Source: Saprospiraceae bacterium
GTDB taxonomy: Bacteria > Bacteroidota > Bacteroidia > Chitinophagales > Saprospiraceae
Reading direction: 5' to 3'
DNA: 38,415 nucleotides
Assembly: GCA_020631105.1 (NCBI GenBank)
Contig: JAHDHW010000033.1
Coordinates: 1-38,415 of the forward strand
A program made the translations under genes and the position numbers. Shown here one piece after another: positions 1-38,415 of this stretch (within the stretch, counting starts at the first letter, position 1; every line of letters begins with the position of its first letter). The notes below the pieces were generated by a model that saw only the letters and a program-made list of their open reading frames with translations, made no database searches and was not told where the DNA came from.

Positions 1-716
1 TTATCCCGGAACAATACGACATAATTAAAGTGTTGGTAATCATCCGCATGCAAATAAGACTTTACAATGATTTCTCTGGACAATCCAAAATGACTTGCAT
101 CAAAGGTTCGTCTTTTCTGTTCAGGCTTCGCCGGCATTTCGTAAGCGATCGCCGCCAGAGTATCTTGCATCTGATAATACACCGGCTCACCGGGGTCATC
201 CACCTTAAGCGATGCTGCAAAAAAATTGACTTTGGTTTTATCGAAATCCCCAGTCTTACTAACTACCTCATGCACGTATAAATTGGCCCCCTCTTTAGAA
301 ATCTGCCAGATACTAAAGCCTTCTTCTTCATGCTTTGAAATCACCCGAACGACCTTACGACCATTAAGCTCCATAAAGTCAGTCCTCAGAAACTCGTGTG
401 CTTCCTGATCTTTCCAATTGCGTACCACCGTTTTGAAAAATACCTGCGTCGGATTACGCTCATAGATACCCGCGTGATGTACTATGCTTAAGCGATAGGT
501 GGCTTCTGACTCCTCATCATAGCAACTAACAGAAGCATACCTCGAGTACGAATGATAAAGCTCCAGACTTTCTGTTTTTGGCATTTGAGGAAAAGCATTA
601 CTTGCAGCATATTCCTTAAATGAATAACGAGGCCATTCAGTAAAATTATTTTGTGCAGAGACCAGACTAACTGCCCCCCAAATCCCCAATAAAAATATGT
701 AGAAGCGTAATTGCAT
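1..716 (-). CDS. Partial secreted protein of unknown function (C-terminus outside window)
   Basis: An open frame runs from an ATG at 716-714 to the window edge without a stop, giving the first 238 residues. It begins with a typical signal peptide (MQLRFYIFLLGIWGAVSLVSA, then QNN). The mature part is soluble and mixed in composition, with no membrane helix and no motif I recognise. Tyrosine- and acid-rich segments alternate with predicted strands. It is probably periplasmic, secreted or outer-membrane associated. Its 5' side carries a GC-rich repeat copy (762-800) and the terminator of the next minus-strand gene, so it is probably transcribed separately. The gene is real, given the signal peptide and long uninterrupted frame; the function is unknown. 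Confidence 0.8.
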   Translation of the reverse strand, partial: MQLRFYIFLLGIWGAVSLVSAQNNFTEWPRYSFKEYAASNAFPQMPKTESLELYHSYSRYASVSCYDEESEATYRLSIVHHAGIYERNPTQVFFKTVVRNWKDQEAHEFLRTDFMELNGRKVVRVISKHEEEGFSIWQISKEGANLYVHEVVSKTGDFDKTKVNFFAASLKVDDPGEPVYYQMQDTLAAIAYEMPAKPEQKRRTFDASHFGLSREIIVKSYLHADDYQHFNYVVLFRD

Positions 717-761
717 ATTCCAATTTTCGTAATTAACGCAAACGAAGGTTTCTTAGACGTC

Positions 762-800
762 GCCCTCGCCGTAGGCAGGGCTAGCTCCGTGAATAAAAAA
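762..800 (-). repeat. Copy A of a dispersed intergenic repeat
   Basis: Read on the minus strand, this segment starts TTTTTTATTC and continues through GCTAGCCCTGCCTACGGCG, closely matching 2786-2820 (TTTTTTATTC, then GCTATCCTGCCTAGGCGG). The GC-rich end (762-781) can fold on itself: GCCCT(C)GCC, loop GTA, GGCAGGGC. It abuts the T-run of the terminator at 805-833. Confidence 0.5.
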
Positions 801-833
801 TATTAGCCACTGGAGCATAAGGCTCCAATGGCT
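791..833 (-). terminator. Rho-independent terminator of the M1 peptidase gene
   Basis: The stem AGCCACTGGAGC (805-816) pairs with GCTCCAATGGCT (822-833) with one C-A mismatch. On the minus strand it is followed by AATATTTTTTATTC (804-791), a good U-tract. It lies 58 bp past the stop codon of the minus-strand peptidase gene. TTTT on the plus side makes it potentially bidirectional. Confidence 0.7.
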
Positions 834-890
834 TTTAAGTATGTTTTGTTCATTTGTATTTGTAATCAATCAGATCACTAATTAGCTTAA

Positions 891-2735
891 TTAATCTTCC
901 CAACTATTGTTATCGCGATTAATATCCGCCATACGAATCGATGGATCGATTTCAACCTTTGCCACCTTTTTAATTTTTGCTGGGATGATTAACTCATAGG
1001 TAGGGTTGGTCCAGGGCCAGTCATTTTCGGCAACTTCAATCTTCGCTTCACCATCCTTAGTTTTTTCACCTCGCATAATTCTAAGTGGAATCGTATAGGT
1101 GGTTGTCTTTCCTTTATTATCCGTCACAACTACATCGACAGGCATTGGCATAACGCCAATTTTCTCCAGTACAATCTTCGTTTGTTTCCGGCTATTTTTT
1201 TCTACTGTTTTTACACCATAGTCAATCGTCTCTGTCGTATTTACCCAATACTCTTTAAACCAATCTAACTCCAAACCACTTTCCTTTTCCATAATTCGGA
1301 AAAAGTCATTGACATTCGGATGCTTAAACTTCCAGGTTTCATAATACTGAAGTAAGGCGCGGTCAAAAGTTTCTTTCCCCAGGATGTATTCTAACTGGGT
1401 CAGACATACTGCTCCTTTCACATAAGAACCTACACCATAAGCACTATTCGTTTTGAAGTGATCCGCATGGGTAGAAAGCGGTTCTTCGTAATCCGTTTTT
1501 GCAAATCCGATATAACTGTTCACTGCTCCTGCATGAACATTATCAATTGCCTGCTGATTACCGATCATTTTCTTAGATCGGAGATGGTTCATAATCTCTG
1601 CACTGGTGTGCGAAGTAAATCCTTCATCCATCCAGGCATAGAGCGCTTCGTTTGTACCTAGTATCATCTGGTACCAGGAGTGCATCAACTCGTGAACAGA
1701 TACTCCAACCAGACTTGGCAAGTTACGATTACCAGTGATCAAAGTAGCCATTGGATACTCCATCCCGCCATCTCCACCTTGGATAAAAGAATAAGCATTA
1801 TATGGATACTTACCATAGTTTTCATTTGCAAAGGTGAACACCTCATCCATAATGTCCGGAAGCTGAGCCCAGGCATCTTTATTATCTTCGGTCTCCTGAT
1901 AGAAAAAATGCATCTCCACCCCACTTTTAGCTTTTTTGGTAACGTGCTTATAATCCGGGTCAGCACCCCAAACGAAATCGTGTACATTTGGCGCTACAAA
2001 GTGCCAGCTAATCTTATCACCAGTAGCTCTTGACTTACCCTTTCCATAGCCATGACCTACTTCATCCGGATTTTGGATATAACCTGTCGCACCGACAATG
2101 TAATCTTTATCAATATTTATCGTCACATCAAAGTCTCCCCAAATACCATAAAACTCTCGTCCAACATAAGGATTCGCATGCCAGCCCTGATAATCATATT
2201 CGCACATCTTTGGATACCATTGAGACATCGAATAATCAATTCCCTCTGAACTATTGCGACCACTTCGTCGGATTTGAACAGGAACCTGACCGTCAAACTC
2301 CATATCTAATACTACTTTACTATTGGGAAGAATAGGCTTTTCTAAAGTCACTTCAAGGATGGTACCTTCATGAGCAAAGCGAGTATCTTTTCCATCTTGC
2401 TTCAGACTCTTAATCTTCAAGTATCCCATCTCTGATTTACTAAGACTTCCAATACGTCCTTTTACCCGACCATCGGCATCCGGTAAACTTTGATTTCGCA
2501 TGTCCATCATACTTCCTGGCTGAAATGCATTGAAGTAAAGATGGTAATACACTTTATCCAGTGCATCCGGTGAGTTATTATAATAGACCAGTTTTTGTGT
2601 TCCGGCAAATTGATGATTTTTCACATCAAAGTCGATATTCATGGTACACTCAATTTGTTGTTGCCAACGGTCTGCTTGAGCGTGTAATAAGTTACTTGAA
2701 ATCAGTAACAAGGCGATAAAAATAATTCGTTGCAT
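891..2735 (-). CDS. Secreted M1-family zinc metallopeptidase
   Basis: This 614-residue protein has a signal peptide ending near HAQ (residue 20), an N-terminal beta-rich domain and a gluzincin catalytic domain. The zinc site is complete: HELMH at 348-352 and, 18 residues later, E371 (WMDEGFT), the HExxH-18-E arrangement of family M1. Upstream, GGMEYP at 323-328 sits where aminopeptidases carry GAMEN, so N-terminal substrate recognition is probably retained in altered form. The protein is predicted to act in the periplasm or outside the cell, cleaving peptides for nutrition or turnover. It lacks a type IX sorting domain. It is monocistronic, with a terminator at 791-833. Family assignment is firm; substrate is unknown. 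Confidence 0.93.
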   Translation of the reverse strand: MQRIIFIALLLISSNLLHAQADRWQQQIECTMNIDFDVKNHQFAGTQKLVYYNNSPDALDKVYYHLYFNAFQPGSMMDMRNQSLPDADGRVKGRIGSLSKSEMGYLKIKSLKQDGKDTRFAHEGTILEVTLEKPILPNSKVVLDMEFDGQVPVQIRRSGRNSSEGIDYSMSQWYPKMCEYDYQGWHANPYVGREFYGIWGDFDVTINIDKDYIVGATGYIQNPDEVGHGYGKGKSRATGDKISWHFVAPNVHDFVWGADPDYKHVTKKAKSGVEMHFFYQETEDNKDAWAQLPDIMDEVFTFANENYGKYPYNAYSFIQGGDGGMEYPMATLITGNRNLPSLVGVSVHELMHSWYQMILGTNEALYAWMDEGFTSHTSAEIMNHLRSKKMIGNQQAIDNVHAGAVNSYIGFAKTDYEEPLSTHADHFKTNSAYGVGSYVKGAVCLTQLEYILGKETFDRALLQYYETWKFKHPNVNDFFRIMEKESGLELDWFKEYWVNTTETIDYGVKTVEKNSRKQTKIVLEKIGVMPMPVDVVVTDNKGKTTTYTIPLRIMRGEKTKDGEAKIEVAENDWPWTNPTYELIIPAKIKKVAKVEIDPSIRMADINRDNNSWED

Positions 2736-2785
2736 ATTAATATGATGTAATTAAAATTTTAATTTCTCCGTTCTGTGGTTTTTTG

Positions 2786-2865
2786 TTTTTTATTCGCTGA
2801 TGCTATCCTGCCTAGGCGGCAGTAAACGTTCGCTGATCGATTAAGGATCCAAACGCTTCGCTGAT
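2786..2865 (+). repeat. Copy B of the dispersed repeat, with three TTCGCTGAT units
   Basis: The gap between two minus-strand genes begins with TTTTTTATTCGCTGAT (2786-2801), followed by GCTATCCTGCCTAGGCGGCAG. The 9-mer TTCGCTGAT occurs at 2793-2801, 2829-2837 and 2857-2865. The first 16 bases recur exactly at 30316-30331, and the CCTGCCTA/GGCG core recurs in copy A. Confidence 0.55.
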
Positions 2866-2880
2866 CTTCGATTCAATATT

Positions 2881-3864
2881 TTAAACTGACACAGCTTCTG
2901 TCGAAGGTAATGGTGGCGGCGGTGGAGGAACCACTGGCTCCATTAACTTACTCCACCCTTCCCAACGATACTTTCGCCAGCATATTATAAAGAACAATGT
3001 TGCTACTACCATAAATACTGGTAGCATTAACCCAACATTAACGACTTCTGTCCGGAAAATAGCATCTGTTTGTAAAGCGCCTCCTTCGTATGAAACAAAC
3101 AGGGCACTGAACATATTGGTTGCTGCGTGAACACCAATAGCGAGTTCCAGGCTATCATCCATTATGGTTAAAAGACCCAAAAACGCGCCAACTGTGATAT
3201 AATAGGTCATCATGATACCTAAGCCAAACTCTTTAACTTCAGGATTCATAATGTGCATCAAACCAAATAAAATTGAAGTAATGATTAAAGGGACTATTTT
3301 ATTTCCTGCTAATCGACCAATCCCCTGCATCAAATAGCCTCGGAAAAGTAGCTCTTCCGTTGTCGTTTGAATGGGCATCAATAATAGCACGATCACCAAT
3401 AGGGGCAAAAAGCGCATGGGCTCAAAAGTCAAGGTATAAACACTTGGATCGCTAAAGTAGGATACTGCTTCCAATGCAATAGAAAAACCACCCCACAAGA
3501 AGAAAGCGAAGCGAATTTTAGCCCAATCAATCCGCTCAAAAGGCGTAATCAGGCTTTTCCAATCTCTTTTATGGAAAACTTTAACGAAGAGGATTAAAGT
3601 AGCAGCCATACAAACAAACATCAGCAGCATCAGAAAGAGCGCGAGATTAGCGTCCATACCCAATGCCTGAAAATCCAGGCGATTCAATAGCTCCTCTAAT
3701 TCGTCCTGGGTATATTGCTCTCCTAGTTTGTTTTTAGCCGAATAATAAATGATACCTATTGCTAAAGGAATTTGTCCGAACAAATACCCCATAAAAGCTA
3801 AAAAAGGTACCAGTAACCACTTCCACCATTCGTTCTCCCCTTTATATGCATTTTGAAAAAACAT
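2881..3864 (-). CDS. CPBP-family intramembrane glutamic endopeptidase
   Basis: This 327-residue multi-pass membrane protein has helices near 17-42, 73-98, 117-137, 152-168, 188-205, 215-235 and a last one near 275-293. All three CPBP (Rce1/Abi) motifs are present: EELLFR at 170-175, F200-GLM-H204 and H246-AAT-N250. It should be an inner-membrane protease of the CaaX/bacteriocin-processing family. Natural substrates in Bacteroidota are unknown. The C-terminus ends in an unusual polyproline run (VPPPPPPPLP-like, about residues 311-320), probably an exposed cytoplasmic tail. It is divergent from the PagL-like gene, with 90 bp between them. Confidence 0.9.
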   Translation of the reverse strand: MFFQNAYKGENEWWKWLLVPFLAFMGYLFGQIPLAIGIIYYSAKNKLGEQYTQDELEELLNRLDFQALGMDANLALFLMLLMFVCMAATLILFVKVFHKRDWKSLITPFERIDWAKIRFAFFLWGGFSIALEAVSYFSDPSVYTLTFEPMRFLPLLVIVLLLMPIQTTTEELLFRGYLMQGIGRLAGNKIVPLIITSILFGLMHIMNPEVKEFGLGIMMTYYITVGAFLGLLTIMDDSLELAIGVHAATNMFSALFVSYEGGALQTDAIFRTEVVNVGLMLPVFMVVATLFFIICWRKYRWEGWSKLMEPVVPPPPPPLPSTEAVSV

Positions 3865-3954
3865 ATTAAGCGTTTTTTTGACAGTCTATGTAAAGTTGTT
3901 TTGATTTCGCTTCTAAAAGCTTAATCTTCGCCAAGATAATGAAAATTTCACGGC

Positions 3955-5121
3955 ATGCTTAAGAAACAGTTTAATGGTAGGAAAAGCGACGACAGACGAC
4001 AGCTGGTTAGATATGTATGCTTAATTTTAATACTTTTTTGCTGTTTCCAAGCGAATAGCCAGGCTCCTGGTAACTGGACCATCGATGGTCGTCTCTACAC
4101 CGGTAAAATCATCAAACACAACCCTGATATTCTTTTTGATCCGCCCTCCTTAAGTCAAGGTTATGAATTGGCTTTACATTGGCAGGGCTATGGCCGAAAA
4201 GAATGGCAGGAATGGCAAGCCTTCCCTAAGCTAGGACTCGCCATCTCTCATTTTAACCTGGGCGAACGCGACACAGTCGGCTACGCCTCCGCAATCCGAT
4301 ATTTAATTTCCCGTAAACTATATCAAAGTAAAAAGTGGCAAATTGATTTTGAATTTGGTGGTGGCTTTGCCTGGCTGGATCGGCCCTTTAATCGACTAAG
4401 CAATCAGCGAAATACCGCTATCGGCTCTTCCTTAAATATGCATGCGAATTTGTTTTTCAAAGCAAATTATCAACTATCCAAACATTGGACGGCTGTGGGT
4501 GGACTTGCCCTTTCGCATTATAGTAATGGCGCTGCTCAGCTGCCCAACCTAGGGATCAATGTTGCAAGTATTACTCTGGGTGTTGCCTACACGCCTAAGC
4601 CTCTCGAGCCGGAATCTTTTCTTCATCATAATATTCCGAAATCAATTTCGAGAGATTGGGGCATACGATTCGAATATGCAATTGGTTATCGGGAAGTACA
4701 AACCATCGGAGGGCCTCGCTATCCGGTTCATACCTTCAGTTTGGCCGGGCGATATTCATTGAATAAAGTAAACCGTGTTTTTGCAGGATTAGCTTATGAG
4801 TATAATCGTGCAGCTTACGATTTTGGAAATGCGGTGTTTGAATTTAATTCTGAGCGCGAAGCATTTTGGGGCGCATCCCGTATCTCTATCTTTGCCGAAG
4901 ATGAATTTCTATTTGGCAGTTTCAGTGTAGCTCTACAGGCAGGATACTACTTAGGGGACTTCTCTTATCTAGTCCCTAATGACTTTTACCTAAAATTAAA
5001 TCATCGATACTACTTTCGGCTACTTCGTCATCCGGAGCTACGAGTATTTGCAGGAGTTATTCTCAAATCTCATTGGAGCGTAGCGGAGCACTTTGCTTTT
5101 AGCATGGGATTGGATTTTTAG
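3955..5121 (+). CDS. PagL-like / acyloxyacyl hydrolase family outer-membrane protein
   Basis: This 388-residue protein has a basic N-terminus, a hydrophobic segment (about 19-34) and a signal-peptidase site near NSQ-AP. The rest is a beta-barrel pattern. LALSHYSNGAAQLPNLGIN (184-202) carries the His-x-Ser signature of the lipid A 3-O-deacylase PagL family (H188, S190). In Pseudomonas PagL the triad is His126, Ser128 and Glu140. The position 12 after the serine is N202 here, so the acid is missing or supplied elsewhere. The protein is longer than PagL (about 150 residues), and the second half (about 230-388) looks like further barrel strands. A role in lipid A or lipid modification is inferred from family only. 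Confidence 0.65.
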   Translation: MLKKQFNGRKSDDRRQLVRYVCLILILFCCFQANSQAPGNWTIDGRLYTGKIIKHNPDILFDPPSLSQGYELALHWQGYGRKEWQEWQAFPKLGLAISHFNLGERDTVGYASAIRYLISRKLYQSKKWQIDFEFGGGFAWLDRPFNRLSNQRNTAIGSSLNMHANLFFKANYQLSKHWTAVGGLALSHYSNGAAQLPNLGINVASITLGVAYTPKPLEPESFLHHNIPKSISRDWGIRFEYAIGYREVQTIGGPRYPVHTFSLAGRYSLNKVNRVFAGLAYEYNRAAYDFGNAVFEFNSEREAFWGASRISIFAEDEFLFGSFSVALQAGYYLGDFSYLVPNDFYLKLNHRYYFRLLRHPELRVFAGVILKSHWSVAEHFAFSMGLDF

Positions 5122-5185
5122 GTTATCGAAGTGCCTCAGCGATCTCTACCTACCTGGCCGTCTTTGAGTTTATCGAGCTACTCTC

Positions 5186-6724
5186 CTACTTCCATTCTGG
5201 CATTTCTGCGTTCTCAAATAATAATTCCCGGTTGGATCCATCGACATCCATAATCCATATATCTCTTTGAGATATCCCATCATTATTGGTATTCAAGAAG
5301 ATAATCTTACTGCCATCAGGAGAGAAGCGTGGATCAAGATCATTCGTCCCGTTTTCTTTTCCATAGGAAATATCCAAAACAGTATTATTATTCAAATCCC
5401 GAATAAAGATTCGACTGTCCAGCTGACGTCCATCTGCGGACTCAAATCCGGATACATCATGCGTATATAGTACTTTATCTCCTGCAATCGAGAACATAGG
5501 TCCTCCACTACTCCCTGGTATATCAGAGAAAAACTGCGAAGTGTACTCCCCGTCCTCGTCAATTACAAACATGCTGGAGTTATAGACATTGACGCCTACG
5601 GTACGCGCCGCTACGTTATTACCCTGCTCCGTCCAGTCGCATTCTGCAAAAGTAAATCCAAATGGTGCCTGCGCAAAAAGAGATAAACCAGAGCCGTCCA
5701 TATTGATGGTATACAATTTCGCATTCGCCATATAGAGTAATTGAGTACCGTCAGGTGACCAGGCAAAATCTAATTCAAATTGATTCCCGGTACTACTTAT
5801 TGGAATCTCTGTAACCTGCACCTGATTATTCCCATCCCGATCCATAATATATAATTGCGGATCAATATTAAAGTTAGAGATGTAGGCAATTTTGGTCCGC
5901 TGTGGATTCATCCTTGGCCGCCAATTGCTCGCCCCATTTTCGGTTAGTCGGATAGCATTTCCAAGTTCATCTGATGCGTAAATGTCATAAATTCCATTCT
6001 CTGATTTTGCGTACAAATATCTAAGATCCGGAAAGGTTTCGGTAGAAAAACCCCATACCGCACTGTATACCGGATCATTCTTTCCATCATTGGCGATCAC
6101 TTGCCAAAAGTAATTCGTCCCGTAGTCCAACGCTGTCAACTCTGTACTGGTTTCTTCTATATCTTCGGCCACTACGAAACTCTGAGACTGATCCTCATTA
6201 AAAAGTAAAACCGAGTAAGTAATGATATCTTCTTCATCAGGATCTTCAGCTGACCATTCTAAGCTTATATTAACCGGTAACGAAACACTTCCATCCGCTG
6301 GTGCTACAGCCATTGGGATTGTAGGTGGATAGTTTTCCAAGGAATCTTTTGCAAGTCGAATAATTACACTTGCATCGCGATCTCCAAAGACTGAAACGGT
6401 AGAGACTGTGGTCAGGAAGCCAGATTTTTCTGCCCGTAGAGAATAAGTCCCTTCCGGAATATCTTCCAGGACAAAGCGCCCATCTACATCTGTAAAGATG
6501 GAGCTAGTTGGCGGATTAGTAGAGATAGTTGCCATTTCAATGGGAACATTCTCATCGGTAAGTAATACTTCTCCGAAAACAGAGCCGAAGACTTCCGGCT
6601 CAATTGTACTTTCCTGACAGGACCAAGAAAGCAACAGGAGTAAGCTGACGCCTATCCCGGATACAAAGTTGATCCAGGACGGAGCTCCTTTGAATAATAA
6701 AAATAAGCCTTTGAATTTATCCAT
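5186..6724 (-). CDS. Lipoprotein with carboxypeptidase-regulatory, FnIII-like and TolB-like propeller domains
   Basis: This 512-residue protein has a hydrophobic segment ending in SWSC, with C36 as the probable lipidation site, although the lipobox is atypical. Domains in order: a carboxypeptidase regulatory-like fold (about 43-130), an FnIII-like module (about 132-230; DYGTNYFWQVIANDG) and a TolB/PD40 beta-propeller (about 233-512; SPDG at AWSPDGTQLL and RFSPDGSKII). It is likely surface- or periplasm-exposed and used for binding. It is the last gene of the curli-locus block, 71 bp after csgG on the same strand, so co-transcription and a role in fibre anchoring or envelope interaction are possible. 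That link is inference only. Confidence 0.75.
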   Translation of the reverse strand: MDKFKGLFLLFKGAPSWINFVSGIGVSLLLLLSWSCQESTIEPEVFGSVFGEVLLTDENVPIEMATISTNPPTSSIFTDVDGRFVLEDIPEGTYSLRAEKSGFLTTVSTVSVFGDRDASVIIRLAKDSLENYPPTIPMAVAPADGSVSLPVNISLEWSAEDPDEEDIITYSVLLFNEDQSQSFVVAEDIEETSTELTALDYGTNYFWQVIANDGKNDPVYSAVWGFSTETFPDLRYLYAKSENGIYDIYASDELGNAIRLTENGASNWRPRMNPQRTKIAYISNFNIDPQLYIMDRDGNNQVQVTEIPISSTGNQFELDFAWSPDGTQLLYMANAKLYTINMDGSGLSLFAQAPFGFTFAECDWTEQGNNVAARTVGVNVYNSSMFVIDEDGEYTSQFFSDIPGSSGGPMFSIAGDKVLYTHDVSGFESADGRQLDSRIFIRDLNNNTVLDISYGKENGTNDLDPRFSPDGSKIIFLNTNNDGISQRDIWIMDVDGSNRELLFENAEMPEWK

Positions 6725-6795
6725 TACCGTAGTTTAAATTGTCATAGTTTAATATGGAGTCCTTAAAAACATCAAGCAGCCGATCCTTGCCAGGA

Positions 6796-8208
6796 TTAAT
6801 TGTCATTCCCAAAGTTGAACTTACGCGCACTCTTAATTTTTTCTCCGAAATAAAAGGTCAGTCCAATATTACCTCGCCAGAAAAGATCATTATACTTTCC
6901 TTGATCGATTGCATCAATCCCGTCACTTAGGATAAAGTTATAATCAACGCCTGCTCGGAAACCAACTCGATTATTCATCAAATATTCAATTCCAAAACCG
7001 CCATGTACTTTTGGATATATAGATCCTGAGAAATCAAACCGCCCGCCCGGGTTGTCTGCAATCACTCCCAGTCCCGCACTCACATAAGGGGTGAACATAT
7101 CAAAGGGCAATAAGCGATAAGTCCCGTCAAAATCAAGGTATGTCACATCGGATTGATAAAACTGTTTAGTCCCCAGGCTGCTCATCCCAAGGCGAAGGCT
7201 ATATCCTAAATGAGGTTGCCGGGAGATGGTAAGACCAACTTCCATCCCTGTCCGTAAGATAGGATCGGGATAATCTCCTTCATATAATAGTGAAGAAGAA
7301 CTCGCAGAAAGCGCAATTTTACTTCGGCGATTATCTAGTTGTTTTCCAAAAATATCTGTTTGTGGGATGAGTTCTTTTTCTTTTTTGTATTCAATAATTG
7401 ATTTATCAACTATCATTCTTGGTTCTTTCAATTCCCAAAGATTATCGAATACCCCTTCAATAATTAAGCTTTGTACGGCCTTTTCAATTGCCTCTGTAAC
7501 CGCAATTTCAGAGGGCTCATTATATGTAAAACCTGTTTCAGCTTCTAACAGTCTTCCGAATCGAACAAATCGGAACAGACCAACATCTACAGACTGCGAG
7601 AGGATTGTTTTTGAAGTGTAAACGGTCTTTAGAATCTTACCATTACTCGTTGAAACAGCACGAAGATAAACGGTCACCCGATCCTGGCGATATTGGCTTC
7701 CGCCACCTGCACCAAAGTATCGTAAACCAGCTCCTCCGGTTACAATATTTGCATCATAGGAAATAATTCCTCCTTCCAGAATCACCCCCGCATAAAGGAG
7801 TGGAGGTAGGAGCTGATTATTTTGTTCTGTATTATTATATTGAGATCTACTTGATCGGATAATCTTACGTTCATTGAGTAAGTTGCCTACATTTTCTCGT
7901 TCTATCGGAATAAACCAATCACTTTCCTCTAATGCTTTGATCAGTATTGTAGTTGCCCCCTGAGTTACGGCAGTGGACCAGCTTGCTCCATTTTCAGAAG
8001 GCTTGTATTGACCGGTTTGATCTCTGAATTTATAAACAGCAACTACGATTTTATCTTTCGGAGGAGGAAGATTTTTCAGTTCTTCTGTTGAGGTCGTAAT
8101 TTCTCCCAGACGTGCTTTTGAGGATCTTGGTGTCTGCATAACCTTAGCACAAGACATCGCGCAGAGTCCAATACAAATTAAGGTTACGTATGCAAATAGC
8201 TTATTCAT
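6796..8208 (-). CDS. csgG: CsgG curli secretion pore with extra C-terminal beta-barrel
   Basis: This 470-residue lipoprotein has lipidated C20 (CAMSC). Residues 20-265 align well by eye with E. coli CsgG: WFIPIER (99-105), NLLNERKII (109-117), a GARYFG-like segment (GLRYFGAG 161-168) and SKTILS (199-204). CsgG forms the nonameric outer-membrane channel that exports curlin. The usual protein is about 277 residues. Here residues about 296-460 form an added OmpA-like barrel (TPYVSAGLGV, GFRAGVDYNF). The E. coli constriction stretch with Y51, N55 and F56 is replaced by a segment with W77 and one extra residue. It follows csgF after an unusually long 350-bp gap that contains a candidate promoter. 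Confidence 0.93.
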   Translation of the reverse strand: MNKLFAYVTLICIGLCAMSCAKVMQTPRSSKARLGEITTSTEELKNLPPPKDKIVVAVYKFRDQTGQYKPSENGASWSTAVTQGATTILIKALEESDWFIPIERENVGNLLNERKIIRSSRSQYNNTEQNNQLLPPLLYAGVILEGGIISYDANIVTGGAGLRYFGAGGGSQYRQDRVTVYLRAVSTSNGKILKTVYTSKTILSQSVDVGLFRFVRFGRLLEAETGFTYNEPSEIAVTEAIEKAVQSLIIEGVFDNLWELKEPRMIVDKSIIEYKKEKELIPQTDIFGKQLDNRRSKIALSASSSSLLYEGDYPDPILRTGMEVGLTISRQPHLGYSLRLGMSSLGTKQFYQSDVTYLDFDGTYRLLPFDMFTPYVSAGLGVIADNPGGRFDFSGSIYPKVHGGFGIEYLMNNRVGFRAGVDYNFILSDGIDAIDQGKYNDLFWRGNIGLTFYFGEKIKSARKFNFGNDN

Positions 8209-8247
8209 AGTTTTTAGTTCGACGGAATCATTTTAATATCGGAAGGT

Positions 8248-8280
8248 CAAAATTATTAGTCCCATCATTCGATTGTTCAA
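8248..8280 (-). promoter_or_regulatory. Candidate promoter for csgG
   Basis: On the minus strand TTG (8280-8278) is followed after 22 bases by TAATTTTG (8255-8248), matching the Bacteroidota TAnnTTTG -7 box. It is 40 bases upstream of the csgG ATG. The rest of the 350-bp csgF-csgG gap (8209-8558) holds a C6 tract (8388-8393, minus strand) and no coding frame that I can support. Confidence 0.4.
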
Positions 8281-8558
8281 GAACAACTAAATCCGTGATC
8301 AGTGTACACAAGGTACCTGTCCGTATAACTGACGTTGAAATAATTTTTATGAAGGTGTGTTAAAACAGAACTAAGAAGGGGGGAATATACCGAAGGGAGG
8401 GAAAGTATAAATTCTTCGAGTACAAAAGTAAGCATATTCAACATAAGTTGAAAGGGCTGCTTTGAATATAATTAGTCGTTATATTTACCTTGCATCGCAC
8501 AAAATTGAAATTCTACAGGCTATCAAGCTATAGATCAAACTTTAGGCTGCTCTGTATT

Positions 8559-8969
8559 TTAGAAAAAAGGAACGATTACCTGTGTTTGTTCCCCTAAGCC
8601 TGTATCCAGGATATTAATGACTAATCCTTCGATTGTCGTAGTAACATCTACCTGAAAATTTCCGAAGGTATAATTACCATCTTCGAGGCCATCTTCTCCA
8701 AATTGAGTCGTAACCAACTGACGTGACAGCTGACTTAGTAACTGGCGATTAAGACTTTCTGCAAAATCATTAACAGAACTACTCTGTGAACGATCAATAG
8801 CATCAGGATCTTCTAATAAATCCTGTACCTGCGCACTACTTAAAAGCCAGTTATAATTGAAGGTGTCTCCTCCGAAGGCTGGATTTTTTGGTTTGTAAAC
8901 AAAGTCCTGTGAAAAACATAGGTTCATTGTCCCAAATAAACAGATACTAAGTAAAAGTAATTTTTTCAT
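8559..8969 (-). CDS. csgF: CsgF curli assembly/pore-associated factor
   Basis: This 136-residue protein has a signal peptide ending near CFS-Q20. The mature N-terminus (DFVYKPKNPAFGG, residues 22-34) and the following LLSSAQVQ match the conserved start of E. coli CsgF (F-x-NP-x-FGG, then LL-x-SAQ). In E. coli that segment inserts into the CsgG channel. CsgF is secreted through CsgG and couples it to the nucleator. Length and domain match the family. It starts 28 bp after the csgE stop, so translation is probably from the same mRNA. Confidence 0.92.
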   Translation of the reverse strand: MKKLLLLSICLFGTMNLCFSQDFVYKPKNPAFGGDTFNYNWLLSSAQVQDLLEDPDAIDRSQSSSVNDFAESLNRQLLSQLSRQLVTTQFGEDGLEDGNYTFGNFQVDVTTTIEGLVINILDTGLGEQTQVIVPFF

Positions 8970-8997
8970 GAGTTATATTTCAATTTGTAGTTTCATT

Positions 8998-9807
8998 CTA
9001 AAAAATTCCACTCCCCTTTTGATCATCAACCTCCATATCATTTTTAAGCTTTTCCGAATCACTTAAATGTTTCTGAATAACCGTTACCGTTTGCTCTGCC
9101 AGTAATTCTAAAATATCCTGACGAGGTTGTAAAAACCTTGAGAAGAGTATATTGCCATTTACTTCTACAGCAATCCTGGCTGAACGGCCACGTGAAGGTA
9201 ACTCTCTGATCGTAATACTAAAGTCTCTGGCTTCAGCAGGAGCTACCCATTTATTGTAAAATATATCATAGAAATCTCTGCCTGTTTTAGAGCGCGTTTC
9301 GTCAAGTATTAATCCGTCTATTTCTAGAGCATCAACTGCATTTCTGGGCTTTTGCTTTTTTTCAGTTTCCTGTTTCGTTTCCTTTTGAGGTGTATTGGGA
9401 CTTGGCAAAGGTTGTAGAGCACGAAACTTTTGCATAAATACCTCATCACTTTTCATTTGCTTAGTAGTGACAATACGTTCATCATCGAATACTTTAAAAT
9501 TTATTTCAAAGGCAGCCGTGGCCCCAAGGTTAATCGTAACATTCGTTAAAGATTTTTCTTCATCAGGCTCCAGTGTAAAGCTTCCTGACTGCGTGGTCAT
9601 CACGTTCCCAGTTGGACCAATTTTCTTAAGTTGTAGCGCATAGCTTAATGCCTGTATTTTTTCTGCCTGGCTTCGTACTAATCCAGTTATTATTGCACTT
9701 CCATCTGCAGCCCGCTGAATATCCAAACTGGATAATACCAACGAAGACTGACCATAGACAGGGCCAGTCAATAAAAGCGAACAGAATAGTAGAGCTATAA
9801 ATCTCAC
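8998..9807 (-). CDS. csgE: CsgE curli chaperone fused to N-terminal CsgH-like domain
   Basis: This 269-residue protein has a signal peptide ending near VYG-Q20. The C-terminal domain (about 161-248) is CsgE: GRDFYDIFYNKW (176-187) and FSITIRELPSRGRSARI, like the GHDFYRAFSDKW and LTINERPSARWGSWI stretches of E. coli CsgE. CsgE caps the CsgG channel and delivers curlin. Typical CsgE is about 130 residues; this one has an extra N-terminal beta-sandwich-like region (about 21-118) and a charged linker (about 120-160). The extra region resembles CsgH, the curlin-aggregation inhibitor of Alphaproteobacteria (a conserved SG-x-FxL-xP-x-E type strand at 74-83). The CsgH identification is by eye and tentative; the CsgE assignment is firm. 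Confidence 0.9.
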   Translation of the reverse strand: MRFIALLFCSLLLTGPVYGQSSLVLSSLDIQRAADGSAIITGLVRSQAEKIQALSYALQLKKIGPTGNVMTTQSGSFTLEPDEEKSLTNVTINLGATAAFEINFKVFDDERIVTTKQMKSDEVFMQKFRALQPLPSPNTPQKETKQETEKKQKPRNAVDALEIDGLILDETRSKTGRDFYDIFYNKWVAPAEARDFSITIRELPSRGRSARIAVEVNGNILFSRFLQPRQDILELLAEQTVTVIQKHLSDSEKLKNDMEVDDQKGSGIF

Positions 9808-9848
9808 TATGAAAATTATTTAATTATCGTGGTAAAAATCGGCTGTAT

Positions 9849-9876
9849 AGGAATTTTATTCCTTTCCGAGGGGGGA
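9849..9876 (-). other. Small hairpin and C6 tract before csgE
   Basis: AGGAAT-TTT-ATTCCT (9849-9863) is a perfect 6-bp hairpin. Next to it, TCCCCCCT on the minus strand (9869-9876) repeats a motif also found upstream of csgG and of the response regulator. Both elements lie between the second curlin and csgE. Function is unknown. Confidence 0.35.
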
Positions 9877-9938
9877 GTTATCATATACTTTTTGCTTACC
9901 TATATCCGACGATATATGGCAGGAAGTAAAGTGAACTT

Positions 9939-10502
9939 CTAATTATTTGGTAAAGGTGTGTCAGACTGTCGGATAATGACTTGTAGGCCATCTCCAATTT
10001 GGTATACAGAAAAAGATTGATTGGATTCTCCTTCAAGGATGTGTTCAATGGAATTATTATTTCCTTCTTGTATGAACTGTGCATCGACATTATCCGTATT
10101 AATCAATTGTTGGATAATCGAGTTACCATCTCCATTCTGAATAATCGCAATATCGCTATTGGTACCGATTAAGTCAAGTTGATAGTTATTATCGTTCCCT
10201 TTTTGTCGAACAATAATTCTATTATTTCCTCCTGACTGAAGAATCTGGAGTAAATTATTATCTCCAGCCTGAAGGATTTTTGCAAGGTTTGCAGCATCAA
10301 TTTGCTGTTCCTGAATTACTTCAGCATCATTTCTGTTACCGATTTGACGGATATTAACAGCATTTTGATTTTGGTATATTTCTTCTTCCAGAAGTTCAGC
10401 AGGAGAAAGGATTACATTACTTCCTGACAAATCTTGTTGTGCAGACAAGCTAGTCACTCCCGACAAAAACAACATGAATAATAAGAAGAACCTTGAAATC
10501 AT
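9939..10502 (-). CDS. Second curlin-repeat subunit (CsgA/CsgB family)
   Basis: I choose the ATG at 10502 (MISRFFLLFMLF, good signal peptide ending SLSAQ) rather than an in-frame ATG at 10550 that would put 16 odd residues in front. That gives 187 residues. The mature part has about six 22-residue curlin repeats with the pattern (I/V)-x-Q-x-G-x-x-N, such as IRQIGNRND, IVRQKGNDNN and FIQEGNNNS, after a non-repeat region (about 22-42; PAELLEEEIYQNQN). The repeats are less regular than in the larger subunit upstream. By position and size it may be the nucleator or minor subunit (CsgB role); this is not provable from sequence. Confidence 0.85.
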   Translation of the reverse strand: MISRFFLLFMLFLSGVTSLSAQQDLSGSNVILSPAELLEEEIYQNQNAVNIRQIGNRNDAEVIQEQQIDAANLAKILQAGDNNLLQILQSGGNNRIIVRQKGNDNNYQLDLIGTNSDIAIIQNGDGNSIIQQLINTDNVDAQFIQEGNNNSIEHILEGESNQSFSVYQIGDGLQVIIRQSDTPLPNN

Positions 10503-10531
10503 AATGATAGAAAAAGTATTAATATTAAAGC

Positions 10532-10566
10532 AACTTACCCGGCAGGGCAATCCTACCAGGTAAGTT
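10532..10566 (-). other. Stem-loop between the two curlin genes
   Basis: AACTTACC (10532-10539) pairs perfectly with GGTAAGTT (10559-10566). An inner GGCAGG/CCTACC stem (41-46 with 52-57, one mismatch) closes on a 5-base loop. The minus-strand transcript then reads GCTTTAATATTAATACTTTTT, a weak U-tract. The 10-mer AAAAAGTATT flanks it on both sides (10511-10520 and 10571-10580). It could act as an attenuator or mRNA-protecting hairpin. Confidence 0.65.
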
Positions 10567-10585
10567 ACTAAAAAAGTATTTACTA

Positions 10586-11431
10586 CTAGTTATCGCGTTG
10601 AGCAACGTTAGCAGAGTTTCTGTTACCAACTTGTTGGATTACAGAAACGTTCTCATCACTTAGCTGAGAGTTAACTGCTTCGTTCTTGTTACCTTCCTGA
10701 ATGATTGAACTTGCGTTCATATCACCATTCTGAGAAAGTACCAATGTGTTGTCATTTCCACTTTGAGATAACTTAGGGTCACCTTCTCCACCAGCGAAGT
10801 TATTCGCTCCGTTTTGTGCAACCACAACAGTGTTATTATCACCTTCTGCTAATAATCCAATATTATTAGAAACTCCATTTTGCTCCATTACAGCAAGAGA
10901 GTTGCTTCCAACCTGAGTTACAAAAGCAGTAGTGTTCTCCCCAATCTGAGATTGAGTAACGATATTATTATCTCCACTTTGTGCCAATTGAACAGTGTTA
11001 CCACCAACTCCTGACTGTTGCTGGATAGCAGTGTTACCACTTCCTTCAGAGAAAATGCTTGCATCACTATCTGCTGCATCAAGTTCCTGACGAGCAGAGT
11101 TGTTGTTTCCATCTTGAGAAATGGCCGCTACATTATTAGCTTCGGTGATCAGCGAGACGGCCTGATTTGAATTTCCTATTTGAGTTACATTCACAGTGTT
11201 CTCACCTCCTGCCATTTCGATTTCTGTTGTGTTTCCAGCTCCAGCTTGATCAACCATGGTCATATTAAGGTCTGAATCTTGGATAACGCTTGCAACGTTA
11301 GTCGAACCAACTTGCAATACATCGGTAGCATTATCATTACCGGTTTGTTTTACGTTACTTTGGTTAGTTTGTGCGAAAGAACAATTAATCGCAAAAAAAC
11401 CAGCAGCAACAAAGAGTGTAATCTTCTTCAT
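10586..11431 (-). CDS. csgA: Major curlin subunit, about 11 amyloid repeats
   Basis: This 281-residue protein has a signal peptide MKKITLFVAAGFFAINCSFA followed by QTNQ. The mature chain is made almost wholly of about eleven 21-24-residue curlin repeats of the form N-x-(A/T)-x-(V/I)-x-Q-x-G-x-x-N, for example LQVGSTN, VTQIGNSN, ISQDGNNN, LAQSGDNN and IQEGNKN, ending VAQRDN. E. coli CsgA has five repeats and 151 residues, so this fibre subunit is about twice as long. One unit (FAGGEGDPKLSQSGNDN) is short and Gly-rich and may form a break or turn. It should be exported by CsgG and polymerise into extracellular amyloid for biofilm matrix. It is the first structural gene after the regulator. Confidence 0.9.
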   Translation of the reverse strand: MKKITLFVAAGFFAINCSFAQTNQSNVKQTGNDNATDVLQVGSTNVASVIQDSDLNMTMVDQAGAGNTTEIEMAGGENTVNVTQIGNSNQAVSLITEANNVAAISQDGNNNSARQELDAADSDASIFSEGSGNTAIQQQSGVGGNTVQLAQSGDNNIVTQSQIGENTTAFVTQVGSNSLAVMEQNGVSNNIGLLAEGDNNTVVVAQNGANNFAGGEGDPKLSQSGNDNTLVLSQNGDMNASSIIQEGNKNEAVNSQLSDENVSVIQQVGNRNSANVAQRDN

Positions 11432-11596
11432 TTTGAATAGAATAGTTTTAATGTTAATGAATTTTAAATATCTAATACAGTCCCAGGTCGATATTCAACA
11501 GATCAACAAAGTCCTGAAATAGGCATACTTGAAATAACTAGAGAGATTGTTTTACTGGTAAGACTGTGTGTATGTTCTTTTGGTGCGGTGTGTAAA

Positions 11597-11609
11597 ACTT
11601 ACGATAAGT
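11597..11609. promoter_or_regulatory. Palindrome at the predicted csgA transcription start
   Basis: ACTTA-CGA-TAAGT is a perfect 5-bp inverted repeat directly downstream of the candidate -7 box at 11617-11624. It could be an operator or the 5' end hairpin of the leader. Confidence 0.35.
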
Positions 11610-11616
11610 AGATGGA

Positions 11617-11624
11617 CAAATATA
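11617..11624 (-). promoter_or_regulatory. Candidate -7 box of the csgA promoter
   Basis: On the minus strand this reads TATATTTG, a match to TAnnTTTG. No TTTG -33 element lies at 17-23 bases upstream, which fits an activator-dependent promoter. Start would be near 11610, giving a leader of about 180 bases before the csgA ATG. Confidence 0.45.
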
Positions 11625-11646
11625 TACTTAATCAAAGAGTTATCTC

Positions 11647-11663
11647 ATACGGCGAACCCGTAT
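11647..11663. promoter_or_regulatory. Palindrome 1 of a tandem operator-like pair
   Basis: ATACGG-CGAAC-CCGTAT is a perfect 6-bp inverted repeat. Its centre is about 45 bp upstream of the start predicted from the TATATTTG box, the usual position for a class II activator. It lies between the response-regulator gene and csgA. Confidence 0.55.
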
Positions 11664-11670
11664 TTTCGTC

Positions 11671-11685
11671 TACGGGAATCCCGTA
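11671..11685. promoter_or_regulatory. Palindrome 2 of a tandem operator-like pair
   Basis: TACGGG-AAT-CCCGTA is a perfect 6-bp inverted repeat sharing the TACGG/CCGTA arms of palindrome 1. The centres are 23 bp apart, about two helical turns. It is 8 bp past the stop codon of the response regulator, so a termination role is an alternative, but no T-run follows on the minus strand. Confidence 0.55.
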
Positions 11686-11692
11686 TTTCTGC

Positions 11693-12349
11693 TTATGCGA
11701 TTTTTTCTTTTTGTAAATAATTAAAGTAATACTTTGCCAGACCAATAATGTTTCTTACATCTAGTTTTTGGATAAGGTTTCGTTTATGGGTTTCAACAGT
11801 CCTGGGACTGATAAATAATCTTTCGGCAATATCTTTATTCGTAAGTTCTTCTTCAACGACGTATTGAAGAATTTGCTGCTCCCTACTCGTTAGCAGCTTT
11901 ATAGGATTCATTACTTTTTGCTTAGCTTCTTTTCCGAGTTGCATTAGTGCTGTCGCTATTTCATTCGAAAAATAAGTCTTTCCTTTTTTCACTCTTCGGA
12001 TTGCAATAGTCATCTCTTCAAGATCTGTTTCTTTTAAGAGGTATCCCATCGCACCATGCTCCATCATCTTTTGGACATACCCAGGAAGTGCATGTGCAGA
12101 AAAACCTATAATCTTTAATGCTGGAAATATAGGGAGGATATTCTTTGTGAATTCAATTCCACTCCCTTTCCCGAGCTGCATATCCATCAGTATGATGTCG
12201 ACATTGCCTTTTTCACAAAGACTAAACAACTTTTGATAATCATTTACAACTGCCAGCACACGAAATTCCTGCTGTCGGGATAACAAATGTTTTAAACCTT
12301 CCCCCAATAATGCATGATCATCTACGATCACTATATTTAGTTGATCCAC
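11693..12349 (-). CDS. NarL/LuxR-type response regulator next to curli genes
   Basis: This 218-residue protein has a receiver domain (about 5-120) with the acidic pocket D10/D11, phospho-acceptor D56 (ILMDMQ), the switch serine in GFSAH and K106 in YLLKE. The C-terminal LuxR helix-turn-helix (about 150-212) contains LTSREQQIL and the recognition helix ISPRTVETHKRNLIQKL. It should bind DNA as a phosphorylation-controlled dimer. It sits immediately upstream of the curlin genes on the same strand, the place occupied functionally by csgD in enterobacteria, and palindromes suited to a LuxR dimer follow its stop codon. No sensor kinase is in the window. Regulation of curli is inferred from position. 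Confidence 0.92.
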   Translation of the reverse strand: MDQLNIVIVDDHALLGEGLKHLLSRQQEFRVLAVVNDYQKLFSLCEKGNVDIILMDMQLGKGSGIEFTKNILPIFPALKIIGFSAHALPGYVQKMMEHGAMGYLLKETDLEEMTIAIRRVKKGKTYFSNEIATALMQLGKEAKQKVMNPIKLLTSREQQILQYVVEEELTNKDIAERLFISPRTVETHKRNLIQKLDVRNIIGLAKYYFNYLQKEKIA

Positions 12350-12384
12350 AGTAATTGTTTTAAAAAAATTAATAAGAATTCAAG

Positions 12385-12398
12385 CCGACGAATGTCGG
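12385..12398. promoter_or_regulatory. Inverted repeat upstream of the response regulator
   Basis: CCGAC-GAAT-GTCGG lies 36 bp upstream of the regulator ATG. It may be an operator. The wider gap 12350-12851 is AT-rich and holds a C6 tract on the minus strand (12462-12467) and a second hairpin, AAGCTAATCC/GGATTATAGCTT (12754-12777), 75 bp before the peroxidase gene. I see no convincing gene in it. Confidence 0.35.
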
Positions 12399-12851
12399 AA
12401 TAGGAGATTGATGTGTAAAGGCAAAGAGGAAATTACGGTAAAGTGTAAGTATTTTCGAAGAGGGGGGATGAAAATAAAAAACACTTATAATGACAAATCA
12501 AATATAGTTATATTAAATGACTTTTATACTAGACTCAGCAATAAATACACTAAAAATAGTACTTACTTTGTCAAAAAGCCGTTAAAGCAAAGTAGTTCAA
12601 CTTGATATTTCGACAAATAATTTGCAACTTATAACTATCAAATAATATATAAGCTAAAAACTAAAATACGAACTTACATTTTTACTGTTCCTCAAAAACC
12701 TAAAACGTCTATACTACTTCTTCGTTCTTATCCTGAGTATTTCTTATAAAGCCAAGCTAATCCCCGGATTATAGCTTAATCCTTTTCGAACTTTTGTTAC
12801 TTATTTCAGTTTTAGGGTCTAAACAGTAATAATGGCATAAAGTCTAAGCCC

Positions 12852-14243
12852 ATGAAAAAAACTTTCTACACTACCCTATTATTACTTGCTATAGTAGTTA
12901 TCGGACAAGCTTTAAGCGGTCCTCCTAAGAAAGTATTAGTATTACCCCCTGATCAGGGTGAGCTAAATCTTCCTGAGGTTGCCTTTGACTATAGCCCTGA
13001 TATCCCACAACACATCAATGATTTTATACTTGGCTGGGGTGCTAATAATGGTACGCTGAATTCCATCGATGATCAAATCGCTACGCTGGGCCGGGTCCTT
13101 TTCTACGACAATCGTTTATCGGATGATAATTCACTCTCATGTGCTAGTTGTCATCAACAAGCTTTTGCTTTCTCTGATGACAAAGTATTCAGTGAGGGCA
13201 TTGATGGTATACTCACCACTCGTAATACAATGCCGCTAAATGATTTAGGTTGGCAGATTGGCCAAAGTTTCTTTTGGGATTTCCGCTCTGCTAGTTTGAA
13301 TGATGCAGTACTTCAACCCATTCTTGCGACACATGAACTAGGAAAGCAAATGCCTGATCTTATCAATAAACTAGAAGCGGCCGATGAATATCGAACCTTG
13401 TTCGAAAATGCTTTTGGTGATGATGAAATTACGCAGCAAAGAATTACGCATTCACTTGCTAGTTTTATTAATTCGATGGTTTCCTTTGAATCTCGCTACG
13501 ATCAACATTTGGCTGGCAGTATCGAACTCACCGAGAGTGAATCGCTTGGCATGGATCTCTTCAATGGGAATTGTGGCTTTTGCCACGTTACTCCACATTT
13601 AGGTGTTACGGATCCTTTTGGCTTTTTCCCTGGTGGAAATAATGGATTAGATTCAGTTTTTACAGACCTGGGTATGGGTGGCTGGACTGGAGATGATTTT
13701 TTAAACGGTGTATTTCGCGCACCATCCTTAAGAAATACTGCTGTAACTGCACCTTATATGCATGATGGAAGATTCGAAACACTAGAAGATGTTATTGATT
13801 TTTATAGTGATGAGGTGATTCCTAATGAAGGTTCCGTTTTTAATTGGATCTTCGGGGAAGACTTCACAGGTTATGGATTTTCGGATGGAGAAAAAATAGA
13901 TTTACTTGCTTTCCTAAAAACCTTAACGGATCAAAATCTTCTGGACAACGAAAAATGGTCCAATCCCTGGACAGGAACAGTCACCAGTTTGGATGACTTT
14001 GTACTAAAAGGAATCAATGTCTATCCCAACCCAACTGAGGATCATTTGGTTATTGAACTGAACAATTCCGAAAGAATAACGTATAACATTAATATTCTTG
14101 ATGCTCAGGGCCGATTAGTTCAATCATTTGAGACCAATGAGCAGCAATTAAATATTGCCCGAGGAAGCTTGCCAGCAGGAGTATATGAACTACAAGCAAC
14201 GACTGGAGCACTACAAAAAACTTTTAAAATTATCTATCAATAA
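12852..14243 (+). CDS. Dihaem cytochrome c peroxidase (MauG/CcpA family), T9SS cargo
   Basis: This 463-residue protein has a signal peptide (about 1-22). It carries two haem c sites: C97-AS-C100-H101 and C241-GF-C244-H245. APYMHDGRF (300-308) gives M303 as likely axial ligand of the second haem, and the PSLRNTAVTAPYMHDG block is the family signature. The enzyme should reduce hydrogen peroxide with electrons from periplasmic or surface donors, or act as a MauG-like oxidase. A type A T9SS sorting domain (about 390-463; INVYPNPTEDHLVIEL, ending LQKTFKIIYQ) predicts export to the cell surface, unusual compared with periplasmic proteobacterial enzymes. A terminator follows at 14293-14322. Confidence 0.93.
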   Translation: MKKTFYTTLLLLAIVVIGQALSGPPKKVLVLPPDQGELNLPEVAFDYSPDIPQHINDFILGWGANNGTLNSIDDQIATLGRVLFYDNRLSDDNSLSCASCHQQAFAFSDDKVFSEGIDGILTTRNTMPLNDLGWQIGQSFFWDFRSASLNDAVLQPILATHELGKQMPDLINKLEAADEYRTLFENAFGDDEITQQRITHSLASFINSMVSFESRYDQHLAGSIELTESESLGMDLFNGNCGFCHVTPHLGVTDPFGFFPGGNNGLDSVFTDLGMGGWTGDDFLNGVFRAPSLRNTAVTAPYMHDGRFETLEDVIDFYSDEVIPNEGSVFNWIFGEDFTGYGFSDGEKIDLLAFLKTLTDQNLLDNEKWSNPWTGTVTSLDDFVLKGINVYPNPTEDHLVIELNNSERITYNINILDAQGRLVQSFETNEQQLNIARGSLPAGVYELQATTGALQKTFKIIYQ

Positions 14244-14292
14244 CTTACCTCTTATAACGAAATACTTAAGTTGATTATCACCTATTTGAAAG

Positions 14293-14322
14293 CTGCCTTG
14301 AATAAATCAAGGCAGTTTTTTT
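14293..14322 (+). terminator. Rho-independent terminator of the peroxidase gene
   Basis: CTGCCTTGA (14293-14301) and TCAAGGCAG (14307-14315) form a perfect 9-bp stem with a 5-base loop. Seven T residues follow. Confidence 0.88.
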
Positions 14323-14358
14323 ATTATGGCTTAAGCGAAAAACAACTGCTTTTAAAGT

Positions 14359-14376
14359 TCAGCGAACGTCCTTTAC
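14359..14376 (-). repeat. Copy D (fragment) of the dispersed repeat
   Basis: On the minus strand AGTAAAGGACGTTCGCTGA resembles AGTAAACGTTCGCTGA at 2821-2836 in copy B, with two inserted bases. It is the weakest member of the set. Confidence 0.3.
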
Positions 14377-14421
14377 TCAATAGATATAGCCTTTAAACCA
14401 AAAATACCGTACCTTTCATCT

Positions 14422-14883
14422 ATGAAAAAATGGATACTTTTTTTTGTGCTCTGTGGCATTAGTTGTCTAACTAAAGCACAAGATTTATACGGCCACTGGG
14501 AGGGTATCATTACCCAAGGTAAGGATCAGTTCAAATTTGAGATAACTATCGAGAAAGGCACGAGAAAAACACCATTTATCCTAGGGTGTAGAGCTTGTCC
14601 ACGACTAGAGGGAAGTATTACGGATTATCGTGATCTTGAAAAAATCATCAACTTTTATGGCATCATCAATGTAGACGGAACTATTAACCTGGTAGATGCC
14701 AAAATCAAAAATAATGAACAAGAAGAAAACCTCAACCGAGGTAAGTACCAGTTATTTCTGGAAATGAAAGCCGGAGAACCCTGGCTCACTGGATACTGGC
14801 AAGATTACAACAAAAAAGCCCATAAAAAGGGCCAGGGAAGAATCTATCTCAAAAGATTAAAAATCAATAATAATAAAGCCTGA
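14422..14883 (+). CDS. Small secreted beta-rich protein of unknown function
   Basis: This 153-residue protein has a signal peptide MKKWILFFVLCGISCLTKA followed by QDLYGHWEG. The opening DLYGHWEGII resembles the first strand of lipocalin-like or avidin-like small barrels (G-x-W), with alternating strands after it. Two cysteines form a CxxC (C56, C59; GCRACPRLEG). The C-terminus is very basic. It is followed after 5 bp by the dehydrogenase gene, so the two are probably co-transcribed, though they act in different compartments. I do not recognise the family. Confidence 0.75.
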   Translation: MKKWILFFVLCGISCLTKAQDLYGHWEGIITQGKDQFKFEITIEKGTRKTPFILGCRACPRLEGSITDYRDLEKIINFYGIINVDGTINLVDAKIKNNEQEENLNRGKYQLFLEMKAGEPWLTGYWQDYNKKAHKKGQGRIYLKRLKINNNKA

Positions 14884-14888
14884 CAACA

Positions 14889-15647
14889 TTGCAATTTAAG
14901 AACAAAACCGTACTTGTAACCGGAGGCTCTCGCGGTATAGGACGTGCAGTTGCATTTGCATTTGCCACACGTGGAGCCAACGTTTGTATCTCTTATGTAA
15001 AAAACGAACTCGAAGCAAAAGCAACCATTAACATTCTTCCCCCTGGTGATCATCGAGCCTTTCAGGCTGATGTCCAAAACCCTGAAGCTATTCGGCAATT
15101 AATTAATAAAATTGCGATCACCTATGGAAGCCTTGATATCGTTGTCAATAATGCTGGAATTTTTGAACCGCATCCAATTGACAAAGTGACTTACCCCAAC
15201 TGGCAGGAAGCCTGGCAAAAAACATTAAATGTAAATCTTATTGGCCCTGCAAATGTCTCTTATTGTGCCGCTCAATATATGATGATCCACGGAGGTGGTA
15301 GAATCATTAATATTTCCTCACGTGGCGCTTTTAGAGGAGAACCTGATCAACCTGCTTATGGAGCTTCAAAAGCAGGATTAAATGCCATGAGTCAGTCTCT
15401 CGCACAAGCACTTGCTCCACATAATATATTTGTCGGAGTCGTTGCGCCCGGATTCGTAAATACGGATATGGCCAAGCCCATTCTCAGCGGTCCGCAGGGA
15501 TCAGCGATAAAAAATCAAAGTCCCCTTGGTAGAGTTGCCCAGCCCGAAGAAGTAGCAATGGCGGTTATGTTTCTAGCAGCAGAAGGTACTGAGTTTATGA
15601 CGGGAGCTATTCTGGATGTAAATGGAGCGAGTTACCTGAGAAGTTAG
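14889..15647 (+). CDS. Short-chain dehydrogenase/reductase with TTG start
   Basis: This 252-residue classical SDR has the cofactor loop TGGSRGIG (11-18), the NNAG motif (87-90), catalytic Ser143/144 (NISSRG) and the YGASK pair Y157/K161. The PG motif follows near VVAPGFVNTDM. It is closest in appearance to FabG-like 3-oxoacyl reductases, but the substrate cannot be read from sequence. R15 after the glycine-rich turn suggests NADP preference. The start is TTG at 14889. An in-frame stop at 14874-14876 leaves only CTG at 14880 as an alternative, and there is no ATG before the Rossmann strand. Its stop codon is 2 bp from the convergent AlkD-like gene. Confidence 0.92.
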   Translation: MQFKNKTVLVTGGSRGIGRAVAFAFATRGANVCISYVKNELEAKATINILPPGDHRAFQADVQNPEAIRQLINKIAITYGSLDIVVNNAGIFEPHPIDKVTYPNWQEAWQKTLNVNLIGPANVSYCAAQYMMIHGGGRIINISSRGAFRGEPDQPAYGASKAGLNAMSQSLAQALAPHNIFVGVVAPGFVNTDMAKPILSGPQGSAIKNQSPLGRVAQPEEVAMAVMFLAAEGTEFMTGAILDVNGASYLRS

Positions 15648-15649
15648 TT

Positions 15650-16318
15650 TTATACATATTTACTGCCCTCCCGAATGGTTAGATTGGATAATTGATCGCG
15701 GTTACTTTCTATAAACTGCCGGACGACTATGGGATTATATTTACTATACTGTCGAAGCGCCCAGCCAGCAGCTTTCTGGATAAAAAACTCTTTACTATTC
15801 GCATGTCGCAAAATAAATTTCCCCAATTGCGCAAAGTCCGTTTGCTCCCGATATTTTAATTGGTACAAAATAGAAGATCGAATTAGCCAAATATTATCGG
15901 ATTGATTCCATCTCTCCACAGTAGGTATCAATAGATCAGGGAATCGTTCAAATAGCTTACCCGCGCCATTAGGTGCTAACCAGTCTACTGTATCCCACCA
16001 CGATTTTTTTAGAATGAGTGCTTCAAAGAGCAGAAGAAAAGAAGCATCCCAACTACGCACACGTTTTCCAAGGAATTCCATTGCGCAATATTGAAACTCC
16101 CTATGCGGATTTTCCCAAAGCAGATGAGCTAATAATTTGAGCTCCTCCCCTTCTGGAATGCTATTTTGTCGTAGAAAAGATTTTATAAGGGATTTCCGGA
16201 GTGGGCTTTTTATTCCGAGAAACTCAAAATGATGCTTCATATAGGCTTTCATCGCTTCGCTGTGCTCCAGGTCGCGATGGCCCTCCAGATGATGTACAAA
16301 TGCTTTATAAAACTGCAT
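15650..16318 (-). CDS. AlkD-like DNA alkylation repair glycosylase
   Basis: This 222-residue all-helical HEAT-repeat protein belongs to the DNA alkylation repair family. Key residues of Bacillus cereus AlkD (W109, D113, R148, W187) have counterparts at nearly identical spacing: W108 and D112 in SWWDTVDWLA, R147 in NIWLIRSS and W186 in AAGWALRQYSK. AlkD removes bulky and cationic N3/N7-alkyl purines without base flipping. It lies 8 bp downstream of an unrelated lipoprotein gene on the same strand, so it may share that transcript. It is cytosolic with no signal peptide. Confidence 0.93.
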   Translation of the reverse strand: MQFYKAFVHHLEGHRDLEHSEAMKAYMKHHFEFLGIKSPLRKSLIKSFLRQNSIPEGEELKLLAHLLWENPHREFQYCAMEFLGKRVRSWDASFLLLFEALILKKSWWDTVDWLAPNGAGKLFERFPDLLIPTVERWNQSDNIWLIRSSILYQLKYREQTDFAQLGKFILRHANSKEFFIQKAAGWALRQYSKYNPIVVRQFIESNRDQLSNLTIREGSKYV

Positions 16319-16326
16319 TGATGTGA

Positions 16327-17196
16327 TTAGTCAATTTGTCGAATCATATTGACCATCTCATCTACTTCCATCTTTGATAGGCGAATTTCTATACTAGAGT
16401 CACTACTTAAGTTTATACTTTCGATTGCTGCATCAAGTCGATAATAATCCATCACCATGATGACGACGTTTAGATCCACTCCTTTTGGTACACTCCCACT
16501 GGCAGTCACCGTGCTAACATCCGTATCTAATGCAATCACAGTATTCCCTTCTTCAGTACTCACAAACACTTTCATATCATGCGGGATATTTCCAAAAGCT
16601 GTAGTGGTTATATTTAATTCAACTGATTCCAAATCCAGCTCTTTTGCGGCTACAAAGCCCGCATCTTCATCTCCTTCAAATTGTACCAATTGAGGGCCTT
16701 CGGTCACTTCTATACCTGACTCAAGGCTCCAGTCACTCTCCCAACGATAAATATTTAACCCGCTTGGTGAGGAGCCTGAAAAAATATCTAATTCCCACAT
16801 CAAAGGACTATCATTATCAATCGGGGTATTACCATCAAAAGCTTCTACAAACATGGCTTCGCTGGTTTGTAACCACGTGGATCCGGATACGGTAGGTAAA
16901 TCGAATAACATGAAGTCAGATTTAGAACTTGCTTCCAGAAAAGCTATTGATAAGTCCCCTGCTTCCGAAAAAGATTCTACGGGTATAGACAATGTATTAC
17001 CACCTGCTGGGGCAAGAATGGTTAATTCTTCTGAGGAAAAACTAAGGGTATCTCTTTGAGCACGATTGTCCGCGAAAAACTCATCAAATGTATCAAATGA
17101 TAAGGGCGTCGGATCAGGAATCGAAGAATCATCTGTATAGCACGCGCTAAATAAAAGGGTAACTAAACAGCAAAAAATAAAGGTAGTCTTTTTCAT
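16327..17196 (-). CDS. Lipoprotein of unknown function
   Basis: This 289-residue protein has a type II signal peptide with lipobox LFSAC and C19 as acceptor. The mature region is acidic and Ser/Asp-rich, with no recognised domain. Around 125-160 a stretch rich in Trp (ELDIFSGSSPSGLNIYRWES) looks beta-rich, and the C-terminus (about 230-289) alternates strands and a helix. A good promoter (17228-17257) precedes it, so it starts its own unit, which probably includes the AlkD-like gene. It is probably surface-exposed or facing the periplasm. Confidence 0.75.
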   Translation of the reverse strand: MKKTTFIFCCLVTLLFSACYTDDSSIPDPTPLSFDTFDEFFADNRAQRDTLSFSSEELTILAPAGGNTLSIPVESFSEAGDLSIAFLEASSKSDFMLFDLPTVSGSTWLQTSEAMFVEAFDGNTPIDNDSPLMWELDIFSGSSPSGLNIYRWESDWSLESGIEVTEGPQLVQFEGDEDAGFVAAKELDLESVELNITTTAFGNIPHDMKVFVSTEEGNTVIALDTDVSTVTASGSVPKGVDLNVVIMVMDYYRLDAAIESINLSSDSSIEIRLSKMEVDEMVNMIRQID

Positions 17197-17227
17197 AAAT
17201 TCGTATCCAATGTTGTTTGGGCAATCG

Positions 17228-17257
17228 CAAATTTAAGAAAAAGAATTATTATCCAAA
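17228..17257 (-). promoter_or_regulatory. Bacteroidota-type promoter for the 289-residue lipoprotein
   Basis: On the minus strand TTTG (17257-17254), an 18-base spacer and TAAATTTG (17235-17228) match the TTTG/TAnnTTTG consensus at both elements. Start near 17221 gives a leader of about 25 bases. Confidence 0.6.
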
Positions 17258-17348
17258 GTTTTAATATGTATTCGACAAGAAATATTATATAAAATTTAAT
17301 GTTTCTTGCCTCGCATTAATCAAAGCGTAGAAGCTTATCATTAAGTAT

Positions 17349-17993
17349 TTACTCCGGAAAAGCAATAGCAATAGTACCTGTAGCATTCACAAACTCAATT
17401 AATTGTTCTCCATCTACTGCTTTAAGTACACAGGTAAGTTCTAATTCAACCAGCTTGGTAGGGTCATTATTTTCATTTTTGAGGTAGTCGGAGACAGTAT
17501 TGACGATGAAATAACTTTCTGAAGTTTGCTCAGCAAGATCACTTCGATAAGTAATTCCATCCACAGAGGTATATTCTACCGTCACATTTCCGGCCAGAAA
17601 GTCCTGACTGTCCGAAAAATCGTAGTTTCCCAGAACCAAAGCTTGACTATTCAATACATCTCCATTCGTATACTCCGCATTAACGGTCTTGATATAGAAA
17701 GCTAGAGATTCTTCGCAATCCACAGAACATGATTCTAACTTAATAAACTGTGAATTGAATACGATCTCTTCTGTAGAAAGAAAATCATAAGTAGCATACA
17801 TGTAAAAGTCATTCACTCCTGCTTGAATCTCTGTACTTGTTGATTGATTCGTAAACAGAAATACTGGTGAGTCCGCATAATTTTCGTCATATATTCCTGC
17901 TCCCAGAAAGGGATCCTCCTCTTGACAGGCACTAGAACATAGTACCATACAACCCAAAATCATTAGCCAATTGAATATTCTTGAATTCAACAT
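17349..17993 (-). CDS. Lipoprotein of unknown function in the sigma-factor operon
   Basis: This 214-residue protein has signal sequence and lipobox CSSAC, with C23 as acceptor. The mature part begins QEEDPFLGAG. It is beta-strand rich with two nearby cysteines (ESCSVDCEES) that may form a disulfide. The start is 6 bp after the stop of the barrel-protein gene, so it is the third gene of the sigma/barrel operon and may bind or sense the same envelope component. No known family was recognised. Confidence 0.75.
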   Translation of the reverse strand: MLNSRIFNWLMILGCMVLCSSACQEEDPFLGAGIYDENYADSPVFLFTNQSTSTEIQAGVNDFYMYATYDFLSTEEIVFNSQFIKLESCSVDCEESLAFYIKTVNAEYTNGDVLNSQALVLGNYDFSDSQDFLAGNVTVEYTSVDGITYRSDLAEQTSESYFIVNTVSDYLKNENNDPTKLVELELTCVLKAVDGEQLIEFVNATGTIAIAFPE

Positions 17994-17999
17994 TTTTAA

Positions 18000-19520
18000 T
18001 TATTTTCCGATGGTATATCGCATACCAAGTCTAAAGTACAGCGAGTTTTTCGCAAACATGCTAGTTCCTCTTGCTCCCCCAAAAGTGCTCGAATTATCCT
18101 GAAGAATATCATCAGAAGAAATCTGCCCTCCACTAAGTCGATACTGCACGCCTGTATAAATATTCCAACGAGGGGATAACGAAAAACCGTAATTAAAAAA
18201 TATCTCTGGCGACCATTTCTTATACAAATCACGATCTAACCAACTTTTGGTGGTAGATCCGGGAACCAGGGTCTCAGAATTGTCAGGGTTGGTACTTGAT
18301 GCAAGTGAGGCTTGAGAAGTTTCCAATGATTGACTCCCTCGGACGCCTACCAAATAATTGAGCTGCACCCCTAAACCTAAAGCATGCCGATTAGCTTGCC
18401 ATTGCAACGCTACCGGTAATTCAATAAAGTGAAAATTCTTTACTTCTGTGATTTCATTTACCTGAATCAAACCGAAATTATAATAATTCGTAGTAGAAAT
18501 AAACGCTCCTGCCTGTTGATCGAAGCTTTCTATATCTCCACTCGATTCTGCACTCTTCTGCAAGTCTGAAAAATTCTGAGGGGCTCTAATCGCATATCGT
18601 AATCCACTTTGAATGGACCAACGATTTTTTAACCGATAATTAACCGCCAAACCTAATGCATCACCACTAAAACCTTTAAAATCAGTAGTAACATTAAACA
18701 TCGTTGCAATATCTAAACTCAACCGAAGTCGCTTTGGTTTAAGCGTGTTGACTATTAGTTCTAAATCTTCTTCCGGCCTTTCTTCTTTTTCAATGCCTAA
18801 CAAATCCCTTGTATCTAAAAGCTCCAAGGCTGTAACATTTACAGTCTCTTTGCTTTTAGAATCGGGTGTCAATGGGTCTGTTGTTGTAGCAGACGCTTTT
18901 TCATAGCTTTGCACGGAAACCTTTACCTCTTGTTCCGAATCAGCGGCTAAGCTTTCTTCTATAGCCACTGGAGAATTAGACAATGATGTATTATCAATAG
19001 CTTGGGGTTTTATTTTGTATTCGCTGATAATCGCCTCACTTGCAGCGCGGCTTTGAGTCGCAGAAATGTTTTCCGAGTCATTTACTTTTGCTATGGCTGG
19101 CTCGGCAGATGCAGGCTCTATAAACTGTTCGCTTCGTATCGAAGAAAGGTCTGATTCATTAATATTACTTGTCGTAGTAGTATTTTCCTGCGTGATATTT
19201 AAATTTTCGTTTGCTGTTTTAGTAGTATTTAAAGGCCTGGAAGCCGAATTATCTTTTTCACTGGATGTAGCTAATTGCTGTGTGCTCATAGAAGCAGATA
19301 TAGGTGTTTTGTCAACTGCTTCTGTATTAGTTTGGATATAGTAAATCCCGCCTGCACTTAGCACAAATACTAAGAACAGTCCAATCCACCACCATCCGAA
19401 TTTTCGGCGTTTTCCTTCTTCTTTCTCTATAAGCTGCTCGGCAGCTTCCCAATAAGCATCTTTGAATTCGAAGGAACGATGCTCTAGCTTCTTTTTAAAT
19501 AATTTGTCTAGATCACTCAT
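18000..19520 (-). CDS. Trans-envelope protein: anti-sigma-like head, one TM helix, linker, outer-membrane barrel
   Basis: This 506-residue protein has four parts. Residues 1-41 are charged and cytosolic (FEFKDAYWEAAEQLIEKEEG). Residues 42-62 are a single helix (WWWIGLFLVFVLSAGGIYYI), too internal for a normal signal peptide. Residues 63-262 are a low-complexity Ser/Thr/Asn/Glu linker. Residues about 263-506 are a PorT/OmpA-like beta-barrel (LGLAVNYRL, WSIQSGLRYAI, FHFIELPVALQW, NIYTGVQYRLSGG), ending LYFRLGMRYTIGK. It starts one base after the sigma-factor stop codon, the usual place for an anti-sigma factor. I infer that it tethers the sigma factor and senses the outer membrane. Cleavage after the helix is the alternative. 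Confidence 0.8.
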   Translation of the reverse strand: MSDLDKLFKKKLEHRSFEFKDAYWEAAEQLIEKEEGKRRKFGWWWIGLFLVFVLSAGGIYYIQTNTEAVDKTPISASMSTQQLATSSEKDNSASRPLNTTKTANENLNITQENTTTTSNINESDLSSIRSEQFIEPASAEPAIAKVNDSENISATQSRAASEAIISEYKIKPQAIDNTSLSNSPVAIEESLAADSEQEVKVSVQSYEKASATTTDPLTPDSKSKETVNVTALELLDTRDLLGIEKEERPEEDLELIVNTLKPKRLRLSLDIATMFNVTTDFKGFSGDALGLAVNYRLKNRWSIQSGLRYAIRAPQNFSDLQKSAESSGDIESFDQQAGAFISTTNYYNFGLIQVNEITEVKNFHFIELPVALQWQANRHALGLGVQLNYLVGVRGSQSLETSQASLASSTNPDNSETLVPGSTTKSWLDRDLYKKWSPEIFFNYGFSLSPRWNIYTGVQYRLSGGQISSDDILQDNSSTFGGARGTSMFAKNSLYFRLGMRYTIGK

Positions 19521-19521
19521 T

Positions 19522-20085
19522 TCAAATCACTTTATGTGCATTAATTGCTTGCTGAATCATTTCCTGTAGTTTTTTCCTGGCGCTGGATAAGTGCCACTTT
19601 GAGGTTCCATCACTTATTCCCAGCATTTCTCCGATTTCTTTATGGCTATATCCATCGATGGCGTACAGGTTAAATACCTTCTGCGAAACCGGAGGTAATT
19701 GTTTTATCAGAGCCTCTAATCTTTCGGCATCAAATTTTTGATCTGCCAGATTATAGTCTACCTGAGTTGTTATAGCATTATGCTCCGTAAAATCAGTATG
19801 TTCGATTAACTCTCTCACCTTTCTATTTTTACGAAATTCATCAATAACCGTATTTATCATAATCCGTCGTATCCATGCCTCAAATGGCACTTTCGGGTCA
19901 TATTTATCGAGATTCGTAAGAATTTTCAGGAAGCCTTGATTTAGAACTGAAGCAGATTCACTCTCATCCTTTTTGTAGCGCATACATACCCCCATTAACA
20001 CATTAAAGCAGCTTTTGTACAGCTGGAATTGCGCTCTCCGATCACCATTTTGACAGTCTTTTAGTAGTTGTTGACTAATCTCCAT
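19522..20085 (-). CDS. ECF-like RNA polymerase sigma-70 factor
   Basis: This 187-residue protein is read from the ATG at 20085 (MEISQQLLKDCQNGDRRAQ). An in-frame ATG at 20127 would add 14 non-conserved residues. Region 2 covers FLKILTNLDKYDPKVPFEAW and IRRIMINTVIDEFRK. Region 4 near the C-terminus has LPPVSQKVFNLYAIDGYSHKEIGEMLGIS and WHLSSARKKLQ. The protein should direct core polymerase to a small regulon, probably including its own operon. It is co-transcribed with the barrel-protein gene (1 bp apart) and with a lipoprotein, a layout typical of Bacteroidota envelope-stress circuits. Confidence 0.92.
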   Translation of the reverse strand: MEISQQLLKDCQNGDRRAQFQLYKSCFNVLMGVCMRYKKDESESASVLNQGFLKILTNLDKYDPKVPFEAWIRRIMINTVIDEFRKNRKVRELIEHTDFTEHNAITTQVDYNLADQKFDAERLEALIKQLPPVSQKVFNLYAIDGYSHKEIGEMLGISDGTSKWHLSSARKKLQEMIQQAINAHKVI

Positions 20086-20272
20086 TTTGGCCCTACGGGG
20101 GAAATATTTTTTTTCAATTAGATACACGTATATTCTGCTACAAAGGTTGGGGTTAAAAAATATTAATCTATTCTGGTATTTAAGCCTAAATGTTCAGGCT
20201 GTATTACTAATTAATTCAAGTTTCGATTCATCTGATAGAGAGCCCATTCGTCACATTTTGACTGCAAAACCA

Positions 20273-20290
20273 CCCCGATAGCTATTGGGG
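20273..20290. repeat. 18-bp near-perfect palindrome
   Basis: CCCCGATAGCTATTGGGG pairs along its whole length, with one G-T wobble. It lies in the 250-bp gap between the lipocalin-like gene and the sigma operon. Similar CCCGATAGCTATCGGG palindromes are, to my recollection, common in Bacteroidota intergenic DNA. It could be a dispersed repeat or an operator. Confidence 0.5.
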
Positions 20291-20335
20291 TTGCGCAAAA
20301 TGCTACTTACGATCTCTCATTCATCGCAACTTGGG

Positions 20336-20749
20336 TTAATTAACTTTTTCAAATTTTTGACCGCAACCTTCGATACACGGGTAATAAAGATAGAGATAAC
20401 CGTCTAATAATTCGAAGGTTATTCCAAATCCTGAAAAACTACAGCCCTGCGGGCTTAGTGTACCGTCTGCTTCCGAAAAATCTCCGCTTGCAGATGCTGT
20501 CGTCTCGCCGGTCATACTACACATTGTACCGTTGGAGTCAAAAGTGCTGTCTTCATTAAAAGTTATCGTTCGATCGCTTTCAATTGGCTCATAGTCCCCA
20601 CTTCCATCACCCGGGTCCGCATATTGCTCGATTAATTCCCAAGTGCCAATCAAACTCGTATTATCTACAAACTCATCATCACTACAGGCAAAACTACTCG
20701 TCAGGAGTAAAAGGAATAAAAAATATCTTTTGACAAGGATCATAATCAT
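20336..20749 (-). CDS. Lipocalin-like lipoprotein
   Basis: This 137-residue protein has a type II signal peptide with lipobox SSFAC, C22 lipidated. After a short acidic linker comes LIGTWELIEQY (33-43), the first strand of Bacteroidota lipocalin-like domains, followed by ITFNEDSTF. Four mature cysteines (CSM, GCS, PCIEGCG) could form two disulfides. Such small lipoproteins usually have no known ligand. The start could also be the third codon (20743). Confidence 0.75.
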   Translation of the reverse strand: MIMILVKRYFLFLLLLTSSFACSDDEFVDNTSLIGTWELIEQYADPGDGSGDYEPIESDRTITFNEDSTFDSNGTMCSMTGETTASASGDFSEADGTLSPQGCSFSGFGITFELLDGYLYLYYPCIEGCGQKFEKVN

Positions 20750-20897
20750 TCAATTTACTACATACACGAAAAAAGAAGACCTGGCGTTGGGTGAAGGTCT
20801 TAGAATTGGTATTTTTTATGGAGGTATTTCCTCTAATTTTAAGCGAAAGTAGCTGAAAGAAAATGAAGCTTAAATTCGAGAGTTCCACTGTGTCCCG

Positions 20898-20905
20898 TAT
20901 CTTTG
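20898..20905 (+). promoter_or_regulatory. -7 box of rarA
   Basis: TATCTTTG matches TAnnTTTG, 16 bases before the rarA ATG at 20922. The same octamer precedes the helicase and acyl-CoA dehydrogenase genes. No clear TTTG -33 element is present. Confidence 0.5.
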
Positions 20906-20921
20906 GCAAAATTATACATTT

Positions 20922-22199
20922 ATGGTAGCACCATTAGCAGAGCGAATGCGTCCACGGACTCTGGACGAATATATTGGTCAATCTCATTTGGTAGGCCCTG
21001 GTGCTGTCTTAAGAAAAGCCATTGAATCCGGCCGGGTTCCGTCTTTTATTCTCTGGGGCCCTCCCGGCGTGGGAAAAACAACCTTGGCAGGCATTATCGC
21101 CAATCAGTTAAAACGACCTTTTCATACTTTGAGTGCTATTAATTCTGGTGTAAAAGATATCCGGGAAACGATTGAAAAGGCGAAAAATCAGCAGTTTTTT
21201 AATAGTCCGAATCCTATACTCTTTATTGATGAGATACATCGATTCAGCAAATCACAACAAGATTCGCTCCTAGGCGCTGTAGAGCGTGGAATAGTCACCT
21301 TGATCGGTGCTACTACGGAGAATCCAAGTTTTGAGGTAATCAGCGCTTTGCTATCGCGCAGTCAGGTCTACGTTTTGCAGCACCTGAGTAAAGAAGAGCT
21401 GATACAGCTCGTTGATTCAGCGATCGTAGGAGATGAGTATCTAAAAGAAAAAGACATTAAGATTGAGGAATACGATGCCTTGCTTATGTACTCAGGCGGG
21501 GACGCTCGAAAGCTATTAAATATTCTCGAATTGGTCTGCAATCAGATCAATGAAGGCGAAAGCTTGACGATCAATAATGCGCTTGTAAAAGAATTGGTGC
21601 AATCCAATCTGGCCATTTATGACAAAAGTGGAGAGATGCACTATGACCTTGCATCTGCTTTTATCAAATCTATCAGAGGTTCTGATCCAAACGCTGCGGT
21701 ATACTACCTCGCAAGGATGATTGAAGGTGGGGAAGATATTAAATTTATAGCCAGACGTATAATCATTTCTGCATCAGAAGATATTGGCTTAGCCAATCCT
21801 AATGCTTTATTAATGGCCAATACTGCCTTTCAGGCCGCAACGGCAGTTGGCCTTCCGGAAGCAAGGATTATCTTATCGCAGGCTACTGTTTACCTGGCTA
21901 CCTCTCCCAAAAGCAATGCTTCTTATCTGGCAATTAAAAAAGCTCAGAGTCTGGTTAGAGAGACGGGAAATCTACCTATTCCACTTGCCATACGAAATGC
22001 ACCAACCAAACTCTTGCGTCAACTTGATTATGGTAAAAACTACCAATATGCACATGATCATCAGGGAAATTTTGTTGAGATGGAGTTTTTGCCAGAAGAC
22101 ATTAAAGGGACAACATTCTATGATCCAGGAAGCAATTCGGCTGAATCCCGAACCCGTGAACAACTTCGCAAGCTCTGGAAAGATAAGTATGGATATTAG
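20922..22199 (+). CDS. rarA: Replication-associated recombination ATPase RarA (MgsA)
   Basis: This 425-residue AAA+ protein has LAERMRPRTLDEYIGQSHLVG (5-25), typical of the clamp-loader-like family, Walker A GPPGVGKT (46-53), Walker B ILFIDEIHRF (99-108), sensor 1 in GATTENPSFEV, and the C-terminal tetramerisation domain with SEDIGLANPNALL. RarA acts at stalled replication forks and at single-strand gaps and interacts with SSB. Length and all motifs match the family. A 153-bp gap with a separate -7 box follows before the helicase gene. Confidence 0.96.
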   Translation: MVAPLAERMRPRTLDEYIGQSHLVGPGAVLRKAIESGRVPSFILWGPPGVGKTTLAGIIANQLKRPFHTLSAINSGVKDIRETIEKAKNQQFFNSPNPILFIDEIHRFSKSQQDSLLGAVERGIVTLIGATTENPSFEVISALLSRSQVYVLQHLSKEELIQLVDSAIVGDEYLKEKDIKIEEYDALLMYSGGDARKLLNILELVCNQINEGESLTINNALVKELVQSNLAIYDKSGEMHYDLASAFIKSIRGSDPNAAVYYLARMIEGGEDIKFIARRIIISASEDIGLANPNALLMANTAFQAATAVGLPEARIILSQATVYLATSPKSNASYLAIKKAQSLVRETGNLPIPLAIRNAPTKLLRQLDYGKNYQYAHDHQGNFVEMEFLPEDIKGTTFYDPGSNSAESRTREQLRKLWKDKYGY

Positions 22200-22326
22200 G
22201 TGAAACCTATAAGATATGTGTTATTAGCCTTATTATGGTTCGTAGCTAAGCCCTTCTTTATGGGTCAATTAGGTTAAAAGAATGACTTGCCAAGTGGAAT
22301 TTAACCTATCCTATCAATTAATAAGC

Positions 22327-22334
22327 TATCTTTG
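22327..22334 (+). promoter_or_regulatory. -7 box of the DEAD-box helicase gene
   Basis: TATCTTTG lies 18 bases before the helicase ATG, the same octamer and nearly the same distance as at rarA. The leader would be about 12 bases. Confidence 0.5.
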
Positions 22335-22352
22335 CAGGCTTAAATTAGATAC

Positions 22353-24020
22353 ATGCAGAATTTTGCTACGTTGGGGCTATCCCAACCTTTATTGAAAGCC
22401 ATTCAAGATATGGGTTTTGAGCACCCAACTCCAATTCAGGAGCAGGCTATTCCTAAACTCTTAGGTGATCCGACAGATTTGGTTGGACTCGCCCAAACGG
22501 GGACCGGAAAAACTGCCGCTTTTGGCCTTCCTTTGATTGATTTGGTAGAGACTGGAGAGCCGACAACACAGGCTTTGATAATCGCTCCTACCCGGGAGCT
22601 TTGTTTACAAATTTCAAAAGAGTTGGAGCTTTTTGGTAAGCAACATAAGCAAATCAATATTCTTGCTGTATATGGAGGTACTGATATAAGCCGACACATC
22701 CGCGCCTTACGTCGTCCGGTACATATTATTGCTGCAACACCGGGTCGCCTAAGAGATCTGATCAAACGTAAAGCTGTTGACCTTAGTGAAGTACGTTATG
22801 TGGTGCTCGATGAAGCGGATGAAATGTTAAACATGGGTTTTAAGGAGGAAATTGATGAAATCCTGGATTACACACCGGTTGATAAAAACACCTGGTTATT
22901 CTCTGCGACTATGCCTCCGGAGGTTCGACGGATCGCTCAAACTTATATGAGTAATCCTTTGGAAATCAGTATTGGTTCTAAAAACACCGCTAACGTTGAT
23001 ATTGACCATCAGTATGTTGAGGTCCATCCTCGACAACGTTATGAAGCATTAAAGCGATTTTTAGATTTTGATCCTGATATCTTTGGCCTGGTCTTCACTC
23101 GAACCCGACGAGACGCTGCTGAAGTTGCTGAACAGTTATCAAAAGATGGCTATCGTGCAGATGCCCTTCATGGAGATATGAACCAACAACAAAGGGATCG
23201 TGTAATGGAGGCCTTTCGCTCAAAGCGCTTACAAATGTTAGTTGCAACTGATGTTGCTGCTCGTGGTATTGATGTGAATGATATTACTCATGTTTTTCAT
23301 TATAATATACCAGAAGATATATCCTTTTATACGCATCGCTCTGGTCGTACCGGTCGTGCTGGTAGAAAAGGTATCTCTATGATTCTGATGCATCCAAAGG
23401 ATAAATACCTGCTCAATCAGGTAGAACGGAGAACTAAAGTGAAATTTTCGTTGTCCCATATTCCAACTGGACGGGAAATATGCGAAAAACGTCTTCTGCT
23501 CCATATGTCTCATATTAAAAATATGCCGGTACTTCCAGATTTAGAAGATTTCATGCCCGCAATAACGGAACAACTAGAAGATATTAGTAAAGAAGACCTG
23601 ATCAAAAGAGTTGCTTCTCTTTCTTTCAGTCGATATTTTAAAGCTTATCGTCATGCACCTGATCTTAACACAGGGGGCAGGCCTAAAAAGGATCGTTCTA
23701 ATCGTTCGCAAAACTTTAAACGTCTTTTCATAAATGTTGGAGGTGTTGATGTAGATGGCAAAGGCGGTTTCCTAGCTTATGTCTGTGGTAATACCAATAT
23801 CCCAGGCAGTTGCATTGGCAGAATCGAACTTAGTGCTAAATATGCTTTTTTTGATGTTGAATCAGAGTTGGCGGATCAGGTAATTGACCGACTCAACGGG
23901 CATACCATTGAAGGGCGTACCGTTCGGGTTAACGAAGAAAACACCCCACTCCGTAAGGACAAAAAGAAAAAGAAAAAACATCGAAAAGGCAATAGATCGT
24001 TCGATAAACGATATCGTTAA
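22353..24020 (+). CDS. DEAD-box RNA helicase with DbpA-type RNA-binding domain
   Basis: This 555-residue protein has a Q motif (FATLGLSQPLL and HPTPIQEQAIP), motif I AQTGTGKT (47-54), PTREL (79-83), DEAD at 153-156, SAT, then HGDMNQQQRD, ATDVAARGIDV and HRSGRTGRAG. After an interdomain region comes a DbpA/CsdA-like RRM (about 455-530; RLFINVGGVDV and AYVCGNTNIPG) and a very basic tail rich in Lys (about 533-555). It fits the CsdA/DeaD group, acting in ribosome assembly or cold-shock RNA unwinding. The stop codon is 7 bp from the convergent CotH-like gene. Confidence 0.95.
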   Translation: MQNFATLGLSQPLLKAIQDMGFEHPTPIQEQAIPKLLGDPTDLVGLAQTGTGKTAAFGLPLIDLVETGEPTTQALIIAPTRELCLQISKELELFGKQHKQINILAVYGGTDISRHIRALRRPVHIIAATPGRLRDLIKRKAVDLSEVRYVVLDEADEMLNMGFKEEIDEILDYTPVDKNTWLFSATMPPEVRRIAQTYMSNPLEISIGSKNTANVDIDHQYVEVHPRQRYEALKRFLDFDPDIFGLVFTRTRRDAAEVAEQLSKDGYRADALHGDMNQQQRDRVMEAFRSKRLQMLVATDVAARGIDVNDITHVFHYNIPEDISFYTHRSGRTGRAGRKGISMILMHPKDKYLLNQVERRTKVKFSLSHIPTGREICEKRLLLHMSHIKNMPVLPDLEDFMPAITEQLEDISKEDLIKRVASLSFSRYFKAYRHAPDLNTGGRPKKDRSNRSQNFKRLFINVGGVDVDGKGGFLAYVCGNTNIPGSCIGRIELSAKYAFFDVESELADQVIDRLNGHTIEGRTVRVNEENTPLRKDKKKKKKHRKGNRSFDKRYR

Positions 24021-24027
24021 TCAATGA

Positions 24028-25080
24028 TCAGTAACTTTTCCTTAAACACTGATTCTTAAAAGCTTTATCTTTTTCTAAAACTTTGTAGGACTGCTTTACA
24101 AACTTTAGAGCCTTTTTGCAATGCTTGGACTTAAATGGCCACTCATCAGGACATTGCAATACTTCATCCTTTTTATCGATGTACACAGCCCTGGCTTTCT
24201 GTAATATTTCGTACTCTCTGCAATCTCCCATAAAGATTCGACTGTAAATACTTACTTGTCTAAAATCAGGACTTGGGATAGAATACTCTGTATTGACAAA
24301 TCCGCTGTAATCAAAATCATATGGGATGGCAAAATATTCTTTGGAATCTTTATCTCGAATAATCTTTGTATTATGTAATGCTGTAACCCGCCAATCTGTA
24401 TTACTAATCGTATACTGAAATAAGGCTAATAAATCGTATTGGAAATGATTAAGAGAGTCCCGGCCAAACAGGTATTTAGATTTTTCTTTGGCATTCAGAC
24501 GATTGGCCATTTCATCCGTGTTTTCTATGATAAACCCGAATCTGGTGACTGATCCCGATTTTTTCCCCGTGTCCTTATACTCTACTTCTACTAATTGGAC
24601 ATTAAAGCTATAATCGGTTATTTTGTTATACATTTTGTATGCTAAATACTCCCGAAGTACATAATACTCATAGGTCGCTTTGTCTTTACAATAGCTTACA
24701 AGCTTGAGGGTATTGTGTTTTTTGCGAATTCCATTCTCGCTTAATGTCTTTTTTGGGAAATGTAGTCTTAAAGGCGGGAGATCGCAAATCGTTCTACGAG
24801 ATTTACCTCGCATAGAAATTTCAATATCCCAACTCTGTTCTTGCCCTTCATCTTCAAACTTCATATTAGCCTCCATCTTATCAATCATATATTTATTGCC
24901 ACGCATCTTGGAGAAGTCAGCACTAATTACAATTTTAGGCACACCCTCCAGACTAGAGAAGTACTGGAAAACCGTTTCTTTTCGTTCCTTTTTTGCCTTT
25001 AGCGGCTCTTGAGCAATAGAAGTTTGAAGAACAACAAATAGCAATAGCCAGAAGGCTAACATCATTTTAATGCGAGTCAT
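24028..25080 (-). CDS. Secreted protein with CotH-like kinase signature (paralogue 1)
   Basis: This 350-residue protein has a signal peptide ending near SIA-Q24. It shares with the upstream gene the blocks RG(K/R)xRR-x-x-CD(L/F)PPL (91-103), LKLV (125-128), REYLAYKMYN (143-152), SFNVQLVEV (158-166) and GF(I/L)IE(N/D)TDE (182-190). NTDW (227-230) followed by IPYDFDYSG (252-260) resembles the N-x-D-x-H/W and (W/Y)D(F/L)D motifs of CotH secretory kinases, giving candidates K126, E186, D229, D255 and D257. Secretion plus kinase-like motifs suggests modification of an envelope protein. The relation to CotH is remote and judged by eye. The gene is convergent with the helicase gene. Confidence 0.6.
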   Translation of the reverse strand: MTRIKMMLAFWLLLFVVLQTSIAQEPLKAKKERKETVFQYFSSLEGVPKIVISADFSKMRGNKYMIDKMEANMKFEDEGQEQSWDIEISMRGKSRRTICDLPPLRLHFPKKTLSENGIRKKHNTLKLVSYCKDKATYEYYVLREYLAYKMYNKITDYSFNVQLVEVEYKDTGKKSGSVTRFGFIIENTDEMANRLNAKEKSKYLFGRDSLNHFQYDLLALFQYTISNTDWRVTALHNTKIIRDKDSKEYFAIPYDFDYSGFVNTEYSIPSPDFRQVSIYSRIFMGDCREYEILQKARAVYIDKKDEVLQCPDEWPFKSKHCKKALKFVKQSYKVLEKDKAFKNQCLRKSY

Positions 25081-25223
25081 TTCTTAGTTTTTTAGGCTTA
25101 TTAAAATACTTTGGAGCAGTTATGTGATCAGAGGTAGTCGACCAATAGAAGTGAAAAAATACTAAAAGTATAGCAAATTGCCAGTTCTTACAGCAGAATA
25201 GATTGGAAAATTGTGGATAAATT

Positions 25224-25289
25224 AATATTCAATGTCCAAATAGAATCTTTTTTCATTGATTCTACCTTAAGTAAAGGACATTGAATATT
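25224..25289. other. Nested 14-bp and 7-bp inverted repeats between CotH-like paralogues
   Basis: AATATTCAATGTCC (25224-25237) pairs perfectly with GGACATTGAATATT (25276-25289). Inside, TAGAATC (25241-25247) pairs with GATTCTA (25258-25264). There is no T-run on the minus-strand exit side, so it is a poor terminator. It dominates the 316-bp gap 25081-25396, in which I see no gene. Confidence 0.7.
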
Positions 25290-25396
25290 GAATTTGAATT
25301 TTGAACCTGACGAAAAAGTCAAAAGGTCTAGGGTTCAATTTTTTAGTTTAAAGCTGCATATTTATTGCGAATCTTCGAGTAAGCAGGAAGATTATA

Positions 25397-26476
25397 CTAC
25401 TTTACAAAAGCCTCCATACATTGGCTTGAACTATCTAGAGTTCTATAGAATTCCTTAATGTACTTTACCATAGACTTCTTGTTCTCTTTAGAAAGAAATT
25501 CACAGTTTATGATAGTATTGATTACTTCTTTCTTATGGACTTTGAAGTAATTGATCGTCGCTTTTAATTCATCAAGGTTTTCTACTTTATTCATATAGAT
25601 GCGTTGACGAATATTTTGCTGTTGATAGTCTACACTTGGTAAAGCATAAGGTGCTTCAACTAATCCGGAAAAATCAAAATCATAAGGTACGATTACTCGT
25701 TCTCCACTATTTCTCTCAATGACTTTCACATTTTGTAACATCTCTGGCTTCCAGTCCATGTTTGCAATCATATACTGAAACATAGGCACCATATGGCTAT
25801 AGCTTTTTTGAATATCAGCTAGAGTAATATTATATGCATTCTCGACCTCTGTTCCGCCTATTCTTTCTGCTAACTCATCGGTATCTTCAATTAAGAATCC
25901 ATAATTTGTAATTGACATTGACTCATCATTAACATCAACATAAGTTACCTCGACTAATTGTACATTAAAGCTTACCTCTGTCAAGGCATTGTACATTTTG
26001 TATGCTAAATATTCTTTAATCACATTTTGCCCGGCAGACTCGTCTTCTAAGCAGTGGGTTACAAGCTTTAAAGATTTGTGTTTGGTAGCTATTCCGCGTT
26101 CCTTAAGGTCTCCCTTTTTGAATTTTACTTTCAATGGAGGGAAATCACAATTCATACGACGGAATCGGCCACGAGGCTTTACTTTGATTGGAAACGTTTC
26201 CTCTTTAAGATCATTATTAATCGTAAGGCTTGCTTCCTGGTACTCATCCTTAATCTTATTCTCAATCAGGTGATTGATATCCATTTGAATAACAATCTGT
26301 AATAATTCCTGCTGCTCAAGACTCTTAAAGATTGTATTTGCTGCAGGAACACCACCACCATCATAAATGGATACAGGTTCTAGCTCTAAAGCTGAATTAG
26401 AGCTTTGTGCGAATAAGGAGTTGCTTTGGAAAGCTAATAACAACAATACAAGACTAAAAATGAATTGCTTTGTCAT
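25397..26476 (-). CDS. Secreted protein with CotH-like kinase signature (paralogue 2)
   Basis: This 359-residue protein has a signal peptide ending near LFA-Q24. Its core aligns without large gaps to the next gene downstream: RGRFRRMNCDFPPLKVKF (102-119), KSLKLV (134-139), KEYLAYKMYN (154-163), SFNVQLVEVTY (169-179) and GFLIEDTDE (193-201). The candidate catalytic part is ANMDW (238-242; D241) and VPYDFDFSG (263-271; D266, D268), like CotH kinases. The N-terminal 50 residues are unrelated to its neighbour, so the two proteins may bind different partners. A 316-bp gap with a long stem-loop separates them. They arose by tandem duplication and have diverged strongly. Function is inferred, not established. 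Confidence 0.6.
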   Translation of the reverse strand: MTKQFIFSLVLLLLAFQSNSLFAQSSNSALELEPVSIYDGGGVPAANTIFKSLEQQELLQIVIQMDINHLIENKIKDEYQEASLTINNDLKEETFPIKVKPRGRFRRMNCDFPPLKVKFKKGDLKERGIATKHKSLKLVTHCLEDESAGQNVIKEYLAYKMYNALTEVSFNVQLVEVTYVDVNDESMSITNYGFLIEDTDELAERIGGTEVENAYNITLADIQKSYSHMVPMFQYMIANMDWKPEMLQNVKVIERNSGERVIVPYDFDFSGLVEAPYALPSVDYQQQNIRQRIYMNKVENLDELKATINYFKVHKKEVINTIINCEFLSKENKKSMVKYIKEFYRTLDSSSQCMEAFVK

Positions 26477-26637
26477 TGGTGTATAGATTTTATTTGGTTT
26501 TAAGTGAAATTGGGTACGTTACGATTAACGACTATAAATGTCACAAAAAGTTGCATATCAATACCAGACTGCTCGACGTAAATCGTCAAAAACTCGATAA
26601 ACGTAATTGGCGAATAATGGGCCAAATTTGGTTTAGT

Positions 26638-26679
26638 TCGACGAGTCATCGAAAATTATCGACGAAGTCTAAAATCGCC
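26638..26679. repeat. Two imperfect 21-bp direct repeats
   Basis: TCGACGAGTCATCGAAAAT (26638-26656) and TCGACGAAGTCTAAAAT (26659-26675) start 21 bp apart, and a third TCGACG is at 26573. They lie about 160-200 bp upstream of the minus-strand CotH-like gene. The rest of the 553-bp gap 26477-27029 holds T-rich tracts and the promoter of the downstream gene, and no gene that I can support. Confidence 0.35.
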
Positions 26680-26954
26680 GCAAAAGTACTGCTAAGTTTA
26701 CTGATTTTCAACACCTTAGCCAAAAGCGGCTTTGAGCAATATGGCTAGTTTATCAAAAGACAAAATTTTATTTCTTTCGGATGACAACCCCAATCCTTTT
26801 ATTGCGTTAATAGATCAGAAGGAGCACTAAAAAATTTTCATTTTTTTTCATTTTTTTGGAGCTACTCGGGGTCAAATAGCAAGTATTATACTTTTGCTTT
26901 GATATAGAAACTAGAATTGTCATTTCTATTCTTTCCAAACTGCATTAGAGCACT

Positions 26955-26962
26955 TATCTTTG
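26955..26962 (+). promoter_or_regulatory. -7 box of the acyl-CoA dehydrogenase gene
   Basis: TATCTTTG matches TAnnTTTG. TTTC stands 19 bases upstream, one mismatch from the TTTG -33 element. Start near 26969 leaves a leader of about 60 bases. A second TAnnTTTG (TACTTTTG) is at 26889-26896. Confidence 0.45.
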
Positions 26963-27029
26963 ACCTGCTAAACCAATTTTTAAAACCAATAGAATGTGAG
27001 TCCGTCGACTCCATTTATAAACCATTTAT

Positions 27030-28181
27030 ATGGATACTACCACAACCGATAATCTAAAGCTTATCCAAGAGAGTGCAAGAGACTTTGCCGAAACTTACAT
27101 ACGACCACATGTTATGGACTGGGATGAAAGCCAGCATTTTCCAAAGGACATAATGCATAAGATGGGGGAATATGGATTTTTGGGAGTATTGGTACCCGAA
27201 GCTTACGGTGGAGCCGGATTAGGTTACCAGGAGTATATCACCGTCATTTCAGAGATCGCTAAGGTTTGTGGGTCAATTGGTTTATCCGTTGCTGCCCATA
27301 ATTCATTATGCTCAGGTCATATTAAGGATTTCGGCACCCACGAACAAAAAGAAAAATACTTGAGTAAATTGGCCACTGGAGAATGGATCGGAGCATGGGG
27401 ACTCACGGAGCCTAATACCGGGAGTGATGCTGGGCGAATGAAATGTGTAGCGCGTCGAGAAGGAGATCATTATATCATAAATGGAACGAAATCGTGGATT
27501 ACCCATGGGCAGTCTGGTGATGTAGCGGTAGTGATTGCTCGTACCGGAGAATTATTAGATAGCCACGGAATGACTGCATTTATTGTTGAGCGGGGCACCC
27601 CAGGGTTTAGAGGTGGAAAAAAGGAAAACAAACTGGGCATGCGAGCAAGTGAAACGGCAGAGATGATTTTTGAAGATTGCCGTATTCCGGTTGAAAATCG
27701 CTTAGGAGAAGAAGGTGATGGATTTATACAGGCTATGAAAATCCTCGATGGCGGGCGAATTTCTATTGCTGCGCTTTCTTTGGGGATTGCTAAAGGTGCT
27801 TATGAAGCTTCGGTCAAATATGCACAAGAACGGGAGCAGTTTGGAAAACCTATCGTAAAATTCCAGGGTGTTAGTTTTAAAATAGCGGATATGGCGACCA
27901 AAATAGAAGCGGCAGAGCTACTTACTCGTAAAGCAGGGGACTTAAAAAATGCAGGGGATAAGGTCACCAAAGTAGGTGCAATGGCAAAATATTTTGCCTC
28001 GGAGACCTGTGTAGAAGTCTCAACTGATGCGGTTCAAATCTATGGAGGATATGGCTACACTAAGGATTTTCCGGTAGAAAAATTTTATCGGGACTCAAAG
28101 CTATGTACAATTGGGGAAGGAACTTCAGAAATTCAAAAAATAGTGATCACTAGAGAAGTATTGAAAGAGCATAAGGTTTAA
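27030..28181 (+). CDS. Acyl-CoA dehydrogenase
   Basis: This 383-residue FAD enzyme has the family blocks WGLTEPNTGSDAG (about 128-140), KSWITHGQSGDVAVV, REQFGKPIVKFQGV and QIYGGYGYTKDFPVEKFYRD, and the catalytic base E363 in IGEGTSEIQK, the position used by short-, medium- and branched-chain acyl-CoA dehydrogenases. It catalyses alpha,beta-dehydrogenation of acyl-CoA, passing electrons to ETF. Chain-length specificity cannot be set from sequence. It is a cytosolic, single-gene unit with no other beta-oxidation genes in the window. Confidence 0.95.
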   Translation: MDTTTTDNLKLIQESARDFAETYIRPHVMDWDESQHFPKDIMHKMGEYGFLGVLVPEAYGGAGLGYQEYITVISEIAKVCGSIGLSVAAHNSLCSGHIKDFGTHEQKEKYLSKLATGEWIGAWGLTEPNTGSDAGRMKCVARREGDHYIINGTKSWITHGQSGDVAVVIARTGELLDSHGMTAFIVERGTPGFRGGKKENKLGMRASETAEMIFEDCRIPVENRLGEEGDGFIQAMKILDGGRISIAALSLGIAKGAYEASVKYAQEREQFGKPIVKFQGVSFKIADMATKIEAAELLTRKAGDLKNAGDKVTKVGAMAKYFASETCVEVSTDAVQIYGGYGYTKDFPVEKFYRDSKLCTIGEGTSEIQKIVITREVLKEHKV

Positions 28182-28242
28182 GCTATGTCGTCATATAACC
28201 AATATAATCAGTACGGGATTTCATTCTGTTAATAATATCTTC

Positions 28243-28250
28243 TATTTTTG
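28243..28250 (+). promoter_or_regulatory. Possible -7 box of the repeat-protein gene
   Basis: TATTTTTG matches TAnnTTTG, 39 bases before the ATG at 28290. No TTTG element is at the right distance, so support is weak. Confidence 0.3.
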
Positions 28251-28289
28251 GATAATGTATAACGATTCTTCATCCAATCTAGAAACTCT

Positions 28290-30311
28290 ATGAAAGCAAG
28301 CTTTACCCGCTTATTTTTTAGTCTCCTGGTTTGTACTCTTTTTACATCAGGAACACTTTTAAAAGCACAGATCCTCGAAGAAATCCCTAATCCCCCTGCT
28401 TATAATTTAAGTTGGTTTAGTGGTGGAGAAGGTAATAACCTATTCTTCAATTATTTCGATAACAACTTCAATAATTCATTATTCAATTATGATGGAATGG
28501 ACCTCAACGAGTTGCCCATCCCTATGGATAATGTTGCTTTTTTATTCTATAGTCATAGTTACGCTGATAATGCCTATATCACGGTCTTTGATCTTAACTT
28601 CAATGCTTCTCTATATGAGTATGACGGCGAAATAGCTCAACAAATAGATTTACCAGCAGGGTTCACTTATGGTTTCTTTGTGGCTGAATTTAATGACCTG
28701 ATGTACATCGCACTATACGATGGTAATTTCAACGTAAGCTTGTATCAATACGATGGTACTGACATGGCAGAAGTTGTAGGGCCTTCCACTGACCTTGTCT
28801 TTAATAACTTCGTTACTGAATATGATGGCACTATGTGGTTGACCTATGCTGACCCCGCGACATTTAGTATTACGCTGTATGCATATGACGGCACTAACTA
28901 TACTCCTATTGGAGGCTTGCCAGACAACATCAGTTTCATGTACCTAGCTTATGAAAATGAAACAGATTTATACCTTGCAGCAGCTGATCCGAATTTCATA
29001 ACTGACCTTTATAAATTTAATGGCGCTGGTTTTGATGAAATAGAAACGCCGGACGGCTTATTCTTTTCTTTTATCAGCGGAGAGAATCAGGATGCAAACG
29101 AACTCTACATCAATTACTTTGATAATGTTACATTTAACAATTCATTATATATATATGATGGGGCTAGCCTTACACCCATAGAATTGCCAACAGGCTTTGA
29201 TTTCCCAAATGTAGCCTCTGTATTTAATGGCTTTACATATATATCTCTATTCGATAATGTTTCTTTCGAAGGGGCTTTGTTTAAATTAGACTCCGGAGTA
29301 TTGGGTCAGGTAGACATCCCTAATAATGGTATTTACTCCTTTCATGCTGATTCACTCTTAGGAGAGGATTACCATATCGCTTATGATCAAAACTTCAACT
29401 TTGATCTTTATAAGCTAGATGAAGCAAATAATGCATTAGTTGCTGTTGAAGGTCCTGCTGGCCTAACTTTCAACAACTTTTCTACTGTCCTCAATGACAA
29501 AATGTTTGTTAGCTATTATGATAACAACTTCTTCGGTACATTATTTATATATGATGGTACGGAGTTTATTGAGATTCCAAACCCTGCAAATATGTTTTAT
29601 AGTTTCTTTATGACAGAGCAGGATGGAACCCTTTACCTACGCTATGACAATCAAAACACTTTCTTAGGCACTTTATATAAATTAATCCCGAATAGCTTAC
29701 CAATATCACAGGATACCGCAGTAACTACGGACGTGAATATTCCTTACTTTTTCCAACCAGATGATTTCTTCTTTGCAGATACAGATAATGGAGATTCGCT
29801 TAGCTCTATTTTAATCACTGAAATTGAGCAGATTGGATATTTACTTTGGGATGGAGCACACGTCTACGAAGGAGATATAATCCCTGTATCCGAAATCGAA
29901 AACCTTATTTTCACCCCGCTGCAAGATGAAACGGGGAATCCTTACGATGCTTTCCGTTTCAGAGTTGGAGATGGTGAAGCGTTTAGTGTAGAAGATTATG
30001 TAATGCAGATTAATGTGATTGACCCTGCTACTTCGACTCAGGAAAACACCTTAAATGCTTTCGTTCGGATAAGTCCGATGCCGGCAAATACATATACTAC
30101 GATTCAATTGGAAGCAACCGAAGCGATTAATGATCTTCGGCTCTACGTTTTCAATTCTAATGGTCAAATGATTACTCAAAAAGAGTATCAAGGCTTAGGT
30201 AATAGTTTCAATGAAACTTTACAGACTAATGATTGGCCAGTCGGAAACTACTATGTGGTAGGTCGTACTAAAATTGGACAATTCGCAAAACCAATGCTTA
30301 TCCAGCGATAG
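28290..30311 (+). CDS. T9SS-secreted protein with ten ~46-residue propeller-like repeats
   Basis: This 673-residue protein has a signal peptide (about 1-26, ending LKAQ). Residues about 35-470 consist of ten repeats of about 46 residues, each with an aromatic-Asp loop (YFDNNFNN, FDLNFNAS, YDGNFNVS, YYDNNFFG) followed by (S/T)L(Y/F)xYDG and a P-containing turn. The units are far more alike to each other than to kelch or YVTN repeats that I know, but the pattern suggests a beta-propeller. A module with QDTAVTTDVNIPYFFQPDDFFF (about 477 on) resembles cadherin-like or Ig-like linkers. The last 80 residues are a type A T9SS sorting domain (VRISPMPANTYTTIQL, ending FAKPMLIQR). The protein is cell-surface or released; its ligand is unknown. 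Confidence 0.85.
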   Translation: MKASFTRLFFSLLVCTLFTSGTLLKAQILEEIPNPPAYNLSWFSGGEGNNLFFNYFDNNFNNSLFNYDGMDLNELPIPMDNVAFLFYSHSYADNAYITVFDLNFNASLYEYDGEIAQQIDLPAGFTYGFFVAEFNDLMYIALYDGNFNVSLYQYDGTDMAEVVGPSTDLVFNNFVTEYDGTMWLTYADPATFSITLYAYDGTNYTPIGGLPDNISFMYLAYENETDLYLAAADPNFITDLYKFNGAGFDEIETPDGLFFSFISGENQDANELYINYFDNVTFNNSLYIYDGASLTPIELPTGFDFPNVASVFNGFTYISLFDNVSFEGALFKLDSGVLGQVDIPNNGIYSFHADSLLGEDYHIAYDQNFNFDLYKLDEANNALVAVEGPAGLTFNNFSTVLNDKMFVSYYDNNFFGTLFIYDGTEFIEIPNPANMFYSFFMTEQDGTLYLRYDNQNTFLGTLYKLIPNSLPISQDTAVTTDVNIPYFFQPDDFFFADTDNGDSLSSILITEIEQIGYLLWDGAHVYEGDIIPVSEIENLIFTPLQDETGNPYDAFRFRVGDGEAFSVEDYVMQINVIDPATSTQENTLNAFVRISPMPANTYTTIQLEATEAINDLRLYVFNSNGQMITQKEYQGLGNSFNETLQTNDWPVGNYYVVGRTKIGQFAKPMLIQR

Positions 30312-30315
30312 AATA

Positions 30316-30336
30316 TTTTTTATTCGCTGATTAGCA
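30316..30336 (+). repeat. Copy C (short) of the dispersed repeat
   Basis: TTTTTTATTCGCTGAT (30316-30331) is identical to 2786-2801. It falls between the stop codon of the repeat-protein gene and its terminator. Confidence 0.45.
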
Positions 30337-30340
30337 TTCA

Positions 30341-30380
30341 TAAAGCTCAATGGAATAAATTCCATTGAGCTTTATTTCTT
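30341..30380 (+). terminator. Strong terminator after the repeat-protein gene
   Basis: A perfect 15-bp stem (30341-30355 with 30360-30374, arms TAAAGCTCAATGGAA and its complement) with a 4-base loop TAAA is followed by TTTCTTTT. It separates the T9SS protein from the orphan SusD. Confidence 0.88.
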
Positions 30381-30543
30381 TTCGGGGCTAATTAAAAAAG
30401 GTTTTATCCATTCCCCCCAACCCTTAGCCTATCTTTTTACGTGTATGCTAGTGAATGTAGCATACTTTAACGATGCGAGCCAAAAAAAACTATCCTAAAA
30501 GCAGTTTTGATTTGGTGATTAAGTTTCAACTCACATTTAGCTT

Positions 30544-31851
30544 ATGAAAAAATATTTTTACCTCGCAACATTATTACTCTTCCTTGGATGTGCAGACTAC
30601 ATCGGAGGTGATATTAATGCAGATCCCAATAGCCCTAATAATGTCCCCGTGGCTTCTCAATTTCCTTCGATTCAAATTTCATTGGCGGATTCTTATGCCG
30701 GAATATATTCCCGATTGACTTCTATGCTAACACAACAAGTAGAAGGTGTAGCAAGAGGATGCACTGCTTTTTATCAATATACCGGATTAACTCCTGACAG
30801 GTTTGTCACGCTTTGGGAAAACTTATACGGCAGTGTGCTCAATGAAATTCAAATAGCAAAAAGTAATGCAAGCGAGCAAAAGCTTAATCATCATCTTGGA
30901 GCTTTAAACATAATGGAAGCATTCACCCTGATGATTATCACAGACGTCTGGGACGACATCCCCTACTCTAGTGCATTTCAGGGAATAGATAATAATGAAC
31001 CAACGTATGATAAGCAAGAGTTGATTTACCAACAGGTTTTTGATTTGCTTGATGATGGAATCGCACTCCTCAACGCCTCCCCAGGAGCTATCACTTTAGG
31101 AAGTGAAGATGTTTTTCTGAATGGCAATACTGATCTTTGGATCAAGACAGCTTATGCGATTAAAGCCAGAGGCTTAATGCATTTTGATCGATATGATGAG
31201 GCACTTGCTGCTGCTCAAAAATCTTTTGAATCTTCCACTGAAAACTTTGGCTATCAATATACAGGTGAGGATGCAGCATTTAATTGGTATCGATTCAATC
31301 GTGACCGTACTGGCGATATCGAGTTTAATCCATATATGCGGACATTGATGCAAAACAAACAAGACCTGGACAGACTTGGGGTATATGATCAGATATTTGA
31401 TACCAATAATACTTTTATTAATGCGGATCATTATTTTGAACTCATTTCCTATCGAGAGGTTCAATTCATTATAGCTGAAGTGAATGTAAGAAACGGAAAT
31501 GGTGGAACAGGAGAAGGATATACTGCATTTCTTAATGGTATCGAATCCTCTTTTGGCAAGTTAAATTTGCCTGAAACGACTTTTCAGTCTTACCTTAATA
31601 ACGAAACTTTTCCGCAAGAAGGGCTACTGACCATAGAAGAAGTAATCTTAGAAAAATATATCGCTTTGTTTCTCCAACCAGAAGTATATAGTGATTTTCG
31701 AAGAACAGGCTATCCGGCTTTGACGCCAGTAAGCGGGAGCGCTATTCCGGTTAGATTCCATTATAGTGCAAATGAATATGAGTATAATTCTAATACTCCT
31801 TTAGAGAATGAAGTAAATATTTTTACGGACCGGGTTGGTTGGAATCAATAA
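30544..31851 (+). CDS. Orphan SusD-like outer-membrane lipoprotein
   Basis: This 435-residue protein has signal peptide and lipobox LFLGC, C16 lipidated, then ADYIGGDINADPNSP. It is a close paralogue of the SusD at 37054, with one residue difference in length and shared blocks QQVEGVAR, LNEIQIAK, NIMEA, DVWD, YRFNRDRTGD, LISYRE and ALFLQPEVYSD(F/W)RRT. SusD proteins are lids that capture ligand over a SusC channel. Here no SusC is adjacent, and terminators flank the gene on both sides. Codon use is ordinary, unlike the highly biased downstream pair. It may pair with the downstream SusC under other conditions, or be a decaying copy, though the frame is intact. Confidence 0.9.
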   Translation: MKKYFYLATLLLFLGCADYIGGDINADPNSPNNVPVASQFPSIQISLADSYAGIYSRLTSMLTQQVEGVARGCTAFYQYTGLTPDRFVTLWENLYGSVLNEIQIAKSNASEQKLNHHLGALNIMEAFTLMIITDVWDDIPYSSAFQGIDNNEPTYDKQELIYQQVFDLLDDGIALLNASPGAITLGSEDVFLNGNTDLWIKTAYAIKARGLMHFDRYDEALAAAQKSFESSTENFGYQYTGEDAAFNWYRFNRDRTGDIEFNPYMRTLMQNKQDLDRLGVYDQIFDTNNTFINADHYFELISYREVQFIIAEVNVRNGNGGTGEGYTAFLNGIESSFGKLNLPETTFQSYLNNETFPQEGLLTIEEVILEKYIALFLQPEVYSDFRRTGYPALTPVSGSAIPVRFHYSANEYEYNSNTPLENEVNIFTDRVGWNQ

Positions 31852-31861
31852 ATGACAGCAA

Positions 31862-31911
31862 ATCAATGAAAAAAGCCCAAAAGCAATAGTTTTTGGGCTT
31901 TTTTCATTGAT
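31862..31911. terminator. Long perfect stem-loop terminator after the orphan SusD
   Basis: Arms of 21 bp (31862-31882 and 31891-31911) pair perfectly around an 8-base loop GCAATAGT. The core is AAAAAAGCCCAAAA/TTTTGGGCTTTTTT, giving U-tracts on both strands. The remaining 424 bp to 32336 hold no supported feature. Confidence 0.85.
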
Positions 31912-32335
31912 CTGTTGAAAGACAAAGGGACAAAACGATATTATCCCGGTTTTGCTAACGATTAATCTACCATTTCATCCCTTAATATCATCTTGAAATA
32001 AGTGACTTACTTAACTTTTGATCATTTTTTAGGTCAAATTCAGGATCTCTCCCAAATTTTAACATCTTCCTTCACCTACGATAATTTCGAAAATTGCAAC
32101 GTTCTCCCACTTTTATTGCAAATTCATTTAGTGAGATTGATTGTTTGTCTATTCCAGTACATTATTCACGTAAAAGAAGCTAAAAACGCTCCCCATCTGT
32201 CAAAAAATATACTTAAGATGCCTAAAACTTAGGGGGAAAAGCGGATATTAGCAGCTTAATAATGCAGTTAATCACCCATCCATAAAAAAATAACGCGGGT
32301 AGATTAGCAATAGAGGAATCTGGGATAATCAAGAA

Positions 32336-33559
32336 ATGAATAATCAACTCACAGTATTAATTATTGTGGCTGCTTTTTTAAGTAGCTGCAAGACACCTGT
32401 AGCGAAGTCATACGATTTCCCTAAACCAGTTGATACGAGTACTCGCGAGATTGATTATCAGGAAAAGAAGACCTATTCTTTCCCTTCTTCACAAGTTTAC
32501 TTTAGCAATCAATTTGACGGTGCAAGATTAAACGACTGTACATTATTAGAAGAAGGCCTTTTTAAGGTACTTATCTCTCCAGAAAACTTCCCTATTAACC
32601 TAAGTCCTTATTACGCATTCAAAATTTGGTCTGATAAAGACCAAAGAATTCGGGTAAAACTACATTACGAAAAGGCAAAACATCGGTATCACCCAAAGAT
32701 TAGCAAAGACGGTGAAAACTGGAGCCTACTCAATCAAGAATATTTCTCTTACTCTCAGGATAGTACTCATGCATTTATTGAATTAGGTGTTTCTGCGGAT
32801 ACCCTCTGGGTTGCTGCTCAAGAATTACAGAATTCTACTCATTTAAAACAATGGTGTCAAGAGAAGGCGAAACAGTCTGATGTTCATTTGTCTAGTATCG
32901 GAAAAAGTAAATTAGGAAAAGAACTTTGGTTATTAGACATACACAATGGCAGCATAAAGAATAAAGATATCGTTGTTTTACTGAGTCGGCAACATCCGCC
33001 TGAGGTAACCGGTTGGTTAGCGATGCGTGCTTTTGTCGATGAGATATTGAGAGACAATGACTTAGCCAACGCTTTTCGGGCAAAATATCGAATTTTAGCC
33101 TATCCGCTCATGAATCCAGATGGTGTTGACTTAGGTCACTGGCGGCATAATGCCGGTGGAATTGACCTAAATCGAGACTGGGCATATTATCGTCAGCCAG
33201 AAAACAGACAGATTGCTGATGATATTGTGCAAAAAAGTAAGACTAACAAATCCCATGTAATCCTTGGTTTAGATTTTCATTCTACCTACAAGGATGTTTA
33301 TTACACCAACAAAGAACCTTCAAAGCATTTAAAAGACTTTGAAAAGTTTTGGTTAACCGGTATACACCATGCTATTGACGAGGAAATTAACGAGCGACCA
33401 TCAAACGTAGGTGGTCCGGTTTCAAAAAACTGGTTTCTGACTCAATTTGGAGCAAATGGTATTACTTATGAGATCGGAGATGAAACCCCCAGAGACTATA
33501 TTGAAATAAAAGGCCGTACTGCGGCTATTGAAATGATGGAATTGCTTATTTATAAATAA
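32336..33559 (+). CDS. M14-family zinc carboxypeptidase-like lipoprotein
   Basis: This 407-residue protein has a type II signal peptide with LSSC, C18 lipidated. An N-terminal beta domain (about 45-165) precedes the M14 catalytic domain. The zinc site is HPPE (H220, E223) with H315 in LDFHST. The substrate site has GGIDLNRDW (274-282) and the catalytic glutamate is E379 in TYEIGDE. This matches the succinylglutamate desuccinylase/cytosolic carboxypeptidase-like branch with an N-terminal beta module rather than pancreatic-type enzymes. It is probably periplasmic or surface-anchored, trimming C-terminal residues from peptides. It sits just upstream of a SusC/SusD pair, which may suggest peptide uptake. 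Confidence 0.9.
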   Translation: MNNQLTVLIIVAAFLSSCKTPVAKSYDFPKPVDTSTREIDYQEKKTYSFPSSQVYFSNQFDGARLNDCTLLEEGLFKVLISPENFPINLSPYYAFKIWSDKDQRIRVKLHYEKAKHRYHPKISKDGENWSLLNQEYFSYSQDSTHAFIELGVSADTLWVAAQELQNSTHLKQWCQEKAKQSDVHLSSIGKSKLGKELWLLDIHNGSIKNKDIVVLLSRQHPPEVTGWLAMRAFVDEILRDNDLANAFRAKYRILAYPLMNPDGVDLGHWRHNAGGIDLNRDWAYYRQPENRQIADDIVQKSKTNKSHVILGLDFHSTYKDVYYTNKEPSKHLKDFEKFWLTGIHHAIDEEINERPSNVGGPVSKNWFLTQFGANGITYEIGDETPRDYIEIKGRTAAIEMMELLIYK

Positions 33560-33600
33560 GTGACGGATTATAGTTATCCAATGATTTTTGATTTTCAAAA

Positions 33601-33653
33601 TTTTACACCCTGACTAATATCAGGAAACGTGCTTTAGCATGTTGTGTGTAAAA
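33601..33653 (+). ncRNA. Candidate three-way-junction RNA or complex terminator
   Basis: TTTTACAC (33601-33608) pairs with GTGTAAAA (33646-33653). Within it CCTGA/TCAGG (33609-33613 with 33620-33624) and ACGTGCT/AGCATGT (33627-33633 with 33636-33642, one G-T) form two arms. It is 42 bp past the M14 gene and 113 bp before SusC. It lacks a T-run. Confidence 0.4.
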
Positions 33654-33673
33654 CAATGGAAAACCCTAAGATT

Positions 33674-33707
33674 TGGTCTATCAATAATTCCGTCAAGCTA
33701 ATTTAGC
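33674..33707 (+). promoter_or_regulatory. Candidate promoter of the SusC/SusD operon
   Basis: TTTG (33674-33677), a 22-base spacer and TAATTTAG (33700-33707; one mismatch to TAnnTTTG) precede SusC by 58 bp. The -7 box lies inside the palindrome AAGCTAATTTAGCTT (33696-33710), a possible operator. Confidence 0.4.
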
Positions 33708-33765
33708 TTAATTGCTATAATTCTTTATTTACGAAATTTTTTATTTAACCTTAAAATGAATTAGT

Positions 33766-36700
33766 ATGAAACAACTCTCATTAATTCTGATGCTGGTACT
33801 TTTCGGTATCGGTACTACAATGGCCCAACGGACCATTTCTGGTACTGTATCTGATAGTGACGGTGAAGCCCTAATCGGTGCTAACGTACTTGTAAAAGGC
33901 GTTAGTGGTGTAGGAACAACAACTGACCTTGATGGACGTTACACGCTTAGTGTACCTGAAGGATCAAACGTTATTATGTTCTCTTACACTGGTTATGGTA
34001 CAGAAGAAGTTGAACTAGGCGCATCGAACGTTGTAGATGTGATCATGTCCGAAGGTGTTGTGCTGCAAGAGGCAGTTGTAACCGCTCTCGGTGTTGAACG
34101 TTCTGAAAAAGCCTTAGGTTACGCCGTCCAAAAAGTAGACGGAGGTGACATCGCCCGCTCTGGTGCTAGTAACCCAGTAGATGCCCTTGTTGGTAAAGCT
34201 GCTGGTGTACAGATCACACGTTCTTCGGGTTCTGCCGGTGGTGGATCTCGTATTCTTATTCGTGGTGTAACTTCAATGGTAGGTCAGAACCAACCGTTGA
34301 TCGTTATCGATGGTGTTCGTACCAACAACGAAACATTACTTTCTCAGGCTTCTACGGCTGGTGTTGCGGCATCTAACCGTTTGATGGACCTTAACCCAGA
34401 AGACATTGAGTCTATCAACGTACTTAAAGGTGCTGCTGCGACTGCACTATATGGTACTGCAGGTTCTACTGGTGTGGTTTTAATTACCACTAAAAAAGGT
34501 AAGAAGAAGCAACGTTTTGAAGTTACTGTTTCTCAGCAGTTAGCTTTTGACGAGATCACTGACATGATCGACCTACAAAGCACTTATGCTCAAGGTAGTG
34601 GTGGAAATTACCGTGATCCTAGTACAGGTGCTTCTGGATCTTGGGGACCAAGAATGACAGATCTTGAGTTCGCTACTGACCCTAACCACCCTAATGCACC
34701 GACTTCTAGCCGTGCATTTGATGCTAATGGAGTTTACAATTATGACAAAAATGGTTTCCTTGTACCAAAAGGTACTGGTAATGGACAACCTGCAAACGTT
34801 TATAATAATGTAGACCCATTCTTCCAAACTGGTTTTGGTACTACTACATCTCTTTCTTTGTCAGGTGGAAACGAAATTGCTTCTTTCCGTCTTTCTGCTT
34901 CTAATTTATCATCTGAAGGTGTTGTACCTAATAATGAGTACGATCGTAGAACTGTAAAATTAGCAGCTACACTTAATCCAATGGATAAGTTGACCATCTC
35001 TTCTTCTATCAACTATACGAAGTCAGAGTATCAACGTGTTCAGCAGGGATCTAATACCTCTGGTCTTTTATTAGGTCAGTTAAGAACACCAGTTTCTTTT
35101 GACAACGCTAACGGTTTTAGTGCAGCAGAAGCAGTGAATGAGGTAAGTTCTTACCAGTTCCCTAACTTTTCACAAAGAAACTACCGTGGTGGTGGAGGTT
35201 ATGATAACCCTTACTGGATTATCAATAATGCCTTAGGTTTTGAAGACGTAAACCGTACTTTCGGTAACGTTAGACTTGATTACCAATTCCACCAGTGGTT
35301 AGGTGTAGGTCTTAACGTTGGATATGACTTAACAAGTGATAGTCGTAAGCAGGAGTTTGAGAAAGGATCTCGAACAAATGCAAGTGGTGCTATCTTCCAC
35401 GATGAGTTTAACACTCAGCAGTTTGATAACTACTTTAACATCTTAGGTAGCGGAGAAATCGCAGAAGGTTTTTCTTTAAACTATGTTGCGGGTGTTAACT
35501 TATTTGCTTTCAACAATGAGCAAGTAACTACAGATGGTTTCGGATTAGTTTTCCCAGGATTCTTGGACATCAGTAATGCAACAAGTATTTCTGCATCTCA
35601 GAATATTACACGTTACCGTTCTCTAGGTTTCTTCGGACAAGTAGAAGGTAACTATAACAACATGCTTTATTTGACTTTAAGTGCACGTCAGGATTACGAT
35701 TCTCGTTTAGGAGATCCTACAAACTTTGTACTTGAAAATACTGGATTCTTTTACCCATCTGCATCTTTAGCGTTTGTATTCTCTGAATTAATGAATACGA
35801 ATAGTGGTGCATTTTCTTTTGGTAAATTGAGATTATCTTTTGCACAGGTTGGTGCTCCACCACCTAACGCATACTCTACTTCATCAGTATTCGTTTCTCC
35901 ATCAATTGGAGACGGATGGGGTGACAATATTCAGTTTCCTATCAATGGTGGATCTGGTTTCGATCAGTCTTCTTTACTAGGTAACTCTGAATTAACACCT
36001 GAGCTTTCAACTACAATTGAAGCTGGTGTTGACTTACGTTTCTTCCGTGGCCGTTTAGGTTTGGATGCAACAGTTTACCGAGTTAAAACTACTGATGCAA
36101 TCTTGAACGCATCTCTTACTCCAAGTACAGGTTATACCAATGCATGGTTAAACTCTGGTGAGATGACTTCTCGTGGTATTGAGATTACTTTAAATGCTAC
36201 TCCAGTACAGACTCAAGATTTCTCTTGGAATAGCCAATTAAACTTTACAAAATCTGAAAGTATTGTTGACAAATTAGCTCCTGGTATTGAGCGTTTATTC
36301 CTTGCAGGATTTAACACTGCAGGTACTTATTTAGTAGAAGGTAACCAATATGGTGCAATCTTCGGAGGTGCGTACTTACGTGCTGAAGCAGGTACTGACT
36401 TAGATACTGACTTGAACATCCCTGGTGGTGCAGTTGTAATCAACGACGATCCTAACTCTTCTGAGTACGGATACCAAGCAGTAGATCCTAAGCAACGTGC
36501 AATTGGTAATCCTAATCCTGATTTCATTATCGGATTTAATAATACACTTACTTACAAGCGTTTCTCTTTGAACTTCTTGTTAGACTGGAGAGAAGGTGGA
36601 GACCTTTGGAATGGTACTGCTTGGGCATTATCTTTCTTCGGACGTTCTCAGTTGACTGCTGATACTCGTGAAGAAGCTCCTGCTCCTATCGCAGGTGTAC

Positions 36701-37035
36701 TTTCTGACGGATCACCAAATAACATTCCTGTTGTAAGAGACCAGTCTTACTGGACTTCTTCATTAGGTGGTTTTGGTGCAGTTGGTGAGCAATTCGTACA
36801 AGATGGTGGTTGGGTTCGTTTACGTGAGCTTGGTTTTAACTACCGTCTTCCTGAATACAAATGGTTGAAAGGTGGTACAATTGGTTTCTCAGGACGTAAC
36901 CTTTGGTTTACTTCTGATTACGATGGTATCGATCCAGAAACAAGTTTAACAGGTACTGGTAACGGTCAAGGTTTTGACTACTTTAACATGCCAAGTACTC
37001 GTTCGTACATCTTCAACTTTTCATTTAATTTCTAA
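33766..37035 (+). CDS. SusC/RagA-type TonB-dependent outer-membrane transporter
   Basis: This 1089-residue protein has a signal peptide ending TMA-Q21. A carboxypeptidase-regulatory-like domain (about 22-105; RTISGTVSDSDGEALIGANV) is followed by the SusC signature LQEAVVTALGVERSEKALGYA and a plug domain (about 115-235; ILIRGVTSMVGQNQPLIVIDGV, LKGAAATALYGTAGSTGVV). A 22-strand barrel follows, ending YIFNFSFNF with a terminal Phe. It imports a ligand too large for porins, with TonB energy and the SusD lid. Codon use is very biased (GGT, CGT, TCT, CTT for Gly, Arg, Ser, Leu), indicating very high expression. It is 18 bp from susD. Substrate is unknown; no glycoside hydrolase is nearby. Confidence 0.95.
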   Translation: MKQLSLILMLVLFGIGTTMAQRTISGTVSDSDGEALIGANVLVKGVSGVGTTTDLDGRYTLSVPEGSNVIMFSYTGYGTEEVELGASNVVDVIMSEGVVLQEAVVTALGVERSEKALGYAVQKVDGGDIARSGASNPVDALVGKAAGVQITRSSGSAGGGSRILIRGVTSMVGQNQPLIVIDGVRTNNETLLSQASTAGVAASNRLMDLNPEDIESINVLKGAAATALYGTAGSTGVVLITTKKGKKKQRFEVTVSQQLAFDEITDMIDLQSTYAQGSGGNYRDPSTGASGSWGPRMTDLEFATDPNHPNAPTSSRAFDANGVYNYDKNGFLVPKGTGNGQPANVYNNVDPFFQTGFGTTTSLSLSGGNEIASFRLSASNLSSEGVVPNNEYDRRTVKLAATLNPMDKLTISSSINYTKSEYQRVQQGSNTSGLLLGQLRTPVSFDNANGFSAAEAVNEVSSYQFPNFSQRNYRGGGGYDNPYWIINNALGFEDVNRTFGNVRLDYQFHQWLGVGLNVGYDLTSDSRKQEFEKGSRTNASGAIFHDEFNTQQFDNYFNILGSGEIAEGFSLNYVAGVNLFAFNNEQVTTDGFGLVFPGFLDISNATSISASQNITRYRSLGFFGQVEGNYNNMLYLTLSARQDYDSRLGDPTNFVLENTGFFYPSASLAFVFSELMNTNSGAFSFGKLRLSFAQVGAPPPNAYSTSSVFVSPSIGDGWGDNIQFPINGGSGFDQSSLLGNSELTPELSTTIEAGVDLRFFRGRLGLDATVYRVKTTDAILNASLTPSTGYTNAWLNSGEMTSRGIEITLNATPVQTQDFSWNSQLNFTKSESIVDKLAPGIERLFLAGFNTAGTYLVEGNQYGAIFGGAYLRAEAGTDLDTDLNIPGGAVVINDDPNSSEYGYQAVDPKQRAIGNPNPDFIIGFNNTLTYKRFSLNFLLDWREGGDLWNGTAWALSFFGRSQLTADTREEAPAPIAGVLSDGSPNNIPVVRDQSYWTSSLGGFGAVGEQFVQDGGWVRLRELGFNYRLPEYKWLKGGTIGFSGRNLWFTSDYDGIDPETSLTGTGNGQGFDYFNMPSTRSYIFNFSFNF

Positions 37036-37053
37036 CAAAAATCTGTCAATAAT

Positions 37054-38364
37054 ATGAGATTTATATATATTTTCATTTTGGCTTTAGTCTTCACTAGTTG
37101 TGAAGATTATCTGGGCGGGGACTTAAATGCGGATCCCAACAACCCAGTAACAGTGCCTGTGAGTGCACAGATGCCTGCGATCGGAATCGCACTTGCTGAT
37201 GTTTACGGTGGAGCTTTTTCAAGATTCAACAGTATGCTTTCTCAGCAAGTAGAAGGAGTTGCACGTCAGTGGACCTCTTTCAACCAATACTCTGGTTTGA
37301 CACCAAACCGTTTTGATGCTGCTTGGCAAAACGTATACGAAAACGTTTTGAATGAAATTCAAATTGCTAAAGCTGCAAGTTTGGCGGATGGTAATAATCA
37401 TTACTTAGGTATTCTTAATATCATGGAAGCGTATACGCTGATGATCTCTACTGATGTTTGGGATAACATGCCTTACTCTGATGCCTTTAAAGGATTAGAG
37501 TCTACTAACCCTTCTTATGATACGCAAGATGCTATCTATGCAAGTGTTTCTCGTTTATTAGATGAAGGTATCACTTTACTACAAGGTGCTCCAGGTCCTG
37601 TATCTCCAGGAAATGATGATGTATTCTTTGGTGGTGATGCTGCTGCATGGATCCTTGCTGCACGTGCAACAAAAGCGCGTGGTAAATTACACTTAGGTGA
37701 TTACAGTGGTGCAATGTCAGATGCAATGGCTTCTTTCGGATCTGCTGCTGATAACTGGCAGTTCCAATACCCAGATGCTAACGCTGCTGCTGGTTGGTAC
37801 CGTTTCAATCGTGACCGTACTGGTGACTTGGAATTCCACCCAACTATGCGTGGAATCATGACTGCTGCTGATGACACTTTACGTTTGGCTGTGATGGATC
37901 AAATCTTTGATCCTTCTCACACTTACCTTACTGCTGATTATACATTAGAGATGATCTCTTACCGTGAGATGCAATTTCTAATTGCAGAGTGTGACTACCA
38001 AGTAAACGGTGGATTAACTGATGATGGTTACGCTGCGATGCTTAACGGTGTGAAAGCTTCTTTTGCACGTTTAGGTTTAAGCGAAGCTGACTTTGATGCA
38101 TATGCTGCTTCTGGTAATCTTCCTGCTTCTGCTGGTGAGACTACATTTGAGCAACTAATGACTCAGAAGTATATCGCTATGTTCTTACAGCCTGAGGTTT
38201 ATTCTGACTGGCGTAGAACTGATATTCCAGAGCTTTCTCCAACTTCAGGATCAATTATTCCTGTAAGATGGCACTATAGTTCTGATGAGTACTTATTTAA
38301 CTCTAACTCTCCTTCAGAGACAGAAGTTGATATTTACAATGACAAAGTAGGTTGGGATAACTAA
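37054..38364 (+). CDS. SusD-like outer-membrane lipoprotein paired with SusC
   Basis: This 436-residue protein has lipobox FTSC with C16, then EDYLGGDLNADPNNP. It has helical TPR-like stretches and the motifs AMPAIGIAL-like (AQMPAIGIALADVYGG), YRFNRDRTGDLEF, MISYREMQFLIAE and FLQPEVYSDWRRT, in the compact SusD-like group (about 430 residues). It forms the hinged lid of the SusC transporter. Codon use matches the strongly biased SusC, supporting an operon. The stop codon is 51 bp before the window end, and no terminator is visible there. It is a paralogue of the orphan SusD at 30544. Confidence 0.95.
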   Translation: MRFIYIFILALVFTSCEDYLGGDLNADPNNPVTVPVSAQMPAIGIALADVYGGAFSRFNSMLSQQVEGVARQWTSFNQYSGLTPNRFDAAWQNVYENVLNEIQIAKAASLADGNNHYLGILNIMEAYTLMISTDVWDNMPYSDAFKGLESTNPSYDTQDAIYASVSRLLDEGITLLQGAPGPVSPGNDDVFFGGDAAAWILAARATKARGKLHLGDYSGAMSDAMASFGSAADNWQFQYPDANAAAGWYRFNRDRTGDLEFHPTMRGIMTAADDTLRLAVMDQIFDPSHTYLTADYTLEMISYREMQFLIAECDYQVNGGLTDDGYAAMLNGVKASFARLGLSEADFDAYAASGNLPASAGETTFEQLMTQKYIAMFLQPEVYSDWRRTDIPELSPTSGSIIPVRWHYSSDEYLFNSNSPSETEVDIYNDKVGWDN

Positions 38365-38415
38365 TCTTCAACTACTGAACTAATATAAGGCGCCTTCTCT
38401 GGTTAATACTGGGGA

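Follow-up and report, generated by a model that had tools for sequence, protein, structure and literature searches.

A candidate activator-dependent csgA promoter with tandem operator-like sites beside a NarL-type regulator in a Saprospiraceae curli locus

In the E. coli/Salmonella curli system, the LuxR/FixJ-type regulator CsgD is encoded in the csg locus and activates the curlin genes, as described in passages of PMC3521004 and PMC8072697. A passage of Dueholm et al. 2012 (PMC3521004) states that csgD was missing from all curli-bearing Bacteroidetes genera but Spirosoma; among the open-access matches listed, this statement was the only one found on curli control in Bacteroidota. As to promoters, passages on F. 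psychrophilum (PMC9723704) give TAnnTTTG as the -7 consensus, place the -7 box at -12 to -5 and report a variant, TAnnTTGY.

The window, by which we mean the whole stretch of 38,415 nucleotides analysed here, comes from a Saprospiraceae bacterium and contains a curli locus; its promoter type and its homologues also point to Bacteroidota. A preliminary description had noticed two palindromes between a LuxR-type regulator gene and csgA, and had proposed that the regulator binds them in a switch analogous to CsgD. As an analogy this stood, but membership in the CsgD family did not: with the NCBI CsgD model NF007505, whose cut-off is 250 bits, the window regulator scored 54.8 bits and five relatives scored 51.3 to 62.6 bits.

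The csg locus of the window and the region upstream of csgA

On the minus strand the gene order is regulator, a 261-bp gap, csgA, a second curlin-repeat gene, csgE, csgF and csgG, and the regulator, both curlin-repeat genes, CsgE, CsgF and CsgG all exceeded their Pfam cut-offs. The features of the locus are the following.

11693 to 12349, minus strand: NarL-type response regulator, the proposed activator (Pfam Response_reg and GerE above cut-off; groups in the tree)
11670 to 11686, minus strand: candidate distal operator ATACGGGATTCCCGTAG (palindrome core 11671-11685; centre at about -66)
11647 to 11663, minus strand: candidate proximal operator ATACGGGTTCGCCGTAT (centre at about -43; motif recovered without the window and aligned in relatives)
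11641 to 11650, minus strand: expected position of a -33 element, which is absent (TTG scan)
11617 to 11624, minus strand: -7 box TATATTTG (sequence; same offset as in relatives; matches the TAnnTTTG consensus)
11612, minus strand: predicted transcription start (from a -7 box at -12 to -5, as in passages of PMC9723704)
11432 to 11612, minus strand: predicted csgA leader of about 181 nt (from the predicted start)
10586 to 11431, minus strand: csgA-like curlin gene (Curlin_rpt 78.7 bits)
9939 to 10550, minus strand: second gene with curlin repeats, here named csgB and of uncertain start codon (Curlin_rpt 33.7 bits)
8998 to 9807, minus strand: csgE (CsgE 69.8 bits)
8559 to 8969, minus strand: csgF (CsgF 128.8 bits)
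6796 to 8208, minus strand: csgG (CsgG 219.4 bits)

Two observations concern the secretion genes. The csgE product of this family is long (269 aa in the window), with the CsgE domain in its last ~100 residues, and its N-terminal part resembles the CsgC/CsgH amyloid inhibitors: the window protein reached 26.2 bits with CsgH (cut-off 27), the csgE of locus L152 (1489-2322) exceeded the cut-offs of both CsgH (27.3 against 27) and Tafi-CsgC (27.7 against 25), and CsgH matches at E up to 0.01 were obtained in 4 of 9 CsgE relatives. The long CsgE may represent a fusion between such an inhibitor and CsgE; Bacteroidetes CsgH sub-families are mentioned in PMC4838910, with no fusion in the passages concerned. 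In CsgG (470 aa), residues 320-426 resemble an outer-membrane beta-barrel family below its cut-off (23.2 against 28.7 bits).

Both palindromes of the gap, ATACGG-N5-CCGTAT at 11647-11663 and TACGGG-N3-CCCGTA at 11671-11685, are present as had been described; their arms are common to both, and their centres, at 11655 and 11678, lie 23 bp apart. The minus strand reads ATACGGGATTCCCGTAG-ACGAAA-ATACGGGTTCGCCGTAT, followed by 22 bp and then by TATATTTG. For the pattern TACGG-N3..5-CCGTA the expectation is 0.03 occurrences per window, and two copies occurred in none of 100 shuffles, while a nearby pair of palindromes with a common arm was obtained in none of 2000 dinucleotide shuffles of the 261-bp gap; the pair is not a product of chance. 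The short palindrome alone is no signature, because it occurs at 11 sites of the bacterium's own genome and at 20 in the control. A third palindrome, ACTTA-N3-TAAGT at 11597-11609, had been pointed out at the predicted start. It does exist, but a role for it found no support: its arms have just 5 bp, it was absent, by eye, from all 13 other aligned promoters, and we attribute it to chance.

With the predicted start at 11612, the proximal site would span approximately -35 to -51 and the distal one -59 to -73. Their placement upstream of the start agreed with the earlier proposal, but the distances given there, 45 and 68, were two bases off and become about 43 and 66. The -33 element of Bacteroidota sigma-A promoters is TTG or TTTG, and its absence from the window, also claimed before, was confirmed by the lack of any TTG starting 26-18 nt upstream of the -7 box. 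The window promoter has the TAnnTTTG box of a sigma-A promoter without the -33 element and, if transcription starts at 11612, its proximal site abuts or overlaps the -35/-33 region, as an activator site does in class II promoters.

Conservation and specificity of the promoter module

The sample of the family (398 genomes, sampled and not exhaustive) included 45 genomes with CsgF, counting that of the window, and 45 loci were taken from the 44 others, one of which (G186) gave two contigs; many of these genomes are fragmented and the loci are related by descent. The gene immediately preceding csgA encodes a window-like regulator in 14 of the 45 loci or, with the window counted, in 15 of 45 genomes; these are lower bounds, because several loci end at contig ends before csgA.

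De novo search in the upstream regions of the 14 relatives with an adjacent regulator, the window being excluded, recovered the motif AAAATTACGGaTTTTtAGTA, with log-likelihood ratios of 106.4 at width 22 (57.7-68.7 in 10 shuffles) and 152.4 at width 30 (79.4-86.2 in shuffles). Width-22 sites of at least 17 bits were present in 11 of the 14 regions; the site of L181 was weak, the match in L146 was the distal palindrome, and L150, which has no proximal site, gave no convincing match in this search and is not among the 22 aligned promoter rows. When the promoters were aligned on TACGG, the -7 boxes fell in one column, beyond the reach of the width-22 motif. The offset from TACGG to the -7 box was 38 nt where the half-site spacer was 7 and 39 nt where it was 8, which means that the downstream half-site is kept at a constant distance from the -7 box. 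At that offset the exact box TANNTTTG was found in 11 of the 17 regulator-linked promoters and boxes with one mismatch in four, whereas L146 had two mismatches and L162, a misfit at this position, had three; 7 of 10 genera, g61 included, had at least one exact box. In L146, which belongs to the genome with the closest regulator (G169), the distal palindrome is kept, the proximal site is degenerate and the -7 box, TATCTTGC, fits the TAnnTTGY variant as reported in PMC9723704. Since the site lies anywhere from about 127 to 460 nt before csgA, the fixed spacing is no by-product of the conservation of whole regions. The search for such sites before the curli genes of relatives, which the preliminary description had set as a test capable of refuting it, thus turned out in its favour, with sites recurring before csgA whose distance from the -7 box is fixed.

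A CGTAG-like distal half-site, sought with a loose pattern, preceded the proximal site by 11-13 nt in 12 of the 22 promoters and by 18-19 nt in 7, and was not found in the other 3; this variable spacing and occasional absence are as expected of an auxiliary site. In the g63 loci (L153, L154, L155, L257, L258 and L179) the distal half-site is 19 nt instead of 12-13 nt before the proximal one, a shift of 6 nt or about half a helical turn. We also observed, with the width-30 motif, an ATAAC-like stretch in several promoters, the window's included, about 21-25 nt after the T of TACGG (approximately -29 to -25).

The palindromes begin 7 bp past the stop codon of the regulator gene and both are terminator-like on the plus strand (2 found, 1.1 expected), as would be the case if the mRNA of the regulator ended in a terminator or in RNA hairpins formed by them. 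However, the minus strand, which carries both genes, had no terminator-like site, and the whole gap folded no better than its shuffles (z -0.78). The pairing is moreover not kept in relatives although the half-sites are: six of six pairs of the proximal site were found in 2 of 19 sequences, that is, in 1 of 18 relatives, where one pair is G-T, so the perfect symmetry seems nearly peculiar to the window. The persistence of half-sites after the loss of symmetry points to protein binding rather than to RNA structure, and an RNA element would leave the fixed distance to the -7 box unexplained. We consider this explanation very improbable. Binding to short inverted repeats is well established for NarL/LuxR dimers.

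A TTG starting 26-18 nt upstream of the -7 box was found in none of the 17 regulator-linked promoters (the box itself being uncertain in L146 and L162). This bears on whether the regulator might act in the opposite sense, as a repressor that would hold csgA off by covering about -35 to -51 and -59 to -73. Neither the conservation of the sites nor their co-occurrence with the regulator says anything on the sign of control, but a repressed promoter would be expected to have its own -33 contact, and it is activators that typically have tandem upstream sites held at a fixed distance from the -7 box. Repression is therefore unlikely in our judgement.

The specificity of the arrangement was evaluated with a composite model trained without the window, and also without L146 and L150. 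The window promoter scored 42.4 bits and the next independent site in the window 9.1. In a scan of 1,687,636 positions (both strands, overlapping loci counted repeatedly and training sites included) every match of at least 25 bits was upstream of csgA, and the best one elsewhere, in the curli-locus stretch L149 but away from csgA, reached 16.5 bits. The model also recovered promoters on which it had not been trained, in G365 (of a genus outside the training), G332, G343 and G156. Within the bacterium's own 6-Mb genome the composite was unique at up to one mismatch; two mismatches were found at 41 other positions, against 35 in the reversed control. The exact composite pattern had 55 matches in the 398 genomes, 10 of them upstream of csgA (G000, G049, G156, G186, G218, G263, G292, G332, G343 and G365); the remaining 45 are comparable to the reversed control (57), so that the pattern is meaningless outside curli loci. 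No module was found in nine curli loci taken from elsewhere in the class, outside this family (best 6.2 bits), and the model found nothing in the csg region of E. coli (best 3.0 bits).

The NarL-type regulator and its association with the module

The window regulator has a Response_reg domain (78.9 bits) and a GerE domain (64.6 bits), both above cut-off, and its best sequence matches of solved structure were VraR (163.9 bits) and NarL (137.8 bits). By eye, the acidic pair, D56 and the lysine of the phosphorylation pocket are present in the window regulator; the pocket is incomplete in L152, in L150 and in the short reading of L162 (a 135-aa ORF). Among the aligned regulators the helix-turn-helix is conserved best, and the receivers diverge. 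No sensor kinase gene was recognised by eye beside the regulator in the ORF list. Comparison with named genomes gave 34% identity at best (among the best 80 of 133 loci) and was not used as evidence.

In the tree, the 17 csg-linked regulators were separated by one branch (100/98) from 23 top matches located outside curli loci. When the best match of each of 29 further curli genomes was added, a branch (100/99) held 26 rows, 23 of them belonging to genomes in which the module or a linked regulator is present, plus G091, G028 and G132. Adding the best matches of 23 relatives without a CsgF match gave a branch (100/99) of 32 rows, namely the same 26 and six from g61; the other 17 fell outside this group, 13 of them from eight other genera (three from the window's genus) and four from g61. 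Three genomes (G156, G316 and G332) carry the regulator on the same contig as csg, on the far side of csgG.

The association between module and regulator group was assessed in 44 loci, each scored by a model that left out its own genus, with a threshold of 20 bits; G316 and G361 were unscored as their csg stretches end before csgA, G186 was represented by its csgA contig alone, and L331 and L332 were outside this scoring and read separately. The module was present in 13 of the 24 loci from genomes with the group and in none of the 20 from genomes without it, the highest of the latter reaching 15.4 bits. Seven loci have no recognised csgA (L147, L148, L169, L183, L184, L185 and L188), and with the csgA-recognised loci alone the figures were 13 of 22 against 0 of 15. 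By genus, the module was found in 8 of 12 against 0 of 10 (p 0.0017), or in 8 of 11 against 0 of 7 with csgA-recognised loci alone (p 0.004), statistics that rest on related genomes. As had been proposed, the adjacent regulator is the best candidate for the binding protein, since the regulators linked to csgA all belong to a single group, and across genomes the presence of this group goes with that of the module.

The exceptions bear on whether the sites might instead bind another protein encoded elsewhere, the adjoining regulator being then a coincidence of operon organisation. There are group members without the module: in G066 the regulator adjoins a csgA that lacks the proximal site, and in G091 a member of the group is on the csg contig; G028 and G132 also have a member, with csgA not recognised. 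In g61, besides, the regulator gene is unlinked and persists where curlin is missing. On the other hand, all 10 genomes with the exact composite before csgA have the group regulator, including G365, where it is on another contig, and no curli locus without the group reached the threshold. A different binding protein is thus quite unlikely, and we retain the adjoining regulator.

In g61, the regulator and csg are on different contigs. Five csgA promoters of this genus (L166, L182, L261, L331 and L332) seem to keep the module, with decayed right half-sites, a claim based in part on visual alignment and on the offset to the -7 box. With g61 left out of the training, their scores were 24.1, 7.1 and 6.5, and 16.0 and 0.5 (another site in L332 scored 6.5), and the offset was 39-40 nt to an exact -7 box in all five. 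A TTG, overlapping the operator, is located 24 nt upstream of the -7 box in four of them, and at 19 nt in the fifth. Its presence here and its absence from the linked promoters fit a contact replaced by the activator in the latter and a less dependent promoter in g61. Six g61 genomes have the regulator without a CsgF match; G369 has curlin repeats, its genome being probably incomplete, and the other five have none. In these five, which lack curlin but retain the regulator, the protein must act on something else, and in g61 it is thus not dedicated to curli. These observations on g61 concern L272, L275, L276 and L300-L305. By eye, the g61 regulator has an aroE-like neighbour in each of the three loci inspected and a sua5-like one in two of them.

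Proposed mechanism and comparison with known systems

The sequences themselves show the two sites with their conservation and spacing, the lack of a -33 element, the uniqueness of the composite in the genome and the co-occurrence of module and group. We consider it quite probable that csgA has an activator-dependent sigma-A promoter, without a -33 element and with tandem sites, both bound by the adjacent NarL-type regulator in a class II-like manner. Two regulator dimers would occupy the sites, one centred near -43 and the other near -66, with roughly two turns of the helix between them, and the distal dimer would assist its proximal partner from an auxiliary site. The proximal dimer would take the place of sigma's -33 contact and recruit RNA polymerase to a start predicted at 11612. 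Once activated by this binding, the promoter would drive csgA and probably also csgB, csgE, csgF and csgG behind it, presumably as a single operon. In short, the neighbouring regulator is most likely an activator specific to this pathway, with a proximal dimer near -43 that stands in for the -33 element.

A wider reading, which we hold only slightly more probable than its contrary, takes the regulator as a CsgD-like switch that is not CsgD and extends this to the divergent members of the group. One pathway-specific NarL-type regulator and a fixed promoter without a -33 element would have been inherited together, with essentially one target in the window's genome. Where the receiver pocket has been lost, in G049, G066 and perhaps G220, control would depend on the level of the regulator and not on a kinase. 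In g61 the regulator would have left the locus, and the TTG at -33 inside most operators would loosen the dependence on the activator.

This defines for curli control in Bacteroidota a gene, two candidate operators and a promoter register. It also provides, for a phylum whose promoters are unusual, a well-defined candidate promoter of the activator-dependent kind. The exact -7 box of the window is that of the -33/-7 type sigma-A promoters of Bacteroidota, which, unlike the promoter proposed here, have a -33 element where the window has two conserved candidate operators. The regulator resembles VraR and NarL, of the NarL/FixJ type, in having a receiver and a GerE-type helix-turn-helix over its whole length, but differs in that no neighbouring kinase was recognised by eye and in the incomplete pockets of L152, L150 and the short L162. 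As with CsgD of E. coli and Salmonella, a LuxR/FixJ-type regulator is encoded in the csg locus, here directly before csgA. In contrast to the divergent csgDEFG/csgBAC arrangement, however, regulator and csgA are in tandem, and the csgA promoter, unlike that of csgBAC, is of the Bacteroidota -7 type. The sequences suggest that this group of Bacteroidota probably switches curli on with its own counterpart of E. coli CsgD and, if the regulator is independent of CsgD, a dedicated LuxR-type switch for a surface amyloid would be a repeated solution.
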